Assembly (NCBI GenBank): GCA_016866775.1
Contig: VGLJ01000003.1
Coordinates: forward strand, 1-64,000
Source: Candidatus Rokuibacteriota bacterium
Lineage (GTDB): Bacteria > Methylomirabilota > Methylomirabilia > Rokubacteriales > CSP1-6
DNA length: 64,000 nucleotides
Direction: 5' to 3'
Shown here: positions 1-64,000 of the stretch, piece after piece
How the letters are laid out: every line of letters begins with the position of its first letter
Position numbering within the stretch: position 1 is the stretch's first letter
The notes under the pieces: generated by a model
What the model saw: only the letters and a program-made list of their open reading frames with translations
The model's database searches: none
Told to the model about the DNA's origin: nothing
Made by a program: the position numbers and the translations under genes

Positions 1-1
1 C

Positions 2-127
2 GGCCGGTGGGAGAAGATGCCGTTCGTCGGTGAACTGGTCCCGCTGGCTCACGATCTCATCGCTGTCCTTGGCCCCTACCTCGAACGCGCCGATTTTTCC
101 GGCGGGACTCGCGGGTCGGGGCACTAG
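2..127 (+). CDS. C-terminal end of an unidentified gene (5' end outside window)
   Basis: The frame starting at base 2 is open from the window edge to a TAG at 125-127 and encodes a 41-residue tail with an amphipathic, helix-like stretch (KMPFVGELVPLAHDLIAVLG). It ends 11 bases before the GTG of the substrate-binding protein, as expected for the preceding gene of an operon. The product cannot be identified from this tail, and the tail could be chance coding in GC-rich DNA. Confidence 0.35.
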   Translation, partial: GRWEKMPFVGELVPLAHDLIAVLGPYLERADFSGGTRGSGH

Positions 128-138
128 ACCGCACGCAC

Positions 139-1755
139 GTGCGAAGTCCGGCGTCGTCGCGCCCGGGGGCACCCCGCTTCCCGGGCGCGAACGCCATCCG
201 TCCGCTCGCGGCGCCGGCCGTCGGGCACGCCGCGGAGGGAGCGACCTACCGGCGGATCCTGCGTGGCGACCCCGTCACGCTCGACCCCGCCCGGATCGCC
301 GACGCCTACGGTCGCTCGGTCGCGCAACAGATCTTCGACGGCCTCGTCCAGTTCGATCAGACGCTGACCGTGGTTCCCGCCCTCGCGAAGCACTGGAAGG
401 CGTCGCGCGACGGGCTGACGTGGACCTTCACGCTTCGCCCGGACGTCAAGTGCCACCACGGCCGCGAGGTGACCGCGGATGACGTCGTCTACTCCTTCAC
501 CCGCCTCCTCGACCCCGCCGTGAAGTCGGGGGCCGCCGATCTCTTCAGCAGCATCCGCGGCGCCGTTGACTTTCAGACGGGTCGCGCGCCGACGGTGTCG
601 GGGCTCACGGCGCTCGATCGGTACACCGTCCAGGTCGTCCTGAGCCAGGCGACCGGGTCCTTCGTCTCCGCGGCCGCGGTCGGCCACGCCAAGATCGTTC
701 CGAGGGAAGTGGTCGAGCAGCACCGCGAAGGATTCGGCAGTCGGCCCGTCGGAACGGGACCGTTCAAGTTCACCGGGCGGGAGCGGAACCGCGAGATCAC
801 GCTGGGCGCGAATGCCGAGTACTTCGACGGTCCGCCGCGCCTCGGCCGGATCGTGGATCGGATCTACACCGGCGAGCGCGCCGACGCGATCTACGACGAC
901 TTCAAGCGCGGCGAGCTCGAGGACGCGCCGCCGCCGACGCACCTCTCCGCGACGGAGTTCCGTCGGGTCGCCACCGATCCCACCCACGTGTACGTGAAGC
1001 GCTCGCTCCAGCGCGTCCGGTTCTACGGCTTCAACGTGAAGGCCAAGCCGCTCGACTCGCGCCTCGTCCGGCAAGCCATCTCGCACGCGATCGATCGCGA
1101 GGAGATCATCGAGGACCTCCAGCAGGGGCGCGTTCTCACGGCGCGCGGCATCCTGCCGCCCGGGATGTTCGCCTACAACCCGAAGCTGAGCGGGTACGCG
1201 TACGATCCCGCCCGCGCCCGCGCGCTGCGGGCGCAGGCGGGCTTCCCGGAGGGACGCGGGCTCGCGCCCGTGACGATCTGGTCCACGGTGAAGGACGACC
1301 GCGTGCTGCGCGAGCACGAGCTGATCCGGAAGAACCTCGCTGCGGTCGGTATCCGCGTGGAGTTCCAGTACCAGACGGACTGGCCGACGTTCAGCCGTCA
1401 GCTGAACGAGCGGAAGTTCCCCGGGTACCTCTACGCGTGGTTCGCCGACGTGCCCGATCCCGACAGTTTCCTGTCGAAGCTCTTCAACTCGACGAGCCGC
1501 TGGAACTACACCGGGTACGCGAATCCCGCAGTGGACGCGCTGCTCGCGGAAGGACGCCGGACGCGCGAGCCGCTGCAGCGCGCGGAGGTCTATCGCCGCG
1601 CGGAGCAGCTCATCATGGACGACGCGCCGGTGCTCCCGATCTGGCACTACGTCTACGAGCGGCTGTTCCAGCCCTACGTGCGCGACGTCGAGGTGTCGAG
1701 CTTCGGCGATCCGTACATCCCCTTCCGCAAGGTCTGGCTCGACCGGCCGCGATGA
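139..1755 (+). CDS. ABC transporter substrate-binding protein, peptide/OppA type (SBP_bac_5)
   Basis: The 538-residue product has the typical opening of family 5 solute-binding proteins: a first strand ending in GDPVTLDPAR, then VAQQIFDGLVQFDQ, then the DDVVYSFTRLLDP block, with a C-terminal YRRAEQLIMDDAPVLPIWHY. Such proteins bind peptides, opines or nickel chelates in the periplasm. GTG at 139 is the only usable start after an in-frame stop at 31, yet the first 35 residues lack a hydrophobic signal sequence, so the 5' end may be altered. No permease or ATPase gene follows. Its stop overlaps the start of a sensor kinase (ATGA), so a sensory role is plausible. The family call is firm; the ligand is unknown. 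Confidence 0.9.
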   Translation: MRSPASSRPGAPRFPGANAIRPLAAPAVGHAAEGATYRRILRGDPVTLDPARIADAYGRSVAQQIFDGLVQFDQTLTVVPALAKHWKASRDGLTWTFTLRPDVKCHHGREVTADDVVYSFTRLLDPAVKSGAADLFSSIRGAVDFQTGRAPTVSGLTALDRYTVQVVLSQATGSFVSAAAVGHAKIVPREVVEQHREGFGSRPVGTGPFKFTGRERNREITLGANAEYFDGPPRLGRIVDRIYTGERADAIYDDFKRGELEDAPPPTHLSATEFRRVATDPTHVYVKRSLQRVRFYGFNVKAKPLDSRLVRQAISHAIDREEIIEDLQQGRVLTARGILPPGMFAYNPKLSGYAYDPARARALRAQAGFPEGRGLAPVTIWSTVKDDRVLREHELIRKNLAAVGIRVEFQYQTDWPTFSRQLNERKFPGYLYAWFADVPDPDSFLSKLFNSTSRWNYTGYANPAVDALLAEGRRTREPLQRAEVYRRAEQLIMDDAPVLPIWHYVYERLFQPYVRDVEVSSFGDPYIPFRKVWLDRPR

Positions 1756-3653
1756 TCAGCTCGGTCATGGGCCGCTCGCTGCAGGCCAAGTTCCTCTGGG
1801 CGACGGTGTGCGTGCTCGGCGTGATCATGACCGCGGTCCTGCTGGTCGTCGAGCATCGCCAGCGCGCCGGCATCGTCGAGGAGTTCGAGCGTCGCGGGGC
1901 CGTGCTCTCCCGCAGCCTCGCGGCGATGTCTTACGGCGCGCTCCTGCTCTACAACTACACCGCGCTCGAGCAGAACGTGGCGCGAGTCGCCGCGGAAGAG
2001 GATGTGCGCTACGCGATGATCCTCGACGGCGAGGGCCGTGTCGCCGCGCACAGCCGGCACCAGGACCGGGTCGGCTTCGTCCTCGACGATGCCGTGAGCG
2101 CGCGCGCGCTCGCGAGCGCCACGCCGCTGACGCAGGAAACGGTGTTTTCACGCTCCGGCGAGGCCGTGTACGACTTCGCGGTGCCCGTCTTCGTCGAGAC
2201 ACAGCGCTGGGGCACGGTGCGCGTCGGGCTCTCCAAGCGGCGGATGGACGCCGCGATCCGCGCCACCCGGCTCGAGCTTCTCGGCGTGGCGCTCGCCACG
2301 CTCGTGCTCGGCGGCGTGACCGCCGCACTCGTCGCGCGGCGGATCTCGCGCCCCGTGCGCCGCCTCGCCGAGGGCGCGACCGCGATCTCGCGCGGCGAGC
2401 TCATGCAGCGGATCGAGCCCTCGGGCTTCGACGAGATCGGCGCGCTCGCCGTCGCGTTCAACCACATGGCCTCCCAGCTCTTCCAGCAGCGGAGCGCGCT
2501 CGAGGAGGCGCATCTCGAGCTGCGGCGCCGGTTCGACGAGCTGGAGGACGTGAAGGGCTACACGGAGAACATCCTCGCGTCGCTGACGAACGGCATCGTC
2601 ACCGTGGACCTCGAGGGCCGGGTCGTCACCCTCAACCCGGCGGCCGAGATGCTGACCGGCTTCTTCGCGGGCGAGGTGCGGGGACGCTACTGCACGGAGC
2701 TGTTCGCGCAGACGCCGGAGATCGGCGAGATGCTGATGGAGACGCTCGCGAGCCGCGCGCCGATCGCCGGCGTGTCGCTCGCGCTCAAGCGCCGCAGCGG
2801 CGTCGCGCTGCCCGTCGAGGTGAGCACGGCGCCGCTCCGAGGGGCCGAGGGCAAGGACCTGGGCGTCGTGGCGGTCCTGCGCGACCTGACGCTCGTGCGC
2901 GAGCTCGAGGGCCGGCTGCGCCGCTCCGACCGGCTCGCGGCGCTCGGAGGCCTCGCGGCGGGCCTCGCCCACGAGATCAAGAACCCGCTGACCTCGGTGC
3001 TCACGTTCACGCGCCACGTCGCGCGGCGCTTCGACGATCCCAGCTTCCGCGAGCGCTTCCAGCGCGTGGTTCCCCGCGAGCTCGAGCGCATCAACGGGAT
3101 CCTCGAGCGGCTGCTCGAGCTCGCGCGGCCGGCGCCCGCGGCCTTCACCCGCATCCGCCTGGCGCCGCTGGTCGACCGCGCGGTCGACCTCTTCGCGAAC
3201 GAGATCGAGAGCCTCCGGCTGCACGTGACGCGCGAGTACACCCGCGATCTGCCGCCGGTGCCCGCGGACGAGGAGTCGCTCTATCGCGCGATCATCAACG
3301 TGGTCGGCAACGCGCTCGACGCGATGAGCCCGGGAGGCACGCTCGCGCTGCGCGTCGGCTGGGCCACGTCGTCGGACGGCTTCCGCGCCGGCCGCGCCAT
3401 CGGCCGGCAGGCCGTGATCGAGGTGAGCGACACGGGCACGGGCATCAAGCCCGAGGACGCGGAGCGCGTGTTCAACCCGTTCTTCACGACGAAGCAGCGA
3501 GGCACGGGGCTCGGCCTCGCCGTCACCCACAAGATCGTCGAAGACCACGGCGGTGTCATCGACTTCCAGACGGTCGCCGGTGTCGGCACCACGTTCCGCA
3601 TCATGCTCCCGGTCACGCCGGCCGTCATCGCCACCCCGGACACGCGCCGGTGA
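1752..3653 (+). CDS. Membrane sensor histidine kinase (periplasmic sensor, HAMP, PAS, HisKA, HATPase)
   Basis: The 633-residue kinase has a transmembrane helix at about 12-34, a periplasmic sensor region of about 140 residues, a second helix near 176-200, a HAMP linker, a PAS domain at about 270-385, a HisKA box with phospho-acceptor His407 (LAHEIKNPLT) and an HATPase domain with the N box (NVVGNALDAM), DTGTGI and GTGLGL. ATG at 1752 overlaps the stop of the binding-protein gene by 4 bases, and its own TGA overlaps the GTG of the next gene, so the three genes form a tightly coupled unit. The substrate-binding protein may present ligand to the periplasmic domain (inference). Confidence 0.93.
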   Translation: MISSVMGRSLQAKFLWATVCVLGVIMTAVLLVVEHRQRAGIVEEFERRGAVLSRSLAAMSYGALLLYNYTALEQNVARVAAEEDVRYAMILDGEGRVAAHSRHQDRVGFVLDDAVSARALASATPLTQETVFSRSGEAVYDFAVPVFVETQRWGTVRVGLSKRRMDAAIRATRLELLGVALATLVLGGVTAALVARRISRPVRRLAEGATAISRGELMQRIEPSGFDEIGALAVAFNHMASQLFQQRSALEEAHLELRRRFDELEDVKGYTENILASLTNGIVTVDLEGRVVTLNPAAEMLTGFFAGEVRGRYCTELFAQTPEIGEMLMETLASRAPIAGVSLALKRRSGVALPVEVSTAPLRGAEGKDLGVVAVLRDLTLVRELEGRLRRSDRLAALGGLAAGLAHEIKNPLTSVLTFTRHVARRFDDPSFRERFQRVVPRELERINGILERLLELARPAPAAFTRIRLAPLVDRAVDLFANEIESLRLHVTREYTRDLPPVPADEESLYRAIINVVGNALDAMSPGGTLALRVGWATSSDGFRAGRAIGRQAVIEVSDTGTGIKPEDAERVFNPFFTTKQRGTGLGLAVTHKIVEDHGGVIDFQTVAGVGTTFRIMLPVTPAVIATPDTRR

Positions 3654-4777
3654 CCGACCGCGCGCACGCCGTCGCGGATCCGGTCACCCCGCTCACCGGC
3701 TCGACCATCCTCGTCGTCGACGACCATCGCTACGTCCGCGACATGCTGCGCGCGCTCTTCGAGGGACAGGCGTTCCGCGTGCTCGAGGCCGTCGATGGCC
3801 ACGAAGGCCTGACGCTCGCGCAGACGCAGCGCCCCGACTGCGTGCTGCTCGACATCCGCATGCCCGGGATGTCGGGATTCGAGGTCCTCGAGCGGCTCAG
3901 CGAGGACCCGCGCACGCGAGAGATCCCGGTGATCATGCTCACCGCCTCCGACGAGACGCTCGAAGGCATGGAGCGCGCGCTGAGCAGCGGCGCCGTCGAC
4001 TACCTCGCGAAGCCGATCTCGCCCGCGCGCGTGGCGATCCGCGTGCGCGGCGCGATCGAGCGGCGCCGGCTCCTGCGCGAGGTGCAGGAGCTCCGGACCA
4101 ACTTCACGTCCATGCTCGTCCACGATCTGCGGAGCCCGATCACGGTCGTGAGCGCCTACGCGGACCTGCTCGCGCAGGGCGGCGGCGGCCCGGTGACGGA
4201 TCGCCAGCGCCAGCTCCTCGGCAAGGTCCAGGAGTCGTGTGGCCGGATGGTGCGGCTGATCGGCGAGATCCTCGACCTCTCCAAGCTCGAGGCCGGCAAG
4301 CTCAACCTCGAACGGCAGCGCTTCGACCTGGCGGGCCTCGCGGCGGAGGTCGTCGAGCGGTTCGGACCGAGCGCGCACAACAAGGGGATCGATCTCTCGA
4401 TCCGGCGGTCGCCCGAGCCGTTCGACATCGTCGCCGATCCCGGGCGCGTCGACCAGGTCCTGATGAACCTCATCGGCAACGCGCTGAAGTTCACGCGGCG
4501 GGGCGGCACGGTCGCCGTGGACGTCGCCGCGCGCGGGCCGGAGGTCGAGCTCGCGGTGACGGACTCGGGACCGGGGATCGCGGCGAGCGAGCCGCCGCTC
4601 CTTTTCGAGCGGTTCAGTCAGACGAGCGCCGCGAACGCGACCGCGACGCCTGGCTCGGGCCTCGGGCTCCTGATCTGCCGGCACCTGGTGGAAGCGCACG
4701 GCGGGCGCATCTGGGCGGCGAGCGAGATCGGCAAGGGGTCGCGCTTCGTCGTCCGGTTGCCGGGCGCGGAGCGCTAG
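3650..4777 (+). CDS. Hybrid protein: receiver domain followed by histidine kinase
   Basis: The 375-residue product carries an N-terminal REC domain with phospho-acceptor Asp68 (CVLLDIRMPG) and K in YLAKPIS, then a HisKA box with His158 (LVHDLRSPIT) and an HATPase domain (NLIGNALKF, DSGPGI, GSGLGL). It has no membrane segment and no DNA-binding output. GTG at 3650 overlaps the upstream kinase stop (GTGA). It is likely a phosphorelay partner of the membrane kinase. Its TAG at 4775-4777 shares the palindrome CTAG with the stop of the convergent lyase gene. Confidence 0.92.
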   Translation: MTDRAHAVADPVTPLTGSTILVVDDHRYVRDMLRALFEGQAFRVLEAVDGHEGLTLAQTQRPDCVLLDIRMPGMSGFEVLERLSEDPRTREIPVIMLTASDETLEGMERALSSGAVDYLAKPISPARVAIRVRGAIERRRLLREVQELRTNFTSMLVHDLRSPITVVSAYADLLAQGGGGPVTDRQRQLLGKVQESCGRMVRLIGEILDLSKLEAGKLNLERQRFDLAGLAAEVVERFGPSAHNKGIDLSIRRSPEPFDIVADPGRVDQVLMNLIGNALKFTRRGGTVAVDVAARGPEVELAVTDSGPGIAASEPPLLFERFSQTSAANATATPGSGLGLLICRHLVEAHGGRIWAASEIGKGSRFVVRLPGAER

Positions 4778-5703
4778 CGCGTCAGTCTGGACAACGCCAG
4801 CGCGCGGCGGATCGCCTCGCGGTCCGACGCGGACACCGGCGTCAACGGCGGGCGCACGTGCGCCGCGGGGATCCGGCCGAGCATCACGAGCGCTTCCTTC
4901 ATCCGGTTGTGCATGTCGACGAACGGCGGCGCGTAGAACGCGCGGACGAGCGGGTCCAGCCGGTCGTTGATCGCGCGGGCGCCCTCCACGTCACCCTTCG
5001 CGCACGCCTCGTAGAGCTCGACCTGCAGGTCGGCCGTCACGCTGCCCATGCCCGAGATCGCGCCGTCGGCGCCGAGCAGGAACGACGCCATGAGCGACAT
5101 CGTGAACGCCGAAAGGACCGCGACCGGGCGCCCGGTCGCGCGCACGGCGCGCAGGGTCGCCTCGAAGCCGACGATGTCGTTCGACCACTCCTTCACGGCG
5201 GACACGTGGGGGATCTCGACGATCCGGGCGAGCGTGTCCGGCGTGTAGCCGATGCCCGACGCGAGCGGGTACTGGAACACCACGATCGGCAGGTCGGCGC
5301 CCGTCGCGATCTCCGAGAAGTGGCGCAGCGCCATGTCCGGCTTCACCTGCGCGCCCCACATGAACAGCGTCGGCGGGAACACGAGCACGCCCGCGGCGCC
5401 GCCGGCCCTGGCGTCGCGCGCAAGATCCACCGCCTCGCGCGTCGAATCGGAGTAGACGCCGGCGACCAGCGGGCAGCGATCGCCGACCTCGTCGAGCGCG
5501 ATCGCGAGTGACCGCTTGCGCTCCTCGCGCGTGAGCGAGGAGACCTCCGACGCGTGCCCGTTCGCGACGATCCCGGTGACCCCGCGCGTGTCCGCGAGCC
5601 ACCGCAGGTGACGGCGGTACGCGGGCTCGTCGATCTCGAGGTCCGCCGTGAAGGGCAGCAGGTTGGCGGGCATCACACCGGAGAAGCGAAGCGGCGAGGT
5701 CAT
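4774..5703 (-). CDS. Dihydrodipicolinate synthase / N-acetylneuraminate lyase family protein
   Basis: The 309-residue TIM-barrel protein has the Schiff-base lysine K171 (SAVKEWSND) and the conserved tyrosine Y145 (VVFQYPLAS) of class I lyases. The usual GTTGE substrate loop is NGHASE at about 48-53, so the substrate is probably not that of true DapA. ATG at 5703 is preceded by AGGAGA at good spacing. It lies 11 bases downstream of an isochorismatase-like gene in the same direction, suggesting a shared catabolic step. The exact reaction (an aldol cleavage or condensation of a 2-oxo acid) cannot be named. Confidence 0.88.
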   Translation of the reverse strand: MTSPLRFSGVMPANLLPFTADLEIDEPAYRRHLRWLADTRGVTGIVANGHASEVSSLTREERKRSLAIALDEVGDRCPLVAGVYSDSTREAVDLARDARAGGAAGVLVFPPTLFMWGAQVKPDMALRHFSEIATGADLPIVVFQYPLASGIGYTPDTLARIVEIPHVSAVKEWSNDIVGFEATLRAVRATGRPVAVLSAFTMSLMASFLLGADGAISGMGSVTADLQVELYEACAKGDVEGARAINDRLDPLVRAFYAPPFVDMHNRMKEALVMLGRIPAAHVRPPLTPVSASDREAIRRALALSRLTR

Positions 5704-5714
5704 GGTCTCTCCTG

Positions 5715-6374
5715 TCACCAGCCGCCGACCACGTCGGCGACTTCCTTGGCGCTGCTCACGCGGCCGTAGGCGCGGCCGATGATGTCGAGCGTCGCGCGCT
5801 GGATCTCGGGCCAGAGCGTCGTCACCGCGTCCTCGACCACCGTGACGCGGTACTCGCGGTTGAAGGCGCCGACCACCGTCGCGAACACGCAGATGTCGGT
5901 CATGGTCCCGGTCACGACGAGCGTGTCGATCCCTCGCGCGCGCAGGGCGCCGTCGAGCGGCGTGCCCGCGAACGCGTCGTACCAGCGCTTGCGCACGACC
6001 AGCTCGTCGGGCCGCGGCGCGAGCGCGGCGACCGTGACGACGCTCGGATCGTCTTCGTGACACGACGAGGACGGGCGCCCGACGCCGCGCGGCGCGCCCG
6101 GCGCGGCACGACGGTGCTCCGGGTGCAGCGCGCCGACGAGCAGCGGCGCCGCCTCGGAGTACACGAACTCGGTGAAGACGACGGGGCGGCCCTTCGCGCG
6201 GAACACGTCGACGAGCGCGCGGATGCGCGGCACGGACTCGCGCGCGGCCGGCACCTCCATCGCCTCGCCCGGATCGACGAAGCCGCGCTGCATGTCGACG
6301 ACGAGCAGCGCGGTGCTCGCCGGCCGCAGCGCGAGGACCTCGTCGAACTGCGCGCGCCGATCGCTCGCCGTCAT
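5715..6374 (-). CDS. Isochorismatase-family cysteine hydrolase
   Basis: The 219-residue protein shows the catalytic triad of the family: Asp27 (LLVVDMQRGF), Lys129 (VVRKRWYDAF) and Cys162 (GTMTDICVFAT). Relatives include nicotinamidase, N-carbamoylsarcosine amidase and ureidoacrylate hydrolase, which cleave C-N bonds through a cysteine nucleophile. It is probably cotranscribed with the lyase downstream and follows yraN by 9 bases at the tail of the ffh operon. The substrate cannot be decided from sequence alone. Confidence 0.88.
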   Translation of the reverse strand: MTASDRRAQFDEVLALRPASTALLVVDMQRGFVDPGEAMEVPAARESVPRIRALVDVFRAKGRPVVFTEFVYSEAAPLLVGALHPEHRRAAPGAPRGVGRPSSSCHEDDPSVVTVAALAPRPDELVVRKRWYDAFAGTPLDGALRARGIDTLVVTGTMTDICVFATVVGAFNREYRVTVVEDAVTTLWPEIQRATLDIIGRAYGRVSSAKEVADVVGGW

Positions 6375-6383
6375 GCCGCGAGT

Positions 6384-6752
6384 TTACCCCGGGCCCGCGT
6401 CGAAGGCGCTCCGGAGGTGCCGGACGCTCGCGGTGCGGCCGTCGTCGGTGACTTCCACGACGTCGAAGCGGCAGCGCACGTCGCGCAGCCCCCGCCACTT
6501 GAGATAGTGCTGCGCGAGGCGCACGAGGCGCCGCCGCTTGGTCCACGAAACCGCCGCGCCCGGGCTCTCGTCCCAGCCCGGCCGCCGCGCCTTCACTTCG
6601 ACGAAGACCCAGACGTCGCCGTCACGGCACACGAGATCGATCTCTCCGCCGGTGAGCTGCACATTGCGCGCGACGATACGCAACCCGGCCGCGACGAGCG
6701 CGTCGGCGGCCCGGCGCTCCGCACGTGCACCGCGGACGTGTCGCGGGTCCAC
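6384..6752 (-). CDS. yraN: YraN/UPF0102 family nuclease-like protein
   Basis: The 122-residue protein matches the small YraN family with an endonuclease-like fold. It opens with RGARAERRAADAL and carries the GGEIDLV motif (E37, D39) and VEVKARR (E52, K54), an E-D-ExK arrangement of PD-(D/E)XK enzymes. The start is GTG at 6752. Location after rnhB is usual for this family. The cellular role is not well defined. Confidence 0.88.
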   Translation of the reverse strand: MDPRHVRGARAERRAADALVAAGLRIVARNVQLTGGEIDLVCRDGDVWVFVEVKARRPGWDESPGAAVSWTKRRRLVRLAQHYLKWRGLRDVRCRFDVVEVTDDGRTASVRHLRSAFDAGPG

Positions 6753-6806
6753 GCGTTCTGATACCGCACGGCGCGCCGCCTGGGAATGCCTCGATTCGGA
6801 TACGGA

Positions 6807-7448
6807 TCAGTCTTGATCTTCGAGGACGAACAGCTCGCCCTGACGCCACACGCCGGCGAAGCTGCGGCGGTGGATCGGGCAGGGGCCGAAGCGGTCGAGC
6901 GCGGCGAGATGGTCCGGCGTCGCGTAGCCCTTGTGCCGCGCGAAGCCGTACTCGGGGAACTGCCTGTCGTGCTCGAGCATGAGACGGTCGCGCGTCACCT
7001 TCGCCACGATGGATGCCGCGGCCACGCTCGCGCAGCGCGCGTCGCCGTCCACCAGGTTTTTCTGCGGGCAGGGGACGCTCGGCAGCACGACGAAGTCCGT
7101 GATCACGAAGTCCGGCGGGACCGGCAGTCGCGCGAGCGCGTCGAGCATCGCGAGGCGCGTCGCCTGGAGGATGTTCACGCGGTCGATGGTCTCGTGGTCG
7201 ACGATCGAGACGCCGACGGCGAGCGCGCACCGGAAGATCTCGTCGAAGAGCGCTTCACGGCGCTCGGGCGGGAGGAGCTTCGAGTCGCGTACGCCGCGAA
7301 TGCGATGCTCGGGCGTCACGACGACGGCCGCCGCGACGACGGGCCCGGCGAGCGGCCCGCGTCCGGCTTCATCGATGCCGGCGACGCGCGCATGGCCCGC
7401 GCGCCACGCCTGACCCTCGTATCGATACGGCGCGGACGGCCGGGCCAT
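6807..7448 (-). CDS. rnhB: Ribonuclease HII
   Basis: RNase HII cuts RNA in RNA-DNA hybrids and single ribonucleotides in DNA. The protein has the GIDEAGRGPLAGPV motif near residues 24-37 with acidic catalytic pair D26/E27, and the conserved DSKLL and HR..F elements. ATG at 7448 is preferred; an in-frame GTG lies three codons upstream at 7457. It sits between rplS and yraN in the same direction, a common order. Confidence 0.96.
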   Translation of the reverse strand: MARPSAPYRYEGQAWRAGHARVAGIDEAGRGPLAGPVVAAAVVVTPEHRIRGVRDSKLLPPERREALFDEIFRCALAVGVSIVDHETIDRVNILQATRLAMLDALARLPVPPDFVITDFVVLPSVPCPQKNLVDGDARCASVAAASIVAKVTRDRLMLEHDRQFPEYGFARHKGYATPDHLAALDRFGPCPIHRRSFAGVWRQGELFVLEDQD

Positions 7449-7487
7449 GGCCGGCACTATACCGCCGGCCCGCGGATGCCTGGCGCG

Positions 7488-7868
7488 CTATTCGGGTTCG
7501 GCGGTACCGGAAGTAGGCACGGCCACCGCGCGCTTCTCCTTCAGGCGCGCCGCCTTCCCCGCGAGACTCCGCAGGTAGTAGAGCTTCGAGCGCCGTACCT
7601 TGCCGTGGCGGACGACGTCGATCTTCTCGATGCGCGGCGAGTGCAGCGGGAACGTCCGCTCGACGCCGACGCCGTAGGAGATGCGCCGCACGGTGAAGGA
7701 CGCGCGTCCGCCCTCGCCCCGCTTGCGGATGACGATGCCCTCGAAGACCTGCGTCCGCTCCTTCTCGCCCTCGATGACCTTCACGTGCACGCGGACGGTG
7801 TCGCCCGGCACGAAGCCCTGGCGGTCCTTCTTGAGCTGTCCCGCTTCAACCAGCCGAATCGCGTCCAT
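7488..7868 (-). CDS. rplS: 50S ribosomal protein L19
   Basis: The 126-residue protein has the L19 pattern: [53 protein letters not shown] and a basic C-terminal region. It stabilises the 30S-50S interface. The start ATG lies inside the 3' end of trmD (23-base overlap), implying translational coupling. A C-terminal extension of about 15 residues is variable in the family. Confidence 0.97.
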
Positions 7869-8619
7869 GACCGTCGTCCTCCAGATCGTCGGGGGTCTGC
7901 CCCCGTTCGAATCGTTCCACCAGCGTCCACTCGTCCGGCGTCAGCCCCGCCTCCGCGAGGAGGTCCGGCCGCCGCCGCCACGTCAGCCACAGCGCCTGTC
8001 GCCTGCGCCATCGCGCGATGCGCGCGTGGTCGCCCGAGAGCAGCACCCCGGGCACCTTCGCGCCCATGAACTCCTCGGGCCGCGTGTACTGCGGCGGCTC
8101 GAGCAGCCCGCTCGCGAACGACTCCCGCGTGGCCGCCTCTTCGCCGCCGAGCGCTCCGGGCAGGAGACGCGTCACCGCGTCCGCCACCACCAGCGCGGGC
8201 AGCTCGCCGCCCGTCACCACGTAATCCCCGATCGACAGCAGCGCAGCACCCGTCAGCGCCGCCACGCGCTCGTCCACGCCTTCGTACCGTCCCGCGAGGA
8301 GGATCAGGTGGCGCTCCGCGGCGAGCGTGGCGGCCGTCCGCTGCGTGAAGACCGGCCCGCGCGGATCCATCAGGATCACCCGCGCGACCTCCGTGCGCAG
8401 CGCGCTCACCGCGGCGACCAGCGGCTCCGGCTTCAGGACCATCCCGCTGCCACCGCCGAACTGATAGTCGTCGGTGATCCGGTGCCGGCCGTCCGCGTAG
8501 TCTCGGAGATCGACCACGCGGATGTCAACGATCCCGCGCGCCCGCGCGCGCCCGATCATCGACTCTCCGAGCGCGGGCTCCACGATCCCGGGAAACAGCG
8601 TCACGACGTCGATGCGCAT
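7846..8619 (-). CDS. trmD: tRNA (guanine-N1)-methyltransferase TrmD
   Basis: TrmD makes m1G37 in tRNAs and prevents +1 frameshifting. The 257-residue protein begins with [10 protein letters not shown], has [16 protein letters not shown], the knotted SAM site with [13 protein letters not shown] and [14 protein letters not shown], and the C-terminal [20 protein letters not shown] at 8619 is chosen because it gives the canonical N-terminus. It lies between rimM and rplS as in many bacteria. Confidence 0.97.
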
Positions 8620-8627
8620 GGCGCGCG

Positions 8628-9137
8628 TTACAGCTCCAGCAAGCCCTCCGGCGGACGGATCACCACGCGACGCGCGGCGATGTCCACGTCCATCACGATG
8701 TCCGGTACCGCCGGGATCAGGCGCTCCGCGCCGGTGGCGTCGGTCACGATCCACAGGTCCTGCGCCGGCGCCTGCTCGATGCCCGTCACCCGGCCGACGT
8801 CCGTGCCGTCCTCCGTCACCACGCGGCAGCCCTCGAGCTGCCACGGATAGAAGCGCCCCTCCGGCGCCGGCAACGCCTCCGACTTCGGCAGCGCGATCAT
8901 CCGTCCGGCCAGCGCGGCCGCCGCGTCCGCGCTCTCGCATCCTTCGAAGCTCACCACCACCGCCTCGCCGTGGCGTCGGGCCGTGGCGATGCGCCGCGTC
9001 TCCCGTTCGTTCCGCGACGCATCCCACAGCACGCACTCGGCGAGGCGGTGGAACCGGTCGGGGTCGTCGGTGAGGGGGGTGACCCGCACCTCACCCTTGA
9101 GTCCGTACGCCCGGGTGATTTCCCCGATGAGAACCAG
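8628..9137 (-). CDS. rimM: Ribosome maturation factor RimM, apparent non-canonical start
   Basis: RimM assists 30S maturation by binding S19. The protein has the N-terminal barrel ([20 protein letters not shown]) and the PRC-like C-terminal part ending in [20 protein letters not shown]. The first canonical start, GTG at 9089, would cut off the conserved VGxIxxxxGLKGEV region, which is clearly encoded upstream. The only possible starts that retain it are CTG at 9137 or ATA at 9143; the preceding gene ends at 9140. A GGAG lies 14 bases before the CTG and 8 before the ATA. Identity is secure; the start is inferred. Confidence 0.9.
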
Positions 9138-9139
9138 AT

Positions 9140-9370
9140 CTATTCGACGATCTCCAGAGCCGCTCGCTTTCCCATCTCCGTCGCGTTCGCGTTCAGGATG
9201 GTCCGGATCGCGCGGGCCGTCCGCCCCTGCTTGCCGATGATCTTGCCGAGATCGCCCTGCGCGACCCTGAGCTCGATCACCGTCGTCCGCGCGGCCGCGA
9301 CCTCCGTCACGTTCACCGCGTCCACGTCGTCCACGAGCGCCTTGGCCACGTACTCGACCAGATCCCGCAT
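9140..9370 (-). CDS. khpA: KH-domain RNA-binding protein KhpA
   Basis: The 76-residue protein matches KhpA (YlqC): it begins [19 protein letters not shown] and has a KH domain with the GxxG loop GKQG in [17 protein letters not shown]. It binds RNA and in other bacteria partners KhpB. ATG at 9370 gives the canonical N-terminus; a GTG at 9388 with an upstream GAGGAA is an alternative. It lies between rpsP and rimM, the usual place. Confidence 0.94.
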
Positions 9371-9423
9371 CGTGCTGCTGACTGCCACTTCCACTTCCTC
9401 ATCCCCAGCAAGCTTCGTTGCTG

Positions 9424-9678
9424 TTACTTGGCCTGTGCCTCTTCTTTGACGTTCTCGATCAGGCGCTTCACCGTGTTGGACGGCTGTGCGCCCTTCGCGA
9501 TCCACTCGCGCGCCTTCGCCCGATCGATCTTCACCGTCGGCGGCTGCGTGAGCGGGTTGTAGTGCCCGATGACCTCGATGAACCGGCCGTCGCGCGGGGA
9601 CCGCGAGTCCGCCACCACCACGCGATACGCCGGACGCTTGGAGGCGCCCATCCGTCGGAGTCGAATCGATACCGCCAC
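9424..9678 (-). CDS. rpsP: 30S ribosomal protein S16
   Basis: The 84-residue protein has the S16 signature [20 protein letters not shown] and [12 protein letters not shown]. It starts with GTG at 9678, 4 bases after the stop of ffh, and is followed by khpA. Length is typical. Confidence 0.97.
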
Positions 9679-9682
9679 GTCG

Positions 9683-11035
<1,353 letters not shown>

Positions 11036-11046
11036 CGGGACGCTCT

Positions 11047-11074
11047 ACTATACGGGAGTGACGAAAAATGTCAA
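11047..11074 (-). promoter_or_regulatory. Sigma-70 type promoter for the ffh operon
   Basis: On the minus strand TTGACA (11069-11074, perfect -35) is followed after 16 bases by TATAGT (11047-11052, 5 of 6 matches). The predicted start of transcription lies only about 4-6 bases before the ATG of ffh, so the mRNA would be almost leaderless. No rival signal is seen in this short gap. Confidence 0.7.
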
Positions 11075-11094
11075 CCGGACGCGGGTTTACAGCG

Positions 11095-11690
11095 TCAGAC
11101 GCCGCCGAAGAGCTTCGCGTAAACGAACGCCGCGAGCTTGGCCGCGCCGCGCGCCGAGTAGTGGACCCCCGTATCGCCGAACAGGACCATCGGCCCTCCG
11201 GGCTCGCCTTCGAGAATGGGCGCCGGGTCGATGACGACGGCCCCCATCTCAGCGGTGGTCGCCGCGCCGAGCCGCGAGTAGGAGGTCAGGTACGTGTTCT
11301 TGACACGAGGTCGCGCTTGAACCACATGGCCTGGTCGATGTTGCGCGTGAACGTTCCGTAGCGCCCGGCGCGAACCTCCCCCTCCAGCGACCGGCCATCC
11401 TCGGCGAGCAGCCTCGCGTGGTTGTGTCAGAAGGTTGTCGATCCGCCGTACGCGATGATTCGGAGCGACCCGGGAGTTTCGCCGGTGGTGTTGTAGCCGT
11501 ACGGCTTCTGGATGCCGCCCAGCTCCGGATCGCTGCGCCAGATGCCGTACGTCTTGCCGGGCGCGCCGAAGCGCCACCAGAAGTAGAGACGCGCGGGCGC
11601 CTCGATGCCGACCGCGGCCAGGAGGGGGGACAGCGCCAGTACCACGAGGGCCGCGACGAACAGCGCGCGCTTCCGCGGCGACAGGCTCAC
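11095..11690 (-). pseudogene. Decayed SGNH/GDSL-like hydrolase gene
   Basis: The 5' part (from GTG 11690) encodes a membrane-anchored N-terminus and reads to YGGSTTF, the block I-like motif of SGNH hydrolases, then hits TGA at 11427. The same frame continues to encode a sensible sequence (ARLLAEDGRSLEGEV, then FTRNIDQAMWFKRDLV) and then must shift frame to read NTYLTSYSRLGAATTAEMG and the catalytic Asp-His block GDTGVHYSARGAAKLAAFV. The central blocks are missing. At least one stop, one frameshift and one internal deletion are therefore present. Genes of this type often modify polysaccharides, and damaged exopolysaccharide genes lie 4 kb away. Confidence 0.75.
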
Positions 11691-11707
11691 GGCGCCGCCC
11701 GCCGCCG

Positions 11708-12355
11708 TCAGCGAGCGAAGGGCTGCTTCATCTCGCGCACGACCGCGGCGGGGTCCGCCGCGCCGAAGATCGCGGAGCCGGCGACCAGGATGGTGGCTCC
11801 CGCCTCGGCCAGCGGCCGGACGTGCTCCAGCTTGACGCCGCCGTCGACCGACAGCTCGACGGGGCGGGACCCGAGCATCGCCTTGATGCGGCGGATCTTG
11901 TCGTAGGCGCTCGGGATGAAGGCCTGACCGCCGAAGCCCGGGTTCACCGACATCACGAGCACGAGGTCGAGGTCGTCGAGGACGTACTCGAGGACGTCGG
12001 GCGGTGTCGCGGGGTTCAGCGCCACGCCCGCCCGCGCGCCGGCCTGGCGGATCTGCGCGAGCAGCCGCTGCAGGTGCGGCGTCGCTTCGGCGTGCACGGT
12101 GACGATGTCCGCGCCCGCGGCGACGAAGTCGCCGACGTAGCGCTCGGGCTCGACGATCATCAGGTGACAGTCGAGCGGCAGGCGCGTCCGCTTGCGGATC
12201 GCGTCGACGACCACCGGCCCGATCGTCAGGTTCGGCACGAAGCGCCCGTCCATCACGTCGACGTGGAGCTGGTCGGGCTCGCCCCCCTCGACGCGCGCGA
12301 TGTCGTCGGCGAGCGCCGCGAAGTCGGCGGACAGGATCGACGGCGCGATCTTCAC
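11708..12355 (-). CDS. rpe: Ribulose-phosphate 3-epimerase
   Basis: This enzyme of the pentose phosphate pathway interconverts ribulose-5-P and xylulose-5-P. The 215-residue TIM barrel begins KIAPSILSADF and has LHVDVMDGRFVPNLTIG, CHLMI, VMSVNPGFGGQ and SVDGGV, covering the metal ligands and catalytic aspartates. GTG at 12355 gives the canonical start. It follows rsmB by 14 bases. Other pentose phosphate genes (zwf, tkt) lie far away at 37.8-41.2 kb. Confidence 0.96.
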   Translation of the reverse strand: MKIAPSILSADFAALADDIARVEGGEPDQLHVDVMDGRFVPNLTIGPVVVDAIRKRTRLPLDCHLMIVEPERYVGDFVAAGADIVTVHAEATPHLQRLLAQIRQAGARAGVALNPATPPDVLEYVLDDLDLVLVMSVNPGFGGQAFIPSAYDKIRRIKAMLGSRPVELSVDGGVKLEHVRPLAEAGATILVAGSAIFGAADPAAVVREMKQPFAR

Positions 12356-12369
12356 GCTTTCGTTATACC

Positions 12370-13740
12370 TCACGCCGCCCGCCGGAGCCGCACGGCCGTG
12401 AAGGCGTCGGTGCCGTGGCGGTCCGGACGGCAGCGCAGCACCCCGTCGTCGTCGAGCGGGAGCGGAAACGAGGCGGGCGGATCGACGACGAAGTCGGGCC
12501 GCCTCTCCCGGAGCGCGGCCACCACCGCCTCGTTCTCCTCGGGCTCGGGAGAGCACGTCGCGTAGACGAGCCGGCCGCCGGGCTTCACCATCGTCGCCGC
12601 AGCGGCGAGGATCGCTCGCTGGCGCGCGGCGCTGGCCGTGAGATCCGCCGCGTCGCGACGCCACTTCACCTCGGGGTTCCGGCGCAGCACGCCGAGGTTC
12701 GAGCACGGAGCGTCGACGAGCACGGCGTCACACGTGTTGGCGACGCTCGGGGCGAGGGCCTCGACCACACCTTCGCGCGTCTCGACGATCGTCACGCCGA
12801 GGCGCGCGGCCGCCTCGGCGACACGCGCGAGGCGCGCGGGCTGCGGGTCGAAGGCCAGGATCCGGCCACGGTTCTCCATGAGCTGCGCCAGGTGCGTCGT
12901 CTTCGTGCCCGGCGCCGCGCAGACGTCGGCGACGACGTCACCTGGACGCGCCTCGAGCAGCCGCGCGACGAGCATGGATGCTTCGTCCTGCACCGCGAAC
13001 GCACCATCCGCGAATGCGCGCCACGCCGCGGGTGCGCCGCCGTGCTCCACGACGAGGCCTTCCGCCGCGTGACTCGTCGGCGTCCCCGTCAGGCCTTCTT
13101 CGCGCGCGAGCCGTTCGGCGAGCGCCTCGCGCGTCACGCGGAGCGTGTTCGCGCGAATCGTCATCGGCGGCCGCTCGTTCATCGCGCGCATGAGCGCGGT
13201 GGCTTCGTCGCCCCCGTAGCGCTGCACCCAGCGTGTCGCGAGCCAGGTGGGAAACGACAGACGCACCGCCAGCGCCTCGAGGGGATCGTCCGGCGCGCGC
13301 GGCTCCCGCTCCCGCGGCCCGCGGCGGGTGAACGAGCGCAGCACGGCGTTGACGAACTCCGGTGTGCCTTGCTTGCCCCGGCCTTTCGCCAGCGAGACCG
13401 CGTCGCTGACCGCGGCGAAGGGCGGAATGCGATCGAGGAAGACGAGCTGATAGGCGGTCATCCGCACGAGCACGAGGACGCGCGTGTCGAGCGTCTCGAG
13501 CGCGCGACGCGAGTGCGGCGCCAGGATCCAGTCGAGGTAGCGCTGCCAGCGCAGGGTGCCGTAGACCAGCTCGGTCGCCAGCGCGGCGTCGCGCGGCGTC
13601 AGTCGGCGCGCGGTGATCTCGGCCTCGAGCGCGAGATCGGCGAACGCGTCGTCGACCGCGACGCGCTGGAGCGTGCGCGCGGCGACGACGCGCGCGGGCG
13701 ACGGCGGGTGCGCGGGGCGGACGCGCGCGGGCTCGCTCAT
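12370..13740 (-). CDS. rsmB: 16S rRNA (cytosine-C5)-methyltransferase RsmB (Sun/Fmu)
   Basis: The 456-residue protein has an N-terminal NusB-like helical domain (about 15-150) and a C-terminal SAM methyltransferase domain with DVCAAPGTKTTHLAQL, VDAPCSNLGVLRRNPEVKW and YATCSPEPEENE, giving the two catalytic cysteines of m5C enzymes. It modifies C967 of 16S rRNA in E. coli. ATG at 13740 overlaps the fmt stop by 4 bases, an arrangement seen in many bacteria. Confidence 0.95.
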   Translation of the reverse strand: MSEPARVRPAHPPSPARVVAARTLQRVAVDDAFADLALEAEITARRLTPRDAALATELVYGTLRWQRYLDWILAPHSRRALETLDTRVLVLVRMTAYQLVFLDRIPPFAAVSDAVSLAKGRGKQGTPEFVNAVLRSFTRRGPREREPRAPDDPLEALAVRLSFPTWLATRWVQRYGGDEATALMRAMNERPPMTIRANTLRVTREALAERLAREEGLTGTPTSHAAEGLVVEHGGAPAAWRAFADGAFAVQDEASMLVARLLEARPGDVVADVCAAPGTKTTHLAQLMENRGRILAFDPQPARLARVAEAAARLGVTIVETREGVVEALAPSVANTCDAVLVDAPCSNLGVLRRNPEVKWRRDAADLTASAARQRAILAAAATMVKPGGRLVYATCSPEPEENEAVVAALRERRPDFVVDPPASFPLPLDDDGVLRCRPDRHGTDAFTAVRLRRAA

Positions 13741-14660
13741 GCGGCCGCGAACCGTGCGCCGGGCTCGAGGCGCGCGCCGCGGAGATAGTCGTCCCAGGAG
13801 ACTTCGCGCCGATTTTCCGGCTGCACGACGAGCGGCACCACCGCCCCGCTCCCCGCGGCGATCGCGAGACTGTCGCCGTGGCGTACGGCCGTCCCCGGCG
13901 CCGCGGCCGGCGCATCGACCGCTCGCGCGCGCCAGATCGTGAGCTGGCGGCCTCGCGGCGCGCGCGTCGTCGCGCCGGGCCACGGATTGCACCCGCGCAC
14001 GACGTTCACGAGCGCGCGCGCGGGGTGTGTCCAGTCGAGGAGGCCGTCGGTCTTCTTGAGCCGCGGCGCGAGCGTGGCGTCTTCGTGCCGCTGCGGTGTC
14101 GGCACGAGGGCGTCGAGCCGTGCGAGCGTGTCGATCAGCACGTCGGCTCCGAGACGTGAGAGCCGTTCCGCGACGTCGCCGGCGGTCTCCTCGGGTCCGA
14201 TCGGCGTGCGCACCATCAGGAGCACGTCGCCGGTATCCATGCCGGGATCCATCTGGAACGTCGTGATCCCCGTCTCGGTCTCGCCGCGCATGATCGCCCA
14301 CGCGATCGGCGCGGCGCCGCGATAGCGCGGAAGGATCGACGCGTGGACGTTGATCGAGCCCCGCCGCGGCGCATCGAGCACCGGCTTCGGCAGGATCTGG
14401 CCGAACGCCACGACGACGGCGACATCGGCGCCGAGCGCGACGAGCCGTTCGGGCCACTCCGGATCGCGGAGGCGAGGCGGCTGCAGGACCGGGATCCCCG
14501 CCGCGAGCGCCCGTTCCTTCACCGGTGGCGGGGTCAGACGCTGGCCGCGGTGCGCGGGCCGGTCCGGCTGGGTGATCGCCGTCACCACCTCGTGATGCCG
14601 GAGGAGCGCATCGAGCGTCGGGAGAGCAAAGGCCGGCGTGCCGTAGAAGAGGACCCGCAT
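13737..14660 (-). CDS. fmt: Methionyl-tRNA formyltransferase
   Basis: Fmt formylates initiator Met-tRNA using 10-formyl-THF. The 307-residue protein begins MRVLFYGTPAFALPTL, has the folate site HASILPRYRGAAPIAW and the DTGDVLL motif, and a C-terminal OB-like domain (RGCNPWPGATT). ATG at 14660 is preceded by AGGAG at 8-base spacing. The partner def lies 4 kb away, separated by the exopolysaccharide genes, although def and fmt are often adjacent. Confidence 0.97.
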   Translation of the reverse strand: MRVLFYGTPAFALPTLDALLRHHEVVTAITQPDRPAHRGQRLTPPPVKERALAAGIPVLQPPRLRDPEWPERLVALGADVAVVVAFGQILPKPVLDAPRRGSINVHASILPRYRGAAPIAWAIMRGETETGITTFQMDPGMDTGDVLLMVRTPIGPEETAGDVAERLSRLGADVLIDTLARLDALVPTPQRHEDATLAPRLKKTDGLLDWTHPARALVNVVRGCNPWPGATTRAPRGRQLTIWRARAVDAPAAAPGTAVRHGDSLAIAAGSGAVVPLVVQPENRREVSWDDYLRGARLEPGARFAAA

Positions 14661-14844
14661 GGGCGCTCCTATCGTACGGCGCGCCGCACTGGGAAAAGCC
14701 TTCCGCTTACCCGGAACGAACTGCCTGCCCGGATCGGGGTGGTCGGCGATCAACCGCCCGGAATCGTTCGCGCGTCTGTGATCGCATGGCTGGAACGCCG
14801 CGTGCTGCCCTCACCGACGGTCGCACCGTTCTCCGGAGGAGATC

Positions 14845-15003
14845 ATGGTGACGTTGATGGTCGTGGGGGCCCTGGTGCTCGGCGGCTTCGCTGGTGCGCT
14901 TGCGTGTGGTCTCGGCCGTGTCGCGCGGGAGACCGACGAGGTGGAGCGCGCGGCGCGGGTGCGGCGAGAGGCGCTCCTGCGGCTGGCGGGTCCTCCCCGC
15001 TAG
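14845..15003 (+). CDS. Small single-pass membrane protein
   Basis: A 52-codon frame starts at ATG 14845 right after GGAGGAG, the clearest ribosome-binding site in this part of the window. The product has one hydrophobic segment (about residues 3-25, glycine-rich) and a charged C-terminal helix rich in Arg and Glu. No family is recognised. It stands alone between divergent fmt and the convergent sugar transferase gene; 14661-14844 shows no other feature. Confidence 0.55.
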   Translation: MVTLMVVGALVLGGFAGALACGLGRVARETDEVERAARVRREALLRLAGPPR

Positions 15004-15016
15004 ACTCGTCCGGGCG

Positions 15017-15661
15017 TCAGCGCGACGGAAACGTCGCGATCCTTCGCGCGCGTCGCAGACGCGACGGCTCGAAGTAGAGTCCCTCGCGCCTGAAGAGCAC
15101 CACGAATGCGCGGGCGAGGATCCGCAGATCCAGCCACAAGGACCAGTGATCCACGTACCAGACGTCGAGGCGGATCCGTTCGTCCCAGTCGAGCTGGTTG
15201 CGTCCGTGGATCCACGCCCATCCAGCCATGCCGGGGCGGACGTCGAATCGGCGACGGTCCGCGTCCGAGCAATGGGCCGCCTGCGCGGGCACCCAGGGCC
15301 GGGGGCCCACGACGCTCATCTCGCCGCGCAAGACGTTGATCACTTGCGGAATCTCGTCGAGCGTCCAGAGTCGGAGCACCCGGCCCACGCGCGTCACGCG
15401 CGGATCGGCCGCGGTGACGGTGAAGCCGCCGTCCATCTCCTCGGCGCCGCGCACCATCGTCCGGAACTTCAGACACCGGAAGCGCCGGCCGCCGCGTCCC
15501 ACCCGGGTCTGGCGGAAGAAGACCGGTCCGCCGTCGCCGAGCTTGATGGCGAGCGCGATGATTGCGATCAGCGGAGACAGCGCGTGGACGACTCCGCCTG
15601 CGACGACGACGTCGAACGCACGCTTCGTGGCGGCGGCAAGGCGGCCGGGCCGACTCGGCAT
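15017..15661 (-). CDS. Polyprenyl-phosphate sugar-1-phosphate transferase (WcaJ/PglC type)
   Basis: The enzyme starts glycan synthesis by moving a sugar-1-P from a UDP-sugar to undecaprenyl phosphate at the inner membrane. The 214-residue protein matches the small single-domain form: TKRAFDVVVAGG, a re-entrant hydrophobic segment, GGPVFFRQTRVGRGGRRF, LKFRTM, LDEIPQVINVLRGEMSVVGP and DVWYVDHWSLWLDL. ATG at 15661 shares the bases CATG with the oppositely oriented start of the truncated Wzz frame, and no ribosome-binding site is seen before it, so its upstream region has probably been replaced. Confidence 0.92.
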   Translation of the reverse strand: MPSRPGRLAAATKRAFDVVVAGGVVHALSPLIAIIALAIKLGDGGPVFFRQTRVGRGGRRFRCLKFRTMVRGAEEMDGGFTVTAADPRVTRVGRVLRLWTLDEIPQVINVLRGEMSVVGPRPWVPAQAAHCSDADRRRFDVRPGMAGWAWIHGRNQLDWDERIRLDVWYVDHWSLWLDLRILARAFVVLFRREGLYFEPSRLRRARRIATFPSR

Positions 15662-16271
15662 GGTCGCGGACAACGCGCTGATCAGCCACCTGAAGGCGCA
15701 GGCCTCGGAGCTCGAGGTCCAGAAGTCGAAGCTGCTCAAGACGTACAAGGGGCAGCATCCGGAGATCCAGAAGGTCGACGCGCAGATCGACCAGGTGCGC
15801 CAGCGGTTCGGGGAAGAGATCCAGACGATGATCCGGGCGCTGCAGACGGAGGCCAAGGTCGCGCGCGCCAAGGAAGAGACGCTGCTCAACAACGTCAATC
15901 AGCTGCGCCGCGAGGGTCAGGAGCTCAACGAGGAGGAGATCCAGTACTCGGTCCTCCAGCGCGACAGCGACTCGAACCAGCAGCTCTACGAGGCCGTGCT
16001 GAAGCGGCTCAAGGAGACCGGCGTCACCGGGGGCGTGGAGGCGAACAACGTCCGCGTCGTCGAAGAGGCCGTCATGCCGCGCGTGCCCGTCCGGCCCAGG
16101 CGCATGCAGAATCTCCTGATCAGCATCGTCGCGGGGCTCGTCGTCGGCGTGGGTGTCGCGCTCACCGTGGAGTACTTCGACACCACGCTGAAGACGCCGG
16201 ACCAGGTCGAAAGCCTCACCGGGCATCCGGTCATCGGCGTGATCCCCGTGTTCTCGGTGAAGCGGTCGTGA
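15660..16271 (+). pseudogene. 5'-truncated Wzz / polysaccharide co-polymerase gene
   Basis: The frame from ATG 15660 encodes the coiled-coil part (LKAQASELEVQKSKLLKTY, GQHPEIQKVDAQI) and the C-terminal GNVR-like end (NNVRVVEEAVMPRVPVRP) followed by the second transmembrane helix (about 155-175) of Wzz-type chain-length regulators. The first transmembrane helix and the N-terminal periplasmic domain are absent; upstream DNA is antisense to the sugar transferase. The 203-residue remnant could be translated, but lacks a ribosome-binding site. It overlaps the BY-kinase start by GTGA, the normal order for a Wzz-kinase pair. Confidence 0.82.
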
Positions 16272-16960
16272 CGCCGACGCCCCCCGCGAAGCCGGCGGCG
16301 AAAACGCGCGAGTCGGCGCGCCAGACGCTCGTCGCCGAAACCGATCCACGCTCGCCGGCCGCCGAAGCCTATCGCACGCTGCGCACGAACATTCGCTTCG
16401 CCGGCCTCGACACGCCGTGCCGCACGATCCTCGTCACGTCGGCGAGCCCGGGCGAGGGGAAGACGACGACCGTCGCCAACTTCGGCATCGCGGCGGCCCA
16501 GGCGGACGCGCGGGTCTGTCTCGTCGACTCCGACATGCGGCGCCCGTCGCTGCACCGGCTCTTCGGCGTGCCGAACACGCGCGGGCTCACGACGGCGCTC
16601 GTCGAAGGCGGCACGTTCGGCACCGTGGCGCAGCCCACCCACATCAAGAACCTCTCGGTCGTGACGAGCGGGCCGCTCCCGCCGAATCCGGCGGAGCTGG
16701 TCGGCTCGCACCGCATGCAGGAATGCCTCGACAGCGGCACCAAGGAGTTCGACCTGCGGCTGTTCGATTCGCCGCCGGTCGTCTCCGTGTCCGACGCGCT
16801 CGCGCTCTCCGCGCTCTGCGAGGGCGTGATCCTGGTGGTGCGGTCGGGCGCGATTCCCCAGCCCGTCATCCGCCGGACCGTCGATCACATCGAAGCGGTG
16901 AAGGGCCGGATCCTCGGGATCGTGCTCAACAGCGTCGACATGAAGCGCGACGGCATGTAA
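16268..16960 (+). CDS. BY-kinase / CpsD-CapB type tyrosine kinase, C-terminus truncated
   Basis: The 230-residue protein carries AEAYRTLRTNIRF, Walker A (SASPGEGKTTTVANF), Walker A' (CLVDSDMRRPSLHRLFG) and Walker B (LRLFDSPPV) of bacterial tyrosine kinases that control polysaccharide polymerisation with Wzz. Relatives end in a run of tyrosines after a KVDxxRDG-like segment; here the protein stops directly after DMKRDGM, with no tyrosine cluster. The next bases read in another frame into the end of an O-antigen-ligase domain, so the tail was probably removed by a deletion. Confidence 0.88.
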   Translation: MTPTPPAKPAAKTRESARQTLVAETDPRSPAAEAYRTLRTNIRFAGLDTPCRTILVTSASPGEGKTTTVANFGIAAAQADARVCLVDSDMRRPSLHRLFGVPNTRGLTTALVEGGTFGTVAQPTHIKNLSVVTSGPLPPNPAELVGSHRMQECLDSGTKEFDLRLFDSPPVVSVSDALALSALCEGVILVVRSGAIPQPVIRRTVDHIEAVKGRILGIVLNSVDMKRDGM

Positions 16961-16961
16961 C

Positions 16962-18546
16962 GCCCTCGTCGAGTTCCCGTTGCGTATTCCGGCGAACGGC
17001 TTCCTTGCCGCCACGCTCCTCGGGATCGCGACGGTCGCGCTGCACACCCGCGTCGCGCCGCACGACAGCACGCTCCTGTCCACCGAGCGCGTGTTCGCGC
17101 TCTCGCCGCGACGCGCGCGCGTGGCGCTCGGACTCGCGCTGCTCCTCTGCGTCGTCGTGATCGTGTCCGTCGCGCGCGGCGCGGTGGTCGATTGGCGCGT
17201 CGCGGCGTATCGGGCGGCGCCGACGCGGGAGCGCGCCGAGGCGATCGTCGCCGTCGACGGCGCTGATCCGCGCGGTCTCGCCGCGAGAGGCCTGGAGCGC
17301 CTCCGGGACAGTGCCGCGACGAGCCTTCGCCCCGACGGCGCTCCCCGGGCGCGCGTGCTCGTGGACGGCGCGATCGCCGACTTGCGAGCGGCACTGCGCG
17401 CGATGCCCGCGGAGCCCACGTACCATGAGCGTCTCGGCGCCGCCTACGCCGCCCGCGCGCTCTCGAGCGGCAGTCGCGACGATGCCGCCCGCGCGCTGGC
17501 CCATCATCGACGTGCGGTCGCCGCGTCCCCGGAGAACGCGACGCTCTACGTGTCGCTCTTTCGGTTCGCCCTGTCGCAGCGCCCGGCCTCTCTCGGCCTC
17601 GCGCTCGACGCCGCACGCGGCGGGATCGCACGCGATCCGGCGGTGCTCGATCGTGTGCTCGACGCGGTCGCGCCACTCGCGCTGAAGGACGGCGAGTGGA
17701 CGGCGCTCGTGCCGGCGGCGACAGCGCCGCGCCTGCGTCTCGCCCTCGCGCTCGAAACGCGCGCGCTGCTCCGCCCCGCGACTGCGGCGGCCAGGAGCGC
17801 GCTCGAGACGCCCGCCAACAGGGTCGAGTCCGCCGCCGCGCGCTGGCTGCTCGCGCGCCTGCTCATCCTGGAGGGGAACGCCGAGGACGCCGTGCAGGAG
17901 ATCTCGCTGGCGTTGCTCCAGGATGCCGCCAATCCGGAGCTCACCTTCACGTACGCCGAGGCGTTGCGAGCACGCGGGGATCCGCGCGCGCTCGACGCGT
18001 ATCGGGCGGCGGCGACCGCGGCGCCGCACGCTCCGCGCGACGCCTTCCTCGTCGCGGACGGCCCGCTCCGGGACGCGATTCGCGCGCGTGTCGGCGACTC
18101 ACCGCTGCGGTACCGGAAGGCCCTGGCCTGGTATCTCGGCGCGCGCGGCTATCACGACCAGGCGCTGCGCGAGTGGCGGGCGATCGTCGATGCCGACGGC
18201 AAGGACGCCCAGGCGCGCTTCGCCCTCGCCGCGGCGCTCGAGGCGAGGGGGCAGGCCGATCGCGCGCTGGAGGAATATCGTGAGGCGGTGGCGCTCGACG
18301 GGCGGCCCGCGTTTCGCGCGGCACCTCTGGGCGCGCGATCAGTACTTCCAGGCGATCACCGAATGGCGCGCGATCCGCGACCAGCGGCCGAAGGATCTCG
18401 ACGCGCGACTCTCGCTCGCCCGCGCGTTCGTGAAGGCGGGCGATCTCGACGCCGCCGTGCAGGAGTATCAGGCGGTGCTGCAGCTCGATCCCGGCAACAA
18501 GGCCGTGGCCGGCGAGCTGCTCGCCGCCCAGCGCGCGCGCCGCTAG
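16962..18546 (+). pseudogene. Remnant of O-antigen ligase/TPR fusion gene with frameshift
   Basis: The open frame begins with ALVEFPLRIPANG followed by a transmembrane helix, a pattern typical of the last part of an O-antigen ligase/polymerase domain, so most of the membrane domain is missing. A further helix (about residues 45-62 from TTG 16980) and a long TPR-like helical region follow (ALAWYLGARGYHDQALREW, AALEARGQADRALEEYREA). At 18312-18314 one T too many in GTTTCGC breaks the frame: the repeats resume one base later as FARHLWARDQYFQAITEW and end at TAG 18546 after QEYQAVLQLDPGNKA. It is therefore damaged at both points. Confidence 0.75.
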
Positions 18547-19064
18547 AGCGCGAGCGCCTTGTTCGACTCGGCGGGGAAGCCTTCCTTCCTGATGCGGCGC
18601 TTGATGCGGTCGCGCGTCATGGCGTCGAGGCGGTCGATGAACAGGATGCCGTCGAGGTGGTCCATCTCGTGCTGGAAGACACGCGCGGTGAGCCCGCGCG
18701 CGCGGATCGAGACCGGCTGACCGTCGAGGTCCTGTCCCTCGAGCCGCACCCACTCCGCGCGCGTCACCGGCGCGAAGATCCCGGGCAGCGACAGGCAGCC
18801 TTCCTCGGACGTGATCTCGCCGCCCTGCTCGGTGATGACCGGGTTGACGATGGCCCGCGCCTCACGGCCGTGCTCGTGGCCGACCACCATGAGGCGGAGC
18901 GAGATGCCGACCTGCGGCGCCGCGAGGCCGATGCCGACCTCGTCGTACATCGTCTCGATCATGTCCGCCACCATCCGGCGGACCTCAGGGGTGATCCCGG
19001 TCACCGGCGCCGCGCGCCGACGGAGGACAGGATCACCATACTTTCGCACCTTTAGAGCGGCCAT
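18543..19064 (-). CDS. def: Peptide deformylase
   Basis: Def removes the formyl group from nascent proteins. The 173-residue metalloenzyme has the three signature motifs: GIGLAAPQVG (44-53), EEGCLSLPG with metal ligand Cys90, and QHEMDHLDG with His132, Glu133 and His136. ATG at 19064 gives the usual MAALKVRKYGDPVLR start and overlaps the priA stop by 13 bases. The first step, formylation of the initiator tRNA, is encoded by fmt at 13.7 kb. Confidence 0.97.
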   Translation of the reverse strand: MAALKVRKYGDPVLRRRAAPVTGITPEVRRMVADMIETMYDEVGIGLAAPQVGISLRLMVVGHEHGREARAIVNPVITEQGGEITSEEGCLSLPGIFAPVTRAEWVRLEGQDLDGQPVSIRARGLTARVFQHEMDHLDGILFIDRLDAMTRDRIKRRIRKEGFPAESNKALAL

Positions 19065-20884
19065 TCGACGGGGTCGACCTCCACGTCCATGATACCGCGA
19101 GTCTTGGCGGCCGGCCGCCGGAACTCGCCCAGCGCCGCCTCCAGAGACTCTGAAAGCTCGTCTCCGCCCTTCACGACGATGCGCCGGGCGCGGCCCTTCC
19201 GGTCCGCGATGGGTGGATACACGGTCAAGCCCGGCGCGCCGCGGAGCGCGGCGGTCACGCCGGCGAGCAGCGGCTCGACATCCCCCGTGCCGCTCACGGT
19301 CACGATCGCCAGCCGGCGGAACGGCGGATAGCCGAGCTCGGCGCGAAACTTCAGCTCCTCGCGGTAGAACGCGCGGAGATCCTGCGCGGCGAGCGCGGCC
19401 AGCGCGTAGTGCGCGGGATTCTGCGACTGCACGACGAGCGCGCCGTCCGGCCGGACGCGCTCCGCCGCGGCCCAGAGCTGCGCGAACGCGCGCTCGCCGG
19501 CGCGGAAGTCCGGCAGGCGGAAGAGCTGGTCGGGCGTGACGAAGCCGGCGGCGCCGAGCGACGCGGGGCCGAAGAGCTTCAGCGCGCCGCGCGTGCCGAC
19601 GACGACCTCGGCGTGCGCGGCCGCGCGCCGCTGCGCCTCCGCGCGCGCGCCGCGCGCGTCGGGATCGTAGCGAGCGACGCTCGCCTTCGGGAAGCGCCGG
19701 CGCACGGCGTGCTCGACACGCTCGGGACTCCAGCCGAACGGCGACAGCCGGCGGCCGCGGCACGACGGGCACAGATCCGGCAGCGGCGTCGTCGCCGCAC
19801 AGAGACGGCACGTGAGCGTGGCGGCGGCGCGCGCGTACGCGAGCGCGAGAGAGCACTGCTCGCAGCGGACGATCCCGCCGCACTCGTCGCACGCCAGCGC
19901 CGCGGTGAGGCGGCTGACGCCGAGGAAGACGCGGCGGCCCGCGCCGAGCGCGTCGCGCATCACGCGCGCCAGCGGCGGCGTGATCGGCTCGCGCCTGAGG
20001 ATGCCGCGCGTGTCGGCGACGCTCACCGCGGGCCACGGCGCGGGCGCCGCGCTCTCGAGCTCGATCCTCCGCGCGTCGGCGCGCCACCAGCTTTCGACGG
20101 ACGGCGTCGCCGACGTCAGCACGAGGGAGAGCGGGGCGCGCCGCGCGCGCTCGAGCACGACGTCGCGCGCGTGGATGCGCGGCGCTCCGGGCGGCTTGTG
20201 CGCCGCCTCGTGCTCGTCGACCAGCGCGAGCAGGCCGCCCGCCGCGAGCGGCGCCAGCAGCGCCGAGCGCGTGCCGACCGCGACGCGGGCGCGGCCCTCG
20301 GCGAGCGCGCGCCACGCCTCCGCGCGCTCGCCGTCGTCCGCGCCGGAGTCGAGTCGCACGACGCGTCCGACTTTCGCGAGCCGCCCGGCCCAGCGCGCCG
20401 CCGCATCGACGTCGGGGACGAGCACGAGACTCGACCCGCTCGCGCGCCCGATCTGCTCGAGCAGCCGCCGCTCGCGCCCGTGCCCCACGAGCAGTCGTGG
20501 CTTCACGCCGTCGGCGTCGCCCGCGCGCTCGCCGGGCTGCGCGATCGCGCGGGCGGCGTCGCTCCGGCGCGCCGACGCGTCCGCAGGCGGCGGCAGGAGC
20601 GCGGCGCACGTCGAGCCCAGCGTCGACAGGCCTTGCGCGGCGATCCACCGCGCGAGGTCGAGCTGCGCCGCCGAGAGGACGGGCGCGTCGTCGACCGCCG
20701 CCGTGAGGGTCTTCAAGCGCACATCGTGGGCGCCGTCGCGCACCGCGATCACGAGACCGACGCGCGCGCCACCATGCAGGGGCGCACGGACGCGCTGTCC
20801 CGGCGCGACGGCGAGGTCATCGCAGACGCGATAGGAGAACGGGTGCGGGACGGGGACGTCGAACACGACCTCGGCGATGCGCAT
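19052..20884 (-). CDS. priA: Replication restart protein PriA-like, helicase motif I lost
   Basis: The 610-residue protein has the PriA 3'-DNA-binding domain (VFDVPVPHPFSYRV, PGQRVRAPLHGGARVG), the zinc-binding cysteine pairs CDECGG, CEQC, CRLC, CPSC and the C-terminal domain (PPIADRKGRARRIVV). At residues 131-140 the sequence LLVGHGRERR stands where the Walker A GxxGSGKT belongs, and the DEEH box reads DEHE (223-226). ATP-driven helicase activity is therefore unlikely, as in actinobacterial PriA-like proteins. It may act as a structural restart factor. It follows udg by one base and overlaps def. Confidence 0.9.
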   Translation of the reverse strand: MRIAEVVFDVPVPHPFSYRVCDDLAVAPGQRVRAPLHGGARVGLVIAVRDGAHDVRLKTLTAAVDDAPVLSAAQLDLARWIAAQGLSTLGSTCAALLPPPADASARRSDAARAIAQPGERAGDADGVKPRLLVGHGRERRLLEQIGRASGSSLVLVPDVDAAARWAGRLAKVGRVVRLDSGADDGERAEAWRALAEGRARVAVGTRSALLAPLAAGGLLALVDEHEAAHKPPGAPRIHARDVVLERARRAPLSLVLTSATPSVESWWRADARRIELESAAPAPWPAVSVADTRGILRREPITPPLARVMRDALGAGRRVFLGVSRLTAALACDECGGIVRCEQCSLALAYARAAATLTCRLCAATTPLPDLCPSCRGRRLSPFGWSPERVEHAVRRRFPKASVARYDPDARGARAEAQRRAAAHAEVVVGTRGALKLFGPASLGAAGFVTPDQLFRLPDFRAGERAFAQLWAAAERVRPDGALVVQSQNPAHYALAALAAQDLRAFYREELKFRAELGYPPFRRLAIVTVSGTGDVEPLLAGVTAALRGAPGLTVYPPIADRKGRARRIVVKGGDELSESLEAALGEFRRPAAKTRGIMDVEVDPVEWPL

Positions 20885-20885
20885 G

Positions 20886-21494
20886 TTACCGGCTTCGGCG
20901 CGCGTCGTACTCCCGCTTGGCCAGCTTGAGGTCCTCCCACGCCATGCGGCGGTATTCCTGCCCGGGATTGCGCAGCAGGAATGCCGGATGGAACGTCGGG
21001 ATCAGCACCGCGTCGCCGAGCTGATGCAGCTTCCCGCGCAGCCTGCCGATCGGCTCCTTCGTCCGGAGCAGCGCCTGCGTCGCGACGGAGCCGAGCGCGA
21101 GGATCACCTTCGGCTGGATGACGCCGAGCTTCGCGTCGAGGAACGGACGGCACGCGGCGAGCTCGTCGGCCTCGGGATTCCGGTTGCCCGGCGGTCTGCA
21201 CAAGACCGTGTTCGTGATGAAGACCTCGTCGCGCGTGAGCTGCACGGAGTCGAGCATCTTCGTGAGCAGCTGACCCGCGCGGCCGACGAACGGCAGCCCC
21301 TGCGCGTCCTCGTCCGCGCCCGGGCCTTCACCGATCACGACCAGATCGGCGCGCGGGCTGCCCGAGCCGAAGACGATCGTCGAGCGGCCTTCGCAGAGCT
21401 TGCAGCGCCGGCAGCCCTGGAGGTCGCGCGCCTGCGCCGCAAGCGCGGCGTCGGGGCCGAGCAGGTACTCGCCGCTCAGCGGGAGCTCGGTCAC
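20886..21494 (-). CDS. Type-4 uracil-DNA glycosylase (Fe-S)
   Basis: The enzyme removes uracil from DNA. It has the Fe-S cysteines Cys28/Cys31 (GCRRCKLC) plus the cysteines in [10 protein letters not shown] and ELAACRPFL, motif [18 protein letters not shown], and the C-terminal HPAFLLRNP motif. GTG at 21494 is the first canonical start and gives 202 residues, but the frame upstream still looks coding ([15 protein letters not shown]) back to a CTG at 21563 that overlaps the coaBC stop as CTGA; the true start may be that CTG. Confidence 0.93.
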
Positions 21495-21559
21495 GCCGAG
21501 GTCGCGATGATGGCGCAGCGTGGACGCGAGCGCGGCGAGCGGGCCCGCGAGGGGATGGC

Positions 21560-22774
21560 TCAGATCGAGACCCGGCGGGGCCGCGCGGCGCGGAGTGCCA
21601 CCACGTGGCTCAGGATCGCCTCCGCGACCTCGGCCTTCGGCATGCGCGGCAGCGCGCGGTGGCCGCCCCAGCGGTCGAGCAGCGCGACCTCGTTGTCCTC
21701 GGCCTCGAAGCCGATCCCGCGCTGGCTCACGTCGTTGACGACGAGCAGGTCGACGCCCTTCGCCGCGAGCTTCGCCTGCGCGTTCGCCGCGACGTCGTGC
21801 GTCTCCGCGGCGAAGCCGACCACGAACGCGCCGCGCGCGGTGGCGGCCACCTCGCGCAGGATGTCCGGGTTCGGCGTCAGCTCGAGCGTGAGGTCGTGCT
21901 TGCCCTTGATCTTCGTCGCCGACGGCGCCTTCGTCCGGTAGTCCGCGACGGCGGCGGCCTTCACGACGATCGTCGCGGCGCCGGCGTGGCGCAGCACCGC
22001 CTCGCGCATCTCCTCCGCCGTCTCCACCGGCACGAACGTGACGCCGGACGGCGGCGCGATCGCGGTCGGTCCCGAGACGAGCACGACCTCGGCCCCGCGG
22101 CGGAACGCGGCGGCGGCGAGCCGATAGCCCATCTTTCCCGACGAGCGGTTCGAGATGTAGCGCACGGGATCGATCGGCTCGCGCGTCGGACCCGCGGTCA
22201 CGAGCACGCGCTCGCCGGCGAGGTCGCGCACCGGCGTGAGCACGCGCCGCAGCGCCTCCAGGATCGCCGCGGGCTCGGGGAGCCGGCCCTTGCCGGAGAG
22301 GCCCGAGGCGAGCGCGCCGGAGTCGGGCTCGAGCACGGTCACGCCGCGCCGCCGTAGCGTCGCGACGTTCTCGGTCACCGCCGGGTGGTCCCACATGCCG
22401 CCGTCCATCGCGGGCGCCATCAGCACCGGGCACCGCGCGGCGAGCAGCAGGGTGGTCAGCGCGTCGTCGGCGATGCCGTGCGCCGCCTTCGCCAGCACGT
22501 TCGCGGTCGCGGGCGCCACGAGCACCGCGTGAGCGCGCTCCGCGATGGCGACGTGCTCGACCGCGGCATCGCTCTGCGGATCGAAGAGGTCGTCGAGGAC
22601 GGGCCGCCCGGAGAGCGTGCGGAACGTGAGCGGTCCGACGAAGTGCCTCGCGTTGCCCGAGAGACAGACCGTGACGCGCGCGCCGGCGGCCGTGAGCTCG
22701 CGCAGCACCAGCACCGCCTTGTAGGCGGCGATGGAGCCCGTGACGCCGAGCACGATCTCGCGGCCGTCGAGCAT
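21560..22774 (-). CDS. coaBC: Bifunctional phosphopantothenoylcysteine decarboxylase/synthetase
   Basis: CoaBC makes 4'-phosphopantetheine from phosphopantothenate and cysteine. The 404-residue protein has the flavin-binding CoaC half ([42 protein letters not shown]) and the CoaB half ([50 protein letters not shown]). Length is typical. It follows rpoZ by 4 bases, an order common in proteobacteria. Confidence 0.97.
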
Positions 22775-22778
22775 GGGA

Positions 22779-22994
22779 TCAGCCCTTCGTCGCTTCGACC
22801 TCGTCCTTCACGCGGTACTCGACCTTCGCGCCCGCGATCTCCTCCATCGACGTGCTCGTCGGCTTCTTGTGCTTGGTCTCCACGCGCGCGGCCGCGCCGC
22901 GGTTCAGCTGGCGCGCGCGCTTGGCGGCGAGCACCACGAGAAGGTAGCGGTTGGAGACCTTGTTGAGCGCGTCTTCGAGCGAGGGGAACGCCAT
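22779..22994 (-). CDS. rpoZ: RNA polymerase omega subunit
   Basis: The 71-residue protein matches omega: LEDALNKVSNRYLLVVLAAKRARQLNRG, then VETKHKKPTSTSMEEIA. Omega helps assemble the beta-prime subunit. ATG at 22994 overlaps the gmk stop (ATGA), the standard gmk-rpoZ arrangement. Confidence 0.95.
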   Translation of the reverse strand: MAFPSLEDALNKVSNRYLLVVLAAKRARQLNRGAAARVETKHKKPTSTSMEEIAGAKVEYRVKDEVEATKG

Positions 22995-23611
22995 CAGTTG
23001 GGAACCTCCAGGTCGTTGAAATGCAGACTGAGCCGGCGCGTCCGTGCCCGCTCCGCGAGGACGATCGCCTCCAGCAGGTCGAGCGCCTCCTTCACGTCGC
23101 GGTTGACCACCAGATAATCGTAGCGAGGCCACAGCGGAATCTCCTCCCGGGCGCGCGCGAGGCGCCGCTCGATCTCGGTCTCTCCGTCCGAGCGGCGCTC
23201 GCGCAGCCGCTGCTCCAGCTCCTTCATGGACGGTGCGACGATGAAGATCAGCACCGCCTCGGGCGTGTGCGCCTTCAGGCGCGCGGCGCCCTGCGTGTCG
23301 ATGTCGAGCAGGATGTCGGTCCCGCCGGCCAGCGCGCGCTCCAGCGTCGCGGCCCGCGTGCCGTAGTGGTGACCGTGCACCATCGCGTGCTCCGCGAATT
23401 CTCCCGCCTCGACCATCTGGCGGAACCGCGTCTCGTCGGTGAAGTCGAAGTCGACGCCGTTCCGCTCGCCCGGCCGCGGCGCGCGCGTCGTCACCGAGAC
23501 CGAGTACGCGAGCCCGGGCACCCTCTTCCTGAGCTCCCGGCACAGCGTGGTCTTGCCCGCGCCCGACGGCGCCGACACCACGAACAGCGTGCCGCGGCGA
23601 TTAACGCTCAT
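22994..23611 (-). CDS. gmk: Guanylate kinase
   Basis: Gmk phosphorylates GMP to GDP. The 205-residue protein has the P-loop SAPSGAGKTTLC, the GMP-binding VSVTTRAPRPGERNGVDFDF and ILLDIDTQGA. ATG at 23611 overlaps the yicC stop (ATGA), and the stop overlaps rpoZ. Confidence 0.98.
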   Translation of the reverse strand: MSVNRRGTLFVVSAPSGAGKTTLCRELRKRVPGLAYSVSVTTRAPRPGERNGVDFDFTDETRFRQMVEAGEFAEHAMVHGHHYGTRAATLERALAGGTDILLDIDTQGAARLKAHTPEAVLIFIVAPSMKELEQRLRERRSDGETEIERRLARAREEIPLWPRYDYLVVNRDVKEALDLLEAIVLAERARTRRLSLHFNDLEVPN

Positions 23612-24492
23612 TCAAGGTTCTGGACTTGCTCCCGCATTTTCTCGAGCACGCCCTTCGCGGCGAGGGCCACCTGGCTCAGCTCGAGGTCGTCGGCCTTGGA
23701 CGCGACGGTGTTCACCTCGCGGTTCAGCTCCTGGAGCAGGAAGTCGAGCGAACGGCCCACGGGCCCGCCCTTGTCGAGCGTCGTGCCGACCTGCTCGAGG
23801 TGCGAGCGCAGCCTCGCCAGCTCCTCCGCGACGTCGCTCTTCTCCGCCCAGATCGCGACCTCGGTCAGGACGCGCGTCTCGTCCACGCCGGCGCCCTCGA
23901 CGAGCGCCTTGATGCGCTCGCGCAGCCGCGCCTCGCGCCGCGCGGCGCCGGCGGGCGCGCGCGTGAGCATCGCGTCGACGTGCGTCGCCAGCTCGGCGCG
24001 CAGCGCGCGGAGCTCGGCGGTGAGGGCTCCGCCCTCGGCGGTGCGCTGCGCGATGAGCGCGTCGATCGCGCGCGTCAGCGCGAGCTCGCACGTCGGCCAG
24101 AGCGCGTCGGCGTCCGGGAGATCCGGCTCTTCCAGGCGCACGACGCCGGAGCGCTCGAGGATCCAGGCGAGCGAGACGTCGGCGGTGACGCCGAGCTCCG
24201 CCGCGAGCGCGCGTGCGCGGTCCGCGTACTCGCGCGCGAGGACCGTGTCCACGGCCACGCGCTGCAGCGACGCGCCCGTCCCGGGGCCCAGCTGCACGGT
24301 GAGATCGACGCGTCCCCGCTCGAGGCGCTGCGACAGCACGCGCCGCACGCGCGGCTCGAGGCTCGCGAGCGGACGCGGCAGACGGATCGCGAGGTCGAGG
24401 TGGCGATGGTTGACGGACCGCGCCTCGACGCCGATCGAGCAGAGGTCGGCGGCGACATCGGCGCGACCGAACCCCGTCATGCTGCGAATCAT
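23608..24492 (-). CDS. yicC: YicC family endoribonuclease-like protein
   Basis: The 294-residue protein has the YicC N-terminus (MIRSMTGFGR, EARSVNHRHLD) and the C-terminal DUF1732 end (DFLLQELNREVNTVASKADD). In E. coli and Bacillus relatives act as an RNase or RNase adaptor. It heads the yicC-gmk-rpoZ-coaBC-udg-priA-def run, all within a few bases of each other. No strong ribosome-binding site is seen before ATG 24492. Confidence 0.95.
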   Translation of the reverse strand: MIRSMTGFGRADVAADLCSIGVEARSVNHRHLDLAIRLPRPLASLEPRVRRVLSQRLERGRVDLTVQLGPGTGASLQRVAVDTVLAREYADRARALAAELGVTADVSLAWILERSGVVRLEEPDLPDADALWPTCELALTRAIDALIAQRTAEGGALTAELRALRAELATHVDAMLTRAPAGAARREARLRERIKALVEGAGVDETRVLTEVAIWAEKSDVAEELARLRSHLEQVGTTLDKGGPVGRSLDFLLQELNREVNTVASKADDLELSQVALAAKGVLEKMREQVQNLE

Positions 24493-24530
24493 GGGAGGGG
24501 ACACCCAGGAGCGGCGGGACCCATCAAGAA

Positions 24531-24560
24531 ATGATAAGCCAATTTCGCCTTTCGCGTCAA
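24531..24560 (-). promoter_or_regulatory. Sigma-70 type promoter for the yicC-def operon
   Basis: On the minus strand TTGACG (24555-24560) is followed after 18 bases by TATCAT (24531-24536); each box has 5 of 6 consensus bases. Transcription would begin near 24524, leaving a leader of about 30 bases before yicC. The surrounding 24493-24648 is AT-richer than its neighbours, as expected for a divergent promoter region. Confidence 0.65.
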
Positions 24561-24648
24561 TGTGTTGCACGGACCAGCCCCGTCCGGACGCGGCCGGCAC
24601 TAACCCTTCCGCGCGCTTCGGCCGATAGGGAGGACACGGGGAAGACTT

Positions 24649-26076
<1,428 letters not shown>

Positions 26077-26188
26077 TTTCTCGGTTCCGGCATTTTTCTC
26101 TGGCGACGTCTCCCGGCCTCTGGCGCGCACGCCCGCATACGCGAGTGCGCGACGCTCACCTGTTCCGAGATTTCGCGCACTTCCGGTA

Positions 26189-26205
26189 CGGCACGGATCG
26201 TGCCG
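26189..26205 (+). promoter_or_regulatory. Sigma-54-like promoter or inverted-repeat operator
   Basis: CGGCACGGATCGTGCC keeps the -24 GG and -12 GC spacing of sigma-54 promoters (consensus TGGCACGN4TTGCA), with mismatches in the first T and the -12 TT. The same bases form the perfect inverted repeat CGGCAC-N5-GTGCCG, so a dimeric repressor site is an equal alternative. It lies just before the STAS-GNAT gene, which would make the transcript nearly leaderless. Confidence 0.3.
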
Positions 26206-26220
26206 TTCTCTCCGCCCGTG

Positions 26221-27201
26221 ATGATGAGCCAGGAGACGGCGGAGGGCGCGGGAACGGAAGAGGGGCGACGCGCGGCGCGCGTCGTGCGAGCGCATGGCGA
26301 TCTGACGGTGGCGATGGCCCCCGGCCTGTGCCGGGCGATCGCCGCTGCGCTCGCGGACGGCGCGTCTGTCGTCACGGTCGACCTTCGCGACGCGAAGACG
26401 GCGGACGTGGTCGGCCTCGCGGCGCTCCTGCAGTGCACCGCCGCCGCCGAGCGCGCGGAGACGCGCTTCGCCGTCGTCGCGGAGGACTCGCTGCGTGACG
26501 CCGTCCTCGCCGCGCGCGTCGTCGACGAGATTCCGTTCGTCACGGCGGTCGAGGCGCCCGCGCGCCACGTCGCCGACGTCGAAGCGCCGCGGCTTCCGGA
26601 GGAGGCTCCGCTCCTTGCGCGCACCGCCCGGATCGGCCTTCGCCGCCCGACGCGGGACGAGCTCGCGCTCTTCGGCCGCTGGGCCGAGGATCGCTGCCTC
26701 GAGGAGATGGTGGGAAGCGAGCTCCCGTATCAGTGCCGCCACCTCGGCCCGTACCACGCGAGCGTCGTTCGCGAGATCCTCGGGTCGCCGACCTCGCTCA
26801 CGCTGCTCGTCGAGCCGCTCGCGACGCCCGGCCATCCCGTCGGCTTCGTGCGGCTCTACGGCATCCAGCTCGGCGCCGGCATCGCGTTCCTCGAGACCGT
26901 CGTGACGACCGGCGAGTCGCTGCGGAGGGGCTGGGGCGTCGAGGCCTCGCGCCTGCTCCTGGCGTACGGGCTCGACGTGCTCGGGCTCTCGCGCGTGGAG
27001 GCGAAGGCCTACAGCTACAACGTGCTCAGCGCGAACGCGCTGAAGCGCAACGGCTTCCAGCCGGAGGGCGTGCTGCGCGCCGCGCACCGCTATCAGGGCC
27101 AGCGCTGGGACATCCTCGTCTTCTCGATCCTCGCGGAAGAGATGTGGCGCCAGCGCACCCGCGAGCGCTATCCCTACCTGGGGTTCTGGACCGCGCCGTG
27201 A
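26221..27201 (+). CDS. STAS-GNAT fusion protein
   Basis: The N-terminal part (about 15-110) reads as a STAS/anti-anti-sigma-like domain (ARVVRAHGDLTVAMAP, VVTVDLRDAKTADVVGLAAL). From about 125 a RimJ/RimL-type GNAT acetyltransferase follows (IGLRRPTRDELALFGRW, FLETVVTTGE, RRGWGVEASRLLLAYGLDVL, NVLSANALKRNGFQPEGVLR). GNAT enzymes move an acetyl group to an amine. ATG at 26221 is preferred; a GTG lies at 26200. The downstream kinase begins on the stop codon (TGATG), so the two products probably act together. Confidence 0.82.
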   Translation: MMSQETAEGAGTEEGRRAARVVRAHGDLTVAMAPGLCRAIAAALADGASVVTVDLRDAKTADVVGLAALLQCTAAAERAETRFAVVAEDSLRDAVLAARVVDEIPFVTAVEAPARHVADVEAPRLPEEAPLLARTARIGLRRPTRDELALFGRWAEDRCLEEMVGSELPYQCRHLGPYHASVVREILGSPTSLTLLVEPLATPGHPVGFVRLYGIQLGAGIAFLETVVTTGESLRRGWGVEASRLLLAYGLDVLGLSRVEAKAYSYNVLSANALKRNGFQPEGVLRAAHRYQGQRWDILVFSILAEEMWRQRTRERYPYLGFWTAP

Positions 27202-29345
27202 TGGTCGTCCACAAGCTGCTTCCGCTCTTCGCGCTCGCGCTCAATCTCCTCCTGCTCGGCAGCGCGCTCGCGGGCGACCGCCGCCACCGGCGGCATTTCG
27301 CGTTCGCGGGCGTGGTGCTCGCCCTCGCGGTCTGGAACGTCGGCGTGTTCGGGCTTCGCTCGGCCTCCGACCCGGATGCAGCACTCCTGTGGGAGTACGT
27401 CGTCCACCTCGGCGTGATCCCGCTGCCGGCGATCTTCTATCACTACGTTCTCGCGTTCCTCGAGGTGCGGCGCCAGCGAAAGACGCTGATCGTGGCGTAC
27501 GGCATCGCGGTCGCGTTCCTCGCCGCCAGCCCGACGCAGCTCTTCCTCGCGGGCGTCTCGACGACGTACTGGGGCTACGTGCCGCGCTCGGGGCCGCTCT
27601 ACGCGCCGTTCTTCGTCTACTTCCAGACCTACCTCGTGCTCGGCCTCGTACGGCTCGTGCGCGCGCAGCGGACGTCGGTGTCGAGCTTCCGTCTCAACCG
27701 GACGCGCCTCGTGATCGTCGGCGTCGTCGTGAGCCTCGCGGGCGGCGCGGTCGACTTCCTCCGCTTCATCCTCGGGTGGGAGCGGCTCTACCCGCTCGGG
27801 ATCCCGACCAACGCGGTCTTCGCGATGGCGCTCGGGATCGCGATCGTCCGCTACCGCCTGTGGGACGTCGGCCTGTTCGGCAAGCGCGTGCTGCTCTACG
27901 CTCTGATGGCGCTCGGCCTCGCGCCGGTCACGGTCGCCGCGCTGTTCGTCGTGGCGCGCGTCGGCGTCGAGCCGGGCCACATCTCGACGGCGACCTCGGG
28001 CGCCGTGCTGGTCGTGGTGTTCGCGGCCGCGCTGCCGTTCCCCTGCCGGGCGGAGCGCGCCATCGAGCAGGTGATGTTCGCGCGCGAGCACGGCGTGCGC
28101 GAGGCGCTGACCGCGCTCAGCCGCGACCTCGCCGCCATCCTCGACGCCGAGCGTCTCGGCCGCACGCTGACGGACGGCCTGGTGCGCCGCGTCCCGGTCC
28201 TCCACGCGACGATGTACCTGCGCGAGGGGCGCGACCCGACGTCCTTCACGCGCTCGGCCCAGAGCGTGTCGCCCTCGCTCGAGGTGCCCGCGCCCGGCGC
28301 GAACGCCATCGAGCCCAAGCTCGTGCACTGGCTGACGCTCACCGCGCAGCCGCTGACGGTGGAAGAGATCGCGGAGCGCGCGCTCACCGACGACAGCATG
28401 TATCCGCTCGCGATGGAGTTCGAGGCCGCGCGCGTCGCCGTGCTGGTCCCGCTCTTCCTCGACGGCGAGCTCACCGCGGTGCTGGCGGTCGGCGAGAAGG
28501 TGTCCGCGCAGGTCTTCGAGCCGCGCGAGATCGAGCTGCTCGACACGCTGATGGTGCGGACCGCGGTCGGGCTGAAGAACGCGCGCCTCTACCAGGACCT
28601 GCAGGACCAGATGAACGCGCTGCAGCGGACGCAGCAGCAGCTGGTGCAGTCGGCGAAGCTGGCCGCCATCGGCGAGCTCGCCGCCGGCGTGGCGCACGAG
28701 CTGAACAACCCGCTGACCGTGATCCTCGCCCACGCGCAGATGCTGCGCACGAGGACCGACGCCGCGTCGGTCGCCGGCCAGAAGCTCGAGAAGATCGAGG
28801 AGGAGGCGCTCCGCGCCGCCAAGATCACGCGCGGCCTGCTCGACTTCTCGCGTCGCCGCGAGCCGAAGCACGACCCCGTGTCGGTCAACGCGCTGGTCCC
28901 GCGCGCGCTCGAGCTGATCCACTCGAAGCTGCGCGGCCGCGAGATCGTGGTGCAGACGCGCCTCGCCGAGCACGCGCCGACGATCCTCGGCGACGGCGAC
29001 CAGCTGACGCAGGTCCTCATCAACCTCCTCGGCAACGCCCTCGACGCCATGGGCCGGATGGGCACGCTGACGGTCGCGACGGCGCCCGTCGACGACGACC
29101 TCGAGCTCGCCGTGACCGACACCGGCCACGGCATGGACGCCGAGCAGGCGAGCCGGATCTTCGAGCCGTTCTACACGACGAAGGCCGAAGGCGAGGGCAC
29201 CGGTCTCGGCCTCTCGGTGACCCTCGGCATCCTGAAAAGTCACGGCGGCACCGTTGCCGTCGAGAGCACCCCGGGCCAGGGCACGACGATGCGCGTCAGG
29301 TTGCCGCGCTCGTTCGTCTCCGAGCGCACGGAAGTCCTGGTGTGA
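27201..29345 (+). CDS. Membrane histidine kinase with N-terminal multi-helix (7TM-type) sensor and GAF domain
   Basis: The 714-residue kinase starts with about eight hydrophobic helices (1-285) of the kind found in HisK N-terminal 7TM sensors, then a GAF-like region (about 295-470), a coiled linker, HisKA with His499 (AGVAHELNNPLTVIL) and an HATPase domain (LLGNALDAMG, DTGHGM, GTGLGL). ATG 27201 overlaps the upstream TGA; a GTG one codon earlier is possible. The kinase core is clearly similar to that of the next kinase downstream. It is a candidate partner for the NtrC-type regulator. Confidence 0.93.
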   Translation: MVVHKLLPLFALALNLLLLGSALAGDRRHRRHFAFAGVVLALAVWNVGVFGLRSASDPDAALLWEYVVHLGVIPLPAIFYHYVLAFLEVRRQRKTLIVAYGIAVAFLAASPTQLFLAGVSTTYWGYVPRSGPLYAPFFVYFQTYLVLGLVRLVRAQRTSVSSFRLNRTRLVIVGVVVSLAGGAVDFLRFILGWERLYPLGIPTNAVFAMALGIAIVRYRLWDVGLFGKRVLLYALMALGLAPVTVAALFVVARVGVEPGHISTATSGAVLVVVFAAALPFPCRAERAIEQVMFAREHGVREALTALSRDLAAILDAERLGRTLTDGLVRRVPVLHATMYLREGRDPTSFTRSAQSVSPSLEVPAPGANAIEPKLVHWLTLTAQPLTVEEIAERALTDDSMYPLAMEFEAARVAVLVPLFLDGELTAVLAVGEKVSAQVFEPREIELLDTLMVRTAVGLKNARLYQDLQDQMNALQRTQQQLVQSAKLAAIGELAAGVAHELNNPLTVILAHAQMLRTRTDAASVAGQKLEKIEEEALRAAKITRGLLDFSRRREPKHDPVSVNALVPRALELIHSKLRGREIVVQTRLAEHAPTILGDGDQLTQVLINLLGNALDAMGRMGTLTVATAPVDDDLELAVTDTGHGMDAEQASRIFEPFYTTKAEGEGTGLGLSVTLGILKSHGGTVAVESTPGQGTTMRVRLPRSFVSERTEVLV

Positions 29346-29377
29346 CCCCGCAGCGCACTCGTGAAAGGAGACTCGTC

Positions 29378-30016
29378 ATGACCCTGCGACCCCTCGCATG
29401 CCTCGCCGCGCTCCTGGTTGGTGTCCTCGGTGCCGGCGCGCCCGCGCACGCCGTCGACGCCGTGCTCTACGAGGTGACCGAAGCGGTGAAGGTCACCGGC
29501 AAGGGCGGTGCCTTCAAATCCTCGACGGCCACGCTCACCGGCGAGATCGCCCCGGGGACCGCGCTGTGTCCCACGTGGCTCGTGCAGCAGCTCAACCTCG
29601 CCGCGTGCACGATCGTCGTGCGCGCGACCGGTCACGCCGACGACGCGACGGGCGTCGGCCCCGCGGGCGGCGACTTCGACGTCGTCGTCCAGGACTGGAA
29701 CAACGCCGACTCGCCCGAGATCGTCGTGATGAAGGGCACCATGAACGGCACGATCGACCTGTCGCCCGCCTTCACGAAGCACCAGCCGGTCGGCTCGATC
29801 GCCGGGAAGTTCCTGGCCGGCGGTCTTCAGAACGGGCCCATGGCGGGCACGCGCGCGTCCGGCACGTTCGCGGGGACGTTCCGGCTGCCGTTCCGTGTGG
29901 CGGGCAGGGCGTCGTATCTCCTCGACGACGGCACCGTGGTCCAGGCGCAGCCGCAGGAGTTCTCGCTGGGCCAGGCGATGGTGCGACTCGAGGTCAGCTT
30001 CACGAACGGACGGTAG
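29378..30016 (+). CDS. Secreted protein of unknown function
   Basis: The 212-residue product has a clear Sec signal peptide (basic start, hydrophobic LAALLVGVLGAG, cleavage after AHA at about residue 26) and a mature beta-rich domain with one cysteine pair (ALCPTW, LAACTIV). ATG 29378 follows AAAGGAG at 8-base spacing. No family is recognised. Placed between kinase genes, it may be a periplasmic signal-sensing or target protein (inference). Confidence 0.75.
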   Translation: MTLRPLACLAALLVGVLGAGAPAHAVDAVLYEVTEAVKVTGKGGAFKSSTATLTGEIAPGTALCPTWLVQQLNLAACTIVVRATGHADDATGVGPAGGDFDVVVQDWNNADSPEIVVMKGTMNGTIDLSPAFTKHQPVGSIAGKFLAGGLQNGPMAGTRASGTFAGTFRLPFRVAGRASYLLDDGTVVQAQPQEFSLGQAMVRLEVSFTNGR

Positions 30017-30047
30017 GAGCTACCGCCATGGCGATCACTCCTGACCC

Positions 30048-30063
30048 CTGGCGCCGGCGCCAG
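30048..30063. repeat. Perfect 16-bp palindrome upstream of a sigma-54 promoter
   Basis: CTGGCGCCGGCGCCAG is its own reverse complement. It lies 52 bases before the -24 element at 30115, close enough to serve as an activator or operator site, but it could also be a transcription stop element for the secreted-protein gene that ends at 30016. Confidence 0.5.
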
Positions 30064-30114
30064 AGGCGGCGAGGATCCAGCGGGGAAAAGCCTGGATTTT
30101 CGGGACGTTCGACA

Positions 30115-30130
30115 TGGCACAGGTCGTGCG
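30115..30130 (+). promoter_or_regulatory. Sigma-54 promoter candidate
   Basis: TGGCACAGGTCGTGCG matches the sigma-54 consensus TGGCACGN4TTGCA at the full -24 hexamer and at TGC of the -12 element with exact spacing. Transcription would start near 30142, leaving about 40 bases to the kinase start. The NtrC-type regulator at 24.6 kb is an obvious candidate activator. Confidence 0.55.
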
Positions 30131-30183
30131 ATACCTCGGGTGGCCGCGTGGCGCAGCTCGGGCCCGCGGCGAGGAGACGAGTG

Positions 30184-30948
30184 ATGATCCTGAGCAAGGG
30201 TGGAGCAACGCCGTGCCGGCGGCGCCGTCGTCGGGCCGAGCCGTGCGCGCGATCGACGGATGCGACGGCCATCGCCGAGATGACCGCCGGCATCACGCAC
30301 GAGCTCAACAACCGCCTCTCCGTGATCCTCGGCCAGACGCAGCTCTTGCGCCGCGGCGCGAGCGTGGATCCGGTCGCGGCGGGGAAGCTCGAGAAGATCG
30401 AGCACGAAGTGCTCCGCGCGAGCACCATGACGCGGGGGCTCCTCGATCGCTCGCGCTCCGAGCCGCGGCGTGAGCCGGTGGCGATCAACTCGCTGGCGGT
30501 GCACGCGCTCGAGCGCGTGCGTCCGATGCTCGGGACGCGGGGGATCGGTCTCCACGTCGACTTCAGCGAGCCCGCGCCCGTCATCCTCGGAGACGGCGAT
30601 CAGCTCCTCCACGTCTTCCATCACCTGATCGACAACGCGCTCGCCGCGATGGCTGACGGCGGGACGCTGACCGTGACGACGACGCTCGACGACGACAAGG
30701 TCGAGGTGGTCGTGGCGGACACCGGCGCCGGGATGGATCCCGAGCACGCCGCGCGGATCTTCGAGCCCTTCTACACGACGAAGTCCAACGAGCGCGGGGC
30801 CGGCCTCGGGCTCTTCCTCGCGCTGACGACGCTCAAGGCCCACGGTGGAACCATCACCGTCGAGACCGCGCCGGGGCGCGGCACGACGATGCGCATGCTC
30901 GTGCCCCGGGGCTCCGCGGGCGGGCCGCGGCTCATCGTGGTGAAGTAG
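30184..30948 (+). CDS. Soluble histidine kinase without sensor domain
   Basis: From ATG 30184 (preceded by GAGGAG; GTG 30181 is an alternative, and ATG 30028 opens the same frame further up) the product is 254 residues. A basic N-terminus of about 25 residues leads directly to HisKA with His39 (AGITHELNNRLSVIL) and an HATPase domain (LIDNALAAMADGG, DTGAGM, GAGLGLF). It has no membrane or sensor part. Its core closely resembles the 7TM-type kinase upstream, suggesting a duplication of the catalytic half. The proline usual after HELNN is Arg here. Confidence 0.85.
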   Translation: MILSKGGATPCRRRRRRAEPCARSTDATAIAEMTAGITHELNNRLSVILGQTQLLRRGASVDPVAAGKLEKIEHEVLRASTMTRGLLDRSRSEPRREPVAINSLAVHALERVRPMLGTRGIGLHVDFSEPAPVILGDGDQLLHVFHHLIDNALAAMADGGTLTVTTTLDDDKVEVVVADTGAGMDPEHAARIFEPFYTTKSNERGAGLGLFLALTTLKAHGGTITVETAPGRGTTMRMLVPRGSAGGPRLIVVK

Positions 30949-30963
30949 AGAGGCGCCACGGCC

Positions 30964-31692
30964 GTGTTCGACGAGCGCTCGTCGGTCGAGGCGGAACGGC
31001 TCGACGCCATCGGTGGCGTCGCGGCCGGCGTCGCCCACCACCTCAACAACATCCTGATGGTCGCGCTGGGCAACATCCAGCTCGCGCTGATGCACGGGAT
31101 GGCCGAGCGTCCGGCGTCGCGGCTGCACTCGGCGGAGCGCGCGGTGCGCGACGCCGCCGACGTGGTGCGGTCCCTCACGTCGTTCTGCCGTACGCAGCCC
31201 ATCCCGGCGATGGCGCCCCTCGACCTCAACGAGATCGTCGACGACGTCGTCGAGCTCAGCGCGCCGCGCTGGCGCGACGAGCCGCAGACGCACGGCAACA
31301 CCATCCACCTGCGCGTCGATCGGGGCGAGCTCTTGCCGACGGTGGCGAGCGGCCCGGCGCTGCGCCAGGTGTTCATGAACCTCGTCGCGAACGCCGTCGA
31401 GGCGATGCCCGCGGGCGGCGTGCTCACGCTCCGGACGTGGAGCGATCCCGGCGGCGTGCACTGCGCGGTCTCCGACACCGGCGTCGGCATGACCGAAGAC
31501 GTGCGCCGCCGCGCGCTCGAGCCGTTCCTGACGACCAAGGGCCCGAAGACGCGCGGTCTCGGCCTCGCGGTGGCGCACGGCATCGTCACGCGGCACGGTG
31601 GAACGCTTACCATCGACAGCGTGCAGGGCCTCGGCACGTCCGTCGTCGTCTCGCTCCCGCACGCCGCCTCGTCCCCGCCGCCGTCCCTCTGA
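30964..31692 (+). CDS. Second sensor-less histidine kinase
   Basis: The 242-residue protein begins almost at the HisKA box with His25 (AAGVAHHLNNILMVALG), where the usual acidic residue after the phospho-acceptor is a second histidine, and continues with an HATPase domain (LVANAVEAMPAGG, DTGVGM, TRGLGLAV). GTG 30964 starts it 15 bases after the preceding kinase, so the two are cotranscribed. It may receive signals by protein contact or act mainly as a phosphatase (inference). Confidence 0.85.
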   Translation: MFDERSSVEAERLDAIGGVAAGVAHHLNNILMVALGNIQLALMHGMAERPASRLHSAERAVRDAADVVRSLTSFCRTQPIPAMAPLDLNEIVDDVVELSAPRWRDEPQTHGNTIHLRVDRGELLPTVASGPALRQVFMNLVANAVEAMPAGGVLTLRTWSDPGGVHCAVSDTGVGMTEDVRRRALEPFLTTKGPKTRGLGLAVAHGIVTRHGGTLTIDSVQGLGTSVVVSLPHAASSPPPSL

Positions 31693-31707
31693 TAGACTCG
31701 CGCCCAC

Positions 31708-32064
31708 GTGACGCGATGGGCGCTCCTGACCCTCGGCGCGTTCATTCTCCTCGGCGCGCTCGGCGTCGCGACCGCGCGCTTCTTCGGGAAGTCCGGCTCC
31801 CGGCTCTCGATCCAGGTCACGATCGTCGCGCAATGGCTCGGCGCGTACGTGCTGTGGAGCTTCGCGGCCGGCACGGCGGCGAAGTACCGGCTGATCACGG
31901 ACTACGAGGCGGGCTGGTTCGTGCTCTTTGCGGTCGTCGTCGGCTGGTGGCATTACCGCGTCCGGCTGACGGCCGGCGCGGAGCGCGGCCTCGCGATCTT
32001 CGTGGGCGCGCAGCTCGTATGGCTCGCGATCATCCTCGTCCGTAGCCGCGTGCTGATCCCGTGA
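31708..32064 (+). CDS. Small multi-pass membrane protein, unknown
   Basis: The 118-residue product is mostly hydrophobic with about three to four membrane helices (WALLTLGAFILLGALG, VTIVAQWLGAYVLWSF, WFVLFAVVVGWWHY, LAIFVGAQLVWLAIIL). It begins with GTG at 31708, 15 bases after the kinase gene. No family is recognised. Confidence 0.6.
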   Translation: MTRWALLTLGAFILLGALGVATARFFGKSGSRLSIQVTIVAQWLGAYVLWSFAAGTAAKYRLITDYEAGWFVLFAVVVGWWHYRVRLTAGAERGLAIFVGAQLVWLAIILVRSRVLIP

Positions 32065-32105
32065 GGCATCCGTCGGGCGCCGCGCGGCCGTAGAGCTTCA
32101 CGCCA

Positions 32106-32552
32106 ATGCTGGGTGAGGGCTTCCTCGGCCGGCCGTCCACGTTCGGCGCCGACCTCAACCTGGTCGTCCAGCTGGTGCTCGGTGTGGCGCTCCTGACCGG
32201 CCTCGGGCTGGCGCGGCGCTCCCGATTCCTGGCCCACGGCCTCTGCCAGGCGTCGGTCCTCGTGGTCACGCTCGTCATGACCGCGATCTGGATGGCGCCC
32301 GCCTATCACGCCAACTGGGGGCCGGGGATCTTCCTCCTCGGCAACCGGGTGACCACGGCGGCGGCCGCCCACGTCGTCATCGGGACCGTCGCCCTGGCGC
32401 TCGGCGCCTACGTGGTCCTCGTGGCGGGAACGCCCTTCGTTCCCAGGGCCTTGCGCTTCACGGGCTACAAGGCGTGGATGCGCGCGCTGATCGTGCTCTG
32501 GTGGCTCGCGTTATCGCTGGGAGTTCTGACATACTGGTTGGCGACCCGGTGA
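32106..32552 (+). CDS. DUF420-like membrane protein
   Basis: The 148-residue product has four membrane helices and a pattern resembling DUF420 (YozB) proteins: a helix followed by RRSRFLAHGLCQASVLVV, then MTAIWMAP, and a conserved histidine in AAHVVIGTVALALG. These proteins often accompany cytochrome oxidase genes, but none are in the window. The family assignment is from memory of the pattern only. Confidence 0.6.
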   Translation: MLGEGFLGRPSTFGADLNLVVQLVLGVALLTGLGLARRSRFLAHGLCQASVLVVTLVMTAIWMAPAYHANWGPGIFLLGNRVTTAAAAHVVIGTVALALGAYVVLVAGTPFVPRALRFTGYKAWMRALIVLWWLALSLGVLTYWLATR

Positions 32553-32583
32553 GTTGGAGTGGTGAGCGGAAACAGCCGATAAC

Positions 32584-32889
32584 ATGGACATCGTCGACGT
32601 CACGCAGCACCGCGGCGAGTTCTTCCGCGTGCTCCAGCAGACGAAGCGGAGCCAGACCGCGGTCATGACCATCGGGTCCGGCCAGGAGGCCGGCCCCACG
32701 GAGACGCACCAGGCCGACCAGATCGTCTACGTCATCGACGGTGAGGCGATCGTGACGGTCGGAGACGAGCAGCGCCGGACCGGTCCCGGCGGGCTCGTGA
32801 TGATCCCGGCCGGCGCACGTCACCACGTGAGGAACCCGGGGCGGGAGCCGCTCTTCTTCCTCACCGTGTACGCGCCGCCGGAGTACTGA
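32584..32889 (+). CDS. Cupin-domain protein
   Basis: The 101-residue product is a single small beta-barrel with cupin motif 1 (THQADQIVYVIDGEA) and motif 2 (MIPAGARHHVRNPG), including the usual His residues for a metal. It may be an enzyme or a ligand-binding regulator. The gene directly abuts the moxR GTG start, so the two are probably coupled. Confidence 0.85.
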   Translation: MDIVDVTQHRGEFFRVLQQTKRSQTAVMTIGSGQEAGPTETHQADQIVYVIDGEAIVTVGDEQRRTGPGGLVMIPAGARHHVRNPGREPLFFLTVYAPPEY

Positions 32890-33804
32890 GTGCCCGACGA
32901 CCTCGACCTGATCCAGAGCCTCGAGAAGAACGTCGCCCGCTGCATCGTGGGCAAGCCGGACGTCGTCCGGCTCGCCGTCATCGGCCTGCTCTCGCGGGGC
33001 CACCTGCTCATCGAGGACGTGCCCGGGGTGGGGAAGACCACGCTCGCCGCGGCGCTCGCGCGCTCGATCAGCGGAACCTTCGCGCGCATCCAGTTCACCG
33101 CCGACATGCTGCCGTCCGACGTGATCGGCGTGTCCGTCTGGGACGCCGCGCGCGGCGAGTTCAGCTTCAAGCAGGGGCCGCTGTTCGCGCACGTCGTGCT
33201 CGCCGACGAGATCAACCGCACCACGCCGAAGACCCAGTCGAGCCTGCTCGAGGCGATGAACGAGGCGCAGGTCTCGCTCGATCACACGACGCACGCGCTC
33301 CCGTCGCCGTTCATGGTGCTCGCCACGCAGAACCCGCGCGAGTACGAGGGCACGTATCCGCTGCCCGAGTCGCAGCTCGATCGCTTCCTGCTCCGCGTGC
33401 GGATCGGCTATCCGGACCTCGAGGACGAGAAGGCGATCCTCCGCGGCGCGGCGGCGACGCCCGACACGCTCGCGCCCGCGCTCGGGCTCGACGACGTCCG
33501 GCGGCTGCAGGCGCTCGCGGACACCGTCCGCGTGGCGGATCTCGTCCTCGACTACGTGATGACACTCGTCTCGAGCACGCGCGAGTCCTCGCGGCTCGTC
33601 CTCGGCGTCAGCCCGCGCGGCGCGCGCGCGCTCGTCGCCGCGGCGCGCGCGGCGGCGCTCACCGAAGCCCGCGACTACGTGATTCCCGACGACGTCAAGC
33701 GCCTCGCGGTGCCCGCGCTCGCCCATCGCGTGATCGCGCGCAGCGGCGAGGACGCCCAGGCGGTCGTCAGCGCGATCGTCCAGGACGTCGCCGTCCCGCG
33801 ATGA
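32890..33804 (+). CDS. MoxR-family AAA+ ATPase
   Basis: The 304-residue ATPase has Walker A (EDVPGVGKTTLAAALA), Walker B (VLADEINRTTPKTQSSLLEAM) and the sensor region LATQNPREYEGTYPLPE of MoxR chaperone-like ATPases. GTG 32890 follows the cupin stop directly, and the stop overlaps the DUF58 gene by 4 bases. MoxR-DUF58-transglutaminase sets are widespread and thought to act in assembly or maturation of envelope complexes. Confidence 0.95.
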   Translation: MPDDLDLIQSLEKNVARCIVGKPDVVRLAVIGLLSRGHLLIEDVPGVGKTTLAAALARSISGTFARIQFTADMLPSDVIGVSVWDAARGEFSFKQGPLFAHVVLADEINRTTPKTQSSLLEAMNEAQVSLDHTTHALPSPFMVLATQNPREYEGTYPLPESQLDRFLLRVRIGYPDLEDEKAILRGAAATPDTLAPALGLDDVRRLQALADTVRVADLVLDYVMTLVSSTRESSRLVLGVSPRGARALVAAARAAALTEARDYVIPDDVKRLAVPALAHRVIARSGEDAQAVVSAIVQDVAVPR

Positions 33805-34841
33805 CGATTGACCGCGTGAGCGGTCAAGGGTTGTGGCCGCTCGTGCGCTGGAAGCCGCGGCGGACGACGCGGCCCACGCGCGAGGGCTGGTGGTGCCTCG
33901 CGGTCACCGTCGGCCTCGGCGTCACCGCGATGAACACCGGCAACAACCTCCTTTATCTCCTCGAGGCGATGGTGCTCGGGCTGATCATCGTGTCGGGCGT
34001 GCTGTCCGAGCAATCCGTCCGCGGGGTGCGTCTCCGGATCCGCCCGCCCGACGAGATCTACGCCGAGACGCCGTGCACGATGACGGCGCACGTCCGGAAC
34101 ACCAAGCGCCGCCGGCCGTCGTTCTCGATCGGCCTCGATCGCGGGGACGCGCGCGCGCGCCTGGCGTATCTCGAGCGTCTCGGCCCCGGCGAAGAGCGCG
34201 CGGTGAGCTGGCACGAGACGTTCCCGCGCCGCGGGCGGCAGCGTGTCGGCGGCGTGCGGGTCGCGACACGGTTTCCGTTCGGGTTGTTCGTCAAGGCGTC
34301 GCAGCCCACGGGCGGTGACGACGTCCTCGTCTATCCGCGCCGCGTTCTGGCACCGGCGGCGCTCCTCCGCCAGGCGACGGGCCTCGGGTCGGCGCCCGCG
34401 CGGCGTCGCGGACGCGGGCACGGTCTCCACGACCTCCGCGACTATCAGAGCGGCGACGATCCGCGCCTCATCCACTGGCGCGTCACCGCGCGCACGGGCA
34501 CGCTGACCGTCCGCGAGCTGGAAGCCGAGACGGCGCAGGATGCCTACCTCGTGCTCCGCGGCGACGGCGCGCGCGATCCCGCGCGGCTCGAGCAGGCGCT
34601 CGCGGAAGCCGCCGCGGTCGCCGGCGTGCTGCTGAGCCGCGGCGCGCGCGTGGGCGTCGTCGGCGCCGGCGTCGACGTCCCGCTCGGCCAGGGCGCCGCG
34701 CAGGCGCGGCGCATCCTCACGGCGCTCGCGCTCTATCAACCAGTGGCACCCGCGGAGCGGCACGGCTTGGCCGGGCCGCGGAGCGTGGGGGGCTTGGAGG
34801 GCGCCCCGAGCCCCCCATGTCTAACGATCGACCTCGGCTGA
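33801..34841 (+). CDS. DUF58 domain protein
   Basis: The 346-residue protein has two N-terminal membrane helices (about 30-75) and the DUF58 signature LRDYQSGDDPRLIHWRVTAR near residue 220, followed by a VWA-like region. It partners MoxR. The last 25 residues are encoded across a G-rich hairpin repeat (34786-34817) and look unlike the rest of the family, so the gene may have read through an inserted repeat. Confidence 0.93.
   Translation: MTIDRVSGQGLWPLVRWKPRRTTRPTREGWWCLAVTVGLGVTAMNTGNNLLYLLEAMVLGLIIVSGVLSEQSVRGVRLRIRPPDEIYAETPCTMTAHVRNTKRRRPSFSIGLDRGDARARLAYLERLGPGEERAVSWHETFPRRGRQRVGGVRVATRFPFGLFVKASQPTGGDDVLVYPRRVLAPAALLRQATGLGSAPARRRGRGHGLHDLRDYQSGDDPRLIHWRVTARTGTLTVRELEAETAQDAYLVLRGDGARDPARLEQALAEAAAVAGVLLSRGARVGVVGAGVDVPLGQGAAQARRILTALALYQPVAPAERHGLAGPRSVGGLEGAPSPPCLTIDLG
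34786..34817. repeat. G-rich palindromic repeat, copy 1
   Basis: The arms TGGGGGGCT (34786-34794) and AGCCCCCCA (34809-34817) pair around a loop that contains its own palindrome GGGCGCCC. It lies inside the 3' end of the DUF58 frame. The core GGGGGGCTTGG recurs at 53231 in this window. Confidence 0.6.
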
Positions 34842-34842
34842 C

Positions 34843-36846
34843 ATGCCGCTCGATCGCGCGTTCCGGCTCTCGGTCTACGTGGTCATCGGGCTCGGCGGTC
34901 TCGCGCTCGGCGCCGGCGATCTCCTCGGCCCTCCCGGCCTCGCCGCCTTCCTCGTCGCGCTGGCCGCGACGTGGTGGCTGCGCGACACGCTGGGGCCGCG
35001 CGCGTGGCTGACGTCGCGCGGCGACAAGATCGCGTCGATCTCGCTGGCGCTGCTGGCCGCCGCCGACCTCGCGTGGTTCGCCGAGACCTTCCTCGACACG
35101 TTCGCACGCCTCGTGTGCGTGCTGCTGCTCCTCCGGCTCGTCACGTGGCGCGTGACGCGCGAGCTGCGCGCCGCGGGCTTCCTCTCGTTCTCCATGCTCG
35201 CGGCCGCGTCCGGCGTCGCGTTCGGCCTCGCGTTCCTCCCGCTGTTCGTCACGTATCTCGCGGCGGCGATCGTGATGCTGGTCCTCTTCCACCTCCTCAC
35301 CGAAGCGGAAGCGGCCGGGCTTCCCGTCCGCCCGCTCGGCGCGGGCGTGACGATCGTCATGGCCGCCGCCGTCCTCGGCACCCTCGGCCTGACGACGCTC
35401 CTCTTCGTCGTGATCCCGCGCGTCGAGGCGGCCCTGCCCTTCGGCGGCCGCTCCTCGAAGGCGCTCACCGGCTTCACGGACCGCGTGGAGCTGGGCGCGT
35501 TCGGCGCGCTCGAGACCGACGACGCGGTGGCGATGCGCGTGCGCCTGCCCGGTGGTCCCGTCCCGCCGGCGTGGGAGCCGGGCATCCGCTGGCGCGGCGT
35601 GACGCTCGACCGCTTCGACGGGCGCGTGTGGATCGCGACGCCGCGGCGGCAGACGTTCATCCGCGCGGTCGACGGCGCGCCGGTCGGGATCGGGCGCGTG
35701 GACGGGCGCGCCCTGCTGCTCACGCAGGAGATCTTCCTCGAGCCGCTCGGGACCGAGACGATCTTCGTGCTCGCGCCGCCCGTGCACGTCCGCGTCGACG
35801 GGGCGATCCGGATCGACGACACGGGCGCGCTCAGCGTGCCCGCCGCCCGCGCGCGGCTCACGTACACCGTCGAGTCGGCGGTCGGCGCGCGCGTGACGGA
35901 ACGTCTCGGACCCGTCGCGCGCGGACGCTATCTCCAGCTTCCGCCGCTGCCTCCGCGCATTCCCGAGCTCGCGCGCCGGATCACCGCCACGGCGGCGTCC
36001 GACGCCGAGCGCGCGGCGCGGGTGACCGCGTGGCTCTCGCGCGAGCTGCGCTACTCGCTCGACCTCGAGCGGCGGACGACGCTGGAACCGCTCGACGAGT
36101 TCCTCTTCGTCCGCAAGGCGGGGAACTGCGAGTACTTCGCCTCCGCGCTCGCGGTCATGCTGCGCTCGCTGGGCATCCCCGCGCGCGTCGTGAACGGCTT
36201 CCAGCGCGGTGAGTGGAATCCCTGGGGCGGCTACTGGGTCGTGCGGATGCGCGACGCGCATTCGTGGGTCGAAGCGCACATCGACGGCGCGTGGGCCACG
36301 CTCGATCCGTCGCCGCGCGGCGCCGCGCCCGCCGCGCCGCTCTCCACGATGACGCTCTACATCGACGGCCTGCGGATGAGCTGGTACCGCTACGTCGTCG
36401 GATGGAGCCGCCAGGATCAGCTCGACACGGCGGGCGCCGTGCGCCGGATCGCGTGGTCGTGGCCGCTCTCCTCCCGCTCACCGATCGCGCGGCCGACGCG
36501 TACGCTCGTCGTCGAGGTCGCGCTCGCCGTGGGAGCGGCCGCGATGATCGTCTGGGCCGTGCGGCGCCGCCACGCCACGCACGCCGGGCCGCGCGCGCCG
36601 CTCCCCGACTTCTACGCGCGTGCGCTCCGGTGGCTCGCGCGCCGCGGGCTGCGCCCGGCGCCGCACGAGACCGCGCGCGAGTTCAACGCGCGGGTGGCGG
36701 ATGCGCTCCCCGAGGCGTCGAGCACGCTGACGCGGCTCACGCTCGCCTACGAGCGGATGCGGTTCGGGAGCGTAGGATTGACGCCGACCGAGGCGCGCGA
36801 CCTCGTTCGCGACGCCGCGCGCCTGCGCTCGCTCCGCGGGCGTTAG
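34843..36846 (+). CDS. TgpA-type transglutaminase-like membrane protein (DUF3488)
   Basis: The 667-residue protein has about six N-terminal membrane helices, a periplasmic transglutaminase-like domain with triad Cys429 (GNCEYFAS), His473 (DAHSWVEAH) and Asp488 (ATLDPSP), a further membrane helix near 565 and a C-terminal DUF4129-like tail. It is the third member of the MoxR-DUF58-TgpA set and starts one base after DUF58. Such proteins are linked with envelope or protease function in Pseudomonas. Confidence 0.95.
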   Translation: MPLDRAFRLSVYVVIGLGGLALGAGDLLGPPGLAAFLVALAATWWLRDTLGPRAWLTSRGDKIASISLALLAAADLAWFAETFLDTFARLVCVLLLLRLVTWRVTRELRAAGFLSFSMLAAASGVAFGLAFLPLFVTYLAAAIVMLVLFHLLTEAEAAGLPVRPLGAGVTIVMAAAVLGTLGLTTLLFVVIPRVEAALPFGGRSSKALTGFTDRVELGAFGALETDDAVAMRVRLPGGPVPPAWEPGIRWRGVTLDRFDGRVWIATPRRQTFIRAVDGAPVGIGRVDGRALLLTQEIFLEPLGTETIFVLAPPVHVRVDGAIRIDDTGALSVPAARARLTYTVESAVGARVTERLGPVARGRYLQLPPLPPRIPELARRITATAASDAERAARVTAWLSRELRYSLDLERRTTLEPLDEFLFVRKAGNCEYFASALAVMLRSLGIPARVVNGFQRGEWNPWGGYWVVRMRDAHSWVEAHIDGAWATLDPSPRGAAPAAPLSTMTLYIDGLRMSWYRYVVGWSRQDQLDTAGAVRRIAWSWPLSSRSPIARPTRTLVVEVALAVGAAAMIVWAVRRRHATHAGPRAPLPDFYARALRWLARRGLRPAPHETAREFNARVADALPEASSTLTRLTLAYERMRFGSVGLTPTEARDLVRDAARLRSLRGR

Positions 36847-36906
36847 TTAGCGGCGCCGGGGAAACCTGAGGCATGATCGACCACATGCGGCAAGCGAGGT
36901 GACGAG

Positions 36907-37800
36907 ATGAGCGACCACGCGGCACAGCTGCAGAAGGTGAAGTCCCAGCCGGGGTTCATCGCGGCGCTGGACCAGAGCGGCGGCAGCACGCCCGGGGCGC
37001 TGCGGCAGTACGGCATCAAGGACGGCGCGTGGAAGGACGAGCAGGGGATGTACGACCTCATCCACCAGATGCGCACGCGGATCATCACCAGCCCGGCGTT
37101 CACCGGCGAGCGGATCCTCGGCGCCATCCTCTTCGAGAACACGATGGATCGGGACATCGCGGGCCAGCCGACCGCCGACTACCTGTGGCAGGTCAAGCGG
37201 GTCGTGCCGTTCCTGAAAGTGGACAAGGGGCTGGTCGCGGAGAAGGACGGCGTCCAGCTGATGCGGCCGATGCCCGACCTCGCCGCGCTGCTCGATCGCG
37301 CCAACGCGAAGCGCATCTTCGGCACCAAGATGCGCTCCGTCATCACGCAGGCCGACGCCGCGGGCATCGAGGACATCGTCAGCCAGCAGTTCGACGTGGC
37401 GCGACAGATCCTCGCCAAGGGGCTCGTGCCGATCGTCGAGCCGGAAGTCGACATCCGCTGCCCCGACAAGGCGAAGGCCGAGGGGCTGCTCAAGACGGCC
37501 ATCCTGGAGGCGCTCGAGGCGCTGCCGACGGGGCAGCCCGTCATGCTCAAGCTCACGCTGCCGGACGAGGACGACCTGTATGCCGAGCTCGTGAAGCATC
37601 CCAAGATCGTGCGGGTCGTCGCGTTGTCGGGCGGCTATTCCCGCGAAGACGCCAACGTGCGGCTCAAGAGGAATCATGGTGTCGCCGCGAGCTTTTCCCG
37701 CGCGCTGGTCGAGGGGCTGTCCGCCCAGCAATCCGACGCCGAGTACAACGCGGCGCTGGACGCCTCCATCCGGAGCATCTACGAGGCGTCGAAGACGTGA
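36907..37800 (+). CDS. Fructose-bisphosphate aldolase class I
   Basis: The 297-residue enzyme splits fructose-1,6-bisphosphate. It matches the bacterial class I form: [39 protein letters not shown] and the Schiff-base Lys215 ([11 protein letters not shown]), with [11 protein letters not shown] near the end. GAGGTG precedes ATG 36907. It runs straight into zwf and tkt, giving a sugar-phosphate operon. Confidence 0.95.
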
Positions 37801-37807
37801 GCCGCCG

Positions 37808-39184
37808 GTGAGCGACGTCCGCTCCGACGCGCTCGTCTTCTTCGGCGCGACCGGGGACCTCGCGTACAAGAAGATCTTTCCGGCGCTGCAGGCCATGGCG
37901 AAGCGCGGCCATCTCGACGTGCCCGTGATCGGCGTGGCGAAGAGCGGATGGAATCTCGATCGGCTCCGGGCGCGCGCCCGCGAGAGCGTCGAGACGCACG
38001 GGGGACTCGACGCGGCGGCGTTCGAGACCCTGAGCCGTCAGCTGCGCTACATCGACGGCGACTACAACGACCCCGCGACGTTCCAGGCGATCCGGCGGGA
38101 GATCGGCCCGGCGCGGCATCCGGCGTACTACCTCGCGATCCCGCCCGTGATGTTCACGGTGGTCGTGGAGCAGCTGCGGCGGGCGGACTGTACCGGCGGC
38201 GCGCGGGTCATCGTCGAGAAGCCGTTCGGCCGCGACCTCGTGTCCGCGCGCGCGCTCAACCAGGTGCTGCTCGGCGCCTTCGACGAGCCGTCGATCTTCC
38301 GCATCGACCACTATCTCGGCAAGCAGCCGGTGCACCACATGCTCTTCTTCCGCTTCGCGAACGGCTTCCTCGAGCCGCTCTGGAATCGCGATCACGTCGA
38401 GAGCGTGCAGATCACGATGGCGGAGGCGTTCGGCGTGCAGGGCCGCGGCGCCTTCTACGACGGCACCGGCGCGGTCCGCGACGTCGTGCAGAACCACCTC
38501 TTCCAGGTCCTGAGCAATCTGGCCATGGAGCCTCCCGTCGGGACCTCCAGCGAAGCGGTCCGCGACGAGAAGGTGAAGGTCCTCAAGGCGATCCCGCCGC
38601 TCGACGTGGACGACCTGGTCCGCGGCCAGTTCCGCGCGTATCGCGCCGAGAAGGGCGTGGCGCCGGACTCGCGGGTGGAGACGTTCGCCGCGCTGCGGCT
38701 CTCCATCGACTCCTGGCGGTGGCAGGGCGTGCCGTTCTACATCCGGGCCGGCAAGAACCTGCCGGTGACGTGCACGGAGGTCGTCGCGCGGTTTCGCAAG
38801 CCGCCCACGATGTTTCACGGGTTCGACCTCGCGCCGAACTACGTCCGGCTCCGGATCAGCCCCGACGTCACGATCGCGATCGGCGCGAACGTCATCACGC
38901 CGGGCGACGAGACCGGGACTCAGATCGCGGAGATGCTGGCCACGCGGCTTCCGCACGCCGGGGAGATGGACGCGTACGAGCGCGTGCTCGGCGACGCGAT
39001 GCGCGGCGACGCGACGCTCTTCGCGCGCGAAGACTACGTCGAGGAGGCGTGGCGCATCGTCGATCCCGTGCTGAAGCGGAACACGCCCGTCTACGATTAC
39101 GATGCGGGCTCGTGGGGCCCGAAGGAAGTCGACGCGAGAATCCTGCCGGCCGGCGGCTGGCACCAACCGAGGACACCCCGATGA
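37808..39184 (+). CDS. zwf: Glucose-6-phosphate dehydrogenase
   Basis: Zwf makes 6-phosphogluconolactone and NADPH. The 458-residue protein has the nucleotide-binding start [30 protein letters not shown], and the substrate motif [11 protein letters not shown] 37808 is chosen because it lies right before the fold begins and 7 bases after the aldolase stop. The stop overlaps the tkt start (ATGA). No 6-phosphogluconolactonase or 6-phosphogluconate dehydrogenase gene is in the window. Confidence 0.96.
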
Positions 39185-41238
39185 CCAACGCCGAGCTCGA
39201 CCTGCTGGCGGTCAACACCATCCGCACGCTCTCGATCGACGCGGTCGAGCGCGCGAAGTCCGGGCACCCGGGCACGCCGATGGCGCTCGCGCCGCTCGTG
39301 TACACGATCTGGAACCGCGTGATGCGCTTCGACCCCGAGGACCCGATCTGGCCGAACCGCGATCGGTTCGTCCTCTCGAACGGCCACGCCTCGATGCTGC
39401 TCTGGTCCGTGCTGCATCTCACGCAGACGCGCGCGGTGAACGCCGAGTACGAGCGGCTCGGCCAGGTGTCGGTGTCGCTGGACGCCGTCCGGAACTTCCG
39501 CCAGATCGACAGCAAGGCGCCGGGGCATCCCGAGTACCACTGGGTCTCCGGGGTCGAGACCACGACGGGCCCCCTGGGGCAGGGCATCGCGACGAGCGTG
39601 GGCATGGCCATCGCGCGGAAGTGGCTCGCCGATCGCTACAACAAGCCGGGCTTCGAGATCTTCGACTACGACATCTACGCCGTGTGCGGCGACGGCTGCC
39701 TGATGGAGGGCGTCGCGTCCGAAGCGGCCTCGCTGGCCGGCCACCTCGGCCTCGACAACCTCTGCTGGATCTTCGACAACAACCGCATCACGATCGAAGG
39801 ACAGACGAATCTGACGTTCACCGAAGACGTGGCGGTCCGCTTTCTCGCGTACGGGTGGAACGTCCTGCGCGTGGCCGACGCCAACGATCTCGACCGCATC
39901 GAGCGGGCGCTCGCGGTCTTCCGCGAGACGAAGGCGCGTCCGACCATCATCATCCTCGACAGCCACATCGGCTACGGCTCCCCGCACAAGCAGGGCACGG
40001 CGGCGGCGCACGGCGAGCCGCTCGGCCCCGAGGAAGTCAAGCTCACCAAGAAGGCGTACGGATGGCCGGAGGACGCGCAGTTCCTCGTGCCCGACGGCGT
40101 GCGCGAGCACTTCGCCGCCGGGATCGGCAGGCGCGGCGCGGCCGCGCGCAGCGCGTGGACGACGCTCTTCGCGTCGTACCGGACGAAGCACCCGGAGCTC
40201 GCGACCGAGATCGAGCAGATGCAGCGTCGCGACTTGCCCGCGGGATGGGATGCGAACCTCCCCGAGTTCCCGGCGGACGCGAAGGGTGTCGCCGGCCGCG
40301 ATGCGTCGGGCAAGGTGCTCAACGTGCTCGCGCAGAACATTCCCTGGCTCCTGGGAGGCTCGGCGGATCTCGGGCCGTCGAACAAGACGTTGCTGACCTA
40401 CGAGGGCGCCGGACACTTCCAGGCCGGGAGCCACGGCGGCAAGAACCTGCACTTCGGCGTCCGCGAGCACGGGATGGCCGCGATCGTCAACGGCCTCTCG
40501 CTGTCGAAGCTGCGCGCGTACGGCGCGACGTTCTTCATCTTCAGCGACTACGCGCGCCCGGCCATCCGCCTGTCGGCGCTGATGGAGCTGCCGACCATCT
40601 TCGTGTTCACGCACGACGCGATGAGCGACGGCGAGGACGGCCCGACTCACCAGCCGGTGGAGCACCTGGCGTCGCTGCGCGCCATCCCCGGGCTCGTCAC
40701 GCTGCGCCCCGGCGACGCCAACGAGGTCGTGGAGGCGTACCGCTACGTGATGCAGCTTCGCCACGAGCCGGCCGTGTTCGCGCTGTCACGCCACCCGTTG
40801 CCCACGCTGGACCGGCGCACGTACGCGCCGGCCACGGGCGTCGCGCGCGGGGCCTACGTGCTCGCCGATCCGCCGGGCGGCAATCCCGAGGTGATCCTCA
40901 TCGCGTCCGGCAGCGAGCTGAGTCTCGCCGCGGAAGCGCACGGCAAGCTGATCGCCGAGGGCATTCGCTCGCGCGTGGTGTCGATGCCGTCGTGGGAGAT
41001 CTTCGAGCGCCAGACGCAGGCGTACCGCGACAGCGTGCTCCCGCCCGCGGTGACGGCGCGCCTCGCGATCGAGCAGGCGTCGACCTTCGGGTGGGAGCGC
41101 TACGTCGGCAGCGCCGGCCGCGTCATCGGCATGCGGACGTTCGGCGCCTCGGCGCCGCTGAAAGCGCTGCAGCAGAAGTTCGGCTTCGAGCCCGACAAGG
41201 TCGCGGCGGCCGCGCGGGAGCTTCTGGGCAAGCGCTAG
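39181..41238 (+). CDS. tkt: Transketolase
   Basis: The 685-residue thiamine diphosphate enzyme has [31 protein letters not shown], the ThDP motif beginning CGDGCLMEG and ending around [24 protein letters not shown], and [12 protein letters not shown] in the pyrimidine domain, then a C-terminal domain. ATG overlaps the zwf stop. Its TAG at 41236-41238 shares CTAG with the stop of the convergent LysE gene. Confidence 0.97.
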
Positions 41239-41867
41239 CGTCGGTCCCAGGCGAGGCGCGCGCCGAGGCCGATCAGCAGCGTTCCCGTCACGCCGTCGAG
41301 CGCGCGGCGCACGCGCCGTCGCCGCAGCATCGCGGTCAGGCGCCCCAGGAAGTACGTGTAGAGCGCGAGCCACGCGAGCCCGATCATCACGTGGATCCCG
41401 GCGAGCAGCAGCGAGCGCGCGAGCACCGGATCGCCCGGCCGGACGAACTGCGGGAGCAGCGTCAGGTAGAAGATCGCGACCTTCGGATTCAGGAGATTCG
41501 AGAGCAGGCCCTGGAGGAACGCGCGGCGCGCGTCACGTGCGGTCACGACGGGCGCGCCATCGGGCGCGTCGGCCGTGCCGCGGAACGCGCTCCGCAGCGA
41601 CGCCAGCCCGAGCGCGAGCAGGTAGAGCGCGCCCACCAGCTTCACGGCCGAGAACAGCGTGGCCGACGTCATCAGGATGGCGGAGAGCCCCAGCGCCGAC
41701 GCGACGGCGTGCACCCAGAGGCTGGTGCAGATGCCGGCGCTCATCACGTAGCCGGCGCGGCGCCCGCGCGCGAGCACGGTGCGCGCGACCAGCGCCATGT
41801 CCACGCCCGGAAGGACGGTGACGACCGTCGCCACGATCGCGAAGGCGGCGAGCTCGGCGTCGATCAG
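41235..41867 (-). CDS. LysE/RhtB family amino-acid exporter
   Basis: The product has about six membrane helices and the LysE signatures VTVLPGVDMALVAR, GYVMSAGICTSLWVH, KLVGALYLLALGLASLR and LSNLLNPKVAIFYLTLLPQF. The family exports amino acids or homoserine lactones. The natural N-terminus (IDAELAAFAIV) is encoded from a CTG at 41867 that overlaps the pyrE stop as CTGA; the alternatives are an in-frame ATG at 41918 inside pyrE or a GTG at 41834 that would cut into the first helix. Confidence 0.88.
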   Translation of the reverse strand: MIDAELAAFAIVATVVTVLPGVDMALVARTVLARGRRAGYVMSAGICTSLWVHAVASALGLSAILMTSATLFSAVKLVGALYLLALGLASLRSAFRGTADAPDGAPVVTARDARRAFLQGLLSNLLNPKVAIFYLTLLPQFVRPGDPVLARSLLLAGIHVMIGLAWLALYTYFLGRLTAMLRRRRVRRALDGVTGTLLIGLGARLAWDRR

Positions 41868-42433
41868 ACGCGGCTGCCGGGCTTGATGGCCGTGCCGCCC
41901 GCCTTGCACAGCGGACATTCCTCGGGCTTGAACGTCGACGCGGTCACGGTCGCGAGCGCCACGCGCTTCACCGGGAACGCGGCGGTGCCGCCGCTCCGAT
42001 CGATGAGCGAGCCGACGCCGAGCACGCGCCCGCCGAGCCCTTCCACGCACCGGACGACCTCGCGCGTGGACCCGCCGGTCGTGATCACGTCCTCGACGAC
42101 GAGACACGGCTCGTCGCGCTCGAGCGTGAAGCCGCGGCGCAGCGTCATCACGTTCTGCTCGCGCTCGGTGAACAGAGCGCGTATCCCGAGCGCGCGCGCG
42201 ACCTCGTGCGCCACGAGGATTCCGCCGATCGCCGGCGCCAGCACCGTGCGGGCGCCGGCGTCACGGAATGCGTCGGCGAGCCCGCGCCCGAGCGCCTCCG
42301 CGTGCTCGGGATACTGGAGCACGAGCGCCGACTGCAGGTAGACGTCGGAGTGGAGCCCCGACGTGAGGCGGAAGTGTCCGCGCATCAGCGCCCCGGTCTT
42401 CTCGTACAGCGCGAGGGTCTCTTTCTCCGTCAT
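41864..42433 (-). CDS. pyrE: Orotate phosphoribosyltransferase
   Basis: PyrE joins orotate and PRPP to give OMP. The 189-residue protein has FRLTSGLHSDVYLQS, APAIGGILVAHEVARALG and the PRPP site CLVVEDVITTGGSTREVV; it ends with CPLCKAGG, a short cysteine pair seen in some relatives. ATG 42433 overlaps the pyrF stop (ATGA). Confidence 0.97.
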   Translation of the reverse strand: MTEKETLALYEKTGALMRGHFRLTSGLHSDVYLQSALVLQYPEHAEALGRGLADAFRDAGARTVLAPAIGGILVAHEVARALGIRALFTEREQNVMTLRRGFTLERDEPCLVVEDVITTGGSTREVVRCVEGLGGRVLGVGSLIDRSGGTAAFPVKRVALATVTASTFKPEECPLCKAGGTAIKPGSRV

Positions 42434-43168
42434 GCGGTCCTCATCTCCTCGACGATGGCGTGGATCGCGGTGGACGGATCGGGTGCGGCGGTGATCGGGC
42501 GGCCGACGACGAGATAGTCGGCGCCGGCGCGAATGGCGGACGCCGGCGTGGCCACCCGCCGCTGGTCGTCGATGGGGCGGGGGGCCTCGCCCGGGCCCCC
42601 CGCACCCCCCGGCCGCACACCTGGCGTGACGATGACCCACGTGGGGCCGAGCGCGCCGCGCAGCAGGCCGATCTCGCGCGGCGACGCGACGCAGCCGTCG
42701 AGGCCGGCCTCGCGTGCGCGCTCGGCGAGACGCAGCACGTGCGCCTCGACGCTCGCCGCCACGCCGACCTCGTCCGTGAGCGCCCTGCGATCGAGGCTCG
42801 TCAGCACGGTCACGCCGAGCACGATCGGCCGCGCGACCGCGAAGTCGCGCGCGGCCTTCGTCGCCGCCTCCGCGGCGGCGCGCATCATCGCCACGCCCCC
42901 GGACGCGTGCACGTCCAGCATGAAGACGCCGAGCCGCGTGGCTTCGCGCACGGCGCCCGCGACCGTGTTCGGGATGTCGTGGTACTTGAGATCGAGGAAC
43001 ACGCGGCACCCGCGCTTGTGCGCACGCTCCACCGCCGCCGGCCCGGCCGCGGTGAAGAGCTGGGTGCCGATTTTCACGCCCGGAGCGTTCTCGCCCAGCC
43101 GATCGAGCAGCGCGTCGGCCTCCGCCAGCGTCTCGACGTCGAGGGCGACGAAGAGCCGGGAGGACGCC

Positions 43169-43179
<11 letters not shown>
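42430..43179 (-). CDS. pyrF: Orotidine-5'-phosphate decarboxylase, probable CTG start
   Basis: PyrF makes UMP. The catalytic loop [11 protein letters not shown] and the C-terminal VTPGVRP...[12 protein letters not shown] are clear. The first beta strand LFVALDV, with the OMP-binding Asp, is encoded upstream of the only canonical start (GTG 43077). Between an in-frame TGA and that GTG there is no ATG, GTG or TTG; a CTG at 43179 has AGGAG (43187-43191) 7 bases before it and yields a normal 249-residue enzyme overlapping carB by 11 bases. An extra [10 protein letters not shown]-like insert is encoded by a G-rich palindrome. Confidence 0.93.
42578..42602. repeat. G-rich palindromic repeat, copy 2, inside pyrF
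   Basis: The arms CGGGGGGCC (42578-42586) and GGCCCCCCG (42594-42602) pair around a 7-base loop. It lies within pyrF and encodes a Gly/Pro-rich insert between VTPGVRP and the DQRRV block without breaking the frame. Confidence 0.6.
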
Positions 43180-46364
<3,185 letters not shown>

Positions 46365-46372
<8 letters not shown>

Positions 46373-46598
46373 GCGGGGCCTGCCTTAGAGAGTCTTTCGT
46401 CGTCCGCGTTCCCATTTGCGGACGTGAATAGAACGACTCGAGAAGGGCTGCATATCGTCGATCGATATCCGTGCGCGTAGCGAGCCGATCGTCGGCAGTG
46501 TTGCGGACGTAAAGATCATCGGCTGAAACACTCCGGTGCGAAAACTCCTCGAAAATGTCATCATAAGAAAGACGGGCGTTCTTCGGCTTCTCGGTCAC
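46365..46598 (-). CDS. Hypothetical protein of the carA-carB island
   Basis: The 77-residue, charged product ([21 protein letters not shown] near the start) has no recognised family. ATG 46598 overlaps the stop of the preceding Ntn-like gene (ATGA) and its stop overlaps carB by 8 bases, so it is part of a coupled run that now feeds into carB. The base composition is visibly lower in GC than carB. Confidence 0.6.
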
Positions 46599-47266
46599 GT
46601 CAGCTTTCCTTTCTGACGTTCGAAAAAGCGCGGATTCAGCGTCGCGTCGAAGTAGTGCTTCCGCTTGATCCAGATGAACCCATCACCCTTACTGATGACC
46701 GCGACATCGATCGGGCCACCGACCGACTCCGTCGGCTGCGTCACCTTTTCCTTCAAGGACTGCAGCATGATGAGCGTCTCAGCGAGGGCCGCCATTTCAT
46801 CGACCGGGAGTGAACCGACGACACGAGTAAGTGGGCGAAAGTGGGCATCCCATGCGGCGGATGTCCAGTTACTGCGACATTCGGCGCCGATGTCGGCGAC
46901 GTGTTGGTCGAGATTCGGAATATTCGCCACGCCGAGTTCCGTCTTGACTCTCTCTGCAAGCGCACGGAGAGCCTTGTCTGATTCTTCCTCGACTTTTCCC
47001 AATACATCTGGGCTGAAGCCCATTAGGAAGGTCCGTACCATGTCGGTGGTTGCAAACGGCTTGATATACGAAACGCGGCCGACCTCGGCGCGCTGAGAGT
47101 CAGTTTGTCGGTGCAGAAACTTTCCCAGCAGAAGGCCGTAACAGCGGTACTCGATGAATCCTGGGTAGTACTCATTGTCTCCAAATCCTGCGATAACAAC
47201 ACCGGTGCTGCTCATGCACTGGTCATAGCTCTTGACCACATCTTTGATTGCAAGCTCCGCCAGCAC
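46595..47266 (-). pseudogene. 5'-truncated gene of an uncharacterised Ntn-hydrolase-like family
   Basis: The frame encodes STGVVIAGFGDNEYYPGFIE near its start and ends with the block VGGPIDVAVISKGDGFIWI and KRKHYFDATLNPRFF. From memory these blocks mark a widespread uncharacterised family whose N-terminal part resembles proteasome/HslV-type Ntn hydrolases; that N-terminal part is missing here. The frame opens after a TGA within the HicB-like gene, and the first start is GTG 47266 (223 residues). It may be translated as a remnant. GC content is about 55% in a counted 60-base sample (46621-46680). Confidence 0.6.
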
Positions 47267-47300
47267 GGCGGTATCGACGGTCCCATCGAGACGTCTCCCA

Positions 47301-47522
47301 CTAACCTGCGGCAGCCTTGCCCCGCCGCACCTCGGTCTCGGAAATCAGCAGCAGCGTGAGACTCTCGTTCCGCTTGAGCTTGTCTTCGAAGTGAAGTGAA
47401 GCCGCTTCCCGTAGATTCTTGAGGAGCTGATCAAGAGTTTTGCCCTGTGTGAAAAGATCTGCTCTGATGCCGCGGGCGCACCAGAACCGCCCATCGTGAT
47501 ACGCCTCAACCTTGACGAGCAT
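47301..47522 (-). CDS. HicB-like antitoxin family protein
   Basis: The 73-residue product (KVEAYHDGRFWCARGIRADL, FTQGKTLDQLLKNLREAASL, then HFEDKL) fits the small HicB/DUF1902-like fold, often an antitoxin. No HicA-like toxin frame is found next to it. ATG 47522 overlaps the end of the nuclease-like gene upstream, so the genes are coupled. Confidence 0.65.
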   Translation of the reverse strand: MLVKVEAYHDGRFWCARGIRADLFTQGKTLDQLLKNLREAASLHFEDKLKRNESLTLLLISETEVRRGKAAAG

Positions 47523-47969
47523 TGGCTTCGGCCTCTCTGTCCTCAAGTGTTCTCGTCACGAATTGAAGAACTCGGCTCACGATCGTCGGCGGATCGAACG
47601 TTGAAACAACCAGCGCGTCGAGCTGCCACTTGTCGCCGAGATAGCGTCGGTGGAGTTCGACCGGCGGTGTCGCGACTGCCGACCGCTACGCAGCGCAACG
47701 ATATTGGCCAGCGCCACGCCGCCAACCCGATGCTTTCGTGACGGGCCATCATCGATCTCGATGATCGCTATGGCGTTCTGGTCGCACTGCTCGCCGGCAA
47801 ACCAGACGCAGTCCGGTTTGTACCGGCTGACGCCGCGAGCACGAGCGAGTTCTGGGAACGTGAACTCGTGGCCGCACGTCGTCTGGTAGCCCATATCGCG
47901 ACCAATCTGAGCCACGATCGCGTTGAGAGCTTCACCCCGCGTTACGCGCGCCGGATGAGACGGGATCAC
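47506..47969 (-). pseudogene. Frameshifted PD-(D/E)XK nuclease-like gene
   Basis: The first frame from GTG 47969 encodes a domain with YKPDCVWF and AIAIIEIDDGPSRKHRVGG, resembling the PD...(D/E)-X-D core of restriction-type nucleases. After ALANIVALRS the sensible coding moves by one base, between about 47640 and 47686, to a frame reading VELHRRYLGDKWQLDALVV and FDPPTIVSRVLQFVTRTL, ending at TGA 47506. The gene is therefore interrupted. GTG 47969 overlaps the stop of the 88-residue gene upstream. Confidence 0.55.
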
Positions 47970-48232
47970 TCTTCGACAAGACCGTAGACGATGGAGATTT
48001 CGGGCGCAGCTTCCTCACGCTGGTAGAGGACGTCGTCGAGGCGGCCTTCGCCGACCCAGACGACCTCGCCGTTGCCCCAGAGCTGCTCGCCGAGCACGCT
48101 CATGCGCTTGTTCACGCGCTCGCGCACCGCGTGCGCCTCGATCGATACCTCGCTGACGGTCGTGAACGACGTCCACTCCGGCTTCTGGCCGGCGGTTTCC
48201 GTCTTCCGATACGAGATCAGGTACTTGGGCAT
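47966..48232 (-). CDS. Hypothetical protein downstream of carA
   Basis: The 88-residue product starts MPKYLISYRKTET and ends with APEISIVYGLVEE; it is mostly beta-strand-like with a central helix. No family is recognised. It follows carA by 8 bases and its stop overlaps the nuclease-like gene (GTGA), so it is the first gene of the inserted block or the last native one. Confidence 0.6.
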   Translation of the reverse strand: MPKYLISYRKTETAGQKPEWTSFTTVSEVSIEAHAVRERVNKRMSVLGEQLWGNGEVVWVGEGRLDDVLYQREEAAPEISIVYGLVEE

Positions 48233-48240
48233 GAGTTCGA

Positions 48241-49368
48241 TCAGCTCCCCTTGGATCGCTTCATCAGCTCCCTGAAGCGATGGAACAGGTAGTTCGCGTC
48301 GTGCGGGCCCGGCGACGCCTCGGGGTGGTACTGCACCGAGAACACCGGCAGCTCGCGATGACGCAGCCCCTCGCACGTGCTGTCGTTCAGGTTCACGTGG
48401 CTCGGCTCCCATCCCTTTCCAGCCACGGAGTCGGGGTCCACGGCAAATCCGTGGTTCTGCGACGTGATCTCCACCTTGCCCGTCGCGAGGTCCTTCACCG
48501 GGTGATTCGCGCCGTGATGGCCGAACGGCAGCTTGTACGTCCGGCCGCCGGCGGCGAGCCCGAGGATCTGGTGTCCGAGGCAGATGCCGAACACCGGGAC
48601 CGTGCCGACGAGCTCGCGCACGGAGTCGACGAGGTACGGCACCGCTTCGGGATCACCCGGGCCGTTCGAGAGGAACACGCCGTCCGGCTTCATCTCCATG
48701 ACGGCGGCGGCGGGCGTCGCCGCGGGCACGACCGTGACGTCGCAGCCCGTCGCCGCGAGCTGCCGCAGGATGTTCAGCTTGATGCCCGCATCGAAGGCCA
48801 CGACCTTGCACTCTCCGGGCGGCGCAGGCTGATAGCCGCGCGCGAGATCCCACGCGCCTTCGCGCCACGTGAACGGCGCGTCGACCGTCACTTCCCGCAC
48901 CAGGTCTCTGCCCACCAAACCCGGGAGCGCGCGCGCGCGTTCCTGCAGACGCGCGACGTCCTCGCCCGTCGAGTTGATGACACCGTCCTGCGCGCCGTGG
49001 TCGCGGAGGTGGCGCGTGAGCGCGCGCGTGTCGATGCCCTGGATACCGACGATGCCGTGCGTTTTCAGATACGCGTCGAGGCCGGTGCGGCCGCGCCAGC
49101 TCGACGGCGTGGGCGAGGCCTCCTTCACGATGAACCCGTTGACCCACGGCCGGCGCGACTCGACGTCCTCGACGTTCAGCCCGTAATTCCCGATCAGCGG
49201 GTACGTCATCGTGACGATCTGCCCCCGGTACGAGGGATCCGTCAGGATTTCCTGATAGCCGGTCATGGCCGTATTGAAGATGACTTCTCCTGACGTTTCT
49301 CCCTCGGCGCCGAGGGCGCGGCCGCGGAACACGCGGCCGTCGCGCAGGACGAGAACCGCCGGGGTCAC
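48241..49368 (-). CDS. carA: Carbamoyl-phosphate synthase small subunit
   Basis: CarA hydrolyses glutamine for CarB. The 375-residue protein has the N-terminal CPSase domain ([20 protein letters not shown]) and a class I glutamine amidotransferase domain with Cys263 ([14 protein letters not shown]) and the His/Glu pair in [16 protein letters not shown] 49368 overlaps the pyrC stop (GTGA). carB does not follow directly; a foreign-looking block of about 1.9 kb lies between. Confidence 0.97.
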
Positions 49369-50645
49369 ACTTTCACCACGGCGCCGCCGACGATCGTCAT
49401 GACCGGCGCGCCGGTGAGCTGCCAGCCGGCGAACGGCGTGTTGCGGCTCTTCGAGCGGAACTGTTTCGGATCCACGGTCACGCGCGCGTCGAGATCGAGC
49501 ACGGTGACGTCCGCGGCGGCGCCGGGCGCCAGGCTGCCGCCCGGCAGGTTCAGCAGGCGCGCCGGATCGGCGCTGAGTCGCGCGACCAGCGTGGGCAGCG
49601 CGAGCGTCCCGGGACGCACCAGGCGGTCGAGGAGCACGGCGACCGCGGTCTCGAGTCCGACGATGCCGAACGCCGCGTGGTCGAACTCGCCTTCCTTCTC
49701 GGAGGTCGCGTGCGGCGCGTGGTCCGTCGCGATGCAGTCGATCGTGCCGTCGATCAGCCCCTCGAGCACCGCGTCGGCGTCGCGCGTGCCGCGCAGCGGC
49801 GGATTCATCTTCGTGTTGCCGTCGAACGAGCGCACCGCCTCGTCGGTCAGCACGAGGTGATGGGGCGTCGCCTCCGCGGTGACGCGGACCCCGCGCGCTT
49901 TCGCCTCGCGCACGAGCCGGACCGCCGTCGCCGTCGAGAGATGCGCGATGTGCACGTGCGCGCCCGTCATCTCCGCGAGCAGGATGTCGCGCGCGACCAT
50001 CACGTCTTCGGCCGCGGCGGGCGCGCCGGGGATGCCGAGCTCCGTCGAGACCACGCCCTCGTGCATCGCCGCGCCGTGCGCGAGCGAGCAGTCCTCCGCG
50101 TGGCTGATCACCGGCGTGCCGAAGGGCAGCGTGTACTCCATCGCGCGCCGGTAGAGGTTGGCGTCCATCACGCACTTGCCGTCGTCGGAGAACGCGACGC
50201 ACCCCGCTTCGGCGAGCTCCGCCATCTCGGACAGCACCTTGCCTTCGAGCCCGCGGCTCACCGCGCCGATCGGATAGACGCGCACGACGCCTTCGCTGCG
50301 CGCCTTCGCGAGGATGTAGTCCGTGATCGATCGGTTGTCGTTGACGGGCTGCGTGTTCGCCATGCACGCGACGGCCGTGAAGCCGCCGGCCGCCGCCGCG
50401 CGCGTGCCGCTCGCGACCGTCTCCTTGTACTCGAAGCCGGGCTCGCGGAGATGCACGTGGATGTCGATGAAACCGGGGCACACGACCTTGCCGGCGACGT
50501 CGATCACGTCGGCGCCCTTCGGCATGGGCCCCGCGCCGCCGACACGCTCGATGCGCCCGTCGACGATGACCACGTCCTGCACGCCGTCGACGCCGTTCGC
50601 CGGATCGATCACGCGGCCGCCCTTGAGGATCGTCGTCGTCTTCAT
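49365..50645 (-). CDS. pyrC: Dihydroorotase
   Basis: PyrC closes the ring of carbamoyl aspartate. The 426-residue amidohydrolase has the zinc motif [34 protein letters not shown] and [13 protein letters not shown] 50645 overlaps the pyrB stop. All metal ligands appear present, so it is a catalytic form and not the inactive PyrC-like partner. Confidence 0.97.
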
Positions 50646-51577
50646 GCCTGCGCCGCCTTGCTGCCCGCCAGCAGCACCAGGACCGCCATCCGCACCGCCA
50701 CGCCTTTGGCCACCTGGTCGAGGATCACCGAGTAGGGTCCGTCCGCGACTTCCGGAGAGAGCTCCACCCCGCGGTTCACCGGACCCGGATGCATGATCAG
50801 CACGTCCGGTCGCGCGTGCGCGGCGAGCTTGTCGAGCGTGAGGCCCCAGTAGCGCGAGTATTCGCGGAGCGACGGGATCAGCCCGCCGGTCATCCGCTCC
50901 TGCTGCAGGCGCAGCATCATGATCACGTCGACGTCGCGGATCGCGTCCTCGAGCCGGTGGCTCACCTTCACGCCGAGCTCGCCGACGAACGGCGGGATGA
51001 GCGTGGGCGGGCCCGCCACGGTGACGGTCATCCCGAGCTTTCGCATCGCGTGGATGTTCGACCGCGCCACCCGCGAGTGCGCGATGTCGCCGACGATGGC
51101 CACCTGCAGCCCTTCGAGGTGGCCCTTCCTCTCGCGGATCGTCAGCAGGTCGAGCAGCGCCTGCGTCGGATGCTCGTGGCACCCGTCGCCCGCGTTGACG
51201 ATCGAGCAGCGCATGGCTCGCGCGAGGATCTCCGAGGCGCCGGACGACGAGTGCCGCACGACGACCACGTCGGGGCTCATGGCCTCGATGTTCTTCGCCG
51301 TGTCGAGGAAGCTCTCGCCCTTCGCCGCGCTGGACCCGCTCGCGGAGAAGTTGATGACGTCGGCGGAGAGCCACTTGCCGGCGATCTCGAACGAGGTGCG
51401 CGTGCGCGTCGAGTTCTCGTAGAAGAGGTTGACGATCGTCTTGCCGCGCAGCGCGGGAACCTTCTTGATCTCGCGCGAGGCGATCTCCTCGAGCGAGGCC
51501 GCGCTGTCGACGAGGAGCGTGATCTCGGCGGCGTCGAGATCGCGCATGGTGAGGAGATCCTTGCGGGTCCAGGCCAC
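50642..51577 (-). CDS. pyrB: Aspartate carbamoyltransferase catalytic subunit
   Basis: PyrB joins carbamoyl phosphate and aspartate. The 311-residue protein has the carbamoyl-phosphate motif [36 protein letters not shown], and the aspartate-side [15 protein letters not shown] 51577 begins 2 bases after the pyrR stop. No pyrI regulatory-chain gene is nearby. Confidence 0.97.
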
Positions 51578-51579
51578 GG

Positions 51580-52401
<822 letters not shown>

Positions 52402-52482
52402 TTACCGCGCAACCAGCCGCGGCACATCGCGTGCATCCCCGCCGCGGGCCGCGAACTCTCGCACACAGAAAGGATCCCGCCA

Positions 52483-53164
52483 ATGACCACACGCGCGTTC
52501 ACTGTCGTCCTGCTGGCGCTCCTCCATCGCGATGCTCACCGCTCCGGCCTGGGCTGCTGACAAGGAGCCGCTCGGCGGCGAGTTCACCTTGATCCTCGGC
52601 GGCAGCACGGGGCCCTTCGGCACCGACGACGACTTCTCCATCGCCGGCTCGCTCGCGATCCCGCTCCTGTCCAAGGATCCTCTCTTCGGACAGGCGCTGC
52701 TCGGGGAGCTCCTGGTGGGCTACAGCAAGACGGAGGGCAACGTCACGAGCACCTCGCCTCTCACGGCCGTCGGGGCGCCGGCGGCGGCGGTGACCGGCAC
52801 CACGATCGAGATCACCACGCTCCAGGTCCTGCTCGGGTTCAAGTACCGCGTCGAAAGTCTCGGCCGGCTGCAGCCGTGGCTCTCCGCCGGCGCCGGCTTC
52901 AACGTGCTGCTGTGCCAGACGAAGGGCGCGTCGCTTGGCGGCGGGGATTTCGTGTGCGGCATCGCGCCGCTTCCCCCGGAGCTGCGGGCGCGCGACGTCC
53001 CGCGCGGGGAGGGGACGGTTCGCGCGAGCGCGACATTGGGCGTGGGCCTCGACTATCTGCTGACCGAGCGGTTCTTCGTCGGCGCGGAAGTGCGTCACAG
53101 CGTGCTGACCGGCGACAACGACGACTTCACGACCTACGGAGCGCGCGTCGGCTTCCGGTGGTGA
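52483..53164 (+). pseudogene. Outer-membrane beta-barrel protein gene with frameshift in the signal peptide
   Basis: ATG 52483 follows AAAGGA and starts a signal peptide (TTRAFTVVLLAL) whose frame ends in TGA at 52558. From about 52520 the frame one base later encodes the end of a signal peptide (IAMLTAPAWAAD) and a complete mature protein of about 195 residues with alternating strands and the C-terminal ARVGFRW typical of outer-membrane barrels. Removing one C from CTCCTCC at about 52518-52524 restores a perfect signal peptide. It is either a recent frameshift or a sequence error. Confidence 0.75.
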
Positions 53165-53192
53165 TCCACTCCGCGGGCCCGGCACTCGCGGA

Positions 53193-53261
53193 GGGCCCGG
53201 ATTCACTCCGGGCCCGGAGCGTTTGGGGGGCTTGGGGGGCCGCTGGAGGCGGCCCCCCAAG
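53193..53261. terminator. Paired hairpins between convergent genes, with G-rich palindromic repeat copy 3
   Basis: GGGCCCGG-N7-CCGGGCCC (53193-53215) is followed by CTTGGGGGGCCGC-N5-GCGGCCCCCCAAG (53231-53261), a 13-bp perfect stem. The region separates the barrel-protein gene from a kinase gene on the other strand and could stop transcription from both sides. The second hairpin shares the GGGGGGCTTGG core with the repeat at 34786. Confidence 0.65.
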
Positions 53262-53266
53262 TCGAA

Positions 53267-54664
53267 TCAATGCGCGCTCAAGAGCGCGAGGAGCTGGTCG
53301 AGGTTGATCGGCTTCGTCAGGTGCGCTTCGAAGCCCGCCTCGAGCGCGTGGCCGATGTCCTCCGGCTGGCCGTAGCCGGTCAGCGCGATCATGCGGGTGT
53401 CGCTGAACCAGGCGCGGCCGCGCATGCGGCGCGCGACCTCGAGCCCGTCGATGTCCGGCAGGCCGATGTCGCACAGCACGATCTGCGGCCGGAACGTCTC
53501 CGCGCGCGCGACCGCCTCCACGCCGGTTTCTACCGCTTCGACCTGCGCGCCCTCGATCTCGAGCATGAACTTCAGCACCTGCCGCGTGTCGCCGTTGTCC
53601 TCCACCACGAGCACGGTGCGGCCGTCGAGCCGCGTGGTGGTCGGGACGCGGCGCGGCGGCGGCGCGGGCGGCGCGGCGAGCGGCAGGCGCACGACGAAGC
53701 GCGCGCCGTAGCCGGGGCCTTCCGAGAAGGCTTCCACGGTGCCGCCGTGGAGCTCGGTCAGGCGCTTCACCAGGTCGAGGCCGATCCCGAGGCCGCCGCG
53801 CCGGCGCGACGTTCCGCCCTGGCGGAACGCCTCGAAGATCACCGCGAGGTCTTCAGGCGCGATGCCGTCGCCGGAGTCCTCCACTTCGAGCAGCGCCTCG
53901 CGATCCCGCGCCGTCAGGTGCACCGCGATCCGGCCGCCCGGCGGCGTGAACTTCACCGCGTTGGCGAGGAGGTGCGAGCCGATCTGCTGCACGCGCGCGC
54001 CGTCTCCTCACATGGGGACGGGCGCCGGCGGCAGCGTCACGACGAGGCGCGAGAGGTCGAGGAGATCGTCGACGAGCCGCACCTGCTGGCGGATGTTGCG
54101 GCGGATCGCGTCGAGCGCCTGCGTGGTGACGTCGTCGAGCCGCCCGTGACGCCGCAGCACCTCGGTCCAGCCGAGGATCGGCTGCAGCGGCGTGCGGAGC
54201 TCGTGCGAGAGCGCGGCGATGAACTCGTCCTTGAGCCGGTTGGCTTCCTCGGCGGTCTCGCGCGCCGCTTCGAGCTCGGTTTCGAGCTGCACCGTCGCCG
54301 TGACGTCGTGGACGACGCTCGCCGTGCCGGCGACGCGGCCGTCGTCCAGCAGCGGCACGGTGTTGATGGTGAACCACTCCGAGTGGCCGGGCGCGAGCTC
54401 GACGGTGAACCGGGGGTCGAGCACGTGCCGCCGCGTGGCGAGCGCCAGCGCGATCGGATCTTCCTCCGCGCTGAGCGGGACGCCGTCGCCCTTCGTCATC
54501 GGCCAGCGGAGCATCCGCTGCGCGAGCGGGACCCCGATGACCTTGTCCCAGCCGAAGCCCCGGACGCCCGCGGGATTGGCCCACGTGATCGTGCCCTGCG
54601 CGTCCGTGAGCATCACGGGCTCCGCCAGGGCGGCGAGGACGGAATGAGGCACGCCGCTCGTCAT
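53267..54664 (-). pseudogene. Disrupted hybrid histidine kinase (PAS-HisKA // HATPase-REC)
   Basis: The first frame (54008-54664) encodes a PAS domain and HisKA (AALSHELRTPLQPIL, LVDDLLDLSRL), then VVTLPPAPVPM and a TGA. The second (53267-53992, one base shifted) encodes VQQIGSHLLANAVKFTPPGG, the HATPase boxes (DSGDGI, GIGLDLV), and a REC domain (IVLCDIGLPDIDG, LTKPINL). About 40 residues normally found between LSR and the N box are missing, and the frame is broken at the junction. It lies 2 bases downstream of ntrX. Confidence 0.75.
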
Positions 54665-54666
54665 GG

Positions 54667-56028
<1,362 letters not shown>

Positions 56029-58260
56029 TCAGGCGCTCACGGGCGCCGGACTCGGCGCCGGCGCCACCGGGATCTCGATGACGAAGCGGCTGCCATGCGG
56101 AACATTGTCCTCCAGCCGGAGGGTCCCGGCGTGCTCGGCGACGATTTCCTGCACGATGGCCAAGCCGAGGCCCATGCCTGACGCCTTCGTCGAGTAGTAG
56201 GGCGCGAAGAGCTTCTCCCGCTCGCCGGCGGGGATGCCCGGGCCGCGGTCGCTCACGGTGATGCGCGCCCGGCGTCCCTCGTCGACCAGCGCGGTCTCGA
56301 CCTCGACGTCGCCCGTGCCCCGCACCGCGGCCACCGCGTTGTCGACGAGGTTCTGCACCGCGCGCCTGAGATGATCCGGGTCGACGTCGAGCAGGGGCAG
56401 GTCCTCCGGGTGGCGGGTCACCAGCGTCAGCGCCGGATGCGAGTCGCGATAGAGCGCGGCGACGCCGTCGACGATGGGCCGGACGTCCGTGGGCCGCGGC
56501 GTGTGCGCGGGCATGCGCGCGAAGCGCGAGAACTCGTCCACGAGGCGCTTGAGCGCGTCGACTTCCTGGACGATCGTCTCCGTGCACTCCTGGACCAGCG
56601 CGCGCTCGCCCGGCGTCTCGCCGAGGCGGCGGCGCAGCCGCTGCGCGGAGAGCTGGATGGGCGTGAGCGGGTTCTTGATCTCGTGCGCGATGCGCTGGGC
56701 GACCTCGCGCCACGCGGAGAGGCGCTGCGCCTTCAAGAGCTCGGTGAGGTCGTCGAAGACCACGACGGCGCCGGCGTAGTCGCCGTCGGGGCCGCGGAGC
56801 GCGGTCGCCATCGCGACCAGGGTCACGGAGGCGCCGTCGCGCCTGAGCGTCAGCTCGCGCTCGACGACGCCGGTGCGGAGCCGGCGCGTGCGCTCGACGA
56901 GCATCGCCACGTCGGTGACCTCGCTCCTGGCGAACACGGTCTCCACGGGCTTGCCGACGCTCGCGGCGTCGTCGAGGCCGAACATCCGCGCGGCCGCGCG
57001 GTTGATCGTGGTCACGCGGCCGTCCAGATCGAACGAGACGACGCCGGTCGTGATCGCCTCGAGCACCGTCTCGATGTAGTGCCGCCGCTCCTCCAGTTCC
57101 GTGTGCTTGTCCTGCAGCTCGAGGTACGCGGTCTCCAGCCGGCGCTTCGACTCGGACAGGTCGTCGGTCATGCGGTTGAAGGACTGGACGAGCACGCCGA
57201 TCTCGTCCTCGGCGCGCGCCTGCACCTTGTAGCGGAGGTTGCCCGCCGCGACCTCGCGCGTGCCCTCGGCCAGCTCGGCGATCGGGTCGGTGATCCCGCG
57301 CGCCAGGTGGAGCCCGAACCACGTGAACGAGAACACGACGATGAGCGTGAGCAGCAGGAAGAGCAGGATGTAGCTGCCCTTGATCGGGTTCTTCATCAGC
57401 CGGATCTGCTTGTAGTCCTTGAAGGCCTGCGAGATCGCGCGCACCTTCGCCTCGAGGCGCTCGGTGACGTGGGTGCCCACGACGACGACCGCCACGACCT
57501 CGCGGCGCCCGTCGCGTATCGCCCACACCGGCGCGACGGCCTCGACGAGGTCGCCCGAGGGCAGCTCGCGCACGGACGTCGTCTCCTGACCGCCCAGCCC
57601 TTGCCTGACCTGGATCTCGCCGACGCGGCGCAGCGGCTGGTCGCCGAGCACCGGATCCTTCACGTGCGCGAGCTCGCGCTGGTCGCGCGCGAGCACCGTG
57701 ATCGCCGAGAGGCCGACGAGGTCCTGGTGCTCCGCCAGATAGGCGAGCAGCGCGTCGCGGCGCGCGGGAGCCAGGAGCCCGTCGCGATCGATCACGCGCG
57801 CGACCTGGTGCGCCTGCCGCAGCGCCGCGACCTCGAGGCTGCGGTAGTACGTCTGCGCCACCGCCAGCGCCTGGTCGAGCGGCCGCTCCACCTGCGGCTT
57901 GAACCAGCCCTCGATCGACCGCCCGATGAAGTTCGACGCGATGATGAAGATGAGGATCGCCGGCGTCACCGCGAGCAGCACGAACGAGATGACGAGCTTC
58001 AGCTTGAACTTCGAGCCGAGCACCTTGTGGCGGCGCTCGGACCAGAGCTTCAGGAGGTTCCGGAACAGCAGGACGAGCAGCAGCAGGAAGACGATCAGGT
58101 TCAGGTTGAGCAGCGCGATGATCGCGACGTTCGAGGCGACCGGAATGTCCGGCGCGCGCACGCCGAGGTCGAAGGCGCTGGCCACACCCAGCAGCAGGAG
58201 GAACCCCGTGATGACCACGAGGTTCCGCTTGCGCCGGCTCGCCTCGCTCAGGAGCGGCAT
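56029..58260 (-). CDS. ntrY: Sensor histidine kinase NtrY
   Basis: The 743-residue kinase has three N-terminal membrane helices, a large periplasmic region, a fourth helix near 295-315, HAMP, PAS, HisKA with His526 (RIAHEIKNPLTPIQLSAQRL), and an HATPase domain (LVDNAVAAVRGTG, DRGPGI, GMGLGL). The order and HEIKNPLTPI sequence are those of NtrY. It is directly followed by ntrX. Confidence 0.95.
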   Translation of the reverse strand: MPLLSEASRRKRNLVVITGFLLLLGVASAFDLGVRAPDIPVASNVAIIALLNLNLIVFLLLLVLLFRNLLKLWSERRHKVLGSKFKLKLVISFVLLAVTPAILIFIIASNFIGRSIEGWFKPQVERPLDQALAVAQTYYRSLEVAALRQAHQVARVIDRDGLLAPARRDALLAYLAEHQDLVGLSAITVLARDQRELAHVKDPVLGDQPLRRVGEIQVRQGLGGQETTSVRELPSGDLVEAVAPVWAIRDGRREVVAVVVVGTHVTERLEAKVRAISQAFKDYKQIRLMKNPIKGSYILLFLLLTLIVVFSFTWFGLHLARGITDPIAELAEGTREVAAGNLRYKVQARAEDEIGVLVQSFNRMTDDLSESKRRLETAYLELQDKHTELEERRHYIETVLEAITTGVVSFDLDGRVTTINRAAARMFGLDDAASVGKPVETVFARSEVTDVAMLVERTRRLRTGVVERELTLRRDGASVTLVAMATALRGPDGDYAGAVVVFDDLTELLKAQRLSAWREVAQRIAHEIKNPLTPIQLSAQRLRRRLGETPGERALVQECTETIVQEVDALKRLVDEFSRFARMPAHTPRPTDVRPIVDGVAALYRDSHPALTLVTRHPEDLPLLDVDPDHLRRAVQNLVDNAVAAVRGTGDVEVETALVDEGRRARITVSDRGPGIPAGEREKLFAPYYSTKASGMGLGLAIVQEIVAEHAGTLRLEDNVPHGSRFVIEIPVAPAPSPAPVSA

Positions 58261-58332
58261 AGACGGCGATTATAGAACGCGGCCGTCATCGGGCCGGCGC
58301 TTCTCGGGAGGAAAAGACGCGTTGTTTTCCGG

Positions 58333-59259
58333 CTAGATCGAGGCCGGGGAGGGGGCGCGCTGCAGCCGCTCGTCCACCGTCGCCGGACGCAGCACCGTCA
58401 CCGTCGCCGGGCGGCGCTCGAGGCCCAGCGCGCGCTGGATCGCGACCACCAGCTCGTAGTTCAGCGCGTGGCCGGCGTTGCGGGCGACGACATGGCCGAG
58501 CACCGGCCGCCCGAGCAGCCCGAGATCGCCGACGAGGTCGAGCACCTTGTGGCGGACGAACTCGTCGCGATAGCGCAGGCCGTTCAGCACGCCGCCGTTG
58601 CCCACGCCGATCGTGTTGTCGAGCGACACGCCCTGCGCGAGGCCGCGCTTGCGGATGGCACCCAGATCCTTCAGGAACCCGTACGTCCGCGCGGGCGCGA
58701 AGTCCTGGATGAACGAGCGCTCCGTCGCGGTCCACGAGAGCGCCTGCGTGCCGATCGCCGGGTGATCGTTGTCGAGCGTGTAGCTGATGCGCAGGCGGTC
58801 GGCGGGCACGATCTGCAGCCAGCGGCTCTCGGTCCCGACGCGGATCGGGTAGGGGACGGTGACCGGCCGGCGGCGCGCGTTGAGGCGCGTGCGGCCCGCG
58901 GAGAGCAGCAGCGCGACGAACGGCTTGGCGCTGCCATCCATCGCCGGCACTTCGGTCGCGTCGAGCCGGATGTCCAGGTTGTCGATCCCGAGACCGGCCG
59001 CGGCCGCCAGCAGGTGCTCCACGGTCTGGATGCGGACGGCGCCGCGGCCGAGCGTGGTCGCGTAGTGCGAATCGACGACGCTCTCGGGTGCGGCGGGAAT
59101 CGGCTCGCTCTCGACGCAGAGCGTGCCGGGCGCCGAGACGCGGAACACGAGGCCCGTGTCCGCCGGCGCCGGGCTCAGCATCAGCCGGACGGGCTTGCCG
59201 GAGTGAAGGCCGATGCCGTCGAGGCTGACGGCCTTCCGGATCGTCCGCTGATAATCCAT
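58333..59259 (-). CDS. lpxC: UDP-3-O-acyl-N-acetylglucosamine deacetylase LpxC
   Basis: LpxC performs the committed step of lipid A synthesis, so the cell should have an LPS outer membrane. The 308-residue zinc enzyme begins MDYQRTIRKAVSLDGIGLHSG and has QTVEHLLAAAAGLGIDN with the first zinc His, RHKVLDLVGDLGLLG with the second His and the Asp, and NAGHALN with the catalytic His. ATG 59259 is chosen for the canonical start. Confidence 0.96.
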   Translation of the reverse strand: MDYQRTIRKAVSLDGIGLHSGKPVRLMLSPAPADTGLVFRVSAPGTLCVESEPIPAAPESVVDSHYATTLGRGAVRIQTVEHLLAAAAGLGIDNLDIRLDATEVPAMDGSAKPFVALLLSAGRTRLNARRRPVTVPYPIRVGTESRWLQIVPADRLRISYTLDNDHPAIGTQALSWTATERSFIQDFAPARTYGFLKDLGAIRKRGLAQGVSLDNTIGVGNGGVLNGLRYRDEFVRHKVLDLVGDLGLLGRPVLGHVVARNAGHALNYELVVAIQRALGLERRPATVTVLRPATVDERLQRAPSPASI

Positions 59260-59361
59260 CCCGCGATCTCTCAGGCAACGCCGGTGCCAGACCGGCGGAT
59301 CGTTGTGATTCGAGAGCTTACAACGAGCCTGCGCCGTCGACGGCCCGGCGGCGATGCGCGA

Positions 59362-59392
59362 ATGAGACACGTTCGGACGTGAGCCGTCTCAT
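59362..59392. terminator. Hairpin just after the archease stop codon
   Basis: ATGAGA-CACGT-TCGG-ACGTG-AGCCG-TCTCAT (59362-59392) folds into an interrupted stem with a TCGG tetraloop, beginning right next to the TAA of the archease gene (59393-59395). It may stop the hrcA-archease transcript. No T-run follows. Confidence 0.4.
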
Positions 59393-59806
59393 TTACACAT
59401 CGACGACCACGCGCACGTCGACGCGCCCGTCGCGCTCGGCCACCTCGACGTGGTGGTGGGTCACGGCCTTGACGATCGTTCCCAGCGGATGCCGGGCCGG
59501 ATCGAGCGGCTCGCCATGGAGCAGGCCGTGGACGAGATCGTCGCGGCACGTGTCGACCTCCACGCGCGCGACCGCGAAGCCTTCGATCTCGTGCACGTAC
59601 AGGCACTCGTTGAGCCAGTTGACGAGCAGCGCCTCGGGCGAGGCGCCCTGCGCGCGGGCCTCGCGTGTTTCGGTCGCGGCGACGGCCGCCGGCGGGACGA
59701 CGAGCGCGAACACGCCTTCCGCCGCACGCGCGAACGCCTCGGCGCGCGAGGGACCCCACGCGTGCACGCCGACATCCGCCTCGACGTCGAAGTGCTCCCA
59801 GCTCAT
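59393..59806 (-). CDS. Archease family protein
   Basis: The 137-residue protein matches archease, the activator of the RNA ligase RtcB: EHFDVEADVGVHAWG, AFARAAEGVFALVV, LVNWLNECLYVHE and VKAVTHHHVEV, with the acidic metal-binding residues. ATG 59806 overlaps the rsmE stop. No rtcB gene is in the window, so the partner must lie elsewhere or the protein has another client. Confidence 0.88.
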   Translation of the reverse strand: MSWEHFDVEADVGVHAWGPSRAEAFARAAEGVFALVVPPAAVAATETREARAQGASPEALLVNWLNECLYVHEIEGFAVARVEVDTCRDDLVHGLLHGEPLDPARHPLGTIVKAVTHHHVEVAERDGRVDVRVVVDV

Positions 59807-60546
59807 TTCAGGTCGCCGTACGCGAACTGGAGCGCCGCGACGATCGCCGGCCCCGCCGTCTCCGTGCGGAGAATGCGCGGACCGAAGCCGGCGATGCGCC
59901 AGCCGGCGCGGCGCGCGGCGTCGACCTCGTCGCGCGTGAGCCCTCCCTCGGGGCCGACGATCACCATCGCGCCGCGCGGGACGTCCGCGTTCGCCAGGCC
60001 CTGTCCGAGCGGCGCGCCTTCCTGCTCCCAGAGGCACAGCCGGAGCATCGACGCCGGCGCCGGCTCGGTGATCCAGTCCGCGAGCGGGCGCACCGCGTCG
60101 ATCTCGGGAAGTCGCGCGCGTCCGCACTGCTTCGCGGCCTCGCGCGCCACGCGCTGCCAGCGGGTCAGACGCGTCGCCGCGCGCGCGGCTTCGAGCCGCA
60201 CGACGGTGCGCGCGGTGATCGCCGGCGCGACGCGCGCGACGCCGAGCTCCGTCGCCGCGCGGATGATCGCCTCCATCTTGTCGCCCTTCGGCAGGCCCTG
60301 GATCAGCGTCACCGGAAACGGCGACTCGGTGTCACGCGTGGCCACGCCGACGATCGTGCCCGTGGCTTCGACGGCGACCTGCTCGAGCCGCACGGTGAAG
60401 TCGCGGCCGCTCCCGTCGACGGCGACGACGGTGTCGCCGGGCTTCAGGCGCAGCACGCGCGCCAGGTGGCGGCTCTCCTCGCGATCGAACGTGACGTGAT
60501 CGCCGCGCCGCCGCTCGGGTGCGATCGTGAAGCGCCGCATCGTCAC
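59803..60546 (-). CDS. rsmE: 16S rRNA (uracil-N3)-methyltransferase RsmE
   Basis: RsmE methylates U1498 of 16S rRNA. The 247-residue SPOUT protein has HLARVLRLKPGD, LPKGDKMEAIIRAATELGV and the knot sequence IVGPEGGLTRDEV and LGxRILRTETA-like GPRILRTETAGP. GTG 60546 or ATG 60540 may start it; the latter gives MRRFTIAPE, a common N-terminus. It follows prmA by 16 bases, the usual order after dnaJ-prmA. Confidence 0.96.
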   Translation of the reverse strand: MTMRRFTIAPERRRGDHVTFDREESRHLARVLRLKPGDTVVAVDGSGRDFTVRLEQVAVEATGTIVGVATRDTESPFPVTLIQGLPKGDKMEAIIRAATELGVARVAPAITARTVVRLEAARAATRLTRWQRVAREAAKQCGRARLPEIDAVRPLADWITEPAPASMLRLCLWEQEGAPLGQGLANADVPRGAMVIVGPEGGLTRDEVDAARRAGWRIAGFGPRILRTETAGPAIVAALQFAYGDLK

Positions 60547-60562
60547 GCGAGGCCCCGAGCGA

Positions 60563-61483
60563 TCACCGATCGCCCGGCTCCAGCACGAGCGTGCTCCATC
60601 CCTCGCGCGTGATCGTGTCCCGCCGGCGCCAGGCGTCCGCGGCGAGCATCCGCTCGACCTCCTCCGCTTCGGCGTCGAGGATGCCGCCGAGGATCAATGC
60701 GCCTCCCGCGGTGACGTAACGCGCGTAGCGTGAGGCGAGGCTCCGATGCGCGGCGGTGATCAGGTTCGCGACGACGAGCGGCGCGGGGACGGCGCCCGGC
60801 GCCGGCGCGACGTCCATCGTCGCCGCGTCGTCGACTCGACACGAAACGCGCCCGGCGACGTCGTTGCGCACGGCGTTCGCGGCCGCGGCGGCGATCGCAT
60901 CCGGGTCTTCGTCGATCGCGAGCACCGCGCTCACCCCGACGCGCGCGAGCGCGATCGCGAGGATGCCGGAGCCGGTGCCGAGATCCACCGCGTGAGACGG
61001 CGTCTCCCGCTCGACGACACGCTCGATCGCTTCGAGACAGCCCGCCGTGCTGCCGTGGTGCCCGGTGCCGAAGGCCCGCCCGGGCTCGATCACGAGCACG
61101 ACGCGCCCGCTCCGGGACGTCGCGTCCAGCGTGGCGAGCTCCCAGGGCGGCGCGATCACGAAGCGCCGGCCGACGGCGATGGGGCGGAAGTGCTCACGCC
61201 ACGCGTCGGCCCACCCGCTGTCCTCGAGCGAGACCACGCGCGGGCGCCCGATCGCACCGAAGCCGAGCGCGGCGAGTCCGTCGGTATACGCGGTGACGTG
61301 CTCGGTGAGGATCGCGGGCGGCATCGTCTCGGGAAAGAACGCGCGCAGCTCCGGCGGCTCGCCGGGGCGCTCTTCCTCGACGACGCCCAGCGCGCCCGTT
61401 TCCCAGAGAAAGTTCGTGAGACCTTCGGTGGCGCCGGCCGGCGCCGTCAGCGTGAGCTCCCAGTAGCGGGCGAGGGCGCGCAC
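60563..61483 (-). CDS. prmA: Ribosomal protein L11 methyltransferase
   Basis: PrmA trimethylates L11. The 306-residue protein has a small N-terminal domain (YWELTLTAPAGATEGLTNFL) and the SAM domain with GRAFGTGHHGSTAGCLEA, AVDLGTGSGILAIALA and ANLITAAH (usually ANI...). GTG 61483 starts 2 bases after dnaJ ends. Confidence 0.95.
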   Translation of the reverse strand: MRALARYWELTLTAPAGATEGLTNFLWETGALGVVEEERPGEPPELRAFFPETMPPAILTEHVTAYTDGLAALGFGAIGRPRVVSLEDSGWADAWREHFRPIAVGRRFVIAPPWELATLDATSRSGRVVLVIEPGRAFGTGHHGSTAGCLEAIERVVERETPSHAVDLGTGSGILAIALARVGVSAVLAIDEDPDAIAAAAANAVRNDVAGRVSCRVDDAATMDVAPAPGAVPAPLVVANLITAAHRSLASRYARYVTAGGALILGGILDAEAEEVERMLAADAWRRRDTITREGWSTLVLEPGDR

Positions 61484-61485
61484 CG

Positions 61486-62577
61486 CTACTCCAGAATCTT
61501 TTTCATCCGCTCCAGGAAGGAGGTGAGGAGAGGCCCGCGCTGCCCGCTCGACGCCTTGTCGTACGCGTCGAGCGCTTCGCGCTGCTTCGCGTTGAGCTTC
61601 TGCGGCACTTCGAGGACGAGGCGATAGCACGCGTCGCCGTGGCCGCGGCCGCGCAGGTGCGGCAGGCCCTTGCCGCGGAGCCGGAGCACCTGCTGAGGCT
61701 GCGTGCCCGCCGGGATCTTCAGCGTCTCGGAGCCGGCGAGGACCGGAACGTCGACGTCGGCGCCGAGCGCGAGCTGCGGGAACGAGACCGGCACGTCGCA
61801 GACGAGGTCGACGCCGTGCCGCGTGAAGATCGCGTGATCGCGGATGCGCACGAGCACGTAGAGATCGCCGTGCGGCCCGCCGTGCACGCCGGCCGAGCCT
61901 TCGCCGCTGAGGCGGAGCTGCATGCCGTCCTCGATGCCGGCGGGGATCTTGATGCCGAGCAGCCGCTCGGAGCGCTGGCGCCCTTCGCCGCGGCACGTCT
62001 TGCACGGGCTCTTGTTGATCTCGCCCTCGCCCTGGCACTTCGGGCACGTGCGCGCGACGGTGAGGAAGCCCTGGCTGAAGCGCACCTGGCCCTGGCCGCG
62101 GCAGGTCTCGCACGTCGTGCGCGTCGAGCCGGGCTCACCGCCGGTGCCGCGGCAGGTCTCGCACGCTTCGAGACGCGGGACCTGCACTTTCGTCTCGATG
62201 CCGGTGGCCGCTTCCTCCAGCGTGATCTTCAGCTCGTACTGGAGATCGTCGCCGCGCGCCGCGCGCGGCCGCCGCGCGCGGCCGCCGCCCGCGAAGAAGT
62301 TCTCGAAGATGTCCTCGAAGAGCGTGCCGAAGCCGCCGCCGTCGAACCCGCCGCCCGCGCCCGGCGCCACGCCGAAGCGGTCGTAGTGCGCGCGCTTGTC
62401 GGCATCCGAGAGCACGGCGTACGCCTCGCTGATCTGCTTGAAGCGTTCCTCGGCGGCCTTGTCCCCGGCGTTCTTGTCGGGGTGGTACTGCATCGCGAGC
62501 TGGCGATAGGCGCGCTTGAGCTCGGCGTCACTGGCTTCGCGCCCGACGCCCAGCACCTCGTAGTAGTCGGTGGCCAC
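61486..62577 (-). CDS. dnaJ: Chaperone DnaJ
   Basis: DnaJ stimulates DnaK. The 363-residue protein has a J domain with YHPDKN, a G/F region ([10 protein letters not shown]), four zinc CxxCxGxG repeats ([36 protein letters not shown]) and a C-terminal substrate domain. GTG 62577 starts 3 bases after grpE. dnaK is not between grpE and dnaJ as in the common order. Confidence 0.96.
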
Positions 62578-62580
62578 GAG

Positions 62581-63111
62581 CTAGGCCGCGTCCTCGTCGG
62601 GCGCCGCCGCGACGGCCACCTGGGCCGGGCGCAGCACGCGTCCACGCAGCGAGTAGCCGGGCACGGTCTCGCCCACGACCGTGTCGGGCTCCTTGTCGAG
62701 GCTCACCACGCGCGCGATCGCTTCGTGGTGATTCGGATCGAAGCGCTCGCCGAGGGCCGAGTAGCGGGTGACGCCGTGGCGCTCGAGGACCTTCAGGAAC
62801 TCGCGGCGGATCAGGTCCACGCCGTCGACGATCGCCGAGGACTCGCCCGCCGCGCGCGCGGCGTCGAGCGCACGGTCGAGGTTGTCGATGACGGGGATGA
62901 CGTCGCGCACGAGGGTCTCGGCGGCGAAGCGGACGGCGTCCTCGCGGTCGCGCTGCGCGCGCCGCCGGGTGTTGTCCGCCTCGGCCAGCGCACGGAGCAG
63001 ACGGTCGTTCTTCTCGGCGAGCTCGCGGCGGAGCTCGTCGATCTCGGGCGTGCCGCCGGGAGCTTCCGTCCCGCGGCCGTCCATGGCGGTGCGATCGTCG
63101 CCGGATTCCAT
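62581..63111 (-). CDS. grpE: Nucleotide exchange factor GrpE
   Basis: GrpE releases ADP from DnaK. The 176-residue protein has a long N-terminal helix (LAEKNDRLLRALAEADNTRR), the four-helix part (VRDVIPVIDNLDRALDAA) and the C-terminal beta region (FDPNHHEAIARV, GYSLRGRVLRPAQVAVA). It lies between hrcA and dnaJ, probably in one heat-shock operon. Confidence 0.96.
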   Translation of the reverse strand: MESGDDRTAMDGRGTEAPGGTPEIDELRRELAEKNDRLLRALAEADNTRRRAQRDREDAVRFAAETLVRDVIPVIDNLDRALDAARAAGESSAIVDGVDLIRREFLKVLERHGVTRYSALGERFDPNHHEAIARVVSLDKEPDTVVGETVPGYSLRGRVLRPAQVAVAAAPDEDAA

Positions 63112-63139
63112 GAGGGAAATTATAGCAACCGCTTCGCGG

Positions 63140-64000
63140 TCAGGACGGCAGGTAGAGATCCTGGCGGACGCGGGAGAGCGCGTCGGTGACGTGGCGCGCC
63201 GTCTCGTCGACCACCGACATGATCTCGGGATAGGGCAGGCGGCGCGGCCCCACGACCCCGAGGATGCCGAGCACCTGGTCGCGGTACATGTACGACGCGG
63301 TGATCACCGTGCAGTCGCGCATCTCCGCGACGGGGTTCTCCTCGCCGATCGTCACCCGCACGCCCTGCTCTTCGGCCATCGACGCGAGCAGCTCGGCGAG
63401 CCGCTGCTTCTGCTCGAACATCCGGAGCAGGGCGCGCGTCGACTCGAGGTCGCCGAACTCGGGATGATCGAGGATGTTCATGGCGCCGCTCACGTAGAGC
63501 GTGCGGCCGCTCAGCAGCGCATACACCTGGTCCAGCACGCCGCCCGCGCGCGCCGTGAGCGGATCCAGCGGATCGCGCCGGCGCGCCGACTCCATGATCT
63601 CGGCGACCGTGCGGTCGCGGAAGCGCCGCGTGAGCTCTCGGCCGACCTCGCGGACGTCCGACTCCCGCAGCGGCGGGTCGACCGTGACCGCGCGCACCGT
63701 CAGCCAGCCGGCATCCGTCACGACCACCGCGAGCGCGCGGTCACCCTCGAGCGGGATGAGATCGACGCGGGCGATGCGCGTGTGCGAGAGCGGCGGCGCG
63801 AGCAGGAGGCCGGTGAGCCGCGTGGCGTTCGACAGGTGCGCGGACGCGCGCTCCATGAAGCCGTCGATGCCCGAGCGGCGCGCGGGCAGGGTGTCGGCGC
63901 GCGGTGCCGTCGCCCCGCTGGGCGGCGGGAACGACTCGACGTAGAAGCGATACGCCTTGTCCGTCGGCACCCGGCCGGCGCTCGTGTGGGGCTGGGCGAG
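63140..64000 (-). CDS. hrcA: Heat-inducible transcription repressor HrcA (5' end outside window)
   Basis: HrcA represses heat-shock genes by binding CIRCE. The visible 286 codons start within the end of the winged-helix domain (PHTSAGRVPTDKAYRFYVES) and run through the GAF-like dimer domain to GVVGPRRLPYPEIMSVVDET and TDALSRVRQDLYLPS. The frame is open to the last base, so the N-terminal DNA-binding domain and any CIRCE element lie beyond the edge. Confidence 0.95.
   Translation of the reverse strand, partial: LAQPHTSAGRVPTDKAYRFYVESFPPPSGATAPRADTLPARRSGIDGFMERASAHLSNATRLTGLLLAPPLSHTRIARVDLIPLEGDRALAVVVTDAGWLTVRAVTVDPPLRESDVREVGRELTRRFRDRTVAEIMESARRRDPLDPLTARAGGVLDQVYALLSGRTLYVSGAMNILDHPEFGDLESTRALLRMFEQKQRLAELLASMAEEQGVRVTIGEENPVAEMRDCTVITASYMYRDQVLGILGVVGPRRLPYPEIMSVVDETARHVTDALSRVRQDLYLPS

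Follow-up and report, generated by a model that had tools for sequence, protein, structure and literature searches.

A tailless BY-kinase joined to a ligase/TPR remnant in a broken exopolysaccharide locus between def and fmt of a Candidatus Rokuibacteriota genome

We analyzed a 64,000-nucleotide stretch of a Candidatus Rokuibacteriota genome (GCA_016866775.1, contig VGLJ01000003.1), hereafter the window, in which a BY-kinase gene ends without its C-terminal tyrosine tail and runs straight into the middle of an O-antigen-ligase-like/TPR gene. This junction, reported in a preliminary description, is confirmed as truly present in the sequence. It lies in a broken locus of ordinary, known parts, and we think it rather probable that this patch is a decaying exopolysaccharide cluster, lost by deletion. 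The ancestral patch, at 14.7 to 18.5 kb, would have been an exopolysaccharide export/polymerisation cluster (an initiating sugar-phosphate transferase, PGT, followed by wzz, BY-kinase and ligase/TPR) inserted between def and fmt. One deletion, of about 1.4 kb on the scale of the relative G010, would have run from just past the RDG codon of the kinase to the middle of the ligase and created the reported junction. A second would have taken out the stretch between the PGT start and about residue 258 of wzz, with anything upstream (wza in G010), and a third, of net 14 nt, would have shifted the TPR frame. The features of the locus are as follows.

13737 to 14660, minus strand: fmt, methionyl-tRNA formyltransferase, the intact left neighbour (Pfam Formyl_trans_N/C; aligns in one piece with relatives)
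15017 to 15661, minus strand: PGT, initiating sugar-phosphate transferase, 214 aa (Pfam Bac_transf over residues 13-190, profile 1-178 of 179)
15661 to 15663, no strand: seam 1, where the PGT start meets wzz, which begins here at residue ~258 (VADN..) (alignment with seven wzz genes)
15663 to 16271, plus strand: C-terminal part of wzz, chain-length determinant, with GNVR domain and second membrane helix (Pfam GNVR only)
16268 to 16960, plus strand: BY-kinase without C-terminal tyrosine tail, ending ..RDGM stop (NCBIfam TIGR01007, motifs, comparison with nine tailed relatives)
16955 to 16958, no strand: seam 2, tailless kinase joined to mid-gene ligase (sequence, translations, alignments of relatives)
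16959 to 18317, plus strand: C-terminal part of the O-antigen-ligase-like/TPR gene, without the Wzy_C membrane part (aligned to the G010 and G044 ligase/TPR proteins)
18302 to 18324, no strand: lesion 3, net -14 nt with frame shift (22 nt against 36 nt in both G010 and G044)
18310 to 18546, plus strand: TPR tail in the shifted frame (Pfam TPR_16 over cut-off)
18543 to 19046, minus strand: def, peptide deformylase, the intact right neighbour (Pfam Pep_deformylase)

At seam 2, the sequence from 16940 reads ATGAAGCGCGACGGCATGTAACGCCCTCGTCGAGTTCCCG. The kinase frame ends in ..VLNSVDMKRDGM* with a TAA stop at 16958-16960, and the frame from 16959 reads NALVEFPLRIPANG, is extended as NALVEFPLRIPANGFLAATLLGIATVALHTR and opens the ligase motif ALVEFPLRIPANG. 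The stop codon and the motif share the bases at 16959-16960 in different frames, just as had been described. Homology of the kinase to its relatives runs to ..RDG (16954), with the stop one codon later, and homology of the ligase starts at 16959 (against G044, residue 458 of 1021) or 16968 (against G010). The only four bases clearly assignable to neither gene are ATGT, at 16955-16958. Since the kinase is 62-67% and the ligase/TPR remnant 37-41% identical to relatives, the latter over about 450 residues, the homologies that meet at the junction are not due to chance. The two genes had been called fused; this is correct for the DNA, but because the frames differ and a stop codon lies between them, the join is physical only and makes no fusion protein.

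The kinase starts with GTG at 16268, overlapping the stop of the preceding wzz remnant, and passes NCBIfam TIGR01007 with 168.6 bits against a cut-off of 108.05. It carries ASPGEGKT, LVDSDMR, LFDSPP and EAYRTLR, and thus has the P-loop kinase core of BY-kinases, with Walker A, A' and B plus EX2RX2R. CapB structures match it over residues 12-224. A search of 57 family genomes, its own included, gave seven same-family orthologues (G010, G013, G067, G017, G015, G057 and G044), to which the 62-67% identity refers; a search of 95 phylum genomes, which again included the family, added two weaker kinases in G078 and G024 at 50-51% identity. All seven orthologues align up to and including RDG or REG and then carry a tail of 18-22 residues, 5-9 of them tyrosines, and the more distant kinases (L125 and L126, in G078 and G024) are tailed as well. 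The earlier observation that the kinase stops after DMKRDGM where relatives have a tyrosine run therefore holds for 9/9 relatives. With zero residues after RDGM and hence no tyrosine cluster, it is a truncated member of the BY-kinases rather than a complete one. Its branch is not unusually long, 0.30 compared with 0.25-0.37 for G010, G057 and G044, and does not exceed those of G044 and G057; the pairwise trees had few supported branches and served for branch lengths only.

According to PMC3795738, BY-kinases autophosphorylate at a C-terminal tyrosine cluster, and their activity requires the C-terminal segment of a Wzz/CapA partner. The window retains that Wzz segment without the tyrosine cluster of the kinase. 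An expressed kinase would retain the ATP site but would lack both C-terminal tyrosines of its own as phosphorylation targets and a full-length partner Wzz.

The arrangement in relatives suggests how the tail and the ligase membrane part were lost together. As had been claimed, both are absent from the window; the layout of G010 has both. This relative (G010:C16 / JACQWC010000004.1, a Candidatus Rokuibacteriota MAG) has an intact wza-wzz-kinase-ligase/TPR cluster. It shares the order wzz-kinase-ligase/TPR with the window, and its kinase is 66% and its wzz part 72% identical; unlike in the window, the cluster lies off the def-fmt site, and def and fmt of G010 are adjacent on another contig (L075). 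The ligase/TPR gene of G010 starts directly behind the kinase. The same order is found in G024, where the kinase match ends at 1727 and the ligase match begins at 1834 in the locus. Elsewhere, the ligase of G044 is inverted and flanks wza-wzz-kinase at its opposite end; the stretch examined in G013, G067, G017 and G015 gave no ligase match, nor did the 3.7-kb locus of G078; and the G057 contig ends 126 nt past the kinase match, too early to show the following gene. The G010 order is thus seen in 2/9 relatives, and it is the sole order compatible with the window. In G010, 1396 nt separate the end of RDG from the residue to which the window's first ligase residue aligns. Because the ligase directly follows the kinase in G010 and G024, one deletion of about 1.4 kb accounts for both losses. 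This comparison with intact loci, which had been proposed as a check, supports the geometry of a single deletion, and of the earlier claim of one large deletion or assembly collapse, the first part is sufficient for this junction. The claim is thus supported in part. It was incomplete, as two further lesions accompany the junction, and it need not invoke that a large variable portion of the locus was lost: nothing variable lies between kinase and ligase in G010. We infer that the ancestor was arranged like G010.

Beyond the junction, the ligase remnant matches TPR profiles only. A Pfam search did not find Wzy_C (PF04932) in it; the G010 ligase/TPR protein has Wzy_C at residues 252-392, and the two PF04932 matches of the own genome are outside the window, on C41 and C58. 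Within the TPR part, the third lesion is flanked by VALDG and LWARDQ, near 18310. After the frame shift a further TPR stretch is 44-52% identical to relatives, and its stop overlaps that of def.

At the remaining lesion, seam 1, wzz lacks its first ~257 residues; VADN is residue 258 of the G010 protein. In 7/7 relatives the N-terminal part of wzz is in one frame with the remainder. Across the point matching the seam, 5/7 read IFT-VADN and 1/7 IFT-VADS in one frame, and G057 differs locally. GNVR is present in the remnant (PF13807, 59.8 bits against a cut-off of 27.7), while the N-terminal Wzz domain with the first membrane helix (PF02706) was not found in the window; intact G010 wzz carries both Wzz and GNVR. 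From the wza start to the wzz point matching seam 1, G010 has 2001 nt. On the other side of the seam, the PGT, whose start codon sits at the seam, is probably full length or short of a few N-terminal residues. Its best family homologue, in G054, is likewise a short form with an open frame of 229 aa. A small open frame of 52 aa at 14845-15003 on the plus strand has a hydrophobic N-terminus and no Pfam match.

What remains could in principle be read as a reduced working module, in which the tailless kinase, an activating C-terminal part of Wzz translated from ATG 15660 and a membrane-anchored TPR protein still act together. The kinase motifs are retained, the kinase branch shows no acceleration, the wzz remnant keeps its second membrane helix and C-terminal segment, and the ATG at 15660 is in frame with VADN. 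However, the TPR frame is broken, the ligase frame offers neither ATG nor GTG as a start upstream of the TTG at 16980, inspection by eye revealed no clear ribosome-binding site before 15660 or 16980, and a tailless kinase occurs in 0/9 relatives. We therefore consider such a module very unlikely. Unlikelier still, in our judgment, is the specific form in which selection pared the patch down to signalling, discarding the polymer machinery and leaving a tailless BY-kinase activated by the C-half of Wzz and acting only on other substrates. The pathway encoded by the patch appears to be no longer functional.

The surroundings of the patch are in good order. It occupies positions 14660-18546 of the window and breaks up priA-def-fmt-rsmB, an order that is unbroken in the scored relatives. 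From the 56 genomes that matched def, the own one among them, the def loci of 29 relatives were taken, and one of these loci, L088, is short, lacks fmt and was left out of the score. In the remaining 28/28, def and fmt are adjacent with an intergenic gap of -2 to 267 nt, compared with 3885 nt in the window. By eye from the alignment table, we counted 17 flanking window genes that each align uninterrupted with proteins of relatives, which indicates that the damage is local and that the assembly is not generally damaged. The exception to the intact flanks is found between ffh and rpe (11095-11690, minus strand), where an SGNH/GDSL-like hydrolase lies in pieces. Its N part ends in ..IIAYGGSTTF stop and is followed by a middle fragment; the C part uses a different frame and weakly resembles the final third of Lipase_GDSL_2 (E 0.0053, which does not reach the cut-off). 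The N part had no relative in 56 other family genomes (1/57, own only).

We then considered the assembly itself. Polysaccharide islands differ among strains, and a strain-variable island may have been collapsed, with fragments joined by the assembler or by gap closing while the cells still carry the whole cluster. The genome is a draft of 159 contigs, a 97.5%-complete MAG; two sharp joins lie within otherwise healthy reading frames; the contig of G057 likewise breaks at the point behind its kinase; and the SGNH-like pieces, at about 11.1-11.7 kb, make a second broken patch nearby. Against this, no exact repeat family of at least 14 nt spans both seams, among the families listed, and a shortfall of 14 nt is atypical of collapse. 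The 7-mer CGGCATG is present at both seams, at 15656-15662 and 16951-16957 in the same direction, but is too short for assembler joining and shows no enrichment, with 17 occurrences in the window where 14.5 are expected. We also dropped it as a recombination or target site, on that count and because it is in part native coding sequence at each seam; the repetition is probably coincidence. Base composition has no sharp break at the seams.

The missing parts were also looked for elsewhere in the assembly. With G010 wzz as query, the own genome returned the remnant (residues 255-458, 71% identical) and, for the N part, only another kind of Wzz-kinase protein, 24% identical, on C103; the single PF02706 match of the genome is on C103 as well. 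The G010 wza query matched only C103, at 25-30% identity, and the G010 ligase query found, beyond the remnant, matches confined to the TPR region (residue 837 onward) and not the membrane part. The intact cluster is thus absent from the assembly, and the missing parts are on no other contig. This favours true loss over collapse only weakly, because short contigs may be outside the bin. Taken together, collapse is a possible explanation that we hold to be somewhat improbable. The matches on C103 come from another polysaccharide locus of this genome, unlike the one in the window, at about 7.0-12.4 kb (G000:C103, L054); it encodes a Wzz-kinase protein in an 865-aa frame and has wza-like matches. 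This locus could render the window cluster dispensable.

A decaying cluster, the reading we prefer, fits the fact that a non-core patch was hit, that the core genes on either side are healthy and that the missing parts are absent. The genes of the patch are homologous to intact genes of relatives yet interrupted, as pseudogenes are. Three lesions lie within 2.7 kb, and since they are of different sizes, one just 14 nt, they agree with stepwise decay. We infer that they are real in the organism. The pieces between the breaks stay open, with a GC3 of 0.86-0.95, and the breaks are clean. As GC3, kinase motifs and branch length are all unremarkable, no long neutral drift is apparent; either the decay is recent or the joins come from assembly. 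If the deletions are real, the patch captures an exopolysaccharide cluster in the course of disappearing from its place between two translation genes. Otherwise, the joins mark a collapsed variable island in a nearly complete MAG. The locus also matters for annotation hygiene: automatic annotation would call the kinase, the Wzz-like protein and the TPR protein working exopolysaccharide genes.

Among the papers listed in literature searches, none dealt with this locus, and they provided background only. The erosion of bacterial pseudogenes by deletion is well described (PMC2916853), and that paper reports that most Salmonella pseudogenes have a single lesion. The patch resembles eroded bacterial pseudogenes in that sequence between conserved flanking genes would have been lost by deletion, and differs from those of Salmonella in having several lesions, above what is typical. 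Among BY-kinase systems, the locus is similar to CapA-CapB-type loci with separate Wzz and kinase: the kinase matches TIGR01007, and its gene comes after a GNVR/Wzz gene whose stop codon overlaps the kinase start. The solved relatives of the kinase are the CapA/CapB chimeras 4jmp, 3bfv and 2ved and the Wzc structure 3la6. Unlike in CapA-CapB-type loci, the kinase of the window has no C-terminal tyrosine cluster and its partner has no N-terminal Wzz domain.
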